A stretch of DNA of 56,254 bases from a virus. The stretch lies in the IMG/VR virus record IMGVR_UViG_3300037088_000364, positions 1 to 56,254 of that record, one strand, 5' to 3'. Position numbers and translations under genes: made by a program. Every line of letters begins with the position of its first letter. Position 1 is the first letter of the stretch. Under the pieces are notes generated by a model that was not told where the DNA came from, searched no databases, and worked only from the letters and a program-made list of their open reading frames with translations. This document shows positions 1 through 56,254 of this stretch, piece by piece.

Positions 1-62
1 GAGCCAGAGAAACCCCATATTCGCCGCAGCAATGTTGCGAATGTTGCGTCTCAAATCAAGTG
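1..62 (+). mobile_element. Right end of a second IS607-type element (partial, rest lies left of window)
   Basis: These 62 bases are identical to 24,373-24,434, the right end of the complete IS607/TnpB element in this window. The first two bases correspond to the last two bases of the tnpB stop codon, so a second tnpB copy probably ends at the window edge. The segment contains a TTCGC...GCGAA stem around an inner CGCA...TGCG stem, as expected for the 3' end of a TnpB guide (omega) RNA. The identity stops at base 62, where the flanking DNA begins; that flank would supply the guide. The contig may break here because the element is repeated. Confidence 0.85.
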
Positions 63-415
63 ATCCCCACTTTAATGGGCACCCATACTATAATCCACGC
101 TATTTAGCTGAACAGTGGGTGTTAAGTGTTCAGAGGTATTTAAGCAGCGATACAATTTTAGTTAATAGAAACGGTGGATTTATTCCATACCATGAGACTA
201 GAATTCTTTCAACAGTTGAGTCAGAGAGGTTGGCGTGGCCAGATAAGTTAGAGGATGAAATTATTACAATTGCTAAGTGGCCGGAAGGTCGGCATTATTA
301 TCTATGTAGCAATAAAGGTCATATTTTTGTACCTGATAAACACTCAACATTTGAAGCCGCAAAACAAGCAGCCCTTAACTATGTACCAGCCGACCAAATT
401 AGGAGTAAATGTTGA
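63..415 (+). pseudogene. 3' part of a phage gene interrupted by the upstream IS607-type element
   Basis: The open frame runs from inside the element end into about 117 codons of ordinary coding sequence ending in a stop at 413-415. No start codon with a ribosome site exists between the element end and the body, so the gene has lost its 5' part. The product is unrecognised and contains a KWPEGRHYYLCSNKGH segment. The stop overlaps the ribosome-binding region of the Thg1-like gene, so the two were probably co-transcribed. The 5' part should lie to the left of the missing element copy. Confidence 0.6.
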
Positions 416-1164
416 TGCCTGACCATTCTGAACTAGCAAAAAGAATAAAGTTAAACTATGAAAATCCGGCACGACATTATTTAACACGCCGGATACCTGT
501 AATTATAAGAGTTGATGGTCGTGCCTTTTCCACTTTCACTCGTCAATGTAATAGTCCGTTTGACCACGGTATCATGCGGTCTATGGTGATGGCTGCCAGG
601 GCGCTTGCGGATGATATGCAGGGTTGCAAGCTGGCCTATATTCAAAGTGACGAAGCAAGCTTTGTGCTAACAGATTATGATACTTTGACAACTGATGCTT
701 GGTTTGGATATAATCAATCAAAAGTGGAATCAGTATCAGCGTCCGTTTTTGGTGGCCACTTTAACAAGATGTTAAATGCCTTTGGTTTTTATAGTCGATC
801 CCCCGCTGCATTTGATGCTAGAGCCTTTAATATTCCTGAACAGGAAGTAGTAAACTATTTTCTCTGGCGAGCTACTGATTGGCAACGAAACTCTTTAAGT
901 CTTTATACACGTCAATTCTTTTCGCATTGTGATTTGCAAGGAAAGAATCGTACTGCAATGCACGAAATGCTTGCTGGAATAGGACAATGTTGGACTAAAG
1001 ATTTATCATATGAAGAAAAAAATGGCACGTTTATTGTTAAATCACACATAGCAGATGTGCCGTGGAGAATGCTATCAAATATTGAGCCACATTACAATGA
1101 TATCAAGGAACTATGGGAGTCAGCAAATGAACTATGCGATCTTAGTGAAACAACCACAGGTTGA
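415..1164 (+). CDS. Thg1-like 3'-5' nucleotidyltransferase (tRNA 5'-end repair)
   Basis: About 249 residues. Thg1 and Thg1-like proteins add nucleotides in the 3'-5' direction to tRNA 5' ends: G(-1) on tRNA-His in eukaryotes, templated repair of truncated tRNAs in bacteria and phages. The family motif IIRVDGRAFSTFTR with a metal-binding Asp lies near residue 30, and the second metal motif AYIQSDEASFVL follows near residue 85. I prefer ATG 415 to ATG 409 because the GGAG at 402-405 then has a 9-nt spacing. It overlaps the downstream gene by 38 nt. Its position just before a cluster of odd tRNAs suits tRNA maintenance. The substrate is not known from sequence. Confidence 0.85.
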   Translation: MPDHSELAKRIKLNYENPARHYLTRRIPVIIRVDGRAFSTFTRQCNSPFDHGIMRSMVMAARALADDMQGCKLAYIQSDEASFVLTDYDTLTTDAWFGYNQSKVESVSASVFGGHFNKMLNAFGFYSRSPAAFDARAFNIPEQEVVNYFLWRATDWQRNSLSLYTRQFFSHCDLQGKNRTAMHEMLAGIGQCWTKDLSYEEKNGTFIVKSHIADVPWRMLSNIEPHYNDIKELWESANELCDLSETTTG

Positions 1165-1402
1165 TAAGTTTTATCCGTTTTTTCTTTTCTACCACGAAAA
1201 ACGTAGTGTTGTAAAAGCTGCGTTTCTAAAATGCCGACGTGCCGCCCGCCGGATGGGATTTACGGATAAATTGATTGTAACACGTATTCCGGATATTGAC
1301 TTTGAACGGACAGAATTTCAGATTCTACAGAATACTAAGCGGGTAAAGACTCTTCGCCGCCTGAGTAGGCGCTTCTTGAAAATAATCAGTACCCCGGCTT
1401 GA
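1127..1402 (+). CDS. Hypothetical basic protein
   Basis: 91 residues, unrecognised. It starts inside the end of the Thg1-like gene, with GGGAG seven bases upstream of ATG 1127. The middle and C-terminal parts are rich in Arg and Lys (KCRRAARRMGF, RLSRRFLK), so nucleic-acid binding is possible. The frame continues upstream to 1055, but that start has no ribosome site. The next promoter overlaps its stop codon. Confidence 0.6.
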   Translation: MNYAILVKQPQVDKFYPFFLFYHEKRSVVKAAFLKCRRAARRMGFTDKLIVTRIPDIDFERTEFQILQNTKRVKTLRRLSRRFLKIISTPA

Positions 1403-1426
1403 CAATCTGAAAAATTGTGCTATGAT
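1399..1426 (+). promoter_or_regulatory. Promoter, leaderless type
   Basis: TTGACA at 1399-1404, 16-nt spacer, TATGAT at 1421-1426. ATG 1433 follows after six bases, so transcription should start at the start codon itself. Confidence 0.75.
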
Positions 1427-1432
1427 TGTAGT

Positions 1433-1654
1433 ATGACAACTTACTTTGACAAGTGGTGGCGGGCACTTGACATTTCTCACATGGAAAGTAATCGTCTTGA
1501 TACAATCAAGGAATTAGCACGCCTGGCGTGGCATAATGGCTATGAGACTTGTGCCAATGCTGCTATGCCTCTTGTGAGCGGTGTGTGGGATCGTGCGCAT
1601 GAGGCTGGTTGGGATGAAGCCCGCGATTATTATGCAATCCATGATTATGATTAA
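1433..1654 (+). CDS. Hypothetical protein, leaderless gene
   Basis: 73 residues, unrecognised; begins MTTYFDKWWRALD and is rich in Trp and acidic residues near the C terminus. The start is set by the promoter: ATG 1433 lies six bases after TATGAT and has no Shine-Dalgarno site. An in-frame ATG at 1415 lies upstream of the -10 box and cannot be in the transcript. It directly precedes the tRNA cluster, so its promoter may also drive the tRNAs. Confidence 0.65.
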   Translation: MTTYFDKWWRALDISHMESNRLDTIKELARLAWHNGYETCANAAMPLVSGVWDRAHEAGWDEARDYYAIHDYD

Positions 1655-1673
1655 AGTTTCTATAGGAATTTGG

Positions 1674-1741
1674 CGGGCCTTAGCTTAATAGGAGCACCGG
1701 GAGGAACCGGGAGGTTGTGGGTTTGAGTCCCACAGGCCCGA
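1674..1741 (+). tRNA. Atypical tRNA, anticodon unclear
   Basis: Perfect 7-bp acceptor stem CGGGCCT/AGGCCCG, T arm GTGGG-TTTGAGT-CCCAC, 3-bp D stem GCT/AGC and discriminator A. The anticodon arm is irregular: CCGG-GAGGAA-CCGG gives a 4-bp stem and no clear U33. C1-G72 and A73 would fit tRNA-Pro, but the loop does not allow a firm call. It could be degenerate or edited. No CCA is encoded. Confidence 0.55.
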
Positions 1742-1752
1742 TTTATAAATAT

Positions 1753-1840
1753 GGGTGATGTTCCTTGCGTGCGGCTGTAAACCGCTTGGCGTAAAAGATG
1801 CAAGGTGGCTGCCGAAAGGGTTCGATTCCTTCATTACCCA
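1753..1840 (+). tRNA. tRNA-Tyr (GTA)
   Basis: Acceptor GGGTGAT/ATTACCC with one G-U pair, anticodon loop CTGTAAA on a GCGG/CCGC stem, a long variable arm as in class II tRNA-Tyr, and T loop TTCGATT. Discriminator A at 1840. CCA is not encoded. One pair in the T stem is mismatched. Confidence 0.85.
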
Positions 1841-1844
1841 CTTG

Positions 1845-1917
1845 GGGCTCGTAGCTCAATTGGTAGAGCAAGCGGCTTTTAACCGCTAGGTCGCAGGTTC
1901 GATCCCTGCCGGGCTCA
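1845..1917 (+). tRNA. tRNA-Lys (TTT)
   Basis: Complete cloverleaf: acceptor GGGCTCG/CGGGCTC with wobble pairs, D arm GCTC...GAGC, anticodon loop CTTTTAA on AGCGG/CCGCT, T arm GCAGG-TTCGATC-CCTGC, discriminator A1917. The HNH gene's ATG begins after only two more bases (CT). Confidence 0.95.
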
Positions 1918-1919
1918 CT

Positions 1920-2399
1920 ATGAATTTGACTGAAGAACAAATTAAACGCTTTTATGGTTGCTACAAGAAAGGTTCATCTGATTCTTGTTGGTTGTGGGGC
2001 GGCGGTATAGACAGCGAAGGTTACGGTTATTTTTGTATAAATAATAAGCATTATCGAGCCCATCGCATTGCAGCATTTTTGGAGGGACTTATACTAACAG
2101 AAGTAATTCGTCATACTTGTGATGTTCCTAATTGTGTTAATCCAAATCATTTAAAATCGGGAACTCATAGTGATAATGTTTATGATCGGGTTCAACGAAA
2201 ACGAAGTGCAAAAGATATTAACAATGGTCGGGCTAAATTAAATTGGAGTCAAGTATTAGCAATTAGACTATCAAATAATAGTGTTTCAAGTTTAGCTCGA
2301 CAGTTTGATGTTGATCGAAAATCAATTAGAAATATTAGACAAAATAAAACTTGGCAGGGTAGACCAATGGAAGAGTCACGACACTCAAAATGTCGGTAG
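1920..2399 (+). CDS. HNH homing endonuclease (HNH_3 type) with C-terminal helix-turn-helix
   Basis: 159 residues. The N-terminal half has the HNH_3 pattern: CWLWGGGIDSEGYG, then AHR, HTCDVPNCVNPNHL and GTHSDN. The C-terminal third (LARQFDVDRKSIRNI) is a DNA-binding helix-turn-helix. The gene fills the space between tRNA-Lys and the next tRNA. Its ATG lies three bases after the tRNA-Lys discriminator, with no Shine-Dalgarno site. Its last 47 bases are also the 5' half of the following tRNA, so the C-terminal residues after TWQGR are read through tRNA sequence. Probably a selfish mobile gene that entered the cluster. Confidence 0.9.
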   Translation: MNLTEEQIKRFYGCYKKGSSDSCWLWGGGIDSEGYGYFCINNKHYRAHRIAAFLEGLILTEVIRHTCDVPNCVNPNHLKSGTHSDNVYDRVQRKRSAKDINNGRAKLNWSQVLAIRLSNNSVSSLARQFDVDRKSIRNIRQNKTWQGRPMEESRHSKCR

Positions 2400-2425
2400 T
2401 ATCGGTTCGAGTCCGATCCCTGCTA
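2353..2425 (+). tRNA. tRNA with anticodon CAA (Leu-type), short variable arm
   Basis: Acceptor GGCAGGG/CCCTGCT ending in a G1-U72 wobble, D stem GAC/GTC, anticodon stem CGACA/TGTCG with loop CTCAAAA, 5-nt variable region, T arm ATCGG-TTCGAGT-CCGAT, discriminator A. CAA reads leucine UUG, but bacterial tRNA-Leu normally has a long variable arm and this one does not. The 5' 47 bases overlap the HNH reading frame. Confidence 0.85.
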
Positions 2426-2431
2426 CTTAAT

Positions 2432-2505
2432 GGTGGGCTAGCCCAATGGAAGGAGGCATCACGCTTAGAACGTGAACAGTGAAGGTTCGAGTCCTTCGCC
2501 CACTA
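2432..2505 (+). tRNA. tRNA with anticodon TAG (Leu-type), short variable arm
   Basis: Acceptor GGTGGGC/GCCCACT with a G1-U72 wobble, D stem GCC/GGC, anticodon stem TCACG/CGTGA with loop CTTAGAA, variable region ACAGT, T arm GAAGG-TTCGAGT-CCTTC, discriminator A. The anticodon reads CUA (leucine), again with a class I variable loop. It is six bases after the previous tRNA. Confidence 0.85.
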
Positions 2506-2508
2506 TTG

Positions 2509-2580
2509 CGGAATGTCGTTCAATGGTTAGGACCGGACTCTTATAAGGCCCAGATGGTGGTTCGATTCCACCCATTCCGA
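2509..2580 (+). tRNA. tRNA-Ile (TAT)
   Basis: Acceptor CGGAATG/CATTCCG, D stem GTTC/GGAC, anticodon loop CTTATAA, T arm GGTGG-TTCGATT-CCACC, discriminator A2580. The anticodon stem has one A-C mismatch. TAT reads AUA codons, which suits the AT-rich genes around it. The deaminase ATG follows after CT. Confidence 0.85.
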
Positions 2581-2582
2581 CT

Positions 2583-2942
2583 ATGGCTCAAATTGATAAG
2601 TATTTTCGTATAGCACGTCAAGTAGCCCTTAAAGGTGATTGCAAGGAGGCTAATCGTCATTATCGTGTGGGGGCGGTCGGTATCCGCACCGATGGGGCAG
2701 TTGTTACCGCAAGCAACATTGTTTCTAGGACGCCTAATCCTCTCGCCCATGCCGAAGCACGGGTCACTAAGAAGCTTGATTGGGGAAGCACGGTCTATGT
2801 TGTCAGAATACATTCGGATGGCACCTTGGCCCTCGCCCGGCCTTGCAGGCGGTGTCAAGGGGCGATGCGGCTCCGGGGTGTGAAACGCTGCTACTATTCA
2901 ATTTCCGACTCGGAATGGGGTATTTTTAACTTGACAACTTGA
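2583..2942 (+). CDS. Cytidine/deoxycytidylate deaminase family protein
   Basis: 119 residues. The zinc motif of the family is complete: HAE at residues 56-58 (His ligand, catalytic Glu) and PCRRC at 87-91 (two Cys ligands). These enzymes turn cytosine nucleotides into uracil nucleotides; in phages a dCMP deaminase usually feeds dTMP synthesis. Substrate choice is not visible. The start codon lies three bases after the discriminator of tRNA-Ile and has no Shine-Dalgarno site. The -35 box of the next promoter overlaps its 3' end. Confidence 0.8.
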   Translation: MAQIDKYFRIARQVALKGDCKEANRHYRVGAVGIRTDGAVVTASNIVSRTPNPLAHAEARVTKKLDWGSTVYVVRIHSDGTLALARPCRRCQGAMRLRGVKRCYYSISDSEWGIFNLTT

Positions 2943-2958
2943 AACTTGATGGTAGGAT
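2931..2958 (+). promoter_or_regulatory. Promoter, leaderless type
   Basis: TTGACA 2931-2936, 16-nt spacer, TAGGAT 2953-2958; ATG 2965 lies six bases downstream. Confidence 0.75.
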
Positions 2959-2964
2959 TATAGT

Positions 2965-3264
2965 ATGGACAACTGGCAAGAATTACTCAATAAGGCTCCT
3001 GATGATTACTCTCGATATTGTATTCTTCGGGATGCCTATGAGGCTAGAATTCCTGAAATGAAACAAATGCGGCTGGAAGCCACTGCTGCTTTGGAGCATG
3101 GGGAATTTCAATTAGAGCAGTGGAAGAAGCGCATGGATAAATTGCGTAGAGATTGTGTTACTCTCTCGCAGAGTATTCAAACTTCAATAACTAATTTGGC
3201 TGAATTAAAGCAACTAATTGCCGAACGCGAATTATACAGGAGTGCCGATGGTACTAATTCTTAA
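2965..3264 (+). CDS. Hypothetical coiled-coil protein, leaderless gene
   Basis: 99 residues, unrecognised. Residues 35-90 are rich in Glu, Lys, Leu and Gln in a heptad-like pattern, so a coiled coil is likely. Start fixed by the promoter six bases upstream. It overlaps the next gene by 17 nt and heads an eight-gene, tightly overlapping run reaching about 6.2 kb. Confidence 0.7.
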   Translation: MDNWQELLNKAPDDYSRYCILRDAYEARIPEMKQMRLEATAALEHGEFQLEQWKKRMDKLRRDCVTLSQSIQTSITNLAELKQLIAERELYRSADGTNS

Positions 3265-3517
3265 AGCAAAGCATGGGGATTACCCCGTTTATGCCCGTAA
3301 TGAAGCTGAGCGAGATAAGGCATATCTTCATTTGTTTCGTGTGATGGATGAGTGGGGCTATTATGGTAATCCTGACGATCTTGATAGCGACCAAGAAATG
3401 TTTTACTACAAGGCAAAGGGTGGAGACATAAGGGCGATTATTAATCTTCTAAATATACGTAGCGACCAAGGCTATGAATATGAAGAGATTGAGATTATCC
3501 ATCCGGTGACACCATGA
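3248..3517 (+). CDS. Hypothetical protein
   Basis: 89 residues, unrecognised, acidic C-terminal half. ATG 3248 is preceded by CAGGAG at good spacing; an upstream in-frame ATG at 3218 has none. Its stop overlaps the next ATG (ATGA). Confidence 0.65.
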   Translation: MVLILKAKHGDYPVYARNEAERDKAYLHLFRVMDEWGYYGNPDDLDSDQEMFYYKAKGGDIRAIINLLNIRSDQGYEYEEIEIIHPVTP

Positions 3518-3804
3518 AGATCCCAAAATTGGACCTTGGAAAAGGATTTCTAGGCCCGGAGTTTTTTGGTTGCCATAACACAGGGATGCGAACGGCCATT
3601 TTTCATGCAAAAAATAATAAGTGGGTTGTCGGCCCGGAAATGTATGCCCGTATAGTTCTTAGAGAAGCGGGGCATTATAGCAACAAGAGATTGCATAAAT
3701 TCAACACCAGAATTGTCTATGTTTTCAAGGGACGTGGATCCGCGATAAAGAAGTTTAATGAACTTTGTAGCGAAATTATGGCGTGGAATGAGCAACAAGT
3801 ATGA
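3514..3804 (+). CDS. Hypothetical basic protein
   Basis: 96 residues, unrecognised, rich in Lys and Arg. Start and stop overlap both neighbours by four bases, so it is probably translated by coupling within the same operon. Confidence 0.65.
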   Translation: MKIPKLDLGKGFLGPEFFGCHNTGMRTAIFHAKNNKWVVGPEMYARIVLREAGHYSNKRLHKFNTRIVYVFKGRGSAIKKFNELCSEIMAWNEQQV

Positions 3805-4109
3805 AATGTATCTATCATTTAATTGATGATGTTTTTGACGCCGAGATCCTTTATTTCTTTACACCCGGAGATCCAGGCGTGCCTTATTACCCTGATGGGA
3901 GCGGCTGCCCGCCAACCCCACCAGAAGTAAATGTTTACGATGTAAAAATTCATCAAATTATTACACAATCTGGCATAGTAATTGCAGCTAAATGGTTAGC
4001 GGATAATGGTTGGATGAAATCTGCGAAAAATATTTTACTAAAAAAACTAGAAAATCTTGATCCAGATACAAAATTATGGTATAATTTAGTGGCTAATGCA
4101 AATGGATAA
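3801..4109 (+). CDS. Hypothetical protein
   Basis: 102 residues, unrecognised, with a Pro/Gly-rich patch (residues 24-43) and a Lys-rich tail. ATGA overlap with the upstream gene; the next gene starts 14 bases before its end. Confidence 0.6.
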   Translation: MKCIYHLIDDVFDAEILYFFTPGDPGVPYYPDGSGCPPTPPEVNVYDVKIHQIITQSGIVIAAKWLADNGWMKSAKNILLKKLENLDPDTKLWYNLVANANG

Positions 4110-4278
4110 GTGGTGGTTATCAAGTCCTCGAATGACGGTCGGAGTTAAAGTATCAAATGGTCTAATAGTCGAGGCAGCACCTATAGTACGAGTATTCATT
4201 GGTCAGTCATTTACTAATCTTCTTCGATGGATGAAACCCGACCAGAAAGTATTGTTAAATGATGCACCAAGAGATTGA
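4096..4278 (+). CDS. Hypothetical small protein
   Basis: 60 residues, unrecognised. Two starts are possible, ATG 4096 and ATG 4102; neither has a strong ribosome site and coupling to the upstream stop is likely. Overlaps the next gene by 20 nt. Confidence 0.5.
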   Translation: MQMDKWWLSSPRMTVGVKVSNGLIVEAAPIVRVFIGQSFTNLLRWMKPDQKVLLNDAPRD

Positions 4279-4696
4279 AACCGAGAATAAGCGACGATCA
4301 CTAATTACTGCAATTATGGCCCTTGTTAATACATTCGATACTGTTCAGGCGTGTATTCTCCTTAAAAATCTAGGTGGATACGAGCAGGATTTTTTTACAT
4401 TAAGAGGCACTGCCTTTCAGACTTCGGTTAGTAGTATGTTGAAGAGCGCAGATTGTTTTCGCCCGTTGACTGAAATTAATATAATCTTTGATGGGGGTCC
4501 AACGGAAATTGCGCGATATAAAGGAACTGTAGCAACTTTTATAGTAGACCGGGTACTCCGAGAAGTTTCTAAACACGGACTTAAATTTGTTAAAACTAAA
4601 TTAAATGATATTGTCGATTGGAAGAATAAAAGTTACGAAGAAGAGAAATCTGACGAATGGAACGATCTTGCTGCTGCTGAAAGGTATGCAGGATGA
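4259..4696 (+). CDS. Hypothetical protein
   Basis: 145 residues, unrecognised; mixed helical composition, Lys/Glu-rich C terminus (KNKSYEEEKSDEW). Start could be 4259 or 4262. Its stop overlaps the start of the AP2-HNH gene. Confidence 0.6.
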   Translation: MMHQEIETENKRRSLITAIMALVNTFDTVQACILLKNLGGYEQDFFTLRGTAFQTSVSSMLKSADCFRPLTEINIIFDGGPTEIARYKGTVATFIVDRVLREVSKHGLKFVKTKLNDIVDWKNKSYEEEKSDEWNDLAAAERYAG

Positions 4697-5184
4697 AACA
4701 GATACTACTCTCACAAGACAAGTTTGCTCTATTAGATGACCAAGATTATGATATCTTGATGAAATGGAAGTGGTATGCTGCTAAAATAGGATTTACATTC
4801 TACGCAAGACGAAAAACAAGCAGAAAAAATCCCCCACGAAAAACTATTTGTATGCATCAAACTATTGCTGAAAGAATGGGAATTCTAGGGGAGGTAGATC
4901 ATATAGATAGAAATGGACTAAATAATCAAAGAGATAATTTACGGTTAGCAACAGATTCTCAAAATTCTGCTCATCGAAGAAAATATAAAAATAATACATC
5001 TGGCTATAAAGGTGTTTCCCAATTTAAACATGGATCTAAATGGCGGGCTCAAATTCAAGTTGATAATAAATTTATTTCTTTAGGATTCTTTGATACTAAA
5101 ATAGATGCAGCAAAAGCATATAATGAAGCGGCTTTAAAATATTTTGGCGAGTTTGCCACTTTAAATGAGATTAAAGATGAATGA
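4693..5184 (+). CDS. AP2-domain HNH homing endonuclease
   Basis: 163 residues. A central HNH core (VDHIDRNGLNNQRDNLR) is followed by an AP2/ERF-type DNA-binding domain (NTSGYKGV, KWRAQI, AAKAYNEAALKYFGEFA). The N-terminal block (LLSQDKFALLDDQDYDIL) is shared with the copies at 6,867, 8,214 and 53,412, which form one paralogous family. It starts on an ATGA overlap and is inserted in a run of small genes without breaking them, as free-standing homing endonucleases often are. Confidence 0.9.
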   Translation: MKQILLSQDKFALLDDQDYDILMKWKWYAAKIGFTFYARRKTSRKNPPRKTICMHQTIAERMGILGEVDHIDRNGLNNQRDNLRLATDSQNSAHRRKYKNNTSGYKGVSQFKHGSKWRAQIQVDNKFISLGFFDTKIDAAKAYNEAALKYFGEFATLNEIKDE

Positions 5185-5470
5185 ACCAATTGTATACATG
5201 GCAACGAAATATGGGCTTGAAAAACTTCGAGTAATTAAACGCATTGATAACCAAAGTCTATGGGTTAAAGATAAGTTTCAAATTGAATTTAAGGTTTATG
5301 AAGAAAATATCTTTACAGATTTGAAAGAAGCTTATACCTGGATGAGAAAGTATCTTCGACGAAAACTTCATGATGCCAAACTTCAAGTTTCGACTGCTAA
5401 ACAAGATTTACATAATCTATACGCCAAATACAAGGAGCGAATACGTGAATTGGATAAAAGCAATCGGTAA
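5177..5470 (+). CDS. Hypothetical coiled-coil-like protein
   Basis: 97 residues, unrecognised; C-terminal half (YLRRKLHDAKLQVSTAKQDL) looks helical and coiled-coil-like. ATG 5177 overlaps the nuclease stop by eight bases; ATG 5165 is an alternative. Confidence 0.6.
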   Translation: MNEPIVYMATKYGLEKLRVIKRIDNQSLWVKDKFQIEFKVYEENIFTDLKEAYTWMRKYLRRKLHDAKLQVSTAKQDLHNLYAKYKERIRELDKSNR

Positions 5471-5807
5471 GATGAGTTGGGATGAGGTTACAGCTTTACA
5501 GCAAGCCCTTATCTTACGTAAACAACAACTTCGCGTCTTAGAGCCCAATGTCTATGCGGTTCGTCGGAAGGTTGATGGACAGTTTGAGTATCTTGGTTAT
5601 GATGACGGGGAATCCGAAGGTTGGGTGTCGTTGTCACATCCCACTGTAGCGATATATCCTTCTCACGGGGTCGCCGATTATGTACGGGGCCATCATGAGG
5701 GGTCTACAGTTATCACTATTCCAAAAGAAGAGTTTCGGACACTTCCCGCATTTGGACGACATCTAAAAATGGGAGTAGTTGACGAACGCGGTAATTATAA
5801 TGGCTAA
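5445..5807 (+). CDS. Hypothetical protein
   Basis: 120 residues from GTG 5445, chosen because AAGGAG lies just upstream at about eight bases; the frame is open further upstream but without a ribosome site. No recognised domain; contains a Tyr/Gly-rich central part. Confidence 0.6.
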   Translation: MNWIKAIGKMSWDEVTALQQALILRKQQLRVLEPNVYAVRRKVDGQFEYLGYDDGESEGWVSLSHPTVAIYPSHGVADYVRGHHEGSTVITIPKEEFRTLPAFGRHLKMGVVDERGNYNG

Positions 5808-6183
5808 CTATTACAAGTCTGGCAATGATTATATTGCTGTAGATTTTTCTCAAAAAGATCAAACTAAATGTTTCGTTTTTGGTCGGGGTCCAAAGATTCC
5901 CGGCGATATTGCTTCAATTGGAGAAACTTTATTTGAAATAAGACGGTTATCGGGCGCGATTAGACCTGAACTAGTCCCGATAGAATGGCAGGAGGCACTG
6001 GGTTTAGCGCCAGTCGTGATGCCTCCAGCGCTCCCACCACCCGCTTCGTCGGTGCCAGTGCCTCCTGTGGCGTGGGAACCGATAATAGTACAACCCGAAG
6101 AACCGAATTATTTTTGGTTTAATGCTGCCTGTCTGACAATAGTTTTAATTGTTGCCTTGACAAAGGCTTTTTTCATGGTATAG
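5800..6183 (+). CDS. Hypothetical membrane-anchored protein
   Basis: 127 residues. A soluble N-terminal part, a Pro-rich linker around residues 68-95, and a C-terminal hydrophobic segment (ACLTIVLIVALTKAFFMV) that looks like a tail anchor. ATG 5800 overlaps the previous gene's end; 5779 is an alternative. The promoter of the TatA gene lies inside its 3' end. Confidence 0.65.
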   Translation: MANYYKSGNDYIAVDFSQKDQTKCFVFGRGPKIPGDIASIGETLFEIRRLSGAIRPELVPIEWQEALGLAPVVMPPALPPPASSVPVPPVAWEPIIVQPEEPNYFWFNAACLTIVLIVALTKAFFMV

Positions 6184-6184
6184 T
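6157..6184 (+). promoter_or_regulatory. Promoter of the tatA-like gene, leaderless type
   Basis: TTGACA 6157-6162, 16-nt spacer, TATAGT 6179-6184; ATG 6191 six bases downstream. It sits inside the coding end of the preceding gene. Confidence 0.75.
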
Positions 6185-6190
6185 TATAAT

Positions 6191-6334
6191 ATGAAGCTTG
6201 CGGAAATTCTTATCCTGGCCTTCGTCGCTTTGCTCCTATTCGGTAATAGACTGCCAAATATGATGCGAAGTCTAGGGCAAGGAATCCGTGAATTCAAGAA
6301 GGGAATTGATGATGACCCAAGTAGTCGCGTATAA
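6191..6334 (+). CDS. tatA: TatA/TatE-like twin-arginine translocase subunit (47 aa)
   Basis: The product has the compact TatA layout: a short N terminus, one membrane helix (EILILAFVALLLF), the FGN-R-LP hinge (FGNRLPNMMRSLG), an amphipathic helix (GIREFKKG) and an acidic tail (DDDP). TatA forms the pore-like assembly of the Tat system, which exports folded proteins with twin-arginine signals. At 47 residues it is shorter than most cellular TatA but retains all core elements. It has its own leaderless promoter. A candidate substrate is encoded at 46,006. TatB or TatC is not seen in this window, so it would act with host TatC. Confidence 0.85.
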   Translation: MKLAEILILAFVALLLFGNRLPNMMRSLGQGIREFKKGIDDDPSSRV

Positions 6335-6668
6335 CGTATGTATTCACGGCCGCAATGGTGAAGAGTATATTTGTACTGTAGTCGAATGTCCACCGGCCTT
6401 TTCTGATATTAAGCATATTCTCGAATATGAAGTTGATGGCCTAAAGAAGGACGCTCATATTCTAATGAACCAAGAGAGCAATCCGGATACGAATTATCGG
6501 ATTGGTCGAACTTGGAATCGAGTGGAAGAGTTGACACGACTGATTAGCTTTTTCAATCTCTCTACTCTCGAAGAGCCCAAGTCTCTTCCTTACAATGTCA
6601 CCGTGATGCTGGGTGGTCAGCCGGTTGGTACAATCGCTGCTATCCCAGTGCCCGTTTATAGGATTTGA
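6309..6668 (+). CDS. Hypothetical protein
   Basis: 119 residues, unrecognised. Starts inside the tatA-like gene (ATG 6309 or 6312, after GAAGGGA), so translation is probably coupled. Mixed alpha/beta composition, C terminus Pro/Val-rich. Confidence 0.6.
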   Translation: MMTQVVAYNVCIHGRNGEEYICTVVECPPAFSDIKHILEYEVDGLKKDAHILMNQESNPDTNYRIGRTWNRVEELTRLISFFNLSTLEEPKSLPYNVTVMLGGQPVGTIAAIPVPVYRI

Positions 6669-6853
6669 AATACCTTGGTCGGATGTTTGAAGTTGGCATT
6701 TACGACGACAGGCAAGTAGACTTCCGTGGTGCAATTGATGACTATCTTTTAGTAACGCCTCTTGTGATCCACACTATCTCGGTACAAGCTCTCCAGCGAA
6801 GGCTCTGCAATCCGCGCCCCGTTGCCAGCATTGTAATTACGTCCGAATCGTAA
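6665..6853 (+). CDS. Hypothetical small protein
   Basis: 62 residues if started at TTG 6665, which overlaps the previous stop and follows AGGA; ATG 6683 is an alternative. Unrecognised. Confidence 0.5.
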   Translation: MKYLGRMFEVGIYDDRQVDFRGAIDDYLLVTPLVIHTISVQALQRRLCNPRPVASIVITSES

Positions 6854-6866
6854 TGGAGCTTCTTTT

Positions 6867-7352
6867 ATGAAAAAGATAAAACTTACGCAAGATAAGTTTG
6901 CTTTGGTTGATGATCAAGATTATGAATTCTTAATACAGTGGAAATGGTGTGCCTCTAAACATCGTGGTATGTTTTATGCTGTTCGATGTGTTCAGAGCAA
7001 GTTAAAACAAACTGCAATAAAAATGCATCAAATCATTGCTATAAGAATGGGTCTTTTAGCGAGTGACACATTAGATCATATTGATCAGAATGGATTAAAT
7101 AATCAACGCTTAAATTTAAGACTCGCAACAGTATCTCAGAATGGAATAAATCGACCTAAACAACGGAATAATACATCTGGTTATAAAGGTGTACATTGGC
7201 GAAAAGATAGCCATAAATGGCAAGCTAAGATTCAAATAAATGGAAAAGATATTCATTTAGGTTATTTTACCAGTAAAAAAGAAGCTGCTAAAGCCTATAA
7301 TAAAGCAGCATTAAAATATTTTGGCAAATTTGCAGTATTAAATAAGGTCTAA
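6867..7352 (+). CDS. AP2-domain HNH homing endonuclease
   Basis: 161 residues. HNH core LDHIDQNGLNNQRLNLRLA and AP2 domain (NTSGYKGVHWRK, KWQAKI, AAKAYNKAALKYFGKFA). Same family as 4,693 and 8,214. Its leader TGGAGCTTCTTTT resembles that of the HNH gene at 10,668 (TGGAGGTTCTTTT). It lies directly upstream of a tRNA-Asp-like gene and the tmRNA region. Confidence 0.9.
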   Translation: MKKIKLTQDKFALVDDQDYEFLIQWKWCASKHRGMFYAVRCVQSKLKQTAIKMHQIIAIRMGLLASDTLDHIDQNGLNNQRLNLRLATVSQNGINRPKQRNNTSGYKGVHWRKDSHKWQAKIQINGKDIHLGYFTSKKEAAKAYNKAALKYFGKFAVLNKV

Positions 7353-7394
7353 TGCTCGGCATGGTTGTATTCGGGTGTTGAATTCGGGACAACC

Positions 7395-7421
7395 TTGGAT
7401 CGGGGTCATAGTCCGATCCAA
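7395..7421 (+). other. Strong hairpin of unknown role
   Basis: TTGGATCGG (7395-7403) pairs perfectly with CCGATCCAA (7413-7421). The loop contains part of the GGGGTC motif seen elsewhere. No T-run follows, so it is not an obvious terminator. The 7,353-7,423 gap also holds a GGTTGT/ACAACC stem and a repeated ATTCGGG; it may be a decayed structured RNA. Confidence 0.45.
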
Positions 7422-7423
7422 CA

Positions 7424-7490
7424 GAGTTTGCCAGGTTGGGGTTTACATTAAGTCGAAGTGTGAATGTTGGTTCGAGTCCAACCAAAATCG
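7424..7490 (+). tRNA. Probable tRNA-Asp (GTC), reduced D arm
   Basis: A 67-nt cloverleaf can be drawn: acceptor GAGTTTG/CAAAATC with one G-A mismatch, a weak 3-bp D stem, anticodon stem ACATT/AGTGT with loop AAGTCGA, T arm GTTGG-TTCGAGT-CCAAC and discriminator G. Anticodon GTC together with G73 fits tRNA-Asp. U33 is missing and the D arm is weak, so it may be decayed or atypical. Confidence 0.5.
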
Positions 7491-7505
7491 CTGGAGGTAT
7501 TAAAT

Positions 7506-7733
7506 ATGATCATTGGAACTTGTTCAATTTGTGGCGGGCCGGTTGAAACAGATATGGAAGGTGTTGGGCGATGTAAGCGTTGTCATGCCAAGGCAACTCG
7601 TCCGTGGGGACCAGTTATTCCAATGGATCCACCCATGCCTCCGTATCCGGTTTATCCGTGTATACCGCAGTCGCCGCCTGATTGGCGCAATGGATCATTT
7701 ATTGTTTCTTGTTCCTCTTTTTTGAAAGGTTAG
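7506..7733 (+). CDS. Small zinc-ribbon, Pro-rich protein
   Basis: 75 residues. Two CxxC pairs (CSICGG and CKRC) form a zinc ribbon in the first 30 residues, followed by a Pro-rich segment (MDPPMPPYPVYP). ATG 7506 is chosen for the GGAGG eight bases upstream. It is followed closely by the Flp pilin gene. Function unknown. Confidence 0.7.
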   Translation: MIIGTCSICGGPVETDMEGVGRCKRCHAKATRPWGPVIPMDPPMPPYPVYPCIPQSPPDWRNGSFIVSCSSFLKG

Positions 7734-7736
7734 TCA

Positions 7737-7904
7737 ATGATTCGTAAGTTTCTTGTTTCTGAGGATGGGCCGGCAGCCGTCGAGTATGCAGTGCTATTGG
7801 CACTAATTACGATTGTAGCGATACCTGCGGTAACGCTACTTGGTACAGAAGTCCGGCGTGTTTATGAGTATGTGGCTCGTGAATTGAGGCGAGTTGTACC
7901 GTAA
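7737..7904 (+). CDS. Flp/Fap-type (type IVb) pilin-like protein
   Basis: 55 residues. The start MIRKFLVSEDGPAAVEYAVL followed by LALITIVAI matches Flp pilins: a short basic leader, the G-P/T-A-A-V-E-Y motif with the conserved Glu-Tyr, and one hydrophobic helix. Flp pilins are cleaved by a prepilin peptidase and assembled by the Tad machinery; neither is encoded here. The EDGPAAVEYAVLLALI form recalls planctomycete Flp pilins. It lies ten bases upstream of the tmRNA. It may be a recent host acquisition or a surface decoy. Confidence 0.8.
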   Translation: MIRKFLVSEDGPAAVEYAVLLALITIVAIPAVTLLGTEVRRVYEYVARELRRVVP

Positions 7905-7914
7905 AAGGTACGAT

Positions 7915-8211
7915 GGGGATGAAGTAGGTTTCGATTAATTGTGAACAGGAAGTGTTGCATACCGTGGTTAGTCAGTTGGCCACGTTAAAAGCTGACTAAA
8001 TTATTTAATTGCCAAACCGCAATTAGCACTGGCTGCGTAAAGCTGCCAAGACAACTGTAAGTGTCAATGTAGCAGAAGTCGTTAGTAATTGACAGTTGAT
8101 GTACATTTATAGATCAGCCGAGTTATTTGGGCTGTTGAATAACGAATAACTATGTATGTAGATATACCACTAGAAGCAATTAAGACCCGAGTGCGACTCT
8201 CGGCATCTCCA
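7915..8211 (+). ncRNA. ssrA: tmRNA (transfer-messenger RNA)
   Basis: The 5' end GGGGATG pairs with the 3' end CATCTCC to form the acceptor stem, with the G3-U70 wobble that marks alanine acceptors, and discriminator A. Near the 5' end is the conserved GGTTTCGA, and near the 3' end a T arm CCGAG-TGCGACT-CTCGG. The tag frame at 8,011-8,040 reads AKPQLALAA then TAA, a typical degradation tag ending in ALAA. tmRNA rescues stalled ribosomes and tags their products for proteolysis. Length 297 nt, CCA not encoded. An AP2-HNH gene starts three bases after the discriminator. Confidence 0.93.
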
Positions 8212-8213
8212 CT

Positions 8214-8726
8214 ATGAAACGAATTCCGCTCACACAAGGCAAGTTTGTATTAGTCTCTAATAAAGATTATACTTACTTAATGCAATGGAAGTGGTTCGCG
8301 CATAAAAATAGAATAACTTTTTATGCCGAAAGAAATCTTTCAAAAACAAAGCCCTGTAGACTGTGTGGTTGTCGAAAATTTGTAACATTACGAATGCATC
8401 AAGCTATTGCTGAAAGAATGCATCTTAATATTAAAGATAAAAAAGTAGATCATAAAGATCGAAATGGATTAAATAATCAACGAAGTAATTTGCGAATTGC
8501 AACAGATTCACAAAGTAACTCGAATCAAGGTAAGCGTAAAAATAATACATCGGGATACACGGGTGTTACTGAGGATAAACGAAGAAATAAATGGGTAGCT
8601 AATATTCGAGTTAAAGGTAAACAAAGTTTTTTGGGGATTTTTACTAATAAGAAAGATGCCGCAAGAGCCTATAATGAAGCCGCAATAAAATGTCGTGGTC
8701 CCTTTGCCGTATTGAATAAAATTTGA
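8214..8726 (+). CDS. AP2-domain HNH homing endonuclease
   Basis: 170 residues. HNH core VDHKDRNGLNNQRSNLRIA with an extra CRLCGCRK zinc motif before it, then an AP2 domain (NTSGYTGV, KWVANI, AARAYNEAAIK). ATG 8214 is separated from the tmRNA discriminator by only CT; there is no Shine-Dalgarno site. The next promoter's -35 box overlaps its stop codon. Confidence 0.9.
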   Translation: MKRIPLTQGKFVLVSNKDYTYLMQWKWFAHKNRITFYAERNLSKTKPCRLCGCRKFVTLRMHQAIAERMHLNIKDKKVDHKDRNGLNNQRSNLRIATDSQSNSNQGKRKNNTSGYTGVTEDKRRNKWVANIRVKGKQSFLGIFTNKKDAARAYNEAAIKCRGPFAVLNKI

Positions 8727-8750
8727 CATTTACTCGAAATAAGGTATAAT
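8723..8750 (+). promoter_or_regulatory. Promoter, leaderless type
   Basis: TTGACA 8723-8728 overlapping the HNH stop, 16-nt spacer, TATAAT 8745-8750; ATG 8757 six bases downstream. Confidence 0.8.
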
Positions 8751-8756
8751 TGTAAT

Positions 8757-9023
8757 ATGAAATTTGATGCTTTGAATTATTGGGATAAGTGGGCTTATTT
8801 GCCATTGATGGATCGTTTGATGATTTTTGAGCTGCTAGGTGGCCGGGTCGCCGAGTGGTTTGTTACTGTACATGAACCCAGCTATTACCCTGAATCTTGG
8901 GAATTTCATTGTCTTGTAAACACATTGCCAAAGGAGAAGAAGCCACTATTTGAGCGTGTTGTTGAAGAGTGGAAACAGTATGTTGATAAACGACTACAGG
9001 AAGTTAAAACTTATGGACGTTAA
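8757..9023 (+). CDS. Hypothetical protein, leaderless gene
   Basis: 88 residues, unrecognised; Trp/Tyr-rich N-terminal half and a charged helical C terminus. Start fixed by the consensus promoter. First gene of an operon running to about 10.6 kb. Confidence 0.7.
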   Translation: MKFDALNYWDKWAYLPLMDRLMIFELLGGRVAEWFVTVHEPSYYPESWEFHCLVNTLPKEKKPLFERVVEEWKQYVDKRLQEVKTYGR

Positions 9024-9219
9024 TACCGAAATTAATCAACTTACCAGTATAGCAGAGCGTCAGCACGCCGTACTTATGGATATAGTTAGGCGGGTTCGCC
9101 ATGCAAAAAAGTATCCAACTGTAGAAGAGGTACAGGATTTGCGAGAAGAGTTCATGCGGGAGATGGAGTTTGGAAAATACTTAACAAGTGAACTAGACAA
9201 ACTATGCCCGCAGATTTAG
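9013..9219 (+). CDS. Hypothetical helical protein
   Basis: 68 residues, unrecognised; charged and probably all-helical (REEFMREMEFGKYLTSELDK). ATG 9013 follows CAGGAAG and overlaps the previous gene; the longer frame to 8950 lies wholly inside that gene. Confidence 0.6.
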   Translation: MDVNTEINQLTSIAERQHAVLMDIVRRVRHAKKYPTVEEVQDLREEFMREMEFGKYLTSELDKLCPQI

Positions 9220-9431
9220 TATTTCCGGTACTTGAAGTATTTGCCCATAATCATTGGGAACCGTGGGCTATTATACTCCAGCCTTCCGATGCGGCATATT
9301 TACGTGCAGCTTATGAAGCGAAGTGGCAACTTCAACCGCTTCGATATCGTATTAGTAATACAGAGCATTGGGGCGGGATACAAGCTTGTTATAATCGGAT
9401 GGAAAAAGTCTTTAACCACAGGAATAATTAG
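9204..9431 (+). CDS. Hypothetical small protein
   Basis: 75 residues, unrecognised; overlaps the previous gene by 16 nt. A second frame through 9,232-9,435 is also open but has no better start, so this choice is tentative. Confidence 0.5.
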   Translation: MPADLVFPVLEVFAHNHWEPWAIILQPSDAAYLRAAYEAKWQLQPLRYRISNTEHWGGIQACYNRMEKVFNHRNN

Positions 9432-9734
9432 ATGAAACTCAGAGCATTGATTTGGGGTGTCCATGAATTTGACGAGATTCCTGGCGACTATTTTAATAAG
9501 ACTGAGGCAGGAGTCTTAGCAGCACAGCGATTGATTGCATCAGAAGATCCAATTAGCTTTTGCTATCCAAGCAATGTGCATGTCAGTATCCAAGAAGCTA
9601 CGGAACCACATTTCACTGATAAAATTCCTGTGCCTTATTTGAAAGATACAAAAAACCCAGCTATCCGAAATCATCTTCTCCAAGCTTATTATCATCTTAG
9701 TGAAATTAATCATCTGTTGGAGGAAAAGAAATGA
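9432..9734 (+). CDS. Hypothetical protein
   Basis: 100 residues, unrecognised. ATG directly follows the previous stop; the stop overlaps the methyltransferase start (ATGA), so the two are coupled. Confidence 0.6.
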   Translation: MKLRALIWGVHEFDEIPGDYFNKTEAGVLAAQRLIASEDPISFCYPSNVHVSIQEATEPHFTDKIPVPYLKDTKNPAIRNHLLQAYYHLSEINHLLEEKK

Positions 9735-10357
9735 ATGAGTGGACTGATGCCCAAGTGCATGAAGCTGGATATTGGGGCAATTGTTGGGGGCCTGCCGCAT
9801 TCGGCGAAATCCAAAAGCATAATGTCTACGCCCGAGAAATGGGCATCACGGAAACCTATGCCGATCAGTGGGGCGAGTTTAATGTACTCGGCAAATCAAT
9901 CTTAGATATTGGTTGTGGGCCGTGGTCAATGTTATTGCGTTGCTATAATGCCGGGAGACTTGTTGGTGTTGATCCATTGCAGTATCCTCCTTCTGTAGTC
10001 CGTCGATATAGGAATTATGGAATCGAATTTCTCAATCTGCCTGGTGAACAAATTCCACCCCCAGAGCAGCAAGCTTGTTTTGGATATTTTGATGAGGTCT
10101 GGATCTATAATGTGCTACAGCATGTTGTTGATCCCCAGAAAGTTTTACAGAATGCAATTGCCAGTGCGGCTAAGTTGCGGATAATCGAGTGGGTCAATAT
10201 ACCCCCACACCCAGGCCACCCGCACATGCTAACCGCTGAAGCTTTGCTTCAATGGTTGCCAGGATGCAAAGCCGAACGGGTCGAAACGAAACTGCTTAGC
10301 GACCCTGAACTACTTTGTACAGTGGAAGCTTTTACCGGAGTCTTTCGATGCTCATAA
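9731..10357 (+). CDS. Class I SAM-dependent methyltransferase
   Basis: 208 residues. SAM-binding motif I is clear (SILDIGCGPWSMLL, residues 54-67), followed by VGVDPL (acidic residue after beta-2) and WIYNVLQHVVDP (motif near beta-4/5). The fold is the small-molecule/Methyltransf_11 type; the substrate is unknown. AGGAAAAGAA precedes ATG 9731. Confidence 0.8.
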   Translation: MNEWTDAQVHEAGYWGNCWGPAAFGEIQKHNVYAREMGITETYADQWGEFNVLGKSILDIGCGPWSMLLRCYNAGRLVGVDPLQYPPSVVRRYRNYGIEFLNLPGEQIPPPEQQACFGYFDEVWIYNVLQHVVDPQKVLQNAIASAAKLRIIEWVNIPPHPGHPHMLTAEALLQWLPGCKAERVETKLLSDPELLCTVEAFTGVFRCS

Positions 10358-10626
10358 TTGAAGATGGATTATATCATTTTGTCTGCGATATGTGTGGCAC
10401 TATAAGCGCTAGTTACCCCTCTTATGAAGCCCTGGTGGTGGCGACACATCTGGGAAATAGTCTTTGGGACGAACCACCTGGATGGGTAAACGGTCGTCCA
10501 CCTGAACAAATTACAGGTGATGAGGGGGTAACAAGTGATCAGTTTACTTTTCAACAAGGTATAATTTCAATAGGAACACATCTCGGTCCAGAATGCCGAG
10601 GTTTAGCAAATCGTTACTACGGATAA
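10348..10626 (+). CDS. Hypothetical zinc-binding protein, paralogue of the 11,236 gene
   Basis: 92 residues starting at ATG 10348 inside the end of the methyltransferase gene. The N-terminal part (FVCDMCGTISASYPSYEAL) has a CxxC pair and resembles the protein at 11,236 (ICDVCTKETSFYDTLDEL). Function unknown. Confidence 0.6.
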   Translation: MLIIEDGLYHFVCDMCGTISASYPSYEALVVATHLGNSLWDEPPGWVNGRPPEQITGDEGVTSDQFTFQQGIISIGTHLGPECRGLANRYYG

Positions 10627-10667
10627 GTGGCATAAAATTTGCTGTATAAATACATGGAGGTTCTTTT

Positions 10668-11165
10668 ATGTTAAAATTAAGTAAAAAAGATATTGCCCGA
10701 TTCTGGACTAAAGTAGATAAATCTGGTGGCGAAGATGCTTGCTGGCCGTGGCTTGCCAGTCAAGATGGGAGAGGATATGGTCAATTTACAGTAAAACAAC
10801 TTGGACTGTGGAAACCCATAAAAGCGCATCGAATTTCCTGTTTTCTTAAATATAAAGTATTAAGTTCCTGTACCTGTCATCACTGTGATAATCCGATTTG
10901 TTGTAATCCCTCTCATTTATACAATGGAAGTAGAAAAACTAATAGATGGGATGCTGTGAAAAGGCATCGAAGTAACAATCCAAAGGGAGAACAAAATTCT
11001 CGCTCAAAATTTACCGATAAAGATATTAAGTTAATTTTATCTTTCCGAAAACACGGTAAAACTTATCAAGAAATTGCAAATCATTTTCATTGTGGATATA
11101 CAATTATTCAGTATATTATTAATGGTCGCCGTTGGAATCATATTACAGGAATAAAGAAATCATGA
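10668..11165 (+). CDS. HNH homing endonuclease (HNH_3 type)
   Basis: 165 residues. Pattern CWPWLASQDGRGYG, AHR, CHHCDNPICCNPSHL, then a C-terminal helix-turn-helix (YQEIANHFHCGYTIIQYI). GGAGG eight bases before ATG. The stop overlaps the next small gene. It may separate the two paralogous zinc proteins at 10,348 and 11,236. Confidence 0.9.
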   Translation: MLKLSKKDIARFWTKVDKSGGEDACWPWLASQDGRGYGQFTVKQLGLWKPIKAHRISCFLKYKVLSSCTCHHCDNPICCNPSHLYNGSRKTNRWDAVKRHRSNNPKGEQNSRSKFTDKDIKLILSFRKHGKTYQEIANHFHCGYTIIQYIINGRRWNHITGIKKS

Positions 11166-11239
11166 ACATTATTGAAGGGCTTATTGTTTTGGCTGGTATA
11201 ATTGCAATCTGTCTTATTGCTAAATGGGGAATGTCGTGA
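11162..11239 (+). CDS. Very small single-helix membrane protein
   Basis: 25 residues: MNIIEGLIVLAGIIAICLIA followed by KWGMS, almost entirely one membrane helix. ATGA overlap with the nuclease stop, and its own stop overlaps a GTG start. Tight packing supports it as real. Confidence 0.5.
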   Translation: MNIIEGLIVLAGIIAICLIAKWGMS

Positions 11240-11709
11240 CGCTTGCTTATAATCAAGAGGGGCAAGTCAAAATGATTTGCGATGTCTGTACCAAAGAGAC
11301 ATCGTTCTATGATACCCTAGATGAATTGATGTTGGCAGTTCATTTCAATCAACCTATTACTAATGATTATGGGGCGGTGAGTTGGACGTATGGGCCAGGC
11401 AAACAGTTAATTGGACCCGGCTATCAGCCAACCACCACGGTAAATCCTAAGACTCATGCTTGCCCTAATTGTAAGAGCAATTTTGACACATTAGTCTTTC
11501 AGCCGACTACCCCGCCATATCAGAGAGTAGCACCTATTGGAGACGGGGCGGTTCAGTCGGGACGTGAAGATGCCCAGTTAAATAATGCGGACGCCGCATT
11601 ATTCAAGGGGACTGTTAAAAAATTTCCGCCAAATATCAGCACGGGGCAAGTGGATTTCTCTCACGATGATTCAATACTACCCAATCAAAACCCCGAAGAA
11701 CATGTATGA
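11236..11709 (+). CDS. Hypothetical zinc-ribbon protein
   Basis: 157 residues from GTG 11236 (GTGA overlap with the previous stop; ATG 11224 is an alternative). CxxC pairs ICDVC near residue 17 and ACPNC near residue 77 could share one zinc. The C-terminal half is Pro/Asp-rich and probably disordered. Related at its N terminus to the 10,348 protein. Confidence 0.6.
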   Translation: MTLAYNQEGQVKMICDVCTKETSFYDTLDELMLAVHFNQPITNDYGAVSWTYGPGKQLIGPGYQPTTTVNPKTHACPNCKSNFDTLVFQPTTPPYQRVAPIGDGAVQSGREDAQLNNADAALFKGTVKKFPPNISTGQVDFSHDDSILPNQNPEEHV

Positions 11710-12056
11710 ACTGGACAACCAAACAAGCTTTAGAAACACCCGATGATATAAAACTCGGCGATTGGATTCAAGGAATAGGATTCATAGATTCTTATTGGGA
11801 GTGTAAAACAGTAATTCATCTGATTAAATCAGTAAAGGAGAGTTTTATGACTATTGGGTTTGATCAAGGTAAGAATCTAACTCTGTCTGTTACCTTACCG
11901 CTTAAACATGTTTTTAATATTGTTTATATGGTGAATAGGTTAAAGGAATTAGAGTCTCTTCACCCTGAAGATGAATCTACACTAAAGGAAATTATGCGGC
12001 AACTTGAAAAAGTAACAGAAGAAGCACAGCGGCTTTATGGCCCTCCTAATTCCTAA
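11706..12056 (+). CDS. Hypothetical protein
   Basis: 116 residues, unrecognised; the last third is acidic and helical (PEDESTLKEIMRQLEK). ATGA overlap with the previous gene. Confidence 0.6.
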   Translation: MNWTTKQALETPDDIKLGDWIQGIGFIDSYWECKTVIHLIKSVKESFMTIGFDQGKNLTLSVTLPLKHVFNIVYMVNRLKELESLHPEDESTLKEIMRQLEKVTEEAQRLYGPPNS

Positions 12057-12147
12057 GAATTCGGATCCAAATTTTTCAGATCGCCTAAGAGGGGTTTCGG
12101 AGGCGCGAATACAAAGTTTATTAGTGTAGTTTTATAAATGAAAGGTA

Positions 12148-12522
12148 ATGAATTTAATGATTTGTGAGCGTGTAGGAATGATTACGGTTAAGCGATATCT
12201 TCGAGAGCCACTTCCAAAAGGTACGAAAGTTTTCTTGGAAGTCAATAACAAGTTTCGAGAAGTAAAAGCAATTAGTCTTATAGGTTGCCGATATATTGCC
12301 CGGCTTAAACCTAACCAGCGATATGGTTGGGTTTACTCGGAGTGTCTAAAACCTGTGGTTTTAGAAACACCCCTTTATATTGCTCTAACCGATATTTCAG
12401 ATTTTTGTGTTGATGAAACAAAGGTAGTTGCCAGAGCAGCCGAAGTGAGCCCTGTTTTACCGATTCGAGATATTGAGATATCGGAACCGGCTATGCCATT
12501 ACATGCGTATTTTGTGGGCTAA
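12148..12522 (+). CDS. Hypothetical protein
   Basis: 124 residues, unrecognised. AAAGG at 12,141-12,145 serves ATG 12148 (close) or ATG 12157 (eleven bases). Basic N-terminal half, beta-rich composition. The 90-nt gap before it holds a GCCT...AGGC inverted repeat with no gene. Confidence 0.55.
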   Translation: MNLMICERVGMITVKRYLREPLPKGTKVFLEVNNKFREVKAISLIGCRYIARLKPNQRYGWVYSECLKPVVLETPLYIALTDISDFCVDETKVVARAAEVSPVLPIRDIEISEPAMPLHAYFVG

Positions 12523-12573
12523 AGTCGAATGAATTTGTCAACTTTTTTAGCAAGAAAACGGAGGTAGAATATA

Positions 12574-12693
12574 ATGGCAACTCCTGGAATTCGTGCCAGT
12601 CTATTTGATCTGATTGTGGTATGTAGCCTGCTGACCGGAATCATAGTTTGCGCAATTTACATGATGTCAGTTTGCTTAGCCGGGCATCCCTAA
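12574..12693 (+). CDS. Small membrane protein
   Basis: 39 residues with one membrane helix (LFDLIVVCSLLTGIIVCAIY) and two Cys near the C terminus. CGGAGG lies nine bases upstream of ATG. Unrecognised; a small-protein role in the envelope is possible. Confidence 0.6.
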   Translation: MATPGIRASLFDLIVVCSLLTGIIVCAIYMMSVCLAGHP

Positions 12694-13180
12694 ATTTTGA
12701 GATTTGAAAATCTCAAAAAGGGAAACCAGAAAAAATCCATCTCGGACCATTTTTGAGCCCCGATGGAGACCACCCTAGATGCCTCTTTTCCCTCTTCTTG
12801 GGGATTCAGCGGCCGGTAGCGAGATTACCGATTAAACGAAAAGGACTGGCAATGCCAGTCCTTTTGCTTTTAGCGAATTTTATTACTGAACATAAGTGTT
12901 CAGTTGTATACAATCCACCGGCTTGACCGGCCGTAGCGACTTTGCCGCCACGATACAATCCTACCACGAAAAAGTAAAATGTCAAGAAAATTCTTGTAAG
13001 GTCTATAAGGATTATCGGGGTCAGAATTCAGGATATAGCGATTGTTCAGTTCAGACTGTAATGATTATAACAGAAAATTACTGTGCCAATTTGTATTTTT
13101 TCGATTATTCCAAATTTAACGATTACGGGCCAATTGGCACGCGGTTTGTGATATCAATTATCGGGGTCGTACATTTCCGC
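12694..13180 (+). other. Non-coding interval with terminator and two GGGGTC motifs
   Basis: No convincing gene. It holds a terminator at 12,839-12,870 and two copies of TTATCGGGGTC (about 13,012 and 13,158), the second just before the next promoter. An open frame (12,896-13,225) crosses the region but lacks a ribosome site and coding character. Confidence 0.6.
12839..12870 (+). terminator. Rho-independent terminator
   Basis: AAAAGGACTGGC/GCCAGTCCTTTT, a 12-bp stem with a 3-nt loop, followed by GCTTTT. Confidence 0.85.
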
Positions 13181-13208
13181 TTGACAAACTGCGAGAAGAT
13201 GGTAGAGT
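13181..13208 (+). promoter_or_regulatory. Promoter, leaderless type
   Basis: TTGACA 13181-13186, 16-nt spacer, TAGAGT 13203-13208; ATG 13215 six bases downstream. A TTATCGGGGTCGTA motif ends about 10 bp upstream. Confidence 0.7.
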
Positions 13209-13214
13209 TGAAAC

Positions 13215-13430
13215 ATGGTATATGATCGCAACGGAAATTTGACGAATGACGCCGCCTTTGCGGTTGGGGATAAGATTGCTAAGCTTACGGATAAGCTGTT
13301 TAAGCAACTCCTAGCAGATGGAATGTCCATTGTCGAGGGTCGGGCTTTAGCTGACTATCTAAAAAGTCAAGTAGGCATATCCGAAATTATCAATTTGATG
13401 AAAGCCCAGTTGACACGCGGCCAAAAGTAA
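13215..13430 (+). CDS. Hypothetical small protein, leaderless gene
   Basis: 71 residues, unrecognised, mostly helical. Start fixed by the promoter. The next promoter's -35 box lies inside its 3' end. Confidence 0.65.
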   Translation: MVYDRNGNLTNDAAFAVGDKIAKLTDKLFKQLLADGMSIVEGRALADYLKSQVGISEIINLMKAQLTRGQK

Positions 13431-13438
13431 GGTAGAAT
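13410..13438 (+). promoter_or_regulatory. Promoter, leaderless type
   Basis: TTGACA 13410-13415, 17-nt spacer, TAGAAT 13433-13438; ATG 13445 six bases downstream. Confidence 0.7.
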
Positions 13439-13444
13439 CGAAGT

Positions 13445-13855
13445 ATGCAAAGCATCACATTCACGATTCAGCGGGCAACGGTTCTCACTGGCCGGGGAGC
13501 CGATAAAGTGATGCATCCGGTATTCCAGATCCAAACGATTAACCGCCAAGTTTTAGCTGTCGCGGATCGCCCTCAAAACTTGGATTTTAGCAAATTGCAT
13601 CAACGGCATCAATGGTTCGTTGTTGCCGTTTATCCCGATGAACAACAACGAATTATTGCGGGAGTAGATTGGCGCGCCGCCAGCAGTTATTCAATACGAC
13701 TCAATAATTATCATAATTCTCCAGTTGATCGAATAACTTGCCATTCGCACCTTACCCCTATTATTCGGGGCGCTTTAACCATTTGGTACTACGAGAAGAA
13801 ATTTGACAATCCTAACGATAATACTACTATTATCGTTTTACCCGAAGATAACTAG
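13445..13855 (+). CDS. Hypothetical protein, leaderless gene
   Basis: 136 residues, unrecognised. Predicted beta-rich with a Q-rich patch (HQRHQWFVVAVYPDEQQ). Its size and layout resemble the proteins at 15,658, 21,270 and 25,489, but the shared FLLVQGGK start is absent, so relation is only possible. Followed by a terminator, hence monocistronic. Confidence 0.65.
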   Translation: MQSITFTIQRATVLTGRGADKVMHPVFQIQTINRQVLAVADRPQNLDFSKLHQRHQWFVVAVYPDEQQRIIAGVDWRAASSYSIRLNNYHNSPVDRITCHSHLTPIIRGALTIWYYEKKFDNPNDNTTIIVLPEDN

Positions 13856-13883
13856 ATCAACGGCAAGAGCCGTTCGGCGTTGG

Positions 13884-13908
13884 GCGGGGGCCGTGGCCCC
13901 CGCTTTTT
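13884..13908 (+). terminator. Rho-independent terminator
   Basis: GCGGGGGCC/GGCCCCCGC with a 2-nt loop and TTTTT. Confidence 0.9.
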
Positions 13909-13910
13909 AC

Positions 13911-13938
13911 TTGACAAACCGCATCTATCAGGTATAAT
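13911..13938 (+). promoter_or_regulatory. Promoter of amidoligase A, leaderless type
   Basis: TTGACA 13911-13916, 16-nt spacer, TATAAT 13933-13938, a full consensus; ATG 13945 six bases downstream. It starts two bases after the upstream terminator's T-run. Confidence 0.85.
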
Positions 13939-13944
13939 ATTAGT

Positions 13945-15339
13945 ATGCCAACCCAGCGCCCATTTCCCGGTACGCGTATTGAGTCTACGCCCCCGGTGCG
14001 CCAAGTGGCAGAGTTTTGTAGCCATTGCAATAAGCCATTAACAGAAGCCCACGAAGGGCCGGATGGATTTTCCTACTGCCCGGCTTGCTTTGAGATGCTT
14101 TTTCGACAATGTTGTCATTGTCAAGAGTATATTGTCCGCGAAGATGGGCGAATCTCTAGTAACGGAACTTTCTATTGTGACTACTGTTATGATAGTATGT
14201 TTACGCAATGCTACGGTTGCGGTCGGGAAGTAAATCGGGGGCGGGCGACTGTCGGGCCAGATAATGAACACTATTGCGCCCGATGCTTTGATCGTCGATT
14301 TTTCGTTTGTGACAATTGCGAGGAAACATTCCATCAACGGGAACGTTTTCGCACCCCTGGCGATAGCTATTACTGTGATGAATGTTTCCATGATTTGTGC
14401 GTAAATTGCAGCGGTTGTGGAAACCCGTTATGGAACGATTCGGCCCAATGGTCGGATGATCGCCCTTATTGCCGTGATTGTTACCGCCCGTCGAGTGAGT
14501 GGGAAATGGGCAGTTTTACCGTTTCCGATTCTCATTATGATCGTATCGGTTCAAGGCGGCGGTTTGGGGTAGAATTGGAAACTTACCGATGCCCTGATCA
14601 TAATGTTCTTAATGGTCACACCATTTGGGAGTGTAAGCATGATTGTTCTATTGAGGGTATGGAGTTCGTTTCGCCCATTTTGTATGGAGATGAAGGATTA
14701 GAAGAAATTGAACGATTCTGCCAGCGGGCCGAAGAGTTGCATTTTGAGGTAAGTAGGCAATGTGGCTATCATGCTCACTTTGATGTAAGCACTGAGTCTA
14801 CCGATTCGCTGAAAGCAATAGCTTATGCGTATCGTAGGACTTATGAGGTCTGGTGTTCCTTAGTGCCTAATTCTCGCAGTGATAACCGTTATTGCGGTTC
14901 TCCTGATTATGAGAGTAGCGACATTACCCATGAGGATTTTGACTACTTTGTCGGAAAGCGTGACCGATTCGAGTTTGTCAACTGGCGGGCTTATTTGGTT
15001 CATGGCAGTGTTGAGGTTAGATTGTATCAAGGCAGTCTTGACGCTGAGGAGATTTGTAACTGGCTTATCCTTCACGCCCGATTTATTGATTTTGTCAAGG
15101 ATAAGAGTTTTTCGGAACTTGACAGTCTTTTCCATAACACTCCCCGCGAGGATTTTGTCGCTATTGCGGAGATTATTGGTCCTGAGTTAGCGGAGTATTG
15201 GATCAGAAAATCCGAAGAATGGCATAAATCGCTTAGGCCCCAACCAGCGCGGCGGGCTCCGCAACGTCCATTTGCGTGGGTGGTCGATGCGCCTAGACGA
15301 GAAGCGTTTTATTACGATTTGGATGAAGCTCCCCATTAA
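13945..15339 (+). CDS. LIM-like zinc-ribbon amidoligase A (Amidoligase_2 type)
   Basis: 464 residues. Residues 25-185 carry ten CxxC pairs (FCSHC, YCPAC, QCCHC, YCDYC and so on) in LIM-like double-zinc units. The rest is the amidoligase domain: RFGVELET (acidic metal site), HDCSIEGMEFVSPIL, CGYHAHFD, NWRAYLVHGSVEVRLYQGSL and NWLILHARFIDFVKDK. Amidoligases of this superfamily resemble glutamine synthetase and form amide bonds between carboxylates and amines using ATP. Zinc modules probably bind the target. Leaderless start at the consensus promoter. Three paralogues occur at 16,340, 19,473 and 28,429. Confidence 0.85.
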   Translation: MPTQRPFPGTRIESTPPVRQVAEFCSHCNKPLTEAHEGPDGFSYCPACFEMLFRQCCHCQEYIVREDGRISSNGTFYCDYCYDSMFTQCYGCGREVNRGRATVGPDNEHYCARCFDRRFFVCDNCEETFHQRERFRTPGDSYYCDECFHDLCVNCSGCGNPLWNDSAQWSDDRPYCRDCYRPSSEWEMGSFTVSDSHYDRIGSRRRFGVELETYRCPDHNVLNGHTIWECKHDCSIEGMEFVSPILYGDEGLEEIERFCQRAEELHFEVSRQCGYHAHFDVSTESTDSLKAIAYAYRRTYEVWCSLVPNSRSDNRYCGSPDYESSDITHEDFDYFVGKRDRFEFVNWRAYLVHGSVEVRLYQGSLDAEEICNWLILHARFIDFVKDKSFSELDSLFHNTPREDFVAIAEIIGPELAEYWIRKSEEWHKSLRPQPARRAPQRPFAWVVDAPRREAFYYDLDEAPH

Positions 15340-15395
15340 GCGGATAAGATGAATGATGCATCAAGGCCGTATAATTCCGATAGAAAGGTTTAATC

Positions 15396-15602
15396 ATGCG
15401 TAAGGTACTAAAGGTACTGGGCAGGGTTATTGTCTATACTGGTCTTGTCGCAACGGTTCCCGTTTATTTAGCGGGCACCGCTGTTGGCGCTATTCTATCA
15501 GTTTTCGTAGCCGGTCTGAGAAACGGTCAAGGGCTGATACTGGTAATGGTGCAAAGGGCCGTGGTAGATGTTTTAGCAGCGCTGGCGCGTTGTAAGAAGT
15601 GA
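15396..15602 (+). CDS. Small membrane protein
   Basis: 68 residues with a long hydrophobic stretch (GLVATVPVYLAGTAVGAILS) and a second partly hydrophobic helix, basic at both ends. GAAAGG upstream of ATG. Unknown; it lies between amidoligases A and B. Confidence 0.65.
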   Translation: MRKVLKVLGRVIVYTGLVATVPVYLAGTAVGAILSVFVAGLRNGQGLILVMVQRAVVDVLAALARCKK

Positions 15603-15615
15603 TGAATATGGTAAG

Positions 15616-15646
15616 CCGGCGGGTTTAACCGCCCGCCGGTTTCTTT
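15616..15646 (+). terminator. Rho-independent terminator
   Basis: CCGGCGGG/CCCGCCGG with an 8-nt loop, then TTTCTTT. Confidence 0.85.
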
Positions 15647-15657
15647 CGAGGTTTACT

Positions 15658-16095
15658 ATGCAATTACACAAACCACAAATAACGACGTTTATCCTTGTGC
15701 AAGGTGGAAAACCGTTGCATGGTAAACATTGCGGCGGGCACTTAATATGCGCACGTGCTACGCCTATGGTGTTAGACTATGACAAGCTAGATCCCAATGA
15801 TTTTAGTGACTGGACAGTATACGCGGCCGGTATCAATGCGATCGGAATGAAAACAGTTTTCTATCCGATTGCAATTGTGCAACAATTACCGCGTTCTGAT
15901 AAGGCCGCGATCTATGTCAAATACAGTCAAAGTGAGCGCGAATTCAAGATTGAGGCTAAAAATGTAAAGTCGGCGGTGCGTATGTATCTTAACAGAATGT
16001 ATGGACTTGGCGAATTCCGGCAATATAACACTGTCGCTCAAATTCGCATCAAGCCGTTTATTCCGGTGGCACAGTTTGTAGGACAGGGGATATAA
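15658..16095 (+). CDS. Hypothetical protein of the FLLVQGGK family
   Basis: 145 residues. It opens with FILVQGGKPLHG and has a following D-L-D/W-T segment (DFSDWTVYAAG), features shared with 21,270 and 25,489. The family is unknown. CGAGG before ATG. It sits between amidoligases A and B. Confidence 0.65.
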   Translation: MQLHKPQITTFILVQGGKPLHGKHCGGHLICARATPMVLDYDKLDPNDFSDWTVYAAGINAIGMKTVFYPIAIVQQLPRSDKAAIYVKYSQSEREFKIEAKNVKSAVRMYLNRMYGLGEFRQYNTVAQIRIKPFIPVAQFVGQGI

Positions 16096-16096
16096 G

Positions 16097-16309
16097 ATGT
16101 ATAGATACTCGGTTGTTCGGGGTTATTCTGTTTACGCTCAATTTACCGATTTTGATACTCTTGATTCTGCTACCAAGTTTTTCTTACGGAAGAGAGAAAT
16201 ATATGTTAATGGCGGTGACGCCGGTATGAGATGGATTGAACTTATCGGATTTGACCCAGCGAGGGGAATTATTCGATTGGCCTTTTATACGGTCGAAAAT
16301 TCCATTTGA
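16097..16309 (+). CDS. Hypothetical small protein (RIELIGFD family)
   Basis: 70 residues, unrecognised. Contains RWIELIGFDPARG, close to RIELIGFDNGG in the protein at 33,278; both start with a Tyr-rich strand and a DFDTLDSA/QYTARDVA helix, so they are probably paralogues. Confidence 0.6.
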   Translation: MYRYSVVRGYSVYAQFTDFDTLDSATKFFLRKREIYVNGGDAGMRWIELIGFDPARGIIRLAFYTVENSI

Positions 16310-16333
16310 CTTTTTGCGAGTGTAGGGTATACT
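16306..16333 (+). promoter_or_regulatory. Promoter of amidoligase B, leaderless type
   Basis: TTGACT 16306-16311, 16-nt spacer, TATACT 16328-16333; ATG 16340 six bases downstream. Confidence 0.8.
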
Positions 16334-16339
16334 TGAATC

Positions 16340-17323
16340 ATGCCAGCTAGAAGCCATTGCGATCAATGTGGGTGCCCCGTTACGGCCGAATCAAGCCAAA
16401 GGGCCTGCGGGTATGTGTATTGTCAGCGCTGCTTTAGTTCCCGCTATTTCCTTTGTGCTGATTGCGGGAACGTTGCTTCTCGGGATGATACTCAGCGCAA
16501 TGATCGCGGGCAACCTATCTGTTATGATTGTTGGTCTGCTATTTCCCGTTGGCGGGAAACAGAGTTTCATTCATCCGCTAATACGTTCATCAAAACGCAT
16601 AGTGAGCGCTGTTTTGGGGTTGAATTAGAAACTGCCGATTGTCCTAATCATATTCGGTTACGCGGGCACACTTGTTTTGGCGCTAAAGAGGATGGAAGTA
16701 TTAGCGGGCTAGAGTTTATTTCTCCTATTCTCCAAGGGGACAAGGGATTAGCGGAGATTCGCAAGTTCTGCCGACTTGCCCATCAAAACCACTTTGAGGT
16801 TGATGATGAGTGCGGTTTTCACGTTCACATTGATCTGCGCGAATCTACTAGTTTGCAACGTCGGCATCTTGCTTATGCCTACCGATTAACCATCGAATTG
16901 TGGCAAAAGCTGGTGGATCCTGATCGATTGAGAAATTGCTTTTGTCGCCCTCCGGACTATGAAGCCGAAACCGTGCTTAATGCGGCCAGTTTTGACACAT
17001 TTGCCCGACATTTGACCCGCTACGAGTTTATCAATTGGCGGGCTTGGGGGAGTCATAAGACTGTTGAGATTCGGGGGTATCAGGGGACTCTTCGGGGTCC
17101 GGAGATTTGTAACTGGATTGTTGCGCATTTGCGATTTGTCGATTTTGTCAAGGATAAGACATTTGCACGGATCCGCAATATGTTCAGAGATGAGCGGCGC
17201 GCAAAGCGCACCATGCGCCAGATTCTAGGCCCCCGGCTTGCCCGGTATTATGCCCAATTCTGGCGAGTACCTCATAATCGACGGACACTAGCGGATGTAT
17301 CAATGGCGGGGAGGGGACTATAG
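16340..17323 (+). CDS. Zinc-ribbon amidoligase B
   Basis: 327 residues. Four CxxC pairs (HCDQCG, YCQRC, LCADC, ICYDC) in the first 65 residues, then the amidoligase domain: CFGVELETADC, DGSISGLEFISPIL, CGFHVHIDL, NWRAWGSHKTVEIRGYQGTL and NWIVAHLRFVDFVKDKTF. Shorter zinc region than A or D. Leaderless start. The HNH gene follows with no gap and uses the GGAGG at the amidoligase 3' end. Confidence 0.85.
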   Translation: MPARSHCDQCGCPVTAESSQRACGYVYCQRCFSSRYFLCADCGNVASRDDTQRNDRGQPICYDCWSAISRWRETEFHSSANTFIKTHSERCFGVELETADCPNHIRLRGHTCFGAKEDGSISGLEFISPILQGDKGLAEIRKFCRLAHQNHFEVDDECGFHVHIDLRESTSLQRRHLAYAYRLTIELWQKLVDPDRLRNCFCRPPDYEAETVLNAASFDTFARHLTRYEFINWRAWGSHKTVEIRGYQGTLRGPEICNWIVAHLRFVDFVKDKTFARIRNMFRDERRAKRTMRQILGPRLARYYAQFWRVPHNRRTLADVSMAGRGL

Positions 17324-17839
17324 TTGCCCAAGCCCATTATCCTAACTTCTGAGGATATAGAGCATTTTTGGGATTTTGTTGAAAAACGGACTCCTAATGA
17401 ATGTTGGAATTGGTTAGGTGCTCACGATAAAGATGGTTATGGCATTTATCATCCTCATCTTGGAGTAAGGGATTGGTATAAAGCGCATCGTGTTGCTTGT
17501 TGGATTAAATATGGTGATGCCGGTAACATGACGTGTCATACTTGTGATAACCCTGATTGTGTTAATCCCAAGCATCTTTATCCAGGAAATGGCGCAAGAA
17601 ACTCCGCAGATCGAGATCGAAACGGTAATCCTATCCGAGGAGAAAAGCAGCATAAAGCAGTTTTGACTCGAAAGCAGGTCTTACAGATTGTAAAGCTACA
17701 TAAGCAAATTGTCAATGGAAAACCGCTAGGTGCAACTCGACTTGCACGAATTATTGGTTGTCGGGGTCGTGCCATAGAACATGTTTTGCACGGTTCTAGC
17801 TGGTCCTGGCTAACAGGGATTCCGAAAAAACCTGCTTGA
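17324..17839 (+). CDS. HNH homing endonuclease (HNH_3 type)
   Basis: 171 residues from TTG 17324, directly after the amidoligase stop, with GGGGAGGGG upstream. Pattern CWNWLGAHDKDGYG, AHRVACW, CHTCDNPDCVNPKHL and GNGARN. Inserted between amidoligase B and the GATase gene. Confidence 0.85.
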   Translation: MPKPIILTSEDIEHFWDFVEKRTPNECWNWLGAHDKDGYGIYHPHLGVRDWYKAHRVACWIKYGDAGNMTCHTCDNPDCVNPKHLYPGNGARNSADRDRNGNPIRGEKQHKAVLTRKQVLQIVKLHKQIVNGKPLGATRLARIIGCRGRAIEHVLHGSSWSWLTGIPKKPA

Positions 17840-17863
17840 CTTTTGCCTTGAATCAGGTATACT
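17836..17863 (+). promoter_or_regulatory. Promoter of the GATase gene (with leader)
   Basis: TTGACT 17836-17841, 16-nt spacer, TATACT 17858-17863. No ATG at the +1 position; a leader of about 97 nt precedes the gene. Confidence 0.75.
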
Positions 17864-17966
17864 TCATTATAGAGCGGCAAGGAACAATTAAGCCCCTTCC
17901 GCCCCGGTGATTAACCTTGACACTATAGGTTTCCGGTCTACGTGGTTTAATAAGAGGATAGTTACT

Positions 17967-18839
17967 TTGTGCGGCATATACGGAGCTATTGGTAAAGGCT
18001 GGAATCTCGGAATCCTCCGCGCTCTTGTGCTTGCCAATGAAAATCGGGGAACCGATAGCCTTGGTTTCTTCGATTCAACCGGCAAGATGATCAAGGCGGC
18101 CGTTACTCCGTCTGAGGGTCTACAGCAAAAGAACATCTCCGCTTGGTTAGAGCGGTCTGAGTGTGATACGTGGTTTGTGGCAGGGCATACGCGACTCGCT
18201 ACGCGGGGCGCAGTAAACCGCCGCAACTCTCACCCCTTCCGCTACGGCCGAATCATCGGAGCGCACAATGGTATTGTTGACGCCCCGGATGGTTATGCCG
18301 TGGATTCCCAATTCCTGTTTGATTCCCTTGCTAAGCACAAGGGCGACTATAACAGCGCTTGGGGGACGGTTTGCGGATATTGGGGGGTTTCCTGGTTTGA
18401 CGGGGAATACTTCTATCTCCAAGTTCACAATGGGGAACTTCATTACGGCCAGTATCGAGGGGTTTGGTACTACTCTTCTAGCGCCAAACATCTAGCGCAG
18501 TGTATCGGTCATAGTGATACAATCAAGGCCGTAGGTGAGGGTGAGACTATCCGCTTCTCTCAGGATGGTAAGGTTGAAGTGGTTGCCCCGTTTGTGTCGC
18601 AAGCCCCGGAATACTGGGGGCGTAAGTACGGATGCAGCAATACTACGGAGTGGTATGAGGGCAAGCGTCAGGGTCGGGTGGTTTACACCAGCGGTAAGGG
18701 CGCTAGCACTTCGCGGTGGGAGGATGATGAGTATGTGGGCGCGGGTGCCAATGTGAAGGACTATGACCAAGATTGGAGGGAAGCTTGGGCTCAATACAGC
18801 GGAAGCATGGATGAAACCGATGATGGGCAAAAGAGTTAA
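17967..18839 (+). CDS. Class-II glutamine amidotransferase (Ntn-hydrolase)
   Basis: 290 residues from TTG 17967. This start places Cys directly after the initiator (CGIYGAIG), which class-II GATases need as the N-terminal nucleophile after Met removal; AGAGG lies about ten bases upstream. Other family motifs: ENRGTDSLG, AGHTRLATRGAVNRRNSHPF, and AHNGIV. The enzyme releases ammonia from glutamine. As a stand-alone GATase between amidoligases B and C, it could feed ammonia or a glutamyl group to them. The C-terminal 60 residues are unassigned. The frame upstream to 17,907 is open but would bury the Cys. Confidence 0.85.
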   Translation: MCGIYGAIGKGWNLGILRALVLANENRGTDSLGFFDSTGKMIKAAVTPSEGLQQKNISAWLERSECDTWFVAGHTRLATRGAVNRRNSHPFRYGRIIGAHNGIVDAPDGYAVDSQFLFDSLAKHKGDYNSAWGTVCGYWGVSWFDGEYFYLQVHNGELHYGQYRGVWYYSSSAKHLAQCIGHSDTIKAVGEGETIRFSQDGKVEVVAPFVSQAPEYWGRKYGCSNTTEWYEGKRQGRVVYTSGKGASTSRWEDDEYVGAGANVKDYDQDWREAWAQYSGSMDETDDGQKS

Positions 18840-18888
18840 TGGGGTTTTGAGATCGTCGGTAGGATCTTTGCAACCCTGTCAGAAGGAA

Positions 18889-18922
18889 AGGCCCGCTAAC
18901 AATCGGGTTAGCGGGCCTACCG
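18889..18922 (+). terminator. Terminator-like hairpin
   Basis: AGGCCCGCTAAC/GTTAGCGGGCCT, a perfect 12-bp stem; the following tract (ACCGTTT) is short in T. Confidence 0.7.
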
Positions 18923-18925
18923 TTT

Positions 18926-19411
18926 ATGCCTGAATACAAACCAATACCAATCTTAACAGAAAATCAGCTTGCTCGCTTTTGGCGCAATGTTACTAAAAGC
19001 GATGGTTGTTGGCAATGGTCTGGCAATGTAAATTGGGAGGGCCGGGGTGTATTTTCATGCGGACATCGTGGTCAAGTACGGTATGCTCCACGTATTATAT
19101 ATTTTCTATATTATGGAAAAATTGATAATACGTTAGGAGTTTTACATAGTTGTGATAATCCTGTTTGTGTAAATCCTAAACATTTGATGCAAGATACACA
19201 ACGCGAAAATCTGCTCCAAGCATACCGTCGTGGGCGAAAAACGAATAGTGGTGAACAAAATCCCCGCGCAATCCTTACAAAAGAAAAAGTCATTTTAATT
19301 CGTGAACAACTTAAAACTGGTAAAAGTCGTGCGACAGTTGCCAGAGAATTTAATGTTAGTTCCGGGGCTATTGCAGGTATTAAACACGGTCGAACCTGGA
19401 AAACTACTTGA
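18926..19411 (+). CDS. HNH homing endonuclease (HNH_3 type)
   Basis: 161 residues. Pattern CWQWSGNVNWEGRG, CDNPVCVNPKHL, DTQREN and a C-terminal helix-turn-helix (SRATVAREFNVSSGAIAGI). It starts four bases after a terminator and lacks a clear ribosome site, so its expression is unclear. AT-rich relative to neighbours. Confidence 0.85.
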   Translation: MPEYKPIPILTENQLARFWRNVTKSDGCWQWSGNVNWEGRGVFSCGHRGQVRYAPRIIYFLYYGKIDNTLGVLHSCDNPVCVNPKHLMQDTQRENLLQAYRRGRKTNSGEQNPRAILTKEKVILIREQLKTGKSRATVAREFNVSSGAIAGIKHGRTWKTT

Positions 19412-19435
19412 CAACCTGTAAAAATGAGGTATAGT
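19408..19435 (+). promoter_or_regulatory. Promoter of amidoligase C (with leader)
   Basis: TTGACA 19408-19413 overlapping the HNH stop, 16-nt spacer, TATAGT 19430-19435. A leader of about 31 nt contains GAAAGGG before GTG 19473. Confidence 0.8.
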
Positions 19436-19472
19436 TAAGTAGAGTTCAACACGCTTAACGAAAGGGAAACAA

Positions 19473-20483
19473 GTGCCTAACACTGCTACCATTACTCGTA
19501 CTCGGAGCCTTTGCTGTCACTGCCGGGAAGAGCATTATGATGATTTGATGCAACGGGCTCCGGATGGGAGTTTGTTTTGCTCCCGCTGTTGGACGGCCTA
19601 TTGCTTCATTTGCCCGGAGTGCAATGAAGTCCGGTGGCTTGACTGTAGCCGACGAACCCGCGATAATGTCCGAATTTGTGAGGAATGCTACCGCGCAGGA
19701 GATACGTGGGAGCCGACTCCTAGCCCGGTTTCCATCGCCCATTATGGGAACATCGCAAGCAAGCGAAAGTTTGGGATTGAGTTGGAAACTCACTCTTGCG
19801 ATGATTACCGTCAATTGAAGGGTAAAACCCTTTTTGGCGCTAAGTATGATTGCAGTGTTCGGGGGATGGAGTTTTTTACCCCGATCCTGTACGGTGATGA
19901 GGGTTTGACAGAAGTTGAAAATTTCTGTCGTTGGGCCGATGAGCATGGTTATACTGTAAATGATGACTGTGGCTATCATTTGCACCTTGACATGCGTGAT
20001 GAGACTACCGTTCAATTGCGGCATGTCGCTTATGCGTATGCTAAGAGTTATGTTGCTTGGCGCGGTCTAGTCTCTGAGTATCGGGCTTGCGATAGTTTCT
20101 ATTGCCATGCCCCTCGGTATTCAGCAAGCGCGATTCGTGACTGTCGCGGGTCAATTGCCAGCTTTTTCAGTGACTCGGATCGGTACAACTACCTCAATCT
20201 GCAAGCATACAGCAAGCACAAGACTTTTGAGGTTCGCTTGCATGATGGAACGCTTCATGCAAAAACCATCATGTACTGGATTATCGCGCATACGCGATTT
20301 GTGGATGCGGTCAAGGATATGACTTATGACCAGATTGACGAAATGTTTAATGGAGATGCACAGTCCCAATTTGAGAGTTTGTGCTTCGTTTGGGACAATG
20401 CCGGCGGGCAACGGATTAGCGAGTTTTACCGCCGTCGTTTTCGAGTTCACGGACGATCTCGCAACGGATATGAAGATGACTAA
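19473..20483 (+). CDS. Zinc-ribbon amidoligase C
   Basis: 336 residues from GTG 19473. Four CxxC pairs (CCHC, FCSRC, ICPEC, ICEEC) then the amidoligase domain: KFGIELETHSC, DCSVRGMEFFTPILYGDEG, CGYHLHLDMRDETT, NLQAYSKHKTFEVRLHDGTL and HTRFVDAVKDMTYDQIDEMF. Closest in layout to B. Followed by a terminator, so probably monocistronic. Confidence 0.85.
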   Translation: MPNTATITRTRSLCCHCREEHYDDLMQRAPDGSLFCSRCWTAYCFICPECNEVRWLDCSRRTRDNVRICEECYRAGDTWEPTPSPVSIAHYGNIASKRKFGIELETHSCDDYRQLKGKTLFGAKYDCSVRGMEFFTPILYGDEGLTEVENFCRWADEHGYTVNDDCGYHLHLDMRDETTVQLRHVAYAYAKSYVAWRGLVSEYRACDSFYCHAPRYSASAIRDCRGSIASFFSDSDRYNYLNLQAYSKHKTFEVRLHDGTLHAKTIMYWIIAHTRFVDAVKDMTYDQIDEMFNGDAQSQFESLCFVWDNAGGQRISEFYRRRFRVHGRSRNGYEDD

Positions 20484-20503
20484 AGGGAGTTAGGCCCCTT
20501 TCG

Positions 20504-20525
20504 GGCGGGGCAACGGTGCCCCGCC
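20504..20525 (+). terminator. GC-rich hairpin, probable terminator
   Basis: GGCGGGGCA/TGCCCCGCC with a 4-nt loop; no T-run follows. Confidence 0.55.
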
Positions 20526-20739
20526 TAAGCGTACTTGGTTCCTAGTTGCCTGTAGAGCTATGGAATGTATGAAACAACTCGCTCCATTGGAATCCCACCT
20601 ACGTTGTAGGTCAAAGGATACGATAAGGTAAGGGTTTGAGAGAAAATAAGGAACCTGCCGCCCATACTAGTGGGGAGGCATAAAACGGTTAGGTGCTAAT
20701 TAGATTTATAAAAAATTATAATTAACACTGGCAACAAGG
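20526..20739 (+). ncRNA. Possible structured non-coding RNA
   Basis: No ORF of note. The segment has several local stems, for example ACCTAC/GTAGGT and GCC...GGC around 20,655-20,680, sits between two terminators and ends on a strong one. No promoter of the usual type was found in front, so it may be a trailer of the amidoligase C transcript. Confidence 0.3.
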
Positions 20740-20778
20740 AAAAGGCCCCGGACCCACCTACCGGGGTCTTTTCTTTTA
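20740..20778 (+). terminator. Rho-independent terminator
   Basis: AAAAGGCCCCGG/CCGGGGTCTTTT with a 9-nt loop, then CTTTT. Confidence 0.85.
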
Positions 20779-20816
20779 GACATAGTGTAATGATTGTCGG
20801 GGTCGGCCATTTTGAC

Positions 20817-20844
20817 TTGACAGGAACCGATATGATGGTATACT
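20817..20844 (+). promoter_or_regulatory. Promoter, leaderless type
   Basis: TTGACA 20817-20822, 16-nt spacer, TATACT 20839-20844; ATG 20851 six bases downstream. A GTCGGGGTC motif lies about 15 bp upstream. Confidence 0.8.
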
Positions 20845-20850
20845 TGTGGT

Positions 20851-21066
20851 ATGAGTAAATTTGCTTTCCGTGAGGTTGTGGCAGTTGACTATGGCCCGGT
20901 GCAAGGCGTGGGTGAAGTGAGAGGGCTTGCCACGGTAGAGATGCCCGTGCTTGGGCATCACTACATTGTGCGCATGTTCGAGTGGCCCATATCCGAAGTG
21001 TATCCGTTTGATACGGTTGTCATTCCTGAGATTCATCTTCACAAGGCTGATAAGTGTACTCAATAA
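20851..21066 (+). CDS. Hypothetical protein, leaderless gene
   Basis: 71 residues, unrecognised, beta-rich (Val/Glu/Gly). Start fixed by promoter; overlaps the next gene by 13 nt. Confidence 0.65.
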   Translation: MSKFAFREVVAVDYGPVQGVGEVRGLATVEMPVLGHHYIVRMFEWPISEVYPFDTVVIPEIHLHKADKCTQ

Positions 21067-21239
21067 CGTATAACACTCCATTGGGTCGATTTTCCGTTTC
21101 CGACTATGATACCGCTGATCGCGCTATTCGAGTAGCGCTTAATAGTCGGCATTATCATAGTGCAACGGATGCGGCCGTCAAAGGGCCAGATGGGCCGTGG
21201 TGTGGCTATTGCTGGTCGGAAATCCCTGTTAAGGCTTGA
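21054..21239 (+). CDS. Hypothetical small protein
   Basis: 61 residues from GTG 21054. Layout (aromatic strand, DYDTADRAIRVAL helix) is like the small proteins at 16,097 and 34,708, so it may belong to the same loose family. The next promoter overlaps its stop. Confidence 0.55.
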   Translation: MYSITYNTPLGRFSVSDYDTADRAIRVALNSRHYHSATDAAVKGPDGPWCGYCWSEIPVKA

Positions 21240-21263
21240 CTTTCCGCTACCTGATGGTAGAAT
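21236..21263 (+). promoter_or_regulatory. Promoter, leaderless type
   Basis: TTGACT 21236-21241, 16-nt spacer, TAGAAT 21258-21263; ATG 21270 six bases downstream. Confidence 0.75.
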
Positions 21264-21269
21264 TGTGTT

Positions 21270-21665
21270 ATGGTCGATTGCGAACAACGCGCTTTGATTG
21301 AATTGCCGGTAATCCAGGTTTTTCTGCTTGTGCAGAAGGGCAAGGTATTGGATGTTTGCCGGGATCCAATTCATCTTGGATACTCGATACTTGACGATTT
21401 TCTCGATTTTCAAGTTTACGTAGGTGTCCGCAATGAGTTTGGAAAGAAGGAAATTGCTGGCCCCATCGCTAAGGTATGGGTCGCTAATTCCTACGGAAAG
21501 TACACTCTAAACATCAAATGCGGGCATACTTATAATGCGCAGTCTACTATGACGGCAACGGAAGCCCCTTGTGAGGTTGTCGCACGACAATTGAAGCATT
21601 TGTACAATGCTAACCTCTTGAATGATCCGGCATCATTACCACAAGTTCACTTGTTTGCGACTTAG
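21270..21665 (+). CDS. Hypothetical protein of the FLLVQGGK family, leaderless
   Basis: 131 residues. IQVFLLVQKGKVLD near the N terminus and FLDFQVYVGV align with the 15,658 and 25,489 proteins. Unknown function. Start fixed by promoter. Confidence 0.65.
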   Translation: MVDCEQRALIELPVIQVFLLVQKGKVLDVCRDPIHLGYSILDDFLDFQVYVGVRNEFGKKEIAGPIAKVWVANSYGKYTLNIKCGHTYNAQSTMTATEAPCEVVARQLKHLYNANLLNDPASLPQVHLFAT

Positions 21666-21672
21666 ATTTTAC

Positions 21673-21700
21673 TTGACAAGTGCCATTCATAAGCTATACT
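21673..21700 (+). promoter_or_regulatory. Promoter of a short transcript
   Basis: TTGACA 21673-21678, 16-nt spacer, TATACT 21695-21700. Confidence 0.75.
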
Positions 21701-21706
21701 AGTATA

Positions 21707-21792
21707 GCAGCGATGGGTGGACCGTCAAAGCCGCTTGGGTTAATCCGGCTGCAAGCGCGCCCACTATAAAGGACCAAAAAGTGGGCCTTTTC
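21707..21792 (+). ncRNA. Short transcript: small RNA or 18-codon micro-ORF
   Basis: A full promoter and a terminator enclose only about 86 nt. The only frame is ATG 21713 to TAA 21769 (18 aa, MGGPSKPLGLIRLQARPL) with no ribosome site. The stop is followed at once by the terminator, so a regulatory RNA is at least as likely as a peptide. Confidence 0.5.
21759..21792 (+). terminator. Rho-independent terminator
   Basis: GCCCACT/AGTGGGC with a 14-nt loop, then CTTTTCCTT. Confidence 0.7.
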
Positions 21793-21793
21793 C

Positions 21794-21821
21794 TTGACTT
21801 TTACCGGAGAGATGGTAGTCT
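21794..21821 (+). promoter_or_regulatory. Promoter, leaderless type
   Basis: TTGACT 21794-21799, 16-nt spacer, TAGTCT 21816-21821; ATG 21828 six bases downstream. Confidence 0.75.
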
Positions 21822-21827
21822 ATCAAT

Positions 21828-22028
21828 ATGACTCCAATGCAACAATTTATGAATGCGGTAGCCGCTGCCAATGGTGGCGAGATTACCATCGACAATATTC
21901 TTGACGCCTATGCCGGCGTTAATGAACACGGAACAATGACGCTTGTGGATATCGAAGCGCTTGAATACTTCGGCCGCCTTATCCAGGGAGCAATTGTCGA
22001 TGCCAAGCTAGAGCGGGGGACACGATGA
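21828..22028 (+). CDS. Hypothetical small protein, leaderless gene
   Basis: 66 residues, unrecognised, helical. Start fixed by promoter; ATGA overlap with the next small ORF. First gene of the operon into which the IS607 element inserted. Confidence 0.65.
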   Translation: MTPMQQFMNAVAAANGGEITIDNILDAYAGVNEHGTMTLVDIEALEYFGRLIQGAIVDAKLERGTR

Positions 22029-22123
22029 ACCCGCACTGGTTTTCGGAGGTTTTCCGGTTCGCACTGTTTTTCGTTGCCAAGCTTGCGAAACGAAGCTTGC
22101 TAAGAAGTTTGATCGTTTACTGA
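22025..22123 (+). CDS. Very small hydrophobic/basic protein
   Basis: 32 residues (MNPHWFSEVFRFALFFVAKL, then basic). Single hydrophobic helix with a basic tail. Supported only by the ATGA overlap. Confidence 0.4.
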   Translation: MNPHWFSEVFRFALFFVAKLAKRSLLRSLIVY

Positions 22124-22133
22124 AAAGAGCATC

Positions 22134-22376
22134 ATGATTCACAGATTAGTAATTCAGCATCCAGGGGCGAATTCCTGTATCTGGACCGTTTGGCGGTTTA
22201 TGTTGGATAACAATATAACCACCGAACAAGCCCGATTGATAACGTGGTACATTTTTCTTATCAATATGCCCGATGATTATGATTTGGCGCATGAAGTCAA
22301 AGCGCTGCGCGCTCAAGGGTTCAAGTATTTCTGGTTAATCAATGAAGAGGGAGTTTTCTGTGAACCATCTGATTGA
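22134..22376 (+). CDS. Hypothetical protein
   Basis: 80 residues, unrecognised, Trp/Ile-rich N-terminal half. AAAGAG precedes ATG 22134. Confidence 0.55.
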   Translation: MIHRLVIQHPGANSCIWTVWRFMLDNNITTEQARLITWYIFLINMPDDYDLAHEVKALRAQGFKYFWLINEEGVFCEPSD

Positions 22377-22536
22377 CACAATTGAAGCAGATCGCAAGCT
22401 TTTGAGTCAAGTTGACCGTTGGGCAGCAAGCGCAATCGACAAGGAACTGCGCGGCCGATTGATTCGGTTGCAGCACGTTATTGAGCAGACTCTAGCAAAA
22501 CTAGAGGAACAATTCGATCAAATGGTGGCAGGATGA
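22360..22536 (+). CDS. Hypothetical helical protein
   Basis: 58 residues from GTG 22360, seven bases after GGGAG; the upstream ATG 22342 has no site. All-helical and probably coiled-coil. Its stop overlaps the start of the interrupted zinc-ribbon gene. Confidence 0.55.
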   Translation: MNHLIDTIEADRKLLSQVDRWAASAIDKELRGRLIRLQHVIEQTLAKLEEQFDQMVAG

Positions 22537-22570
22537 AACCGAAGCGGAAGCCCGAAACAGACTGCGCCGG
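22533..22570 (+). pseudogene. 5' fragment of a zinc-ribbon gene split by the IS607-type element
   Basis: ATG 22533 opens MKPKRKPETDCAG and then enters the element. The remainder is at 24,435-24,588 and begins CDYMGHVDPINGK...RCPKC. Joined with one extra base, the halves give CAGC and CPKC pairs, a complete zinc ribbon of about 65 residues. Confidence 0.55.
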
Positions 22571-22747
22571 TTGAGTGCAACGAACGCAACATCGGCACCT
22601 TTGTGTTTCCAAAAGTGAACGCCACGTAATTCGAGACTTTGGCAAAGTCAAGGACAATCTCTTCGTAAGTCGTTTCGCGCTTTCTTGTTGTGACAATCCG
22701 GCGGATAGAAGCCGTTATGTGGCACACAACATGCTTCACTAACCAAC

Positions 22748-23332
22748 ATGCTTTGGAAAACGACCGGGCAAATCGCCAACGATTACGGCGTGACGCCCCA
22801 AACGATTCGTAGGTGGATTGCAAGTGGTGAATTCGAGCACGTCAAGCGAACCGAGGGTGGGCACTACCGAATTGGTATTGTCCCCGCCACCGAACAGCGC
22901 GTCGGATACGCCCGGGTCTCGTCTCGCAAGCAGAAATCGTCGCTTGAAGAGCAAAAGCGGCAACTCAAAAAAGCCTACCCGAAAATCGAAATCCTTGCCG
23001 ACATCGGCTCTGGTTTCAATTTCAAGCGAAAAGGATTTGTTGCCCTATTGGAACGAGCGATGTCCGGCGTTGCAGTCCATGTTGTGGTGTCCAACAACGA
23101 TAGATTGTCACGAGTTGGACTTGAATTCGTCCGAGCCATCCTTGAGCGAGCGGGTGGATCGGTCACAGCACTTAATAAGTCGTGTGAAAGCCCCGACCAA
23201 TTCAGTACAGAAGTGCTCGTTGGATTTATCACCAGCTTTTGTAACGCCTACTATGGACGGCGTTCGGCGAAAGTCAAAAGAAGTAAGTCGGAAGATAAGG
23301 CTCTATCCCACGGCCCAGCGCAAGTGGTTTGA
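22748..23332 (+). CDS. tnpA: IS607-family serine recombinase TnpA
   Basis: 194 residues. N-terminal MerR-like helix-turn-helix (GQIANDYGVTPQTIRRWIASG), then the serine-resolvase catalytic domain (VGYARVSSRKQKSSLEEQ, catalytic Ser near residue 58; NNDRLSRVG; FITSFCNAYYGRRS). This small DNA-binding-first order is typical of IS607 transposases. It ends inside tnpB (80-nt overlap). Confidence 0.92.
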   Translation: MLWKTTGQIANDYGVTPQTIRRWIASGEFEHVKRTEGGHYRIGIVPATEQRVGYARVSSRKQKSSLEEQKRQLKKAYPKIEILADIGSGFNFKRKGFVALLERAMSGVAVHVVVSNNDRLSRVGLEFVRAILERAGGSVTALNKSCESPDQFSTEVLVGFITSFCNAYYGRRSAKVKRSKSEDKALSHGPAQVV

Positions 23333-24374
23333 GTTGTTGCACGCGAGCCGTCGTGCCTACAACATTTGCATCGCCGCCTTCAAGACTTGGATCAAAGGCG
23401 AGGCGCACGAAACCGACAATCAGGTTGCTTTCCGGGTCACAGTGCGGGAGTTAGTCCGGGCTGAATTCCCGGAGGTTCCCTCGGTTTTGCTTGATGAGGC
23501 GGTCAATAGTGCCTACCTCACCCGGCAGGCCATCATCAAGCGGCGGAGCCAGGGTGAGGAATGCGATTACTCTTTCCGTTGCCGGAAAGACAACAAACAA
23601 TCATTCGTGGTCCAGCGGCTTGCAAGCAGCGGGCCGTTTCCCACGATATTGAAGGAACATCTTACCGAAGCCATCCCAAGTGAGGCCGTCGGTAAAATGG
23701 CAAGTGTAGTTTGGGAGTGTGGTCGGTGGTTCTTGATTTGCAAGGTCACGGTGGAGGTTAGTGCCGAAAGCCAAGGCAAGTTGACCGTCGCTTGCGACCC
23801 CGGAGTCAGAACCTTCCTCACGACTTTCTCTCCCCTGGATTGTGCGAAGATCGGCAAAGGATTTGCGGTGAAGATTCGTCCGATGCTCTTGCGACTCGAC
23901 AAGTTGTTTGGGCAGCGAGCAAGGTTCTTCAAGGCAGCGCCCAAGGAATGGAAGCAATGTCACCGTGATAGGTTTCGGTATTTCCAGAAGCGAATTCATT
24001 CAATTCGGAACAAACTCCAAGACCTAACACTTGACTTGCACAGACGCGCGGCCGACTTTCTCACAAAGAACTACGACGTGATTTTGTTGCCAACCTTTGA
24101 GACATCAGAAATGACGGCAAGGGAAAAACGCAAGATCACGTCACGCACCGTTCGAGGGATGCTTTCTCTTGGTCACTACCAATTCAAGCAATACTTGGGT
24201 TGGATAGCGTACAAGCGAGGGAAAGTTGTGTTAGTCGGGAGCGAGGCGTATACCTCCAAGACCGACTCGCGGAGCGGTGAGATCAAGGAACTTGGTCCGG
24301 CGAAAACGATCAACGGACTTTGCAGGGATGTGAACGGTGCTCGTGGGCAATTCCTACGGGCGTTGGCAACTTGA
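23253..24374 (+). CDS. tnpB: TnpB RNA-guided nuclease, zinc-finger cysteines missing
   Basis: 373 residues from ATG 23253; the frame is open to 22,818 but there it is only antiphase to tnpA. RuvC residues are all present: D182 (TVACDPGVRTF), E283 (LLPTFETSEM) and D359 (CRDVNGARG). The usual four-Cys zinc finger between E and the last D is gone: the TSKTCxxC site reads TSKTDSRSGE. Some TnpB/Fanzor relatives also lack these Cys, so activity is still plausible. The guide RNA is expected to overlap the 3' end. Confidence 0.9.
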   Translation: MDGVRRKSKEVSRKIRLYPTAQRKWFELLHASRRAYNICIAAFKTWIKGEAHETDNQVAFRVTVRELVRAEFPEVPSVLLDEAVNSAYLTRQAIIKRRSQGEECDYSFRCRKDNKQSFVVQRLASSGPFPTILKEHLTEAIPSEAVGKMASVVWECGRWFLICKVTVEVSAESQGKLTVACDPGVRTFLTTFSPLDCAKIGKGFAVKIRPMLLRLDKLFGQRARFFKAAPKEWKQCHRDRFRYFQKRIHSIRNKLQDLTLDLHRRAADFLTKNYDVILLPTFETSEMTAREKRKITSRTVRGMLSLGHYQFKQYLGWIAYKRGKVVLVGSEAYTSKTDSRSGEIKELGPAKTINGLCRDVNGARGQFLRALAT

Positions 24375-24434
24375 GCCAGAGAAACCCCATATTCGCCGCA
24401 GCAATGTTGCGAATGTTGCGTCTCAAATCAAGTG
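24373..24434 (+). ncRNA. Right end / 3' part of the TnpB guide (omega) RNA
   Basis: Identical to 1-62. Contains TTCGC/GCGAA and CGCA/TGCG stems directly after the tnpB stop. In this system the RNA scaffold ends at the element end and the next 16-20 flanking bases (from 24,435) act as guide. Confidence 0.6.
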
Positions 24435-24588
24435 GTGTGACTATATGGGCCACGTTGACCCAATAAACGGTAAGCGCCCTAATCACGTTCGATGCCCTAA
24501 GTGTCGTCGTAGAGTTATTCCGCAAACCGTTTTTGATACACATGAATACGTTTTCCCTCGGCATAAGATTCCGCACTCCAAAAGGTAA
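24435..24588 (+). pseudogene. 3' fragment of the zinc-ribbon gene split by the element
   Basis: About 50 codons: CDYMGHVDPINGK, RCPKCRRR, then a charged tail, stop at 24,586-24,588. It has no own start. See the 5' fragment at 22,533. Confidence 0.55.
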
Positions 24589-24592
24589 AGTT

Positions 24593-24874
24593 ATGTATAT
24601 GCTCACTGTCCGCGAGAAGCGCGGAAAATCGTCAGTAGTGATTCCGCAAAAATTCCCCTATTATGATTGGGCGCTTGCCTCCTTTGAGGCATCAACACTT
24701 GATCCGGTTGTCATTTGGGCGGAACTTGCCAAAGTTACCGATTATCGGGGTCTTGAACGGATGCAGTTTTATTGTGCGCCCGACCACAATGTAAAGGCTT
24801 GTATTGCCGGGGAGCCGCACGTAAACGGCGATTACCTTGCCCTAGAACTACAAAATCCCTCGATTCCGCCTTGA
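24593..24874 (+). CDS. Hypothetical protein
   Basis: 93 residues, unrecognised. AAAGG before ATG 24593; the frame is open to 24,533 but overlaps the fragment. It contains a TTATCGGGGTC motif in its coding sequence (24,742). The following promoter overlaps its stop. Confidence 0.55.
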   Translation: MYMLTVREKRGKSSVVIPQKFPYYDWALASFEASTLDPVVIWAELAKVTDYRGLERMQFYCAPDHNVKACIAGEPHVNGDYLALELQNPSIPP

Positions 24875-24898
24875 CTTTAGGCCGCCGCAGGGTATACT
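24871..24898 (+). promoter_or_regulatory. Promoter (with leader)
   Basis: TTGACT 24871-24876, 16-nt spacer, TATACT 24893-24898; GAAAGG then ATG 24917. Probably drives the operon to 26.9 kb. Confidence 0.75.
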
Positions 24899-24916
24899 AG
24901 AATAGAAAGGAACGTT

Positions 24917-25114
24917 ATGGTTAAGACACAGAAGTACCGCCGCAGTAAGTACCAATTCCCTACGCGGATTGTGAAAAACGGCACAAAGGGAGCCCCGGTT
25001 TACGGGGCGAATTCGGCTAAAACGGCGATTGAGAATCAGCTAGGCCGCCCGCTAATGGCGACTGCCAAGCCCTGCCATACCACCCGCGAGTGGTGTTGGA
25101 GGGAGCCATGCTAG
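24917..25114 (+). CDS. Hypothetical basic protein
   Basis: 65 residues, Lys/Arg-rich N terminus (MVKTQKYRRSKYQFPTRIVK), three Cys near the C terminus. Possible nucleic-acid binder; unrecognised. Confidence 0.6.
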   Translation: MVKTQKYRRSKYQFPTRIVKNGTKGAPVYGANSAKTAIENQLGRPLMATAKPCHTTREWCWREPC

Positions 25115-25317
25115 AGCGAATGGTTTTAGCGTTTGACTGCGATGAGGGGCTTAACAGCACGATCTACGAGAATGTGCGAAACTTGCTTTCGACAATGCTT
25201 GGGCCATTGTCGGCACAATGCTTTGTTCGCGCAATTGATGCCTCTGAGGGTCGATTCTACTTGAAGTCTGATTTGGCCGAAGAGGTTTGGAATCAGATCC
25301 TTGACGCCGCGAGGTAA
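25108..25317 (+). CDS. Hypothetical small protein
   Basis: 69 residues from ATG 25108, just after GGAGGG. Unrecognised, acidic, mixed alpha/beta. Confidence 0.6.
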   Translation: MLERMVLAFDCDEGLNSTIYENVRNLLSTMLGPLSAQCFVRAIDASEGRFYLKSDLAEEVWNQILDAAR

Positions 25318-25319
25318 TC

Positions 25320-25511
25320 ATGCAAGAGCTACTGATCGACCGGGATACATTTAGGCATCTTCTCGCCATACTGATGGTGACGTTGGATCGAAATCCTAGT
25401 CTCTTTACAAAAGAGGATGAAGCGGCCTACAATCAGCTTGAAGCGGCCTATTTGACAAGGCAACCAATTCGCATTACGGTAGGGGGCCATGAACCTCGTT
25501 TTTCTACTTGA
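25320..25511 (+). CDS. Hypothetical small protein
   Basis: 63 residues, unrecognised, helical. GAGG upstream; overlaps the next gene by 23 nt. Confidence 0.55.
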   Translation: MQELLIDRDTFRHLLAILMVTLDRNPSLFTKEDEAAYNQLEAAYLTRQPIRITVGGHEPRFST

Positions 25512-25875
25512 ACAAGGCGGCAAGATTCTAGGCGGCGCAAGCAAGCCTACCAAACTTCCGTTTGATAGACTTGATAAGTCTGCAAGCTGGACAATTCTCG
25601 CCGGATTAGAGGAACCTGTTTGGACGGGTATCGGCACAGAATTGTCGCGGTATGATTCCCGCCGGATTTTGGGTTCAACAGTAAAGTTTACTGCCAAGCC
25701 AGGCGCGAAGTTTTTCCGCATTACATCCAGACTTGATGATTACGCCCGCCTTGTGAATCATTCCGGGGATTCGGTCGAATTGCTATTCGACCGAATCCGG
25801 GTACAAGAGGATAGTGGCGAGTATGATGATCATGCCGCCCTTATGCTTACCGAAGCTTGGGAGTGTGACCAATGA
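25489..25875 (+). CDS. Hypothetical protein of the FLLVQGGK family
   Basis: 128 residues. MNLVFLLEQGGKILGGASKP and LDKSASWTILAGLEEPVWTG match 15,658 and 21,270 in order. AGGGGG before ATG. Unknown function. Confidence 0.65.
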   Translation: MNLVFLLEQGGKILGGASKPTKLPFDRLDKSASWTILAGLEEPVWTGIGTELSRYDSRRILGSTVKFTAKPGAKFFRITSRLDDYARLVNHSGDSVELLFDRIRVQEDSGEYDDHAALMLTEAWECDQ

Positions 25876-26165
25876 TTACATGGCGTGAAACAGAAAAGAT
25901 GCTGGTTACGGATATTTACGAGTTTAAGGTTTACCTTAATCGTAAAGGTAATGAGGATTGGGAGCTAGTTTGTACTCCGCTGGGGTTCTATAGCTTTCAT
26001 ATCTACGCCCCGCGTGAAGATGCTAAGGCGCTAGCCCTCCTTTGGATTCGTAACGCATTAGAGGGACAGCTTATTGCCATTCGATCCGCGATCGCAGCGA
26101 TCAATGAAACACAAGTTACTTTAACTACGAAGCGACTTTATCAGTTGTTTCGGGAGAAAGTGTAA
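25872..26165 (+). CDS. Hypothetical protein, member 1 of a tandem family
   Basis: 97 residues. Core DWELVCTPLGFYSFHI and a C-terminal helix ending in repeated A/I residues. Similar cores occur in 26,345 (HWELCCVSLDI) and 26,617 (HWTFVCPELGLNVW). ATGA overlap with the previous gene. Confidence 0.65.
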   Translation: MITWRETEKMLVTDIYEFKVYLNRKGNEDWELVCTPLGFYSFHIYAPREDAKALALLWIRNALEGQLIAIRSAIAAINETQVTLTTKRLYQLFREKV

Positions 26166-26166
26166 A

Positions 26167-26352
26167 ATGACCGATTATGACATCGTTCTGCAAATGTGCC
26201 GACTTGTAAGCCATGAGGCATCGGTGCAAGACATCCTGAATAATGCTGTTCGGGACGGGATGGTCTATGATGATGAAGCCGGGGAAATTGGCAGGGAAGT
26301 GGGCGTAGATTGGGATCCCGACTATGACGCAAAGGATCTAGCGTATGATTGA
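26167..26352 (+). CDS. Hypothetical small acidic protein
   Basis: 61 residues, strongly acidic (DDEAGEIG...DWDPDYDAKD). Unrecognised. Lies between members 1 and 2 of the tandem family. Confidence 0.55.
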   Translation: MTDYDIVLQMCRLVSHEASVQDILNNAVRDGMVYDDEAGEIGREVGVDWDPDYDAKDLAYD

Positions 26353-26620
26353 ATGGACTAAGTTTCAAGCCTGCCATAGCAAGGATCACGTCATGGAGGA
26401 TGAGATAACGACAATCGGGCCACATCAAGTTGACCTGATTATTAGTGTATCCGGTCATTGGGAACTGTGTTGCGTTTCGCTTGACATTTGCTGGAAACGC
26501 GCAAAGGGCGCGACAACCGAAGAGCGCCGGGCTTGGGCTTTGCGAAAGGTTCGCAAGGCTTTGATAAAACGAGTCCGAAAGGATATTGATGCCATAAACG
26601 CAATTGAGGATGTAGTATGA
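26345..26620 (+). CDS. Hypothetical protein, member 2 of a tandem family
   Basis: 91 residues. HWELCCVSLDICW, then TEERRAWALRKVRKALIKRV and a DIDAINAIE tail that echoes the IAAIN tail of member 1. Coupled to both neighbours by overlaps. Confidence 0.65.
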   Translation: MIEWTKFQACHSKDHVMEDEITTIGPHQVDLIISVSGHWELCCVSLDICWKRAKGATTEERRAWALRKVRKALIKRVRKDIDAINAIEDVV

Positions 26621-26904
26621 TTATCTGGAGTACGACACCTGGAAACCAAGATGAACATGCTACGATTCAGGGGTATGAGTGCGATTTGTGGTGTTATGAT
26701 AATCATTGGACGTTTGTATGTCCAGAATTAGGATTAAACGTCTGGCCGGTAAGCGGTGAAACACCTGAAGCACGGCACGAATTTGCTTTGGAGAAAATGA
26801 GCGAAGCGATCACGCGGCAAATTCGCAAACTAAAGAGAATGCGTAAGGAAATCGAGGATACGCGGAAGGCGGCAAGCCGTGAGCCGCTGGTTGATGAGGA
26901 TTAA
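26617..26904 (+). CDS. Hypothetical protein, member 3 of a tandem family
   Basis: 95 residues. HWTFVCPELGLNVWPVSG, then PEARHEFALEKMSEAITRQI, in the same order as members 1 and 2. Long charged C-terminal helix. Confidence 0.65.
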   Translation: MIIWSTTPGNQDEHATIQGYECDLWCYDNHWTFVCPELGLNVWPVSGETPEARHEFALEKMSEAITRQIRKLKRMRKEIEDTRKAASREPLVDED

Positions 26905-26981
26905 GGCGTGAATTGACCGTATGAATCGTCGCGGTCTGCGGGTTGTTTACAATTGTAGGGTTTGTTCAGAAAGGGTTGGCG

Positions 26982-27311
26982 ATGTCCAAAATCAAGCCAT
27001 TGTCTCTATGGGCGAGCACAACAGTTGTAATCAATGAGGTTTCCCGGTCACGATTTGTCGAAGAATTAGACTGGGAGGGATTAGTAGGACACCCTGTTTG
27101 GTCAATTCACGCAGACTATAACGGTTTTACCCGTTGCCTTGTTTACGTCGAAGAAAGTAAACATGCCGCGCGTTTCAGTGATACCCGAAATCTGGTTAGG
27201 AGTTGGCTATGTCGATTGGAGCGAGAGGGCCGCCTAGTGGCCGAAGTGGATGGGAGTGAAGTTCATACACCATACCTATTTGTGGAGCGAGCGCCTATGA
27301 ATGTGGCCTAA
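26982..27311 (+). CDS. Hypothetical protein
   Basis: 109 residues, unrecognised. GAAAGGG lies about seven bases before ATG 26982. Followed by a strong terminator. Confidence 0.6.
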   Translation: MSKIKPLSLWASTTVVINEVSRSRFVEELDWEGLVGHPVWSIHADYNGFTRCLVYVEESKHAARFSDTRNLVRSWLCRLEREGRLVAEVDGSEVHTPYLFVERAPMNVA

Positions 27312-27345
27312 TAGCGAAATAGAAGCACTAATAATTGTTGCGGCG

Positions 27346-27377
27346 AAAGCCCGGTTACAATGTGTAACCGGGCTTTT
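27346..27377 (+). terminator. Rho-independent terminator
   Basis: AAAGCCCGGTTACA/TGTAACCGGGCTTT, a 14-bp stem with a 3-nt loop and TTTT. Confidence 0.95.
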
Positions 27378-28362
27378 GGTATTTATGGCCCTCCTAATTC
27401 TAGCCCTCTTACTACCCGAATCCGGACGCGCGAATACATCGGCGCGAATACATCGGCGCGAATACGATCAGAGACGATCAACCGCCGGATCTAATTCCGA
27501 TAACAGGGTGAACGTATCATTTAACGGGGTCTGATTTACGTTTTTAATTTAGATGTAGACGATCTAAATAATTAGATGCTGGCCGCCCCGCTTTAGTTTT
27601 CTACCCCTCTTCTGGGTGAGCAATCAAGTTCCAATTTTGACGGTGCGGCAGGTTGCAATGAAGAAGTTTTTCAAGACATACTATTCTAATTAACGGGGTC
27701 GCAACCTGCCGACTCGCAAGCCCCTCTAATAGGTGGAATCAAATCTCAACCGCTCAGTTTGCAATTCGGAATAAAATGCCAATGTGAAACCTAATCAGTT
27801 TCTAATGCGACTTCGGGCCACCGCGAATTGGCCAGTTGACTCTCTGCAAGTTGCTAGTGGGAGAAATCAATTCTAAGGGGCCTAGCAACTCGCTGGCGCA
27901 AAAGATAGTCCGATAGTCGATTGCGGGATTCAACGGGCATCTGGCGTCAAGCCAGAAGCCTTGAAGCCGATAACCAAAGCGACGGCGAATCCAATTCCTT
28001 TGTTAAAATTTGCAAACTCAAAAAATTAAAATTTTCCGCGCCAGAAAAAATTTTCATTTTTTCCCGCAAAAACAGTAAATCAGAAAAAATCCTCTTGATT
28101 TGCTTCATTTGCAGTAGATCATACCAGGCCCCTAGCCTTTTCCGGCTGTTTTCCGATTATTCCATTTTTATTGATTTTAATGATTATAGAGGCCGAACCT
28201 CTTATATCAATTGTCGGGGTCGTAACACTCCGCCTGACACATTCGTTTCAACCACTATAATTGTTACACCCCGCCCGCGGTCGAATTGTGACAATATACT
28301 ATGTGCGCGGCTGCGCAGTATCGACCCCTACAATTGGAAAATTATGAAAATCTGTATTTTGC
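27378..28362 (+). other. Long non-coding interval with repeats
   Basis: About 1 kb without a believable gene. It holds three GCGCGAATAC repeats, three GGGGTC motifs (about 27,526, 27,694 and 28,211), an AGTTGCTAG/CTAGCAACT inverted repeat (27,849/27,882) and an AT-rich tract near 28,020-28,100. The open frame 27,921-28,370 has no ribosome site and low-complexity composition. Confidence 0.55.
27428..27469 (+). repeat. Tandem repeat, 14-nt unit x3
   Basis: Unit GCGCGAATACATCG, two exact copies and a third that diverges after ten bases. The related GGCGCGAATAC also occurs near 12,100. Confidence 0.75.
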
Positions 28363-28390
28363 TTGACTAGGCCGGTTTCGATGGTATGAT
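28363..28390 (+). promoter_or_regulatory. Promoter of amidoligase D
   Basis: TTGACT 28363-28368, 16-nt spacer, TATGAT 28385-28390. At the +1 position lies ATG 28397, a nine-codon frame (MRYFSLWRV) that ends two bases before ATG 28429. Confidence 0.75.
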
Positions 28391-28428
28391 TGCATGATGC
28401 GGTATTTTTCCCTTTGGAGGGTTTAGCG

Positions 28429-29895
28429 ATGCGATATGAGCTATCGAATACCCCAGCGCGGAAGTATGGCCCCCCAGCTATGGCGCGCCAAGCGCTTCCG
28501 GGATATACGCAATGTCCCGATTGTGGGGGCTATTGGGATGCTACCGAATCTGCCGGATCCCATATCGATCGGGATTGGCGATACGATCGCATCGTTTGCC
28601 CCAATTGCGCTAGCATTATGGGGTATCGCCATTGCGCCGAATGTGGGGCGGTTTTCGATGAGCTACACGATTGCGGGGGCGATATGGTTTGCTCCGATTG
28701 TGCCGATGAGAGTGACTATGCGGAATGCCATGATTGTCACAAGTGGTTCGAGCGCAACGAGCTTGCCGATTGTGACGGAGACACGCTCTGTGAGGAATGT
28801 GCTGGCAATGCTGGATTCTCCCAATGTGAGGGTTGCCACGGGTGGTTTAACGATCTAAACGATTGTGGAGGGAATAGCTATTGCAGGGATTGCACGCGGG
28901 AAAACGGTTATGACAACTGTTGCGCTTGTGGCGATTTGATCCACAGTGACGATCGCATCACTTCTCAGGGCAATGACGAATACTGCCGGGATTGCTATTG
29001 TGACACCTTTAGCACTTGTGAGGATTGTGGGGATGAGGTCGCTAATGAGGATACTCACTACATTAACGATCGAGTGCTTTGTGATCATTGTGCGCATCGG
29101 CACGGATTGTGGGATCCTAACGGTTTCGTCAATCATTCTGGCAAGTACGATCTTGTAGGATCTTCCCGATGTTTCGGGGTGGAAATCGAAACATCGGAAT
29201 GTGACGATAACTACGAATTAGAGGGTTCTGCCGCTTGGGGCTGCAAGCACGATTGTAGCGTTTCTGGCGAAGAGTTCTTTTCTGACATTCTTTCCGGGAA
29301 TGACGGTCTTGAGGCTGTTACCGATTTGTGCGATTTTGCCGATAAGCACGGTTGGGCCGTTGATCGTCGATGCGGGTTGCATATCCATCTGGATATGCGG
29401 AAAGAAACGGAAGCATCGCTTATGGCGATTGCGGGGGCTTTTCGGGTTACTCAAGCCGTATGGGCTGGATTGGTTGCGCAGACTAGGGTAACTAATTTCT
29501 ATTGTGAGAGATGCCCGTGGGATCTTGACGAATTGGAGGTTTGGGATGATTTTAACGGATTTTCCCGTCGTCAGACTCGTTACGTTTGGTTGAACGTTGC
29601 CGCTTATCCGAATCATACCACCTTTGAGGTTCGTTTGCATCAAGGCAGTCTTAACGATAAGGAGATCCGTAACTGGGTTAGGGCTTTAACCACCTTTGCC
29701 GATTGGGCCAGTAAGCATACCCTTGCCGAAGTTAGGGGTGATATCGAGGGTATGGGCACTGCCGAATTATTCGATACAATCTGTGCAATCTGGCGTACTG
29801 CCGGTTGTGCGGATCTTGTCGAGTATTATAGTGAGAAGGCAAGGGCCAATGGTAGGTTTCAACCCCTTTATACGGGTGCCGTATGCGAAAGCTAA
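28429..29895 (+). CDS. Zinc-ribbon amidoligase D (longest)
   Basis: 488 residues from ATG 28429, with GGAGGG seven bases upstream. Residues 25-240 contain twelve CxxC pairs (QCPDC, VCPNC, HCAEC, VCSDC, ECHDC, LCEEC and so on). The amidoligase domain follows: CFGVEIETSEC, DCSVSGEEFFSDIL, CGLHIHLDMRKETE, WLNVAAYPNHTTFEVRLHQG and NWVRALTTFADWASKH. Zinc repeats are regular, each with a short acidic loop. It overlaps the lipoprotein gene, so the two are co-translated. Confidence 0.85.
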   Translation: MRYELSNTPARKYGPPAMARQALPGYTQCPDCGGYWDATESAGSHIDRDWRYDRIVCPNCASIMGYRHCAECGAVFDELHDCGGDMVCSDCADESDYAECHDCHKWFERNELADCDGDTLCEECAGNAGFSQCEGCHGWFNDLNDCGGNSYCRDCTRENGYDNCCACGDLIHSDDRITSQGNDEYCRDCYCDTFSTCEDCGDEVANEDTHYINDRVLCDHCAHRHGLWDPNGFVNHSGKYDLVGSSRCFGVEIETSECDDNYELEGSAAWGCKHDCSVSGEEFFSDILSGNDGLEAVTDLCDFADKHGWAVDRRCGLHIHLDMRKETEASLMAIAGAFRVTQAVWAGLVAQTRVTNFYCERCPWDLDELEVWDDFNGFSRRQTRYVWLNVAAYPNHTTFEVRLHQGSLNDKEIRNWVRALTTFADWASKHTLAEVRGDIEGMGTAELFDTICAIWRTAGCADLVEYYSEKARANGRFQPLYTGAVCES

Positions 29896-30350
29896 TTCTA
29901 GCGGCTTTGCTAATTGCAGGGTGTAGACAGGAAAAGCCTACAGTATGGACAATGCCGGATTTGCCGGCGCGCCGTACCCCCGTGCATGATATGACGATTG
30001 CGCCAGAAGTGCATCGTTTGCGGGTTGCAGCGCATCCTCCGAAAGAATCGGAGAATCCGGTTCTTTCGGTTGAACCCTATCGTTTCGATTTTTTCAGTTA
30101 TCGGGGTCAAGCTAAAGGGGGCGCTATTAACGCACCTAAAGCGCCGAAAGATACCCCCGCAGAGATCGGGAAAGGGGGTAGCAAGGGGCAAGGGCAAGGC
30201 AAGGGGGATAATGGCAAGGGGGACAATGGCAAGGGTAGCAAGGGGCAAGCGCCTAAAGCGCCACATACGCAAATAGCGAAAGCGCCGAAGCATCCGGCTT
30301 TACCGCCTGTAACGTATTTAGCGCCTAATGCGCATCGGGGGCATCACTAA
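29883..30350 (+). CDS. Putative lipoprotein with Lys/Gly-rich repeats
   Basis: 155 residues. Short signal peptide with lipobox LIAGC (Cys at residue 14). The C-terminal half is low complexity: GKGDNGKGDNGKG followed by Ala/Pro/Lys segments, positively charged. A TTATCGGGGTC motif lies in frame at about 30,103. It may place a basic tether outside the membrane. Confidence 0.7.
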   Translation: MRKLILAALLIAGCRQEKPTVWTMPDLPARRTPVHDMTIAPEVHRLRVAAHPPKESENPVLSVEPYRFDFFSYRGQAKGGAINAPKAPKDTPAEIGKGGSKGQGQGKGDNGKGDNGKGSKGQAPKAPHTQIAKAPKHPALPPVTYLAPNAHRGHH

Positions 30351-30859
30351 TGTCAGTAAGAACCCGCCCGATTCCTGCCTTATCCGATGCCCAGAAGCAA
30401 GCCTTCTGGTCAAAGGTGGCGATTCGGGCGGGTTGCAACTACGCTTGTTGGGAATGGACCGGATCTTGCAATTCGCTGGGTTACGGCTGGATTTCTCTTG
30501 ACCGAAAAACCTATCAAGCTCACCGGATCGCAATGTCCCTTGTGACAGAGATACCCGATGGTATGTACGTTTGCCACCATTGCGATAATCCTATTTGCGT
30601 GAATCCAGCGCATTTATGGATTGGAACATCTTTAGATAATATGCGGGATATGCGTCATAAAAAACGCGAAAAACATAGTGGGGCTATCAATCCGTGTAAA
30701 GGATCACTACACTGTCGCGCGAAACTAACGGAATCAGATATTCCAATTATTCGGCAAGTATTGGAATATCTGACTCACCGGATGGTAGCAGATTTATACG
30801 ATGTTAGTCGTGGGGCAATCGGAGATATCAAACAAGGAATTACTTGGAAACACGTTTGA
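30350..30859 (+). CDS. HNH homing endonuclease (HNH_3 type)
   Basis: 169 residues. CWEWTGSCNSLGYG, AHRIAM, CHHCDNPICVNPAHL, GTSLDNMRDM, and a C-terminal helix-turn-helix (LTHRMVADLYDVSRGAIGDI). Starts on a one-base overlap with the lipoprotein stop. The next promoter overlaps its stop. Confidence 0.9.
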   Translation: MSVRTRPIPALSDAQKQAFWSKVAIRAGCNYACWEWTGSCNSLGYGWISLDRKTYQAHRIAMSLVTEIPDGMYVCHHCDNPICVNPAHLWIGTSLDNMRDMRHKKREKHSGAINPCKGSLHCRAKLTESDIPIIRQVLEYLTHRMVADLYDVSRGAIGDIKQGITWKHV

Positions 30860-30883
30860 CTTTCGATAAATTGATGGTAGGCT
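30856..30883 (+). promoter_or_regulatory. Promoter (with leader)
   Basis: TTGACT 30856-30861, 16-nt spacer, TAGGCT 30878-30883; TTAGGAGG before ATG 30930. Confidence 0.75.
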
Positions 30884-30929
30884 TGATTGTTCGGGGAAAG
30901 CAACCTAAAGGCAATTTAGGAGGTTTCTA

Positions 30930-31037
30930 ATGTCTGGAGACTACTTTCCTGAGTTAATTCCTTTTGATCTCTCTGCGGAGTGGATCGAAACTGTCGAAAC
31001 GGAGGAAACCACCGATGGTGACGATTGCAACGTGTGA
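30930..31037 (+). CDS. Small acidic protein
   Basis: 35 residues, very acidic (WIETVETEETTDGDD). Near-perfect AGGAGG eight bases upstream of ATG 30930. Overlaps the next gene by 23 nt. Acidic mini-proteins in phages are sometimes DNA mimics or inhibitors; here function is unknown. Confidence 0.65.
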   Translation: MSGDYFPELIPFDLSAEWIETVETEETTDGDDCNV

Positions 31038-31290
31038 TCGTTGGGCAACGAAAGCAACGGAATTGTTGAATACGAGGGTTATCCGCCAAGGGCGGGAAAA
31101 TCCGGTTGTCCAGATGATACGGGAATCCCTAATCCAGCAGATTGCGCTGGCGGATCAGCTTGGCGCGATTCTTCGGGATAACGGGGATCAACTGACCGTG
31201 CTAAAAATGACGGTTAGACTGACTACTCTGGTCAATACGACCGTGGATGGTTGTAACGATCTGGCCTATCGCAACGGAGGTAAGGATTAG
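31015..31290 (+). CDS. Hypothetical protein
   Basis: 91 residues, unrecognised, helical. GGAGG upstream of ATG 31015, which lies inside the previous gene. Confidence 0.6.
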   Translation: MVTIATCDRWATKATELLNTRVIRQGRENPVVQMIRESLIQQIALADQLGAILRDNGDQLTVLKMTVRLTTLVNTTVDGCNDLAYRNGGKD

Positions 31291-31314
31291 ACATACGTGT
31301 AGGGGTCGTATCTA

Positions 31315-31593
31315 ATGTATGGGATACGACAATCTTTCCAACATACATCCCATAGTCCAGTTGGAACGATTATAAGCCTACCGCTGGTAATAGCGGCTAT
31401 TCTGGGAATAGGGGTTGTGTCGCATAAGCAGCGCGAAAAGCAAGCTTTGCGGGATAATCAGGCTAGGGCGGTCGAATTGGATCAATGGTATGCACGGCAA
31501 ATGACGGTTACAAGGGATCTTCCGGAAAATGACCCCTATCGCCAGACTGTGCGGATTATGCGGGATGCGCATAATCTATCGACTAAACGGTAA
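31315..31593 (+). CDS. Hypothetical membrane protein
   Basis: 92 residues: one membrane helix (TIISLPLVIAAILGIGVV) near residues 18-35, then a charged cytoplasmic-type helix rich in Arg/Gln. Unrecognised. No strong ribosome site. Confidence 0.55.
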   Translation: MYGIRQSFQHTSHSPVGTIISLPLVIAAILGIGVVSHKQREKQALRDNQARAVELDQWYARQMTVTRDLPENDPYRQTVRIMRDAHNLSTKR

Positions 31594-31648
31594 GCGCCCG
31601 GCCGTATCAATTCGGGTGTAAAACGTGATTCTACCGAAAGAAACGACA

Positions 31649-31843
31649 ATGACGAAGAACGACTACGTGACGATTGCGACGGTTGTGCGGGGTGAGCGGG
31701 ATCGGGCGAATTCGCTGCCGGCTCCGGATGCGCGGGTCGCAACGGATGTGCTGGATGGTGTGGTGCGCGGTATCGTTAGCGCTGCCACCCAAGAGGGGAA
31801 GCGCTTCAATAAGGATCTTTTCCTCTTGGCGTGCGGCCTGTAA
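31649..31843 (+). CDS. Hypothetical small protein, paralogue of 33,084
   Basis: 64 residues. MTKNDYVTIATVVRGERDRA and FNKDLFLLACGL match MTKKDYVAIAAILREM and FDRDRFLRACEV in the 33,084 protein. GAAAGAAA upstream. Unknown function. Confidence 0.65.
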   Translation: MTKNDYVTIATVVRGERDRANSLPAPDARVATDVLDGVVRGIVSAATQEGKRFNKDLFLLACGL

Positions 31844-31887
31844 CGATTAGGCCGGCGGCAACGGACTCTGCGGTTTGTTCTGGATTT

Positions 31888-31916
31888 GCCGATCGCGCGA
31901 CCCAAGCGCGATCGGC
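31888..31916 (+). terminator. Perfect inverted repeat, possible terminator
   Basis: GCCGATCGCGC/GCGCGATCGGC with a 7-nt loop. No T-run, so it could also be an operator. Confidence 0.45.
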
Positions 31917-32052
31917 GGGGTTATAAGGAGTATGCCATGAATAACGCGCGTGATGGTCCGTAGGATTGTAGGGAACATTCTCAAGATACCGGACGTAATG
32001 AGCCGTGTATGGTTTGTTCCCTCTTTTCCTCATATATTGATTCCTCTGACAG

Positions 32053-32084
32053 AAGGGGTTGGCGCGGAAACGCCAACCTTTTCT
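32053..32084 (+). terminator. Rho-independent terminator
   Basis: GGTTGGCG/CGCCAACC with a 6-nt loop and TTTTCTTTT. Confidence 0.9.
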
Positions 32085-32100
32085 TTTGCGCATAGACTAA

Positions 32101-32220
32101 CGATTATCGGGGTCGATGCCACTAACGGGTTATTTGCCCGTGGCCAGTTATTCCGATTATCGGGGTCATGACCAAACGTGCGGATTTTGCGGGCTGCCGC
32201 ACGTTACGACCCCGATATCT
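32101..32220 (+). repeat. GGGGTC motif cluster with inverted repeat
   Basis: ATTATCGGGGTC occurs at about 32,104 and 32,157 on + and GACCCCGATA at about 32,209 on the other strand. The last two flank an inner AACGTGCGG...GCCGCACGTT repeat, giving a large interrupted hairpin just before the 32,255 promoter. Confidence 0.65.
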
Positions 32221-32254
32221 GATACGACCCCATTAAAAAAATAAATGGATTCTC

Positions 32255-32282
32255 TTGACTATGGCCGATCCGATGGTAAGCT
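32255..32282 (+). promoter_or_regulatory. Promoter (with leader)
   Basis: TTGACT 32255-32260, 16-nt spacer, TAAGCT 32277-32282; AAGGGG before ATG 32318. Confidence 0.7.
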
Positions 32283-32317
32283 TGAATAGTTGGGGCAAGG
32301 CATACAAGGGGATGAAA

Positions 32318-32677
32318 ATGGACAATCAAGAGCGATTGACGATAGCTTGCCAAGTGGTACGCAAACTTGGCAAGTATCGGGCGTTAGAAGTGGGAAACCC
32401 TCAAATCCCGCCAACCCCAAACCCCCTTGGACCCGGCTTTACTGGTGTGGATCTTGACGGGTCAACTTATCGAGCGCGTATCGGGGTGTGCGACGCTAAG
32501 GCAGGAATCCAGAAGCGCTTGACACTTGGCCGATGCAAGGATGCCGATTGTGCGGCCTATATGTATCGTGCGGCGCATGTCGCGCTTTACGGTTCTTACA
32601 GTTGGGCCGCCGATACGCTTTGTGACGGGGAAAGGGCTTTGATCGAAATGACCAGAAAATCCGTTCTTAACGGATAG
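32318..32677 (+). CDS. Stand-alone AP2-like DNA-binding protein
   Basis: 119 residues from ATG 32318. Residues 42-98 follow the AP2 pattern of the nuclease genes (GFTGVDLDGSTYRARIGV, LTLGRCKDADCAAYMYRAA, ALYG) but there is no HNH core. It may be a transcription factor or a nuclease remnant repurposed for DNA binding. Codon use matches the GC-richer neighbours, unlike the AT-rich AP2-HNH genes. Confidence 0.6.
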   Translation: MDNQERLTIACQVVRKLGKYRALEVGNPQIPPTPNPLGPGFTGVDLDGSTYRARIGVCDAKAGIQKRLTLGRCKDADCAAYMYRAAHVALYGSYSWAADTLCDGERALIEMTRKSVLNG

Positions 32678-32686
32678 GAGGGGATC

Positions 32687-33004
32687 ATGTGCCGCGCGTG
32701 GAATACTCTGAAAAATACGGTTGAAGCGGGTTGCACGGATTTGCGGGCCGCGCTGAAAACGATGGTTGTCCCGGTCAATCTGATCGACCCGGTTACAACG
32801 TTGGAATGGATTATCAGGGATGAGCCAAAGATCCATCTTTCCCGGAATGCGCTGATCCAAACGATTAGGGATTGTCTTGACGATCTGCGCAATTGTTCGC
32901 GGTATGCCGACGATGCCGAGAAAACAGAATTGCGCGATCGCATCAACGGCGTCATTCGTTCCATCGATCCGGCTCTTTACGGCTATGCGCAATGGAATGA
33001 TTAA
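32687..33004 (+). CDS. Hypothetical protein
   Basis: 105 residues, unrecognised, helical. GGAGGGG upstream. Confidence 0.6.
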   Translation: MCRAWNTLKNTVEAGCTDLRAALKTMVVPVNLIDPVTTLEWIIRDEPKIHLSRNALIQTIRDCLDDLRNCSRYADDAEKTELRDRINGVIRSIDPALYGYAQWND

Positions 33005-33005
33005 C

Positions 33006-33080
33006 ATGAGCATCCTGATTAGCGCGGCTTTGCTGATTGTGGTGTGGAGTCTGGAATTGTGGGTTGAAAGGACAACGTGA
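33006..33080 (+). CDS. Very small membrane protein
   Basis: 24 residues, one hydrophobic helix (MSILISAALLIVVWSLELW). Lies immediately after the previous stop. Unrecognised. Confidence 0.4.
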   Translation: MSILISAALLIVVWSLELWVERTT

Positions 33081-33083
33081 CCT

Positions 33084-33278
33084 ATGACGAAGAAAGACTA
33101 CGTAGCGATTGCAGCGATTCTGCGGGAAATGTCGCGCGCCCCCTCCCTTGCGGGGGTGGGGCGGGTGCATTTGCTGATTGTGCAGGATGTACTGGCAAAG
33201 GCAATAGCTAACTATTGTGCAGAGTGTAACGATCAATTCGACCGGGATCGTTTTCTCCGCGCTTGTGAGGTTTGCTAA
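33084..33278 (+). CDS. Hypothetical small protein, paralogue of 31,649
   Basis: 64 residues; N and C termini match the 31,649 protein. Unknown function. Confidence 0.65.
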   Translation: MTKKDYVAIAAILREMSRAPSLAGVGRVHLLIVQDVLAKAIANYCAECNDQFDRDRFLRACEVC

Positions 33279-33544
33279 TGGTAGGGTTTAAGCTGACAGT
33301 GACCTACGGTGCCAATTGCATCGCTGTTAATCAATACACCGCGCGTGACGTTGCGGAGGGGAAGTTCAATTATGCCATTGGCACGGCTCTTGCGGGTGGT
33401 GACGAAGTTCCCAGTCGTATTGAATTGATCGGTTTTGACAACGGTGGCGCAGAAATCGATCTTCACAGTTGGACCGCGCCTAAGTTCTGTGCGGCTTATG
33501 CCGCCATTGCCTACTTGGAGGATGATAGCGATGAATGCGACTAG
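33278..33544 (+). CDS. Hypothetical small protein (RIELIGFD family)
   Basis: 88 residues from ATG 33278, overlapping the previous stop. RIELIGFDNGGAEIDLHSW links it to the 16,097 protein. C terminus very acidic. Confidence 0.6.
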   Translation: MVGFKLTVTYGANCIAVNQYTARDVAEGKFNYAIGTALAGGDEVPSRIELIGFDNGGAEIDLHSWTAPKFCAAYAAIAYLEDDSDECD

Positions 33545-33716
33545 TGCCGCGCAAGAGTATTGTAGCGCGATTATCGCGCGTAACGCAATGATGCGTTATC
33601 GGGGTTGTGAGGGACAATATACGGATACAGATTGTGCCGGTTGTCCCAAGTTTGACGAATGTGAGGGTCGTGTCAATAAGGCACGGGATGCTGTGCGTGC
33701 GGAGAATAGCAAATGA
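33531..33716 (+). CDS. Small Cys-rich protein
   Basis: 61 residues from ATG 33531 (GGAGG nine bases upstream). Cys pattern GCEGQYTDTDCAGCPKFDEC suggests metal binding or a disulfide-rich knot. Contains a TTATCGGGGTT motif at about 33,597. Confidence 0.6.
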   Translation: MNATSAAQEYCSAIIARNAMMRYRGCEGQYTDTDCAGCPKFDECEGRVNKARDAVRAENSK

Positions 33717-33835
33717 ACGCAAGAGTCATCTGGTATCATACTTTCCATCTTTGGCGGAAATGCCGAAGATACTATCCCGCAACCGCCAATAGCGTATTGT
33801 ACGGATATTCTTCATTGCAACGGCTGTTTGGGTGA
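33713..33835 (+). CDS. Small aromatic/basic protein
   Basis: 40 residues (MNARVIWYHTFHLWRKCRRY...). Supported by the ATGA overlap. Unrecognised. Confidence 0.45.
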   Translation: MNARVIWYHTFHLWRKCRRYYPATANSVLYGYSSLQRLFG

Positions 33836-33839
33836 TTCC

Positions 33840-34088
33840 ATGTTTTCCTTGCTTTTGCTTTTTGCGGTTTGTGACGATGATAACATCATGCCTCACATAC
33901 CCCCGATCCCTTGCGTCGCGCGGGTTGATCTCCCCTTTACTTTGACCACCTACCCCACGCTAACGCTATCGGAACATTTCCACAATTCCACCCCGATCCC
34001 GTTCCCCCGCTATCGATCCCCCTCAATTCTACTTTTTCCGCCTGCGCGGCCTTTTCTGTGTTTACCGCCTGAGCAGATTATACCATAA
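33840..34088 (+). CDS. Possible secreted Pro-rich protein
   Basis: 82 residues; MFSLLLLFAVCDDDN looks like a very short signal with a Cys at residue 11, followed by Pro/Thr/Phe-rich sequence. No strong ribosome site, so the call is weak. Confidence 0.35.
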   Translation: MFSLLLLFAVCDDDNIMPHIPPIPCVARVDLPFTLTTYPTLTLSEHFHNSTPIPFPRYRSPSILLFPPARPFLCLPPEQIIP

Positions 34089-34188
34089 GTCGGGGTCGAG
34101 CCGATTATTTTGTGATTGGCGATACGACCCTGATAATTGATACATTGTGACTATTGCAGATCTACCCCTAGCCCCTTGCCCCTTGTAG

Positions 34189-34216
34189 TTGACAAGCCGC
34201 GTTTCGATGGTAGGCT
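34189..34216 (+). promoter_or_regulatory. Promoter (with leader)
   Basis: TTGACA 34189-34194, 16-nt spacer, TAGGCT 34211-34216; AAAGGA before ATG 34254. Confidence 0.75.
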
Positions 34217-34253
34217 TCAGTAGTTGACACTCCCAATTAGCAAAGGATCTCTA

Positions 34254-34415
34254 ATGACTATCAATCGAGTTACCATTCTACGCGATCCGAATAATGCCGA
34301 TTATGTGACCGTGCATACGGATCGCCCCTCTCCCTGCCCTAAAATCTCCCAGCAACCCCTTACGATGTCATTCTGGACATCGGATGGATCGACCCATCGG
34401 TCATTTCCATTGTAG
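34254..34415 (+). CDS. Hypothetical small protein
   Basis: 53 residues from ATG 34254; unrecognised. The only gene between this promoter and the hairpin region. Confidence 0.5.
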   Translation: MTINRVTILRDPNNADYVTVHTDRPSPCPKISQQPLTMSFWTSDGSTHRSFPL

Positions 34416-34579
34416 GTTCCTAGCAAGCCGCTAGCGCAATTCAGTCTCCCCGGACACTAGTGAAGCCTAAGAGGCTTCACTAGCGGCTTGCCAAGAGCCT
34501 AGAACCGGGTTTTATGCCCCTATAATCGCAACCATTTTCAGTTGACGGGGCTAGGAACCCGGTTGACCGGGTTCCTAGC
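34416..34579 (+). repeat. Nested perfect inverted repeats
   Basis: CTAGTGAAGCC/GGCTTCACTAG (34,457-34,483) lies inside an outer CAAGCCGCTAG...CTAGCGGCTTG arm. A separate GCTAGGAACCCGG/CCGGGTTCCTAGC (34,550-34,579, 4-nt loop) shares the CTAGGAACC end. No gene. Could be a structured RNA trailer, a replication site or a protein-binding array. Confidence 0.75.
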
Positions 34580-34657
34580 ATCTTGCTAGTTTGAGCCTAC
34601 AATTCCTACAATCCCACCTTATATTTTCCGATTCTCGAAAATCGGCGTCCCGCTGAC

Positions 34658-34685
34658 TTGACAAGGGTTCTCTCTGACCTATGCT
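34658..34685 (+). promoter_or_regulatory. Promoter (with leader)
   Basis: TTGACA 34658-34663, 16-nt spacer, TATGCT 34680-34685; GAAGGAGAG before ATG 34708. Confidence 0.75.
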
Positions 34686-34707
34686 TCATATAGAAGGAGA
34701 GACAACC

Positions 34708-34881
34708 ATGTACACAATCATCGCTACCACCGGGGACTACGGGCTTGACGTTAGGACATTCGACCGCTATAGCTTAGCGGTCGAATGTCTGGAGATGCTA
34801 CGCGATAGGTTGACTACCCGCCGGGTTGCGCTCTATCAGGGTGACGCCCTGATAGTGGCCTATCAAAGGAGAATACGATGA
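34708..34881 (+). CDS. Hypothetical small protein
   Basis: 57 residues. YTIIATTGDYGLDVRTFDRY layout (strand, DYD/TFD, helix) recalls 16,097 and 21,054. The coding sequence includes a CATTCGACCGC/GCGGTCGAATG inverted repeat. ATGA overlap with the next gene. Confidence 0.6.
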   Translation: MYTIIATTGDYGLDVRTFDRYSLAVECLEMLRDRLTTRRVALYQGDALIVAYQRRIR

Positions 34882-35108
34882 ATCACACCATTTTGTATCG
34901 TGGGGTTGCTTACTCTTCAGCTAACTTTGTCCGTTTGCTTCGGATAGCAATGGACAAGGGACCAGTTTACATAACATTCAACCGGCGGCGCTATCGGGTG
35001 TTTTCCGCGAGGCTTGATTGTGACGGAAACGCGATCCTAGATGCCGCTCTCCTAATCCGCTATCAAGGGGAACCCTTAGATAACGGACGGGATTCAATCG
35101 CATTCTGA
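34878..35108 (+). CDS. Hypothetical protein
   Basis: 76 residues, basic and beta-rich (ITFNRRRYRVFSARLDCDGN). Unrecognised. The next promoter overlaps its stop. Confidence 0.6.
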   Translation: MNHTILYRGVAYSSANFVRLLRIAMDKGPVYITFNRRRYRVFSARLDCDGNAILDAALLIRYQGEPLDNGRDSIAF

Positions 35109-35109
35109 G

Positions 35110-35137
35110 TTGACAAGCCAGGTTTCTAACCTATGCT
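35110..35137 (+). promoter_or_regulatory. Promoter (with leader)
   Basis: TTGACA 35110-35115, 16-nt spacer, TATGCT 35132-35137; GAGGGG before ATG 35157. Nearly the same sequence as the 34,189 promoter. Confidence 0.75.
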
Positions 35138-35156
35138 TGTAATAGAGGGGTGCTTT

Positions 35157-35270
35157 ATGGTTGACGGGTCGAAACGAAAGCGCCGCAATGGGGCAAAGGG
35201 GCAAGCGCGGAAACGATGGTATGCCCATTGGCGTACTGTCAGGTTTAACCGAAGATTCGGATTACGCTAA
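35157..35270 (+). CDS. Small very basic protein
   Basis: 37 residues with about 15 Lys/Arg (GSKRKRRNGAKGQARKR), from ATG 35157 with a good ribosome site. Probably binds nucleic acid. A longer frame in another phase crosses it but has no start site. Confidence 0.6.
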   Translation: MVDGSKRKRRNGAKGQARKRWYAHWRTVRFNRRFGLR

Positions 35271-35284
35271 TTGGAGGGTTTGCA

Positions 35285-35608
35285 ATGATTACTCTGGAAT
35301 GTCGGAATTACTCGGTTTCTCGGAAAAGCGCGGTGGCGCTATTCAAGGCAGCCCATAGGGCGGGTGCCGATCTTTCCGAGTTTACCATCCGCAAGGCCAA
35401 TGGCGAGATTGCGGTTTACGCATTGTCTCCGGACAATGCCGATTGTCAGGTTAAGATCGGCACGCGGGATGTGCGGGTTATTCCGGCCGATTTGGTTGTG
35501 CAGACTGCGCGGCTTAGGGTGGATGCGCAGAGACTTCGCAGGAATCTGGATGCGTCGGATGCAATGTATATCCTATCTATTGCGCCGCCGGGTTGCGCGT
35601 TGACATAA
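35285..35608 (+). CDS. Hypothetical protein
   Basis: 107 residues, unrecognised; GGAGGG before ATG. C-terminal Arg/Leu helix (TARLRVDAQRLRRNLD). Confidence 0.6.
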   Translation: MITLECRNYSVSRKSAVALFKAAHRAGADLSEFTIRKANGEIAVYALSPDNADCQVKIGTRDVRVIPADLVVQTARLRVDAQRLRRNLDASDAMYILSIAPPGCALT

Positions 35609-35680
35609 TACGGCGCGCTGTTTACAATAGACTACGGCGCGCCGTATTTAACGGGGTTTACGGTTTGGCGCGCCGTTTGC
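35600..35680 (+). promoter_or_regulatory. Promoter with three GGCGCGC-type operator repeats
   Basis: TTGACA 35600-35605, 17-nt spacer, TACAAT 35623-35628. Sites centred near 35,614 (CGGCGCGCTG), 35,639 (CGGCGCGCCG) and 35,671 (TGGCGCGCCG) lie in the spacer and downstream. A palindromic operator bound by the product of the next gene is an attractive guess. Confidence 0.6.
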
Positions 35681-35722
35681 TATTTACTGGGGGTGGGGAC
35701 ATTCTAGGTTAGGAGGGATTGT

Positions 35723-36226
35723 ATGACGAATGAGGAATTGTGGATTTATAACGGTGGCGTGAAACCTGCCGATTTTAACGGTAATTGGCGGGTCGTGCGC
35801 GATGAGGGATTACGTAGGGATTATGAGCGTGGGGACACGTTTGAATGGTTATGCCGATTGCACCATATTGAACGAAAAGAGCTAGCTGCAATCCTTGGAT
35901 TGCAGTTAGGCCGGCGCAAACAGCGCAAACCGAAAATTCGCGTAGGGTGGCATCATCCCGTTTTATTGAACCCCCGGATGGTAGGGAGAATACGTAAGCT
36001 ACATAAGTTTGGATACAGTTATGAGGCTCTTGCCAAAGAATATGGATTTATGAAACAAACGATTAAAGACGTTTGTAGGGGTCGTATGAAAGGATCGTTT
36101 TGGGGGTCATTAACGGATGATCAGGTTTCTACGATACGTAAGCAATATGCTGATTGTGGCGATGTGGCCTGGATTGCCTACAAGTGGGGTATTTCCGAAG
36201 CTATGGTTTTAACAGTCGTGACGTAA
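35723..36226 (+). CDS. Helix-turn-helix DNA-binding protein
   Basis: 167 residues. Two resolvase-type helix-turn-helix units: YSYEALAKEYGFMKQTIKDV (about residues 107-126) and VSTIRKQYADCGDVAWIAYK (about 137-156). Basic centre (GRRKQRKPKIRVG). Likely a regulator, perhaps of its own promoter. Last + strand gene before the convergence zone. Confidence 0.6.
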   Translation: MTNEELWIYNGGVKPADFNGNWRVVRDEGLRRDYERGDTFEWLCRLHHIERKELAAILGLQLGRRKQRKPKIRVGWHHPVLLNPRMVGRIRKLHKFGYSYEALAKEYGFMKQTIKDVCRGRMKGSFWGSLTDDQVSTIRKQYADCGDVAWIAYKWGISEAMVLTVVT

Positions 36227-37195
36227 GTTTAATGATTGCACGGGATGCGATGAAAGCGCGCGACTTAACTATCCCAACGGTATTCTCCCCTATATAATAT
36301 ATAATAATAAAATATTATATTATATTTATAAGGGTGTAGTCTGGGAGGATAATTGTTTGAGTTAGTGGGGTCGTAACACATTGCGCAGCAATGTGTTATG
36401 CGCTAACTGTTAACGGATATACTGACTATACGTTCAATACTATATGTAGTGGTTGTAGGGTCGGGACATACTAGCACCTTTTTAACATGTTTAACGGTGC
36501 GGGGCATCATGCGGGTTTGTAAGCGTAAGCATCAATTGTAATGATTGTATCGACAATCCTCTACGTATCTTATGCTTTAGACAACGTTTATATGACGCCT
36601 GCTGGTCGAGAGGATAAAATGGATTATCTCTAACATCGTGGCCTATCATTACTTACGTCATTTTCACGTTATCTCACTAGTAACGATTATACCATGTGGC
36701 GTGTTTCGACCCCGAGAACTAGCAACATGCACACATTCACTATATTCATCATAATCATTACATCTGTTATCATTGATATAATCGTTAGTTATCCGCATCT
36801 TGCTAGTTATCGGGGTCGATATGCCGATTGTGCTACATTCGTCATATCTAGCATGTATCATATATTCGTTATAACTGTCATATCATATGTAATGATTATA
36901 GTGATTACCTAGCTGGTGATGTTACGAGCATCGCACTAGCAACATGCATGTGTTATCATTACTCACTGGCGTATTGGTCTATCATTGTTGCTTGTAGTAT
37001 GTATGCTGGTTATCGGGGTTGACTACCATCGTGCTGCATATCAGTTGTATCATCTATATCATCTATGCTGGTTGCTTCAATGGTGCTGGTGTATCTGATA
37101 GTGAGGGACTGGTGGGTCAAAATGATCGTGCTGGATTTTCCGGTTGTCAGGGATACTGGGGGCGCCCCTGCCGTATTAGACGTGTCGTTTTTTTC
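36227..37195. other. Non-coding convergence zone
   Basis: About 970 bases between the rightward early genes and the leftward operon. Features: an AT-only palindrome-like tract near 36,291-36,330, GGGGTC motifs at about 36,367, 36,816 and 37,012 plus one reversed at 36,706, two ACTAGCAACATGCA copies (36,719 and 36,938), and ATCATT-rich sequence. No good gene. A replication origin or a decayed region is possible. Confidence 0.55.
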
Positions 37196-37801
37196 TTAAA
37201 TACGGCAAAATTTACCATCAGGTCCCTGGGTTGGTTTGCTTCTTCGCCCTCTGTTTGTTTTTGGTCCAACTGCTCGATTTAGTGACCAACCCGTATTTAT
37301 ACGATTTCGTAATAAATGATAATTACACAAACATCGAGAATCGGCAGCAATTTCTTCTAATGATACAAATTTCTCTTCCCAGACTTCATACTTTAAATTA
37401 AAATACCAATTACAATCAGGATTCTTCTCTCGAATATATTGAGACTCTAATTCTCGGGCTTCTTGTTCACTAAGATTATCTTTTATAATTTCAACAATAG
37501 GCTTTCGACCAGCAAGAAGCATTTCTCGCACTTTCTTAGCAACATCACTGTCATAGTTAATATATGGTTTAACCCAATGACGCCACGCTCGATCATTAAC
37601 TCCGCTTCCAATATAAAAGATTATATCATTATCTTTTAAAAAGTAAACATACCATCGTTTACAATCTACTTTGCTTCTTACTGGTAGATTCATTGCTTCT
37701 TGCAATGTCATCCCTTGTCGCTTCATTCGTCGGTATACAGTATCAGGTTTCCAGATACATTGAGATTGTGAAACAAGATTCATAATTTCTTTTTTATTCA
37801 T
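37196..37801 (-). CDS. GIY-YIG homing endonuclease
   Basis: 201 residues. GIY-YIG core: WYVYFLKDNDIIFYIGSG (residues 50-67), conserved Arg (RAWRHW) and the metal-binding Glu region (EIIKDNLSEQEARELE). The C terminus has a helix-turn-helix-like stretch. ATG preceded by AAAAAGGTAAAG. Last gene of the leftward operon. Confidence 0.85.
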   Translation of the reverse strand: MNKKEIMNLVSQSQCIWKPDTVYRRMKRQGMTLQEAMNLPVRSKVDCKRWYVYFLKDNDIIFYIGSGVNDRAWRHWVKPYINYDSDVAKKVREMLLAGRKPIVEIIKDNLSEQEARELESQYIREKNPDCNWYFNLKYEVWEEKFVSLEEIAADSRCLCNYHLLRNRINTGWSLNRAVGPKTNRGRRSKPTQGPDGKFCRI

Positions 37802-37834
37802 ACTTTACCTTTTTAGTGATTAAAGGGCAACTTG

Positions 37835-37972
37835 CTAGTGATCTCGATTCACTTTCTTTCCACCATTCTTAGCCGCCTTATCTCGCGCAGCTTTAGATAC
37901 ATACCAAACCCGTTTACGCCATTTAGGCAACTCTGGAATAATAAACTCTAATCCATATTTTTTCATATACAT
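37835..37972 (-). CDS. Small basic protein
   Basis: 45 residues (MYMKKYGLEFIIPELPKWRK, then RVWYVSKAARDKAAKNGGKK). Preceded by the same 25-bp leader as the GIY-YIG gene. Unrecognised. Confidence 0.55.
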   Translation of the reverse strand: MYMKKYGLEFIIPELPKWRKRVWYVSKAARDKAAKNGGKKVNRDH

Positions 37973-38005
37973 TACCTTTTTAGTGATTAAAGGGCAGCGG
38001 GCTGG

Positions 38006-38230
38006 TTATTTCCTTATTACTTTGATTTTCTTAATACAACCAGCAGGAATCGTGAAACGCCGACCCACGTTTTCAGATTCACTGACCGATTGGCAGATAG
38101 TTACATATTTGTCATTCTTTTCGAGCAAGTAGCCAATACTAATTATACTAAGCGGCGGCATAGGTTCCGGCTCTTCCCAAATTGTAGGAGAACCACAAGA
38201 ATCAACCCAATTTATTTCTACTAGCTTCAT
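38006..38230 (-). CDS. Hypothetical protein
   Basis: 74 residues, unrecognised, beta-rich; ends in a basic IKKIKVIRK. Start overlaps the stop of the upstream gene. Confidence 0.6.
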   Translation of the reverse strand: MKLVEINWVDSCGSPTIWEEPEPMPPLSIISIGYLLEKNDKYVTICQSVSESENVGRRFTIPAGCIKKIKVIRK

Positions 38231-38406
38231 TATTTATCCTCCGCTGCCGCCAAGTGTCGGCGAACAATGTCCCGTAATACTTCTAATTTTTCCAAAGTAT
38301 CTTCTTGCCATTCACGAGACGAATAAACAAATAACTTTTCATAAACATCATAATCAATCTCAGCAACTAAGTCGCTAAGCATATCATCAATTTCTATTGC
38401 TATCAT
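38230..38406 (-). CDS. Hypothetical acidic helical protein
   Basis: 58 residues (MIAIEIDDMLSDLVAEIDYD, then a charged helix). TAATG overlap with the next gene. Unrecognised. Confidence 0.55.
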   Translation of the reverse strand: MIAIEIDDMLSDLVAEIDYDVYEKLFVYSSREWQEDTLEKLEVLRDIVRRHLAAAEDK

Positions 38407-38587
38407 TGATTACCACCCTTTCCTGTAGATACCATTTAACACGACTAAGGGCATCATAGATTGCACAATATTGGCAAGGAACCGCCCCGACATCTGGGTC
38501 ACACTGACACCAGCTATAATTAAACTCAGTTCCGCCGTTAGCGAGTTGAGCTAGCTTTACGCTGTCTAGTAGACTTTTTTCCCTCAT
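38387..38587 (-). CDS. Small Cys-rich protein
   Basis: 66 residues with four Cys (WCQCDPDVGAVPCQYC), a likely zinc site. Overlaps both neighbours. Confidence 0.55.
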   Translation of the reverse strand: MREKSLLDSVKLAQLANGGTEFNYSWCQCDPDVGAVPCQYCAIYDALSRVKWYLQERVVINDSNRN

Positions 38588-39050
38588 CCCAACTTATCTC
38601 CAAAGAGTGAACATCCCGACAACCATTTACATGCACCGGCGATCCTTCCCAATCATATTCATAGCTATCTTCAACCTCAGTGAAGGCTCTAGCCGAGAAT
38701 CCCTGCCGTCGTAATATTCGGATCAGGGTGTTAGTAGGAGCATAATTTGGTTTGGGCTGAAAACCTAAGTCAAATTCATGCCCATAGCACTCGCTTCGGG
38801 GCCACGTTGAATTTGGAGTCATTTTCCATGAACGAAATTCTTCTAGCTGGATAGTTTTAATACCTTCAGCATCCATGTGTTCAATAAATTTACCGAGATC
38901 ACCAGCAAGAAGCATTTTAGCCCGTTCCAAATCTTGCTTTTCTAATTTCTTTCTCTGGGTGGTCCAATATTCATCGCTCTTACGCTTCTTTTCAGCTTCG
39001 GCAGCTTCACGCTCAGCCGCAAATTGCTTTAATTTCTTAGGCGTTACCAT
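38538..39050 (-). CDS. Hypothetical protein
   Basis: 170 residues. N-terminal coiled coil (residues 5-55, KKLKQFAAEREAAEAEKKRK), then an unassigned domain. Unrecognised. Confidence 0.65.
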   Translation of the reverse strand: MVTPKKLKQFAAEREAAEAEKKRKSDEYWTTQRKKLEKQDLERAKMLLAGDLGKFIEHMDAEGIKTIQLEEFRSWKMTPNSTWPRSECYGHEFDLGFQPKPNYAPTNTLIRILRRQGFSARAFTEVEDSYEYDWEGSPVHVNGCRDVHSLEISWDEGKKSTRQRKASSTR

Positions 39051-39217
39051 AATTTTTCCTCTTCTCCTTCAAACCATTCTGGTGGTGGCGGATTCTTTGT
39101 TGCCAATTCCTTTAATTTCTTGTTTGGCGGAGTATTCACAACAATTAAACCGAGACATTGAGGACAACTCGTGCCACGAAGCAAAGCTATTCCGCAAATG
39201 GGACATTCGTATTTCAT
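39044..39217 (-). CDS. Small zinc-ribbon protein
   Basis: 57 residues from ATG at 39,217. YECPICGIALLRGTSCPQC is a compact two-CxxC ribbon; acidic C terminus. ATGA-type overlaps with both neighbours. Confidence 0.65.
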   Translation of the reverse strand: MKYECPICGIALLRGTSCPQCLGLIVVNTPPNKKLKELATKNPPPPEWFEGEEEKLW

Positions 39218-39483
39218 GATGTCTCCCTTGGCGTATAATAATACCCTGGAGCCAATCCGGCACAAGGAATCACTGTTAATGATTCACCATTAATTACTCG
39301 CTTTGCATCTCGCACACGCAGTTCAAGGGTGTGTCGAACCTCTCGGTGGGTCAATTCGCCCGCGAGTTCCATTTGGGCTAGGTGGCCCATATCAGTAAAC
39401 ATATCCCCTACTAATTCCCAATGTTTTGTGATTGGTTGTAAATAGCAAGTAATATATTTTGCAAGAAGTTGTGGGTAGGTCAC
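39214..39483 (-). CDS. Hypothetical protein
   Basis: 89 residues, unrecognised, mostly helical. Confidence 0.6.
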   Translation of the reverse strand: MTYPQLLAKYITCYLQPITKHWELVGDMFTDMGHLAQMELAGELTHREVRHTLELRVRDAKRVINGESLTVIPCAGLAPGYYYTPRETS

Positions 39484-39659
39484 AAATCCTCTCCCATTAA
39501 ATCCTCCTTTAAACCTTCAATTTGTTCCTCTAAAGAACGAGAAAACTTATCAATTGCCCGTTGAATAATCTCTTCACACTGGGCGCGGTCAGCCGTAGTG
39601 AGTGTAAGAAACCTTTCGATTTTATCCCAAGTTTCTTTAGCTAACTGTTTTCTTGTCAT
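39480..39659 (-). CDS. Hypothetical helical protein
   Basis: 59 residues (MTRKQLAKETWDKIERFLTL...), helical and charged. Overlaps the stop of the metallophosphoesterase gene. Its own 3' end carries AAAGGAGG for the next gene. Confidence 0.6.
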   Translation of the reverse strand: MTRKQLAKETWDKIERFLTLTTADRAQCEEIIQRAIDKFSRSLEEQIEGLKEDLMGEDL

Positions 39660-40471
39660 ATAATCTCCAAGACTTCAAATGTGGGCGACCCATAATCAGT
39701 CCCCATTACTTTAACTGTCAAATTGCCAAGTTGCAATTGTGCGGCACCGTGCGTATGTCCACAAAGAACTGTGTACATAATTGGCAAATCATCCGCATCA
39801 AGTGGATCACCGTGCCATGTTCTCTGAGCAGCTTGCTTTAATACTTCACCAACTGCTTTATTAGTATAGAAAGGCAAGAAATCTTTATTAGTTGGCGCAC
39901 CACGCCAGAAACAAGTCTCTGGAAAAGGTGGGACATGCGTGACCACAATTACATTTGAAGCCGTAATGGATGCTAGCTTTTGATGCAAATAAAAGGCAGA
40001 CCTATCGCCTAATGCTAGTAATCGTTTTTTAAGGTCGTTTTGAGACCAGCCAACTAGCTCACCAATATAGAACCAATCATTCAAGACAACTTCAGAGTGA
40101 TCGTAATCACCATTGCGTCCATCGCCCCAGCCATCATGTCCCACGAGAGTTGTTTCAGGAGTAAGTTCAATTGTTTCACCGGCTGTTAGATAATGAAGAT
40201 ATTTAGAATCCTCACGAACCAATTTATCAATTCTTCTCTGTACGTCGAGCATGGAGCCATGATAAAAGTCGTGATTACCAAGCACAAAGTAGATTGGCTT
40301 CTGAATGACATCTTCCATCCAACGAAGATATGATACTACACTCGGAGCTTCACCTATATCACCACTAATAATCATAGCATCCGCACTATCTTTAACTCGT
40401 TCAAAGAATTTTTCAATTTGTTTCTTTGAACAAAAATTCAAGTGAAGATCCGACATCCAGCATAGTTTCAT
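39656..40471 (-). CDS. Calcineurin-like metallophosphoesterase
   Basis: 271 residues. All family motifs in order: SDLHLNF (residues 7-13), SGDIGEAP, LGNHDFYHG, VVTHVPPF and CGHTHGAAQL. Such enzymes hydrolyse phosphoesters with two metal ions; in phages they may act on nucleic acids, nucleotides or phosphoproteins. Substrate unknown. Stop/start overlaps on both sides. Confidence 0.9.
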   Translation of the reverse strand: MKLCWMSDLHLNFCSKKQIEKFFERVKDSADAMIISGDIGEAPSVVSYLRWMEDVIQKPIYFVLGNHDFYHGSMLDVQRRIDKLVREDSKYLHYLTAGETIELTPETTLVGHDGWGDGRNGDYDHSEVVLNDWFYIGELVGWSQNDLKKRLLALGDRSAFYLHQKLASITASNVIVVTHVPPFPETCFWRGAPTNKDFLPFYTNKAVGEVLKQAAQRTWHGDPLDADDLPIMYTVLCGHTHGAAQLQLGNLTVKVMGTDYGSPTFEVLEII

Positions 40472-40692
40472 GCTTGCACCCCAAAGAAGCCTATTTCATT
40501 TCCACAACGCATACATGATTCCACCGTTCCACGCCGCCCTGCTAAAATTGAAAAAGAATCCTCTTGGTAAAAACCTGCTTCACCTTTGACCCAACCTTTA
40601 CAATGCGGACAATAATACGAAGGATGGCCGGGATCCGTTTCAAAGAGTTCAAGAGTCTTGTTTTCTATGGGTGGCACTAAATAAAATGACAT
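40468..40692 (-). CDS. Small zinc-ribbon protein
   Basis: 74 residues. YYCPHCKGW and SCMRCGNE form a two-CxxC zinc ribbon. Unknown function; overlaps the metallophosphoesterase start. Confidence 0.65.
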   Translation of the reverse strand: MSFYLVPPIENKTLELFETDPGHPSYYCPHCKGWVKGEAGFYQEDSFSILAGRRGTVESCMRCGNEIGFFGVQA

Positions 40693-40693
40693 A

Positions 40694-40849
40694 TCATTTC
40701 CTTAAACTATCAATTACATAAACAAGACAAGTTCCAACCGCCACACCCATTAAGAAATCAAGAACATGATGCGGAGTGTTAAGTTCCATTAACATCATTC
40801 CAATCAAACCAGCTAAACCACCTGTAATAAGATATTTAAGATTTTTCAT
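40694..40849 (-). CDS. Small membrane protein
   Basis: 51 residues with two hydrophobic helices (LITGGLAGLIGMMLM and FLMGVAVGTCLVYVI). Unrecognised; possibly holin-like, but evidence is only the topology. Confidence 0.5.
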   Translation of the reverse strand: MKNLKYLITGGLAGLIGMMLMELNTPHHVLDFLMGVAVGTCLVYVIDSLRK

Positions 40850-41141
40850 AAAAATAAACATTATCACTTATTTTATAAAACATTACTGATTTTTGATGAT
40901 AATGTGCAATTGTTAGTCTAGCAATCTCTTCAATTTGTTCTTTAGTGCAAGCAATGCGAACGGGAATCATTCTCTCTTTTACTAGCTCATTTGTTGAAAT
41001 CCATTGACCTTTGACAGGGGTTAAAATTGTCAAACCCCCAGCCATTGTCCGAACCTTATCATCCCATAACCAATGCCAAGAAGAAGGAATGGCAGCTTCT
41101 TTGAACTTAGTCGGAATAAGAATTTCCCATAGGCAAATCAT
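40836..41141 (-). CDS. Hypothetical protein
   Basis: 101 residues, unrecognised, Trp-rich N terminus (SSWHWLWDDK). Overlaps both neighbours. Confidence 0.6.
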   Translation of the reverse strand: MICLWEILIPTKFKEAAIPSSWHWLWDDKVRTMAGGLTILTPVKGQWISTNELVKERMIPVRIACTKEQIEEIARLTIAHYHQKSVMFYKISDNVYFYEKS

Positions 41142-41296
41142 AAGCGTCTCCGAATAAACGCGGCCGATTCAGTATAAGCCGCCATTCCAGCAACAGTGGC
41201 AATAAGTCCACTATTTGTAAAATAGAGGATTGCCAACATTACTATCGCACAAGCAGTGGAGCCGACTAAAATACCACCTAAAATTTTCTTAATCAT
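41138..41296 (-). CDS. Small membrane protein
   Basis: 52 residues, hydrophobic from residue 5 to 38 with two short helices and a basic C terminus (FIRRRL). Unrecognised. Confidence 0.5.
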   Translation of the reverse strand: MIKKILGGILVGSTACAIVMLAILYFTNSGLIATVAGMAAYTESAAFIRRRL

Positions 41297-41409
41297 GTTT
41301 TATCAAACCCCCAAATTTTATGAAACACCCAATGAAAAGCTAGTGGCAATAAGGCCAAACTTGCAAGTGCGGCTTCAAATCCTGTACAATATTCGCAACC
41401 GAATAACAT
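41293..41409 (-). CDS. Small membrane protein
   Basis: 38 residues, one hydrophobic helix (AALASLALLPLAFHWVF) and CEYC near the N terminus. Start/stop overlaps with both neighbours support it. Confidence 0.45.
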   Translation of the reverse strand: MLFGCEYCTGFEAALASLALLPLAFHWVFHKIWGFDKT

Positions 41410-41873
41410 TATACCTTCTCCAAAAACCAAAGTGCCGGAAAGCCCCTACCCTTGGATCGTAGTAGTTTATCTAAATATGTATCGTTTACACGAGTATACA
41501 ATTCATCAGGATACATGTTGATAAATCGCAACTGACCTCGTTGTTTTACTACTAAACAAATATGACCCTTACCTCGGGGCTTGAGCCGATAAGACATTAT
41601 AATCGCTGTTTGTCGTCCGTTAAGAAAATTCTTAAATCGAGGAATTGTCATTTTACGCGGACGAACAATTTTTAATCCCGCAACAGTTTTTAGCACTTGG
41701 CTAATTCGATAATGATTAGTTCCAGCTTTCTTTGTATAGCCACACTCTTCACAAAGATTTTTATAATGTCTTAATGAGACATAGTATCCCAACCATCTCA
41801 AAGCATTTAATAATGCTGTAGGTCCACAATCTAGCAACTCACGTTGATTCCAGAGTCTAATTCTAGGAGACAT
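41409..41873 (-). CDS. C39/papain-like cysteine peptidase fold protein
   Basis: 154 residues from the ATG at 41,873, where GGAGG lies upstream. RELLDCGPTALLNALRWLG has the nucleophile Cys context of C39-type peptidases, and KGHICLVVKQ supplies the His; a downstream Asn/Asp (FINMYPDE) could complete the triad. C39 domains cleave double-Gly leaders or peptide links. No membrane or ABC domain, so it acts alone here. Confidence 0.7.
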   Translation of the reverse strand: MSPRIRLWNQRELLDCGPTALLNALRWLGYYVSLRHYKNLCEECGYTKKAGTNHYRISQVLKTVAGLKIVRPRKMTIPRFKNFLNGRQTAIIMSYRLKPRGKGHICLVVKQRGQLRFINMYPDELYTRVNDTYLDKLLRSKGRGFPALWFLEKV

Positions 41874-42939
41874 CGGGCCTCCAGTTACTACCATAATAAT
41901 TCGCAAACATCCTAGTCATTTCATTATCAGAACGTGGCTCCAGATGAATCGGGGTATTTTCCCAACGGCGAAGTCTCTCAAGACTCTGAGCGTTTAGAGT
42001 AAGTCCCTGTTCTATTGACTGAAAATTAGGCACTACAGGGGGTATAACTGGACTGCGAGGCCGCCGAGAACGAAATGAATATCTAGCTGGTGATACTGGC
42101 TTTCCAATATCGGTAAAGAATCGAGATAATCCCTCTCTCCAACTAGTTAAATGACTCTGTGGGGCATCATATAAATCATTATACTTTCCCATTGATAACT
42201 CAACCTTTGGCGGTCGCCGGGCACCCTGTAAATCACTGTGTAGGCACGGTAGAATCAATTCAGGATCATAACCACCATAAGCACAGATTGTCTGAGCCAA
42301 CTCATACATAGTCGCTATGCCTCGGGTAGCAATGTTATAAACCCCAGTACGCGGACATGCATCTACAAACCAAGCGAGGGCGTCAGCTAAATCTTTGACA
42401 TACGTTAAATGAGAAAATATATCAGTGGCCGCTTGTAAAGAGTTGCCATTGGCAACTCTTTCCAAAACCTGAGTTACGAAATTATTGTGACCAATCCCAT
42501 ACAACCCACTAGTTCGGATTATGTAATGACGATGCGGAGCCGTATTTAGAAGAACCTGTTCGGCTTCATACTTTGAGCGACCATATACATTCTGAGGGCG
42601 TGGAGTTGACCTCTCAGAATAAGGTGATGATGTACCCTCAAAAATCTGGTCTGTGCTAATCTGAACAAAAGAACATGTTGACGCCCGACTCAAATTCCGA
42701 ACACCTTCAGTGTTCACACGTTTACATTCAGTTACTTTTCGATACTCTGCCGCATTTATATTGGTAAATGCTGCACAGTTGACCACCATATCAGGCTTTT
42801 CAAAATCCATGATATTTTGGCAAGCACGCCGACTGGTAATATCCAGTGATTTACGTGTGGTTGCTAGAATAGTACCACTTAAAATGTTTTTAAGAGCACT
42901 ACCAAGCTGACCATTAGAACCTGTAAGAAGAATTTTCAT
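41863..42939 (-). CDS. RmlD-like dTDP-4-dehydrorhamnose reductase, extended SDR
   Basis: 358 residues. Nucleotide-binding TGSNGQLGSAL at the N terminus, ISTDQIFEG and YGRSKYEAE (catalytic Tyr-xxx-Lys), and RTSGLYGIG. RmlD reduces the 4-keto sugar in dTDP-rhamnose synthesis. Residues after about 285 form an extra Pro/Arg-rich tail not expected in RmlD. No other rhamnose genes are in the window, so it may alter host surface sugars or serve another nucleotide-sugar reaction. Confidence 0.85.
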   Translation of the reverse strand: MKILLTGSNGQLGSALKNILSGTILATTRKSLDITSRRACQNIMDFEKPDMVVNCAAFTNINAAEYRKVTECKRVNTEGVRNLSRASTCSFVQISTDQIFEGTSSPYSERSTPRPQNVYGRSKYEAEQVLLNTAPHRHYIIRTSGLYGIGHNNFVTQVLERVANGNSLQAATDIFSHLTYVKDLADALAWFVDACPRTGVYNIATRGIATMYELAQTICAYGGYDPELILPCLHSDLQGARRPPKVELSMGKYNDLYDAPQSHLTSWREGLSRFFTDIGKPVSPARYSFRSRRPRSPVIPPVVPNFQSIEQGLTLNAQSLERLRRWENTPIHLEPRSDNEMTRMFANYYGSNWRPDVS

Positions 42940-42940
42940 A

Positions 42941-43228
42941 TTACACTAATAGAGCAATTCCTATACCAACAAGAAACAAAATACCTAACCTTATAGTATG
43001 ACGAGTGTTAACACGTTTTCTGACTTCTGTATACCGTTGTCGATAGTCAACCCACGAAATAAATGTGCCATCTTTTCGCATCATCCCTTTAGAGGGGTGA
43101 GAATAAGGAATTCGAGGTAGCCCCATTTCATCTAAAGTCAAGAAATGAAAGGTGTTATCTTTAACAGATACCCTTTGACTAGGGTATGCAGCCGCCGCCC
43201 ATGAAATCCAAAACGATGAAGCATTCAT
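42941..43228 (-). CDS. Hypothetical membrane-anchored protein, leaderless
   Basis: 95 residues with a C-terminal membrane helix (LGILFLVGIGIALLV). First gene of the leftward operon; ATG lies exactly six bases after the -10 box. Confidence 0.65.
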   Translation of the reverse strand: MNASSFWISWAAAAYPSQRVSVKDNTFHFLTLDEMGLPRIPYSHPSKGMMRKDGTFISWVDYRQRYTEVRKRVNTRHTIRLGILFLVGIGIALLV

Positions 43229-43234
43229 ACTATA

Positions 43235-43262
43235 ACTATATCATCCTCTTGTATAAAGTCAA
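43235..43262 (-). promoter_or_regulatory. Promoter of the leftward operon, leaderless type
   Basis: Read on the - strand: TTGACT (43,262-43,257), 16-nt spacer, TATAGT (43,240-43,235), then six bases and ATG at 43,228. Confidence 0.85.
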
Positions 43263-43343
43263 GAGAAAATTTTCTGATAATGATTATAAGGATTCTAAGG
43301 ATTATAACTATTTTAACTATTTTGACAAAATTTACGGATTTCA

Positions 43344-43371
43344 TTGGTAAAGAGGGGCAAAATGGTATCAT
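43344..43371 (+). promoter_or_regulatory. Possible promoter of the structural operon
   Basis: TTGGTA 43344-43349, 16-nt spacer, TATCAT 43366-43371; AGGAG before ATG 43395. The -35 box is weaker than in the rest of the set. The intergenic space to the leftward operon is AT-rich with repeated GGATTATAA-like words. Confidence 0.5.
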
Positions 43372-43394
43372 AAGTAGTATAGGAGAATGCGCGC

Positions 43395-43934
43395 ATGCTT
43401 AAACCATTAGATAGGCCAAACCGCTGCACTGGCATAACGACAAATGGGCAGTGTACAAAAGATGCCCAACCGGGAAGTACCTTTTGTAGCCGACATGGGA
43501 GTCATAAAGACTTGGCAACTGAACAGGATACAAGAATGTATCAGCTTCTTAAAGCTCAGGATCGTAGCCGACTAGCCGCCTTAAACGAGCATGATGAAAT
43601 CCGAACTCTTCGGAATGAAATCGCTATAGCTCGTATGCTTATTGAAGAACGGCTTAATCTTACGCAAAACGATTCCGACCGAATGACAAACTGTGGAGCC
43701 TTAAATTCTCTGTTGCTAACGGTCGAGCGTCTAGTACAGTCAGCCCACAAGCTTGAAACAAATTTAGGGTCCCTTCTTTCAAAACCAACACTTCTAGCTC
43801 TTGGTAATGAGATTGTAGCCATTATCATTGATGAATTAAAAGGTGTTCCCGGTTATGAAGATATCGTTGATCGCATTAGTGATCGGATAATTAAAGCAAT
43901 GGCCCAAGCGGGTCAGAAATCACAGGAGAATTAA
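43395..43934 (+). CDS. Hypothetical zinc-knuckle protein at the head of the packaging operon
   Basis: 179 residues. N-terminal CTGITTNGQCTK...FCSRH is a four-ligand zinc knuckle seen in many phage proteins of unknown role. The rest is helical. Position before the terminase genes would suit a small terminase, but no clear terminase motif is seen. Confidence 0.6.
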   Translation: MLKPLDRPNRCTGITTNGQCTKDAQPGSTFCSRHGSHKDLATEQDTRMYQLLKAQDRSRLAALNEHDEIRTLRNEIAIARMLIEERLNLTQNDSDRMTNCGALNSLLLTVERLVQSAHKLETNLGSLLSKPTLLALGNEIVAIIIDELKGVPGYEDIVDRISDRIIKAMAQAGQKSQEN

Positions 43935-43935
43935 A

Positions 43936-44157
43936 ATGGCAGATGTTACCCCCGTAGTTACCCCCGTAGTTTCCAAGCCTTGGTGGATGTCAAAGACCGT
44001 TTGGGTCAACTTGATCACGACAGCAGTTGGCGTTCTTGGTTATGTTGCTGGCAGTAGCTTTATTTCAGGCAACCCAGCATTAGTCGCCGCTCTTGTTTCA
44101 GCTACCGGTGTCTTGAACGTAATTTTACGTCTCATGACCGGCCAGGCGATCGCATAA
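43936..44157 (+). CDS. Small membrane protein, holin-like
   Basis: 73 residues with two hydrophobic segments (WVNLITTAVGVLGYVAG and ALVAALVSATGVLNVIL). The WWMSKTVWVNL start recalls small phage holin-like proteins. Unproven. Confidence 0.5.
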   Translation: MADVTPVVTPVVSKPWWMSKTVWVNLITTAVGVLGYVAGSSFISGNPALVAALVSATGVLNVILRLMTGQAIA

Positions 44158-44160
44158 CAC

Positions 44161-44215
44161 ACCCGCCGCACCGCTCCCTCTAAAGGTGACGTGCATTAAG
44201 GGCGGGTATTTTAAA
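44161..44215 (+). terminator. Probable terminator
   Basis: ACCCGCC (44,161-44,167) pairs with GGCGGGT (44,201-44,207); loop of 33 nt and ATTTT after it. Confidence 0.5.
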
Positions 44216-44238
44216 CTTTTAAATTGGGAGAGAATATC

Positions 44239-44427
44239 ATGGCAGCAAAGAAAAAGTGGATCGCAGGGGCAATCAAGCATCCTGGCGCGCTGACGGCCCA
44301 GGCAAAAAAGGCCGGAAAGTCATTAAGCCAATTTATGGCTTCTCCAGGAAAGAATCCTAGTCCAACAACCAAGAAACGGATCGCCTTGGCAAAAACATTG
44401 AGGAAGATGTCTTCTAAAAAGAAGTAA
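44239..44427 (+). CDS. Small very basic protein
   Basis: 62 residues, about one third Lys (KKAGKSLSQFMASPGKNPS). GGGAG before ATG 44239. Resembles small Lys-rich phage proteins that bind DNA; possibly packaged. Confidence 0.6.
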   Translation: MAAKKKWIAGAIKHPGALTAQAKKAGKSLSQFMASPGKNPSPTTKKRIALAKTLRKMSSKKK

Positions 44428-44444
44428 ACATCCGTTTAGTAAGG

Positions 44445-44482
44445 GGTAGGGGTAGTCGGTCTTGGGTGGGGCTACCCCTACC
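44445..44482 (+). repeat. Inverted repeat before the GIY-YIG gene
   Basis: GGTAGGGGTAG/CTACCCCTACC, perfect 11-bp stem, 16-nt loop, no T-run. Confidence 0.6.
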
Positions 44483-44495
44483 GGGAATATACTTT

Positions 44496-45158
44496 ATGTT
44501 TCTATATCTTATAACTAATTTAGTTAATAGAAAACAGTATGTAGGAATTACTAAGAATGTAGAGAAACGTAAAAAAGAACATTTACTTTATGGGCAGGGT
44601 TCTTTAATTGTTTATGCTGCGGTGCAAAAATATGGAATTGAAAATTTTCAATTTACTGTCCTTTATGAGGGATCTGAAAAAGAAATTAAAAAGTTAGAAC
44701 CCAAGGTTATTAAAACACTTGAAACACTTGCGCCTGCTGGATATAATTTAACCGATAATGAACAAGGTGTGGGTCGGCCTGCGGGTTGGCACATGTCTTC
44801 AGAGCAGAAAAAGAAAATAAGCATTGCTCAAAAAAATCTTCCAGATTCAATAAAACAAAAAAGAATTGCTGCAACAAAAGCTGCTTGTATTGGAAAGCCT
44901 CTATCTGCTCAATGGCGACAAAAAATTTCAAAATCAATGCAAGGAAGAAAATTAACTTCTGTTACTAAACAGAAAATGAGTCAAACTCATTCTCTTAATC
45001 CACCACATGCTAGAGGCGTTTTATTTAAAGGTGTAAAATACCCATCAATACAAAAAGCCGCAGAAGCAAATAATATAAATTCAAGTAGTTTAAGAGCATA
45101 TTTTAGTAAATGGAATAAAACAAATACATGGCCTTTTGATTGTAAATATCTCGACTAA
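44496..45158 (+). CDS. GIY-YIG homing endonuclease with NUMOD domains
   Basis: 220 residues from ATG 44496. GIY-YIG core (FLYLITNLVNRKQYVGITKN, conserved Arg/Lys after it), then NUMOD3-like repeats (SSEQKKKISIAQKN, SAQWRQKISKSMQGRK, TKQKMSQTHS) and a NUMOD1-like helix-turn-helix tail (SIQKAAEANNINSSSLRAYF). AT-rich. Free-standing between two structural-region genes. Confidence 0.9.
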   Translation: MFLYLITNLVNRKQYVGITKNVEKRKKEHLLYGQGSLIVYAAVQKYGIENFQFTVLYEGSEKEIKKLEPKVIKTLETLAPAGYNLTDNEQGVGRPAGWHMSSEQKKKISIAQKNLPDSIKQKRIAATKAACIGKPLSAQWRQKISKSMQGRKLTSVTKQKMSQTHSLNPPHARGVLFKGVKYPSIQKAAEANNINSSSLRAYFSKWNKTNTWPFDCKYLD

Positions 45159-45170
45159 GGGAGAAATAAG

Positions 45171-46004
45171 TTGTTCAATAAATTTCTTGTTGGCGTGTGT
45201 ATTATTTTACTGCCAATTGCTATAATTGGAAGCTACAGTGCTGGTAAATCTAAAATGCCACAAGCGCGACCAGCAGCTTATGATGTTCTAATGGATACAA
45301 CTCCATCAATAGTTCCATCAGATCCTTTGAATCCTCAATCAAAAGCCGAAGTTATAATTGACGCCCCCAAGGAAGTTACAGTCGGTCAGTTGGTTCGATT
45401 TGATTTGACCAAATCAAGTGGTTCCATGTTTCAATGGAAAGTGATTCCAACAACAACCAACTTTCAAACTTATGAAGCTGGCCGTAAAGCAGTATTTAGT
45501 GCTGATACACCTGGAGATTACACTTTCGTAGTAGCCTGTGCTTTAAATGGAACAGTCGATGTAAAGACTCTTGTTATTAAAGTGACAGCCGGAACAGTAA
45601 CTCCACCCACGCCACCCACACCACCCACACCACCCACTCCACCCAACCCGCCACCTCCAGTTACCCCAACAAGTACCATTAATTCAAAGATAAAGGTATG
45701 GGCAGACGCAGTAACAACGCCAACTAAGAAAGCTGAAGCTTTGAAGCTTGCTGGAAGTTTTGATAGTGTTGCTTCAATGGTAACAGCCGGTGCTTTAACA
45801 ACACCAGAAGAAATTATTGCCAAAACTGCCGAGGCTAATCGAGCAGCACTTGGCTCAACCCTATCAGCTTGGGTTCCATTCCTTACAAATTTACAAGCTG
45901 AAATGAAGACTCGGGCTGCGGCTGGTACTTTGACAACAGTTGAACAACACGCAGCATTATGGCAGGAAATTTCCAAAGCATTAAAGGAATACGGAGGAAC
46001 CTAG
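45171..46004 (+). CDS. Secreted/anchored PKD-like protein with Pro-rich linker
   Basis: 277 residues from TTG 45171 after GGGAG. Signal-anchor (FLVGVCIILLPIAIIGSYSA), a beta-rich PKD/Ig-like domain (VIIDAPKEVTVGQLVRFDLT through DTPGDYTFVVACALNG), a TPPTPP linker, and a helical C-terminal domain. Likely extracytoplasmic. Directly upstream of the Tat-signal peptidase, so the two may act together at the envelope or in the virion. Confidence 0.65.
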   Translation: MFNKFLVGVCIILLPIAIIGSYSAGKSKMPQARPAAYDVLMDTTPSIVPSDPLNPQSKAEVIIDAPKEVTVGQLVRFDLTKSSGSMFQWKVIPTTTNFQTYEAGRKAVFSADTPGDYTFVVACALNGTVDVKTLVIKVTAGTVTPPTPPTPPTPPTPPNPPPPVTPTSTINSKIKVWADAVTTPTKKAEALKLAGSFDSVASMVTAGALTTPEEIIAKTAEANRAALGSTLSAWVPFLTNLQAEMKTRAAAGTLTTVEQHAALWQEISKALKEYGGT

Positions 46005-46005
46005 A

Positions 46006-47016
46006 ATGAAGCGGCGAGAATTTTTGAAATTAACTGCTATAGGATTTGTTGGAGCAAAATTTCTTAGTTCCGGCTTAACCAGCTTTGCTCAAGTTGCCTA
46101 CGATGAAGATGAACCACTTTATGGTGGTTGGATAGATTCACCGGCATCTCGAAAACGGTTTTTACAGACCCAGACTCGTCCTTATTTGAGTCAAATGAAT
46201 GCTCAAATTCGAGGAACTGGCCAGGGTAAAACTGTTCTCTTATACCAATTCATTGAAAAAGTTCTTGGCCACCCATTTATTCCTCACAACCAAGAAATAG
46301 GTGATTGTGTAAGTCATGCTTATGGGGCAGGCGTGGATATTCTAACCGCCGTCCAAATTTGTCAGAATCTTGTTCCTCAACAATGGGTAGCAGAATCCGC
46401 TACCGAGATTATTTATGCTGGGGCACGAGTTCAAGCTGCTAACAAGAAATATCATGGTGATGGGTGTGATGGTACTGATGCCGCCCAATTTGTTAAACAA
46501 TATGGTGTTTTACTTCGTCAAAAATATTTCAACGGTAAATACGATTATTCAAACTATGATGGAAATATTGCTAAGAGACTAGGAAATTCTGGGGTTCCAA
46601 CAGAACTATTACCAATTTGTCATCTCCATCCAGTTGAAACTGTTTCATTGGTGCGAACGTGGGCTGAATGTCGGGATGCTATTGCTAATGGCTATCCAGT
46701 AACCATGTGTAGTAACGTTGGATTCAGTACCCACTTTGGAAGAGACAAGGAAGGATTTCTTCCTCCAGGCCGGCGTCCGTGGAACCATGCCATGCTTATT
46801 GCTGGCATTGATGATAACCCCAAACGTCCTGGTGGCCTTATTATTAATAGTTGGGGTACGGATTGGGTTAATGGTCCAACTCGTTTGGGTCAACCACAAG
46901 GTTCCTTCTGGGCAGATGCAAGTGTAATTGAACGCGCCCTACGTCAAGGAGATTCAGTAGCATTAAGTAGCTATATTGGATATCCTTTGCAAAACTTGGA
47001 TTATAGATTTTGGTAA
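46006..47016 (+). CDS. Papain-like (C1A) cysteine peptidase with twin-arginine signal
   Basis: 336 residues. The N terminus MKRREFLKLTAIGFVGAKFL has the Tat motif R-R-x-F-L-K followed by a moderately hydrophobic stretch and a cleavage-like SFAQ. The mature part follows papain order: Cys region NQEIGDCVSHAYGAGVD, His region WNHAMLIAGIDD and Asn region INSWGTDWVNG. The Cys is in a GDCV context, where papain has CGSCW. It probably folds in the cytoplasm and is exported by Tat. A TatA-like protein is encoded at 6,191. Confidence 0.8.
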   Translation: MKRREFLKLTAIGFVGAKFLSSGLTSFAQVAYDEDEPLYGGWIDSPASRKRFLQTQTRPYLSQMNAQIRGTGQGKTVLLYQFIEKVLGHPFIPHNQEIGDCVSHAYGAGVDILTAVQICQNLVPQQWVAESATEIIYAGARVQAANKKYHGDGCDGTDAAQFVKQYGVLLRQKYFNGKYDYSNYDGNIAKRLGNSGVPTELLPICHLHPVETVSLVRTWAECRDAIANGYPVTMCSNVGFSTHFGRDKEGFLPPGRRPWNHAMLIAGIDDNPKRPGGLIINSWGTDWVNGPTRLGQPQGSFWADASVIERALRQGDSVALSSYIGYPLQNLDYRFW

Positions 47017-47022
47017 ACTAAT

Positions 47023-47343
47023 ATGCTAAAGTTTCTGGGAGTTTTCTGGCAATTCATGAAATGGTGGATTGGACTTTTCATTTCAATCAAAAAGAAACAA
47101 CCGATTGATTGGAATAAAAAAGTTCGAGACATGACGACTATTGCAAATACAGCATTGGATAAAGAAGGTTATAAACCACCACCAACAATTAATGATGCTC
47201 CAAATGTACCTGTTGTGCCAACTCCGACTCCAGAAACCGAAAAACGAAGAGGTTGGTTACGACGTTTAATTGAGCGAAGACGATCAAAACCAGATCCAAC
47301 TCCTGAGCCGGTTATAACACCGGATAAGTTTCAACTATGGTAA
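47023..47343 (+). CDS. Hypothetical protein, N-terminal membrane helix and Pro/Arg-rich tail
   Basis: 106 residues. Hydrophobic start (FLGVFWQFMKWWIGLFISI), then a Pro-rich linker and RRGWLRRLIERRRSKPD. Unrecognised; probably a membrane-bound partner of its neighbours. Confidence 0.6.
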   Translation: MLKFLGVFWQFMKWWIGLFISIKKKQPIDWNKKVRDMTTIANTALDKEGYKPPPTINDAPNVPVVPTPTPETEKRRGWLRRLIERRRSKPDPTPEPVITPDKFQLW

Positions 47344-47645
47344 TAGCACTTTTTTTCACCGGAAAAAATTGTCCAGCATGTCAACGTGCATATCCTATCA
47401 TTGAACAACTTAAAAAAGTTGGATATAAAATTGATATTGTTGATACAAGTCAAACCTCAGAACTAGCAAAAAAGTATAATATTACCTTGATACCAACAGT
47501 TATTATTGTTCAAGATAATAAAGAAATAAAACGGTATGTTGGAAAAGAAATTACACCTGAACAATTAAAAAGTGATTTAAAACCCATGCCGCCGGACTAT
47601 AAAATTTGGTGCCCGAGTTTCCCGAAGAGAAGGGAAACTAACTGA
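47337..47645 (+). CDS. Thioredoxin-like protein
   Basis: 102 residues. Strand-CxxC-helix FFTGKNCPACQRAYP (residues 6-20), then NITLIPTVII with the cis-Pro, the thioredoxin-fold signature. Lacks the conserved W before CxxC. It may act as a redox enzyme or glutaredoxin-like protein. Overlaps the previous gene by 7 nt. Confidence 0.8.
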   Translation: MVIALFFTGKNCPACQRAYPIIEQLKKVGYKIDIVDTSQTSELAKKYNITLIPTVIIVQDNKEIKRYVGKEITPEQLKSDLKPMPPDYKIWCPSFPKRRETN

Positions 47646-47664
47646 GCAGCAATACCGAAAAATA

Positions 47665-47859
47665 ATGATAGCTATTCGGCATCCGAATCAAAAGAAGCCT
47701 GATGGCACTCCAGTTAATTTAATGGAAGAAATTGAGGCTCACGTAACCCAAGAAATGGGTAAGCAAGGACTTGCTATAAATTGGCCAGGAGTAATTCAAT
47801 GGTTTAAAGATCATTGGTTACAAATTCTTTCTCTCTTATCTCTTATTTCTCTTCTTTAA
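47665..47859 (+). CDS. Hypothetical membrane-anchored protein
   Basis: 64 residues with a C-terminal hydrophobic helix (WLQILSLLSLISLL). Unrecognised. Confidence 0.55.
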   Translation: MIAIRHPNQKKPDGTPVNLMEEIEAHVTQEMGKQGLAINWPGVIQWFKDHWLQILSLLSLISLL

Positions 47860-47874
47860 TTCGGAGAGTTTTAA

Positions 47875-48273
47875 ATGAAACTTGATTTACCACACTGCTC
47901 ATCACCAACGGTTGCTATAAAAGTTTATCATCCTAATGGAATCTCTGATATTGAACAAATTTCTGGCATCCGTTCAATAGATATTCCTGATGATACTTAT
48001 TTAGTTATACTCGACGGAAAGAATGTTATTGGCAAAATTACTAATAGCTGGGGATATGATAGAATTCAATGGTTATCCTATAAGCCCGAATATCATAATC
48101 CAGAACGCATGGCTCCAAAACCCGTAGAGCCCGAAGTGGAACCAGAAGTGGAACCAGAGGTAGAACCAGAAGTGGAACCAGAACTTGATGACTCAGGAAT
48201 ATTTTGTACGGCCGAGTTACCAGACCTCTCGGAAGATGAAGAAAACAATGAGATCAAGGATGAATGCGAATAA
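47875..48273 (+). CDS. Hypothetical protein with EPEV repeats
   Basis: 132 residues. A beta-rich N-terminal part (about 75 residues), then PEVEPEVEPEVEPEVEPE, an acidic spacer, and an acidic C terminus. GGAGAG before ATG. Unrecognised. Confidence 0.6.
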   Translation: MKLDLPHCSSPTVAIKVYHPNGISDIEQISGIRSIDIPDDTYLVILDGKNVIGKITNSWGYDRIQWLSYKPEYHNPERMAPKPVEPEVEPEVEPEVEPEVEPELDDSGIFCTAELPDLSEDEENNEIKDECE

Positions 48274-48334
48274 TCTAGCCGCTGACGGCCGCCTGATACA
48301 AAAAGCAAATCCGTTGGTCTCTTGATACAGATGA

Positions 48335-50029
48335 ATGAAAACGACACTGGAAGAATTTCGAGAAACCGTTGCTCAAGGTTTGCGCAGTCGCACGCTGACG
48401 ACTTGCTCCCGGTGGGCCGAATATCGTCGAGTCATGGGAGAACCATTTCCAGGACAATACAGTTTTGAACACCACCCGTGGTGTAGAGAAATTTCAGATT
48501 CCACTGCTTCCTTCAATTCAGCAATGAAGTCAGCACAAATGGGAGTCACGGAAATAGCAATCAATCGTGCTCTTTATACTGTTGATGTTCTCAAAAGAGA
48601 TGTGCTATATGTATTACCAACCCTAACCAATGCTAGCGATTTTTCAAAGGCAAGATTTAGCACAGCCCTTTTATATAGCCCTTACTTAAAAGAAATATTC
48701 ACAGACACAAATACTGTAGGTTTAAAGCAAGCTGGAGGTGTAAATCTTTATATCAGAGGTTCACGCGGCGATAGTAACTTAAAATCCATTCCAGTATCAA
48801 CGTTGATTCTGGATGAAATGGACGAAATGGATCAAGATCAAATTTGGTTAGCATTAGAACGGTTATCTGGCCAAATACGAAAAAATGTGTGGGCAGTTTC
48901 GACCCCAACAATTCCTAAAAAAGGAATTCACAAACTATTTGTTCAGGGCACTCAAGAACACTTTATATTTCAATGCCCGCATTGTAATAAATGGACTGAA
49001 TTTATATGGCCGGATTGTGTTGAAATAATTGGCGAATCTGTCAATGACCCTCGTTGTAATGAATCTTATTTAAAATGTAAAGAATGTCAAGGACGATTTG
49101 AGCAACGAGTATGTGAAGATGGACGTATTGATCAGTGGCAAAAACTTGAAACTTTAAAAACAGCCAAGTGGGTTCCTACAACTGACAATTGTAAACAAGA
49201 TTCACGAAGTTTTCATATTAATCAACTTTATTCTTATACGGTTAGTCCTGGTGAAATAGTAATTGCTTATTTTCAAGGTTTCGGAGACGAAGGGGCTACC
49301 AGTGAATTTCATAATTCAAAACTTGGATTACCTTATGTCGGAGAAGGGGCACAAGTAACAGATGAAAAAATTCAAGATTGTATAAGAGCCCACACAAAAA
49401 ATGACCCTCGGCCACAAACTGGGGGTGAACGATTAATAACAATGGGAATTGATCAAGGTAAATGGAATCATATTTGTGTTATTGAGTGGTTTATTGAAGA
49501 GATGGGTAGAGATTTAAATGTTGCAGCCATTGCAAAATTACTGTGGGAAGGAAAAATACTAGGTGATGAATTTAGTCGCCTCGATATTTTGATGCGAGAT
49601 TGGCAAGTTCTTCATTGTGTAATGGATGCGGATCCTGAAATTAATGAGGCCCGACGTTTTGCACGACGCTTTCCAGGATATGTTACACTATGCCGGTATC
49701 GTCGTGGTGTAACTGGCAAGGAGATTGTAATAACAGAAGATGACCTTGGAACTCCAATTGCTACCGTTGACCGAACAAATTGGATTGATGCTTCATTAAG
49801 TCGGTTTCATAATAAACGAATCCTTTTACCCGCGGATTTAAGTTACGAATATAAAGACCATATCAAGAACGAAATTAGAACTTATGAAAAAGATGATACT
49901 GGCAATTTAAGAGCCAAATATGTAAACACAGACGCAGACCACTTTTGTCATGCAATGACTTATGCTGAAATAGCACTACCTCTTGCTGCAAGTTATGTAA
50001 CCAATAAGCCCATTCCTGCGTTCTTATGA
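48335..50029 (+). CDS. Terminase large subunit (GpA-like)
   Basis: 564 residues. ATPase part: KSAQMGVTEIAINRALYTVD (Walker A-like), LILDEMDEMD (Walker B), then a zinc-binding insert CPHC...CKEC. Nuclease part: MGIDQGKWNHI (first Asp), MDADPEINEA and HFCHAMTY near the C terminus. This order, with the zinc insert, matches lambda GpA-type terminases. It packages the genome into the prohead. Confidence 0.9.
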   Translation: MKTTLEEFRETVAQGLRSRTLTTCSRWAEYRRVMGEPFPGQYSFEHHPWCREISDSTASFNSAMKSAQMGVTEIAINRALYTVDVLKRDVLYVLPTLTNASDFSKARFSTALLYSPYLKEIFTDTNTVGLKQAGGVNLYIRGSRGDSNLKSIPVSTLILDEMDEMDQDQIWLALERLSGQIRKNVWAVSTPTIPKKGIHKLFVQGTQEHFIFQCPHCNKWTEFIWPDCVEIIGESVNDPRCNESYLKCKECQGRFEQRVCEDGRIDQWQKLETLKTAKWVPTTDNCKQDSRSFHINQLYSYTVSPGEIVIAYFQGFGDEGATSEFHNSKLGLPYVGEGAQVTDEKIQDCIRAHTKNDPRPQTGGERLITMGIDQGKWNHICVIEWFIEEMGRDLNVAAIAKLLWEGKILGDEFSRLDILMRDWQVLHCVMDADPEINEARRFARRFPGYVTLCRYRRGVTGKEIVITEDDLGTPIATVDRTNWIDASLSRFHNKRILLPADLSYEYKDHIKNEIRTYEKDDTGNLRAKYVNTDADHFCHAMTYAEIALPLAASYVTNKPIPAFL

Positions 50030-50634
50030 TGAAAAATATTAAAAAAAGTGCTTATGGACCAGTGCTACCGCCAGCACCTAAACCAGTTCCACCGAAACCA
50101 GTGCCATCGCCAGCACCGCCAGCACCGCCAGCACCGCCAGCACCGCCAGCACCGCCAGCACCGCCAGCACCGAAACCTCCTACATTAATTAAAGTTTTTG
50201 TCCCATCAACTTTTAAATTACCTGGTATCAAAACATCATTATCTCAATTTCTTGATGGATTACAGCAAGCCTTTAATGCCTGGACTAAGGTATGCAATGT
50301 ACAATGGCAATTAGTACAAAGTGTCCCCTATTCTGTAAATTTTACATTAGTAAATGATCCAAGTTTTGTTGCCAATGTTACAGGTTTAAGTCGAGGACGT
50401 GGAACAATTAATATTTCAACGGCTCCTAATAAAGCTGTTCAATGGGATACTCATACTAATATGAGTTATCTACTTATCATACATGAACTGGGGCACATTC
50501 TTGGCCTCGGTGATTGGGAAGATGGTAAACATCCTAATTCTATAATGAATTGGGGAACTCGTCCCTCGGGGCCTGGCCCAGAAGATATTTTATCCGTTCA
50601 AAAGATTTGGGGAAAGCCCCAAGGAGTAAAATAA
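50026..50634 (+). CDS. Matrixin-like metalloprotease with Pro-Ala linker
   Basis: 202 residues. N-terminal PAPPAPPAPPAPP linker, then a catalytic domain with HELGHILGLGDWEDGKHPNS (zinc HExxHxxGxxD) and the Met-turn IMNWG. This is the metzincin/M10 layout without propeptide or signal. In the packaging region it may be a virion peptidase acting during entry, or cleave prohead proteins. ATGA overlap with the terminase stop. Confidence 0.8.
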   Translation: MMKNIKKSAYGPVLPPAPKPVPPKPVPSPAPPAPPAPPAPPAPPAPPAPKPPTLIKVFVPSTFKLPGIKTSLSQFLDGLQQAFNAWTKVCNVQWQLVQSVPYSVNFTLVNDPSFVANVTGLSRGRGTINISTAPNKAVQWDTHTNMSYLLIIHELGHILGLGDWEDGKHPNSIMNWGTRPSGPGPEDILSVQKIWGKPQGVK

Positions 50635-50837
50635 TGTTACCAAGAGTTCGAGAATACATTCGTGCAGTATTAGTTTTAGTCACATTAGGTTGGGACTTCC
50701 CCGTAATTACTTGGTGGCGATCGCGTCCAAGAGTAGTGGCCCGGATTGAAAAGAGACGAGCGGCTTTGAAGCGGGTATTACAGCCAGTGAAGTGGCTGTT
50801 GAGTTTACCAATTCGATTTGTTAAACGGATTTGGTAA
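50634..50837 (+). CDS. Small basic protein
   Basis: 67 residues, a hydrophobic stretch (AVLVLVTLGWDFPVI) then many Arg/Lys. AAGGAG before ATG 50634. Unrecognised. Confidence 0.6.
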   Translation: MLPRVREYIRAVLVLVTLGWDFPVITWWRSRPRVVARIEKRRAALKRVLQPVKWLLSLPIRFVKRIW

Positions 50838-50840
50838 GAT

Positions 50841-51155
50841 ATGAAACCTGAAAATCTTGCACGATCTATTCGAGAAAGGGAAAATCCAAGAATGGCGCAT
50901 AATCGCCATCTCAAAGATCGTTATGGAATCACAATTGAAGAGTATGATTTATTAGTGCAAGCGCAAAATGGTCGCTGTGCAATTTGTGGAACTACAAATC
51001 CTGGCGGTAGAAAAGTTAGATTTTGTGTTGATCATGATCATATAACAGGTAAGATTCGTGGCTTACTATGTAGTCCCTGTAACCGAGCATTGGGTGGCTT
51101 CCACGATGACCCCCAACTGCTTCGTGTAGCAATTAACTATTTAATAAAGGAGTAA
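50841..51155 (+). CDS. Recombination endonuclease VII family protein
   Basis: 104 residues. NGRCAICGTTN (zinc Cys pair), CVDHDHITGKIRGLLCSPCN (catalytic DH-DH and second zinc pair), then ALGGFHDDP. This is the Endo VII core that resolves branched DNA. It lies directly before the intron-split portal gene and may be a mobile nuclease instead. Confidence 0.85.
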   Translation: MKPENLARSIRERENPRMAHNRHLKDRYGITIEEYDLLVQAQNGRCAICGTTNPGGRKVRFCVDHDHITGKIRGLLCSPCNRALGGFHDDPQLLRVAINYLIKE

Positions 51156-51160
51156 CAACT

Positions 51161-53415
51161 GTGCCTAATGTTCCGAGGATAATTGATGCAAGACATTATA
51201 CTAGTGGTGTCCGTGTAAGGTAACTTACAATGAAACAACAAGGCTATATGCTGGAAACCCCGAGTATGCAACAGTACGCTTCGCGTAACAATCTGCTTGC
51301 TGCGGACAATCAGCAGGGAAGGCTCGAAAGAGAACCCTCAACGACTACACGCCTTGCTCCCTTTAAGGGATGAAGATATAGTCTGGACTGCATGGCGACA
51401 TGCAGAGGTTGGCAGAAATGACCAACCCGACTCTTATGAGTTGGTAACAGATTGGGTGGATGCTTTGGAGAGATTGCTATTATGGGGGCGTTGATTTTGT
51501 TTTTAGACATCTCCATAAGTTCAGTAACAGAGAGTCAGACTTAGATTTTACAAACCGGCGTCAAATAACCCCAGTTCCATCATTTGCTAAAACAGCAATC
51601 AATGAAATTCGGAATGCTATTTTTCAACGGATGAGTGATTGTATTCGTCGAGGTGGCACAGATGCTTATACTCAAACAATAGCCGGACTTAATGGCGGCG
51701 TGGATCTTCGTGGCTCTAATATGAACTTTTTCATGGGCCATAAAGTTCTTACCGACCTATTAGTAATGGGTCAGATCGGGGTATATGTAGACATGCCTCC
51801 TGTCAATGGCCCAACTTTAGCAGATACATTAGGTATGCGGCCTTACTTATACGTTTATCAGGTTGAAGATATCCTATCTTGGTCAGTATCTTCTCCGAGT
51901 AATCCATCAGAGTTTAAAGCATTATTATTACGTGACAGGGGCGTAGATTATCATATTGATAATTTACTCGGTGTGACTTTGCCAATAGGAAGTTATGAAC
52001 GTTTTCGTTTAGTATGGATTGACCCTGGTACAAGTCATGTTATGGTTCGCTTCCTTAATACAGCGGCCGAACCAATTGATCCTATGTCGGGCCTTCCAAC
52101 ATTAGACCCACCAATTGAACTGCAACTCACTCGTATCCCATTTGTATTACTTGATATTGGTGAAAGCTTAATGAAAGATGTGGCAAACCATCAAATTGCC
52201 CTCTTAAACCTCGGATCTAGTGATGTTTCGTATGCTTTAAAGGCAAATTTTCCCTTTTACACTGAACAACAAGACCTAAGATCCATCGGAGATCACTTAA
52301 AGCATAATGTAAATCCTGATGGGTCCGCAATGACTGGTGGACAGCCAGCATCAGATAAAGACAAGCTAATTGGTCCAACACAAGGGATCGCATATGACTT
52401 GAAGGCTGAACGACCGGGTTACATTCATCCCTCAGCAGAGCCTTTAAACGCCTCAATGGCACTTCAAGACAGGCTAGAAGATCAAATTCGTAAATTAGTA
52501 CATTTAAGCGTACTCAATAAATCTGGTCAGCCATTCTCGGCTGAAGTAAAAGAAATGGTTGGACAAGGGTTAGAGGCCGGATTGGCTCATATTGGCTTTG
52601 TTTTGGAGATTGCGGAACGAAGAATTGCTGATTATTGGGCTTGTTATGAAGAAAAAAACATAAAAAAGCGAAGAATTGCTCATGTTAAATACCCAGATCG
52701 CTATAATTTAACTAAAAATCTTGATAGAATTGCTGAAGCCAAGGATTTATCAGCACTTTTAGCTACCGTTCCGGGTCGCCAGGCTAAAAAAGAATTAGCA
52801 AAAGACTTGGTATTGACTCTTCTTGGATCACGAGTTCCAACAGACAAACTTCAAGAAGTTTTTAAAGAAATTGACTCTGCTAGTTATACAACCAGTGATC
52901 CCAATGTCATTATTCAAGCTTCAATCAACGGACTAGTCGGTGAGCAACAAGCATCAATTGCACTAGGATTTGATGACGATGAATATCTAAAAGCTAGAGA
53001 TGACCATCAACAACGAATTCAACGTATTGCACAGGCTCAAACACAGGGATTTGGAGGGGCTGCACAAGGACAAAATGGACAAACTTCACCAGAAAACCCC
53101 CCAGAGTCTTTAAAAGAGCCTGAGAAACTTCCAAAAGAACCTGAAAAGACTCCAAAAGAACCCGATAAACCCACCCCCCCTGCCCAAGATCCTGCTAATA
53201 AAGCAGTTGTCAACAAAGGGGAGTTGAATCATAAAACTCAAGTTGCAAGTCCCATAGATCCCAATACTCCCAATCCACAGTGGGCGGCAGCGCGAGGACT
53301 GAAGGATCTTGCTATTAATCGACAAGCAGCAAGCGAAGAGAAAATAGCAGCGCAAGATACTACTTTGTCAGAAGATAAGAAAAAACCTATAAGGGGCAAG
53401 GGAAAAAAGATTTAA
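51161..53415 (+). CDS. Portal protein, split by a group I intron (exons about 51,161-51,214 and 51,451-53,415)
   Basis: Exon 1 starts at GTG 51161 (AAAGGAG upstream) and reads MPNVPRIIDARHYTSGVR. Exon 2 reads WMLWRDCYYGGVDFVFRHL, then VPSFAKTAINEIRNAIFQRM and LTDLLVMGQIGVYVDMPP, patterns of tailed-phage portal proteins. The spliced product would be about 673 residues. The C terminus from about residue 560 is disordered (PKEPEK repeats, Lys-rich end). Portal rings form the DNA gate next to terminase. Exact splice sites are not proven; phase is kept with 51,214/51,451. Confidence 0.75.
51215..51450 (+). other. Group I intron (self-splicing), about 236 nt
   Basis: The conserved core is present in order: CTGCT (P) and GACAATCAGCAGG at about 51,305-51,317 (Q, P4 pairing CTGCT/AGCAG), CAACGACTACACG at about 51,340 (R) and GAAGATATAGTCT at 51,372-51,384 (S, P7). 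Stops interrupt every frame through it, while portal-like sequence lies on both sides. Boundaries are approximate: exon 1 ends in U and the intron ends in G, as required. No endonuclease is inside it. Confidence 0.8.
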
Positions 53416-53903
53416 ATAAGATTTAACCAAGCCCGAAGACCCCAAATTTCAAGAGCTTTAAGATTATATGCTAATGCAGCTTCTTGTGGAGTTTTAAATT
53501 CGCCGATATGAATCTGTTTTCCATTAACCGTAATCACTGCCCGATATTTTTGAGTCCCTGTATGAAAAGAAACTCCTTTATAGCCTGTGGAATTTTGTTT
53601 TGTTAAACCTTTATTAACTTCCTGAAGCGATGAGTTGGATATTTGAAGATTTGAGCGCGAATTATTTAATTTATTCCGATCTCTATGATCAATTGTATCT
53701 TTACGTGAATGTATTAATCCCATTCGGTCAGCAATAACATTGTGCATAAAGAGAACTTTTTTATGTTTTCGGCCTCCAATCATTCTTGCAGCATAACCAG
53801 TACCACCTTTGTGATTAATATGATAATACCACTTATAATTAGCTAAATCACTATCAATATCATCCACCCAGGTTTTTTGGCCTTTTGTTAATAAGATCCA
53901 CAT
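53412..53903 (-). CDS. AP2-domain HNH homing endonuclease, opposite strand
   Basis: 163 residues from the ATG at 53,903, set by similarity to the other family members (MWILLTKGQKTWVDD) and by AGGAG upstream. HNH core IDHRDRNKLNNSRSNLQI and AP2 domain (NSTGYKGVSFH, KYRAVI, AALAYNLKALEIWG). Lies against the direction of the structural genes with its own promoter, and its stop overlaps the portal stop. Confidence 0.9.
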   Translation of the reverse strand: MWILLTKGQKTWVDDIDSDLANYKWYYHINHKGGTGYAARMIGGRKHKKVLFMHNVIADRMGLIHSRKDTIDHRDRNKLNNSRSNLQISNSSLQEVNKGLTKQNSTGYKGVSFHTGTQKYRAVITVNGKQIHIGEFKTPQEAALAYNLKALEIWGLRAWLNLI

Positions 53904-53920
53904 AAAATATCTCCTATTTA

Positions 53921-53948
53921 AGTATATCATAAATTACTTAAAAGTCAA
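53921..53948 (-). promoter_or_regulatory. Promoter of the antisense AP2-HNH gene
   Basis: Read on the - strand: TTGACT (53,948-53,943), 16-nt spacer, TATACT (53,926-53,921), short leader with AGGAG. Confidence 0.8.
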
Positions 53949-53977
53949 GTAAATTTAAATAAAAAGGAAAATATAAC

Positions 53978-54280
53978 ATGGCTCTCCCAGTATTCATCGT
54001 TCACGGGCATCGAAAAGCCCTGGGATACCAACAAATTACCAATCTATCCAGTGCTGTTAGCTTAGCTCCACGGAGTGCGCTTAGCGCTTTGATACAAGCT
54101 GAAACGAGCAGCGTTCGATGGCGCGATGATGGCACAGCCCCAACAAATAATGTTGGAATGCTTTTAACTGTTAATTCAGCGCTTGATTATGATGGTGATT
54201 TAGGTGCCATCCAATTTATTGATGCAACAGCTAACGGTGTGTTAAATATAACTTATTATGGTGAAGAACAGATTCATTAA
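53978..54280 (+). CDS. Putative structural protein
   Basis: 100 residues. The order QQITNLSSAVSL, RSALSALIQAETSSVRWRDD, VGMLLTV, LDYDGDLGAIQFI is common in small phage head/tail proteins next to portal and fibre genes. Exact role unknown. AAAAGG before ATG. Confidence 0.6.
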   Translation: MALPVFIVHGHRKALGYQQITNLSSAVSLAPRSALSALIQAETSSVRWRDDGTAPTNNVGMLLTVNSALDYDGDLGAIQFIDATANGVLNITYYGEEQIH

Positions 54281-54289
54281 TGGTGATTT

Positions 54290-54379
54290 ATGGGTTTACC
54301 ACCACCCCCGGTAAGTAATGGCTTTTATCGACTTCAAATAAATAGTGGCATTGCCACATGGGTTACAGATACAGCATAA
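54290..54379 (+). CDS. Very small protein
   Basis: 29 residues (MGLPPPPVSNGFYRLQINSG...). Its stop abuts the start of the fibre gene. Could be a short leader frame. Confidence 0.35.
   Translation: MGLPPPPVSNGFYRLQINSGIATWVTDTA

Positions 54380-56254
<1,875 letters not shown>

Follow-up and report, generated by a model that had tools for sequence, protein, structure and literature searches.

Three virus genes that begin flush behind tRNA and tmRNA genes: possible expression through maturation of the upstream RNA

Introduction

Three protein genes of the virus record IMGVR_UViG_3300037088_000364 begin so close behind a tRNA or tmRNA gene that the RNA adjoins the start codon and leaves no room for a ribosome binding site. 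This raises the question of how such genes would obtain a message and how ribosomes would find their starts. The first-pass annotation of the window (the whole stretch analysed, 56,254 nucleotides) had read the layout as tRNA punctuation of the mitochondrial kind, in which excision of the RNA frees the message behind it.

Geometry of the Junctions

The RNA genes were placed by ARAGORN and Rfam, which agree on tRNA-Lys, tRNA-Ile and the tmRNA (Table 1). All three end in a discriminator A that is followed by CT and directly by ATG, the junctions reading GGGCTC-A-CT-ATG (tRNA-Lys/HNH), CATTCCG-A-CT-ATG (tRNA-Ile/deaminase) and CATCTCC-A-CT-ATG (tmRNA/AP2-HNH); the annotated distance of exactly two bases is thus confirmed by the RNA ends and the sequence. 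No other recognised RNA gene is followed by a protein gene, the remaining ones preceding another RNA, so that every junction of this kind is flush. The reported lack of a Shine-Dalgarno (SD) site ahead of the three genes also holds, with pairing energies of -2.5, +0.3 and -1.7 kcal/mol versus -5.6 to -10.6 kcal/mol for the SD-led neighbours at 6867, 7506, 9731 and 10668.

The start codons themselves are sound, judging from the encoded proteins: the PF00383 match begins at residue 3 of the deaminase, and the HNH and AP2-HNH proteins align with their paralogues from residues 1-3. The three genes are mutually non-homologous; two are mobile endonuclease genes and one encodes a deaminase. The HNH product has no Pfam match and is assigned by paralogue similarity only, and the product of the 8214 gene, which belongs to a set of at least nine AP2-HNH copies in this virus, scores over the cut-off for HNH_3 and at 29 bits for AP2 (cut-off 33.3).

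Table 1: Features of the RNA loci and of the neighbouring leaderless promoters (positions in the window).
Feature	Position	Strand	Basis
Leaderless-type promoter TTGACA-N16-TATGAT-N6 and ORF (ATG 1433, 73 aa)	1399..1654	+	sequence pattern
tRNA-like gene	1674..1741	+	Rfam tRNA, 41 bits
tRNA-Tyr-like element, called by no program	about 1751-1841	+	lies between tRNA-like gene and tRNA-Lys
tRNA-Lys(UUU), discriminator A1917, no encoded CCA	1845..1917	+	ARAGORN; Rfam, 71 bits
Junction CT, entire gap from tRNA-Lys to HNH start codon	1918..1919	+	sequence
HNH-type homing endonuclease-like gene, 159 aa	1920..2399	+	paralogues 31-37% identical
tRNA-Leu(CAA), overlaps HNH 3' end; A-CT-TA next	2353..2425	+	ARAGORN, Rfam
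tRNA-Leu(UAG)	2432..2505	+	ARAGORN, Rfam
tRNA-Ile(UAU), discriminator A2580, no encoded CCA	2509..2580	+	ARAGORN; Rfam, 54.9 bits
Junction CT ahead of deaminase start codon	2581..2582	+	sequence
Cytidine/deoxycytidylate deaminase gene, 119 aa	2583..2942	+	PF00383
Leaderless promoter TTGACA-N16-TAGGAT-N6-ATG(2965) and its ORF	2931..3264	+	sequence pattern
Leaderless promoter and TatA-like gene (ATG 6191)	6157..6334	+	sequence pattern
tmRNA, tag AKPQLALAA, discriminator A8211, no encoded CCA	7915..8211	+	Rfam, 107 bits, E 5e-41; ARAGORN
Junction CT ahead of AP2-HNH start codon	8212..8213	+	sequence
AP2-HNH homing endonuclease-like gene, 170 aa	8214..8726	+	HNH_3; paralogues
Next leaderless promoter TTGACA-N16-TATAAT-N6-ATG 8757 and its ORF	8723..9023	+	sequence pattern

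The CT common to the three junctions, which the annotation had stressed, has to be given up as a signal. The ACT trailer is found in 601 of 1917 viral tRNAs, CT being the commonest trailer, and its identical recurrence is therefore no evidence; what is informative is the spacing without slack. A spacing of 2 accounts for an estimated 5-10% of first ORF starts within 60 nt behind a tRNA, a value adjusted by hand for the pattern-selected matches that had been left out, so that three of three by chance would be unlikely (order 1e-3). Three independent random placements are accordingly a very improbable account, even though there are three cases only and the trailer is a common one; the enrichment of this spacing across viruses, described below, also speaks against it.

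The least credible account is translational coupling, in which a short ORF running through the RNA would end at the start codon and pass its ribosomes on. An ATGA overlap is present at 1920 and 8214, and at the latter a 21-codon frame opening with ATG at 8152 ends at 8215. The idea is refuted at the other two junctions, the overlapping frame at 1920 lacking an opening start codon and no stop overlapping the start at 2583; moreover, ribosomes would have to unfold the tRNA.

Leaderless Promoters and Operon Setting

The pattern TTGAC-N16/17-TANNNT-N6-ATG occurs at 15 sites in 143 kb, compared with 0.13 expected (shuffle mean), and in all 15 the -10 box lies exactly 6 nt ahead of the ATG. This agrees with the leaderless signature published by Zheng et al. 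(2011, PMC3160421), in which a TANNNT precedes the start by about 12 bp. At the three junctions the acceptor stem fills that position and no TANNNT begins there, nor does a TTGACA/TATAAT-type promoter end at any of the junctions. A search for leaderless promoters inside the tRNAs as the source of the messages was likewise negative. RNA and gene lie on the same strand at each junction, with no promoter or terminator between them. The promoter and ORF at 1399 presumably head an operon that comprises the tRNA cluster and the HNH and deaminase genes, the deaminase gene being the last ahead of the next leaderless promoter; the tmRNA would correspondingly belong to an operon headed by the promoter and TatA-like gene at 6157.

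Proposed Route of Expression

It seems somewhat probable that the three genes are expressed through tRNA/tmRNA punctuation, and punctuation is a probable source of the messages because this virus starts many other genes leaderlessly. A transcript from the leaderless promoter at 1399 or 6157 would run through the tRNA cluster or the tmRNA into the gene behind it. A host 3'-tRNA endonuclease (RNase Z or an equivalent) would then cut behind the discriminator A or one base further, releasing a message with a leader of 0-2 nt (CU-AUG), on which ribosomes would start as they would at the many leaderless promoters of this virus. In actinobacteria, endonucleolytic cuts at tRNA 3' ends leave defined downstream 5' ends (PMC3848588), and leaders of less than 10 nt are classed as leaderless (PMC4681348). 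Until the cut, the start codon would be blocked by the RNA structure two bases ahead of it, which would make translation wait for RNA maturation. What is observed is the geometry, the missing SD sites, the lack of a promoter or terminator at the junctions, the leaderless starts of this virus and the non-random flush spacing in other viruses; that RNA and gene share a transcript, that this transcript is cut and that the freed message is translated is inferred.

Several findings count against punctuation. The end of the HNH ORF, including its stop codon, lies inside tRNA-Leu(CAA), an overlap that the first-pass annotation had overlooked. RNase P cleavage at 2352|2353 would remove the stop codon, and an intact HNH message and tRNA-Leu can therefore not come from one transcript; processing would trim the HNH message at its 5' as well as its 3' end. 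Furthermore, the HNH and AP2-HNH genes are mobile endonuclease genes, and their other copies start in quite different contexts.

Mobile DNA commonly lands at the 3' end of a tRNA or tmRNA gene, and the flush junctions might accordingly be scars left by the insertion of HNH and AP2-HNH genes. Besides the nature of these two genes, it fits this view that the HNH gene exactly fills the space from tRNA-Lys to tRNA-Leu, its protein homology stopping at residue 145-146, precisely where tRNA-Leu begins, and that HNH-like genes were seen by eye behind tRNAs in two further contigs (L069, L114). Nevertheless, insertion is an unlikely explanation, since the third gene is a deaminase, flush genes elsewhere are mostly not endonucleases, the remaining AP2-HNH copies of this virus do not lie behind RNAs, and the translation of the genes would be left unexplained. 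No relative with an empty target site was found.

Occurrence in Other Viruses

The layout had been called unusual for a phage, which is not borne out: at least 120 matches to the flush pattern were obtained in IMG/VR, and among the matches listed 25 of the 78 confirmed by a tRNA, about a third, head an ORF of at least 60 aa. A tmRNA followed by CT(T)-ATG is also present in five other contigs (L025, L033, L239, L476, L489), and the flush genes found elsewhere include terminase, GDP-mannose dehydratase, PTH2, amidase and PD-(D/E)XK nuclease. The layout is thus recurrent among viruses and not peculiar to this phage. When the junctions L054, L310, L107 and L061 were compared with annotated phages, the matches listed comprised tRNA or gene fragments and in no case the junction itself; in two cultivated phages, Acibel004 and CcrColossus, the gap between tRNA and gene is at least 12-13 nt.

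Across 3040 viral RNAs, with ORFs of at least 60 aa and spacing taken from RNA end to start, 19 starts were counted at spacing 2 and 15 at spacing 3, compared with 37 in total at 4-12 (about 4 per position); the enrichment at spacing 2 has a binomial p of 1.3e-5. Behind tRNAs with a CT trailer the counts form a peak at 2-3, then a dip over 4-10, and increase again from about 11, the distance at which an SD site fits, and tRNAs chosen independently of the pattern have 3.6 starts per position at 4-12 versus 9.3 at 13-24. Starts behind tRNAs are, hence, either flush or SD-spaced.

This distribution bears on genome compaction, by which genes would merely be packed against the RNA and translated poorly or, on read-through RNA that stays uncut, independently of an SD site, processing playing no part. 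Phages are compact, CT as the default trailer makes ACT-ATG the tightest packing, and flush contigs are not tied to leaderless promoters or SD poverty, which counts against punctuation at the same time: neither an excess of leaderless promoters nor a lower share of SD genes (p 0.33) was seen in contigs with flush junctions. Compaction would, however, predict a smooth fall-off with distance instead of the peak, dip and rise; given the established footprint of the ribosome, a stable acceptor stem two bases upstream should obstruct the start codon in the uncut transcript; and genes whose expression has to be steady, terminase for one, use the layout. Compaction without processing is therefore rather unlikely, though it deserves more weight than insertion.

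The annotation had named the spacing in related phages as a check on punctuation, and the outcome is divided. Spacing is non-random across viral contigs, but the only relative with tRNAs (G005, terminase 66% identical) has its genes about 25-50 nt past the tRNAs, SD-led where a site is visible, and lacks the flush layout, which again counts against punctuation. A second genome (G001) is near-identical and represents the same virus; it offers, thus, no independent test of conservation. Terminase matches in the host search were all below 30% identity among the matches listed.

Summarizing, the anatomy of the junctions, the leaderless start code and the viral spacing fit the punctuation reading, from which the significance of CT, the rarity in phages and the full mitochondrial parallel have to be removed. 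That there is a widespread class of phage (and some bacterial) genes without own promoter or ribosome binding site, made leaderless by 3' maturation of the tRNA or tmRNA immediately ahead and gated in their expression by tRNA processing, is somewhat less probable than not and is put forward tentatively. If so, phage tRNA clusters would be expression devices besides suppliers of tRNAs, the translation of SD-less genes behind tRNAs, terminase included, would be explained, and a mitochondrial expression strategy would have a free-living counterpart. No description of tRNA punctuation in phages was found in a literature search that lay mostly outside subscription journals.

Comparison with Known Systems

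As in animal mitochondrial DNA, tRNAs abut coding genes, excision would give leaders of 0-2 nt, and it can remove a stop codon, here that of the HNH gene at tRNA-Leu. The present case differs in that the genome is that of a large DNA phage which carries promoters of its own, that three junctions are concerned, one of them behind a tmRNA, and that no completion of stop codons by poly(A) is known. The resemblance claimed by the annotation stands as a functional parallel and goes no further, cleavage and leaderless translation being deduced here from sequence.

With leaderless bacterial genes (PMC3160421) the virus shares the geometry of promoter and start at its 15 sites, the difference being that the 5' ends at the three junctions would arise by RNA processing and not at a promoter. 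The gene content of the locus is that of phage tRNA clusters with free-standing HNH and AP2-HNH homing endonuclease genes, from which it is set apart by the flush SD-less starts and the tmRNA. In dicistronic precursors cut by RNase Z, such as tRNA-Val/sRNA8 of Nanoarchaeum (PMC3491384) and the tRNA-snoRNA transcripts of plants, 3' maturation of the tRNA likewise makes the 5' end of the next RNA; in the present virus, that downstream RNA would be an mRNA and the genome is that of a phage.

The three junctions

At three places in the window a protein gene starts two bases behind the discriminator base of a tRNA or tmRNA, and the junction sequences described in the first-pass annotation were recovered unchanged (see table). 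The HNH-type protein has four paralogues within the virus, gene 2583 encodes a Zn-dependent cytidine/dCMP deaminase (PF00383), and the AP2-HNH protein of gene 8214 is of a family that numbers nine or more copies in the virus. Since the start codons of all three genes match those of homologues, the starts are not misplaced. The claimed lack of a Shine-Dalgarno (SD) site at these genes also holds, with duplex energies of -2.5, +0.3, and -1.7 kcal/mol; those of several nearby SD-led genes are -5.6 to -10.6 kcal/mol. The junctions have no promoter, and no terminator was found between RNA and gene at any of the three.

The best reading of the junctions is punctuation. An operon transcript would be cleaved at the tRNA or tmRNA 3' end, freeing CU-AUG messages that would be leaderless in effect; until then, initiation would be blocked by the RNA fold that ends two bases ahead of the start codon. 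RNase Z cleaves CCA-less tRNA precursors after the discriminator. In Streptomyces, leaders shorter than 10 nt count as leaderless (PMC4681348), and in P. acnes endonucleolytic ends have been mapped at tRNA 3' termini, even within CCA (PMC3848588).

Features of the window and their positions
Feature	Position	Details
Thg1-like tRNA-His guanylyltransferase gene	409-1164	PF04446, E 3e-25; adjoins tRNA cluster
Leaderless promoters, TTGAC-N16/17-TANNNT-N6-ATG	1399-21828 (+), 43228 (-), and G001	15 sites
Tyr-like tRNA element	1751-1841	anticodon loop CUGUAAA; T arm and acceptor intact
tRNA-Lys/HNH-type gene	A1917-CT-ATG1920	Rfam 71 bits
HNH ORF	1920-2399	stop codon TAG 2397-2399
tRNA-Leu(CAA)	2353-2425	
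tRNA with anticodon UAG	2432-2505	
tRNA-Ile/deaminase gene	A2580-CT-ATG2583	Rfam 55 bits
TatA-like small gene	6191-6334	PF02416
Degenerate tRNA-like stretch	7375-7490	T-arm GTTGGTTCGAGTCCAAC; between AP2-HNH gene 6867-7352 and ORF 7506
Flp/Fap pilin-like small gene	7737-7904	PF04964, below cut-off
tmRNA/AP2-HNH gene	A8211-CT-ATG8214	Rfam 107 bits
Zinc-finger + amidoligase-like paralogues (four)	13945, 16340, 19473, 28390	by eye
IS607-like pair	22748-24374	by eye; MerR/serine-recombinase tnpA overlapping TnpB-like gene
Group I intron	51188-51405	Rfam 72.5 bits; just ahead of ORF 51460-53415

Leaderless starts and operon setting

The window is a virus record of IMG/VR. G001, a second record of the same virus (109.8 kb; 100% match across the 20 kb compared), shares the window's sequence as far as about position 22,687 and contributes 87 kb further upstream, in which no additional tRNAs were found. 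The promoter-start pattern TTGAC[A/T]-N16/17-TANNNT-N6-ATG, expected 0.13 times in first-order simulated sequence, occurs 15 times in the combined 143 kb; GG often immediately precedes the -10 box. Because this box lies six bases from the ATG, transcription should start at or beside its A, and leaderless genes have been described with this same geometry as their signature (PMC3160421). Operon-internal genes of this virus often have SD sites instead. One such promoter (1399-1426) stands ahead of the tRNA cluster, and the deaminase gene is the final gene ahead of promoter 2931; promoter 6157 opens the stretch containing the tmRNA, and the AP2-HNH gene is the final gene ahead of promoter 8723. 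Each RNA would share one transcript with the gene behind it, which would be translated from the cut product.

A distance of 6 between promoter and ATG also forms a peak across viral contigs in general (62 vs about 14 at other gaps; IMG/VR examples are L238, with 13 sites in 12 kb, L512, and L331), and leaderless initiation seems to occur in many uncultivated phages. Two of the four zinc-finger paralogues have a leaderless promoter in front.

Spacing across viruses

ACT trails 601 of 1917 viral tRNAs and in this phage also follows the Tyr-like element and tRNA-Leu(CAA); the shared CT is uninformative, the spacing informative. Sought behind tRNAs beyond this virus, the A-CT-ATG junction recurs: GGTTCGANTCC-N10-ACTATG has at least 120 matches in viral contigs. 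About 40% of all matches listed head an ORF of at least 50 aa, and 25 of the 78 tRNA-confirmed ones among them an ORF of at least 60 aa. Selection bias was countered by variable-gap scans, matches selected for spacing 2 being left out. Behind CT-trailer RNAs, ORFs (at least 60 aa) start 19 times at spacing 2, 15 times at 3, and 37 times over the nine spacings 4-12 together (excess at spacing 2, p 1.3e-5; per ATG, 24% vs 11%, Fisher p 0.003). Behind RNAs chosen by no pattern, few starts fall at 4-12 (3.6 per position) and many at 13-24 (9.3); thus, genes behind viral tRNAs lie either flush (2-3 nt) or at an SD-permitting distance. This two-humped spacing may outweigh the single-phage finding in value.

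Flush genes encode a terminase (L310), GDP-mannose dehydratase (L054), PTH2 (L061), an amidase (L041), a GDSL lipase (L016), and a PD-(D/E)XK nuclease (L107); contigs L019, L107, and L364 have more than one flush junction. A tmRNA junction of this kind is also present in viral loci L025, L033, and L239 and, two bases behind the tmRNA, in cellular contigs L476 (386-aa gene) and L489 (331-aa gene, gyrase-B-like by eye).

The expectation of non-random spacing is borne out across viral contigs but not in G005, the sole relative with tRNAs (terminase 66% identical), whose genes lie about 25-50 nt behind tRNAs and are SD-led where a site is visible. In two cultivated phages the tRNA-gene distance is at least 12-13 nt. 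Flush contigs across viruses are neither enriched in leaderless promoters nor short of SD genes.

The HNH/tRNA-Leu overlap and other features

The HNH ORF extends into tRNA-Leu(CAA), and homology of its protein stops at residue 145-146, the 5' end of this tRNA. The stop codon lies inside the tRNA, and RNase P cleavage would leave the message without it, so that each transcript would yield either an intact HNH message or tRNA-Leu. This overlap does not fit punctuation, and neither do the wider gaps in G005 and the two cultivated phages or the lack of correlation between flush contigs and leaderless promoters or SD poverty. The non-stop message would arise in a phage carrying its own tmRNA. At only 73-74 nt, both tRNAs carrying a leucine anticodon (CAA, UAG) lack the long variable arm usual in bacterial tRNA-Leu.

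The Tyr-like element was called by neither ARAGORN nor Rfam, and its predicted fold is not a cloverleaf. The long ORF behind the group I intron is possibly the portal gene.

Comparison with known systems

The open-access literature searched yielded no description for phages. The three junctions would function as mitochondrial tRNA punctuation does, joined to leaderless initiation as in bacteria, the cut here being putative; at some mitochondrial junctions, too, message and tRNA are alternatives, as they would be at HNH/tRNA-Leu.
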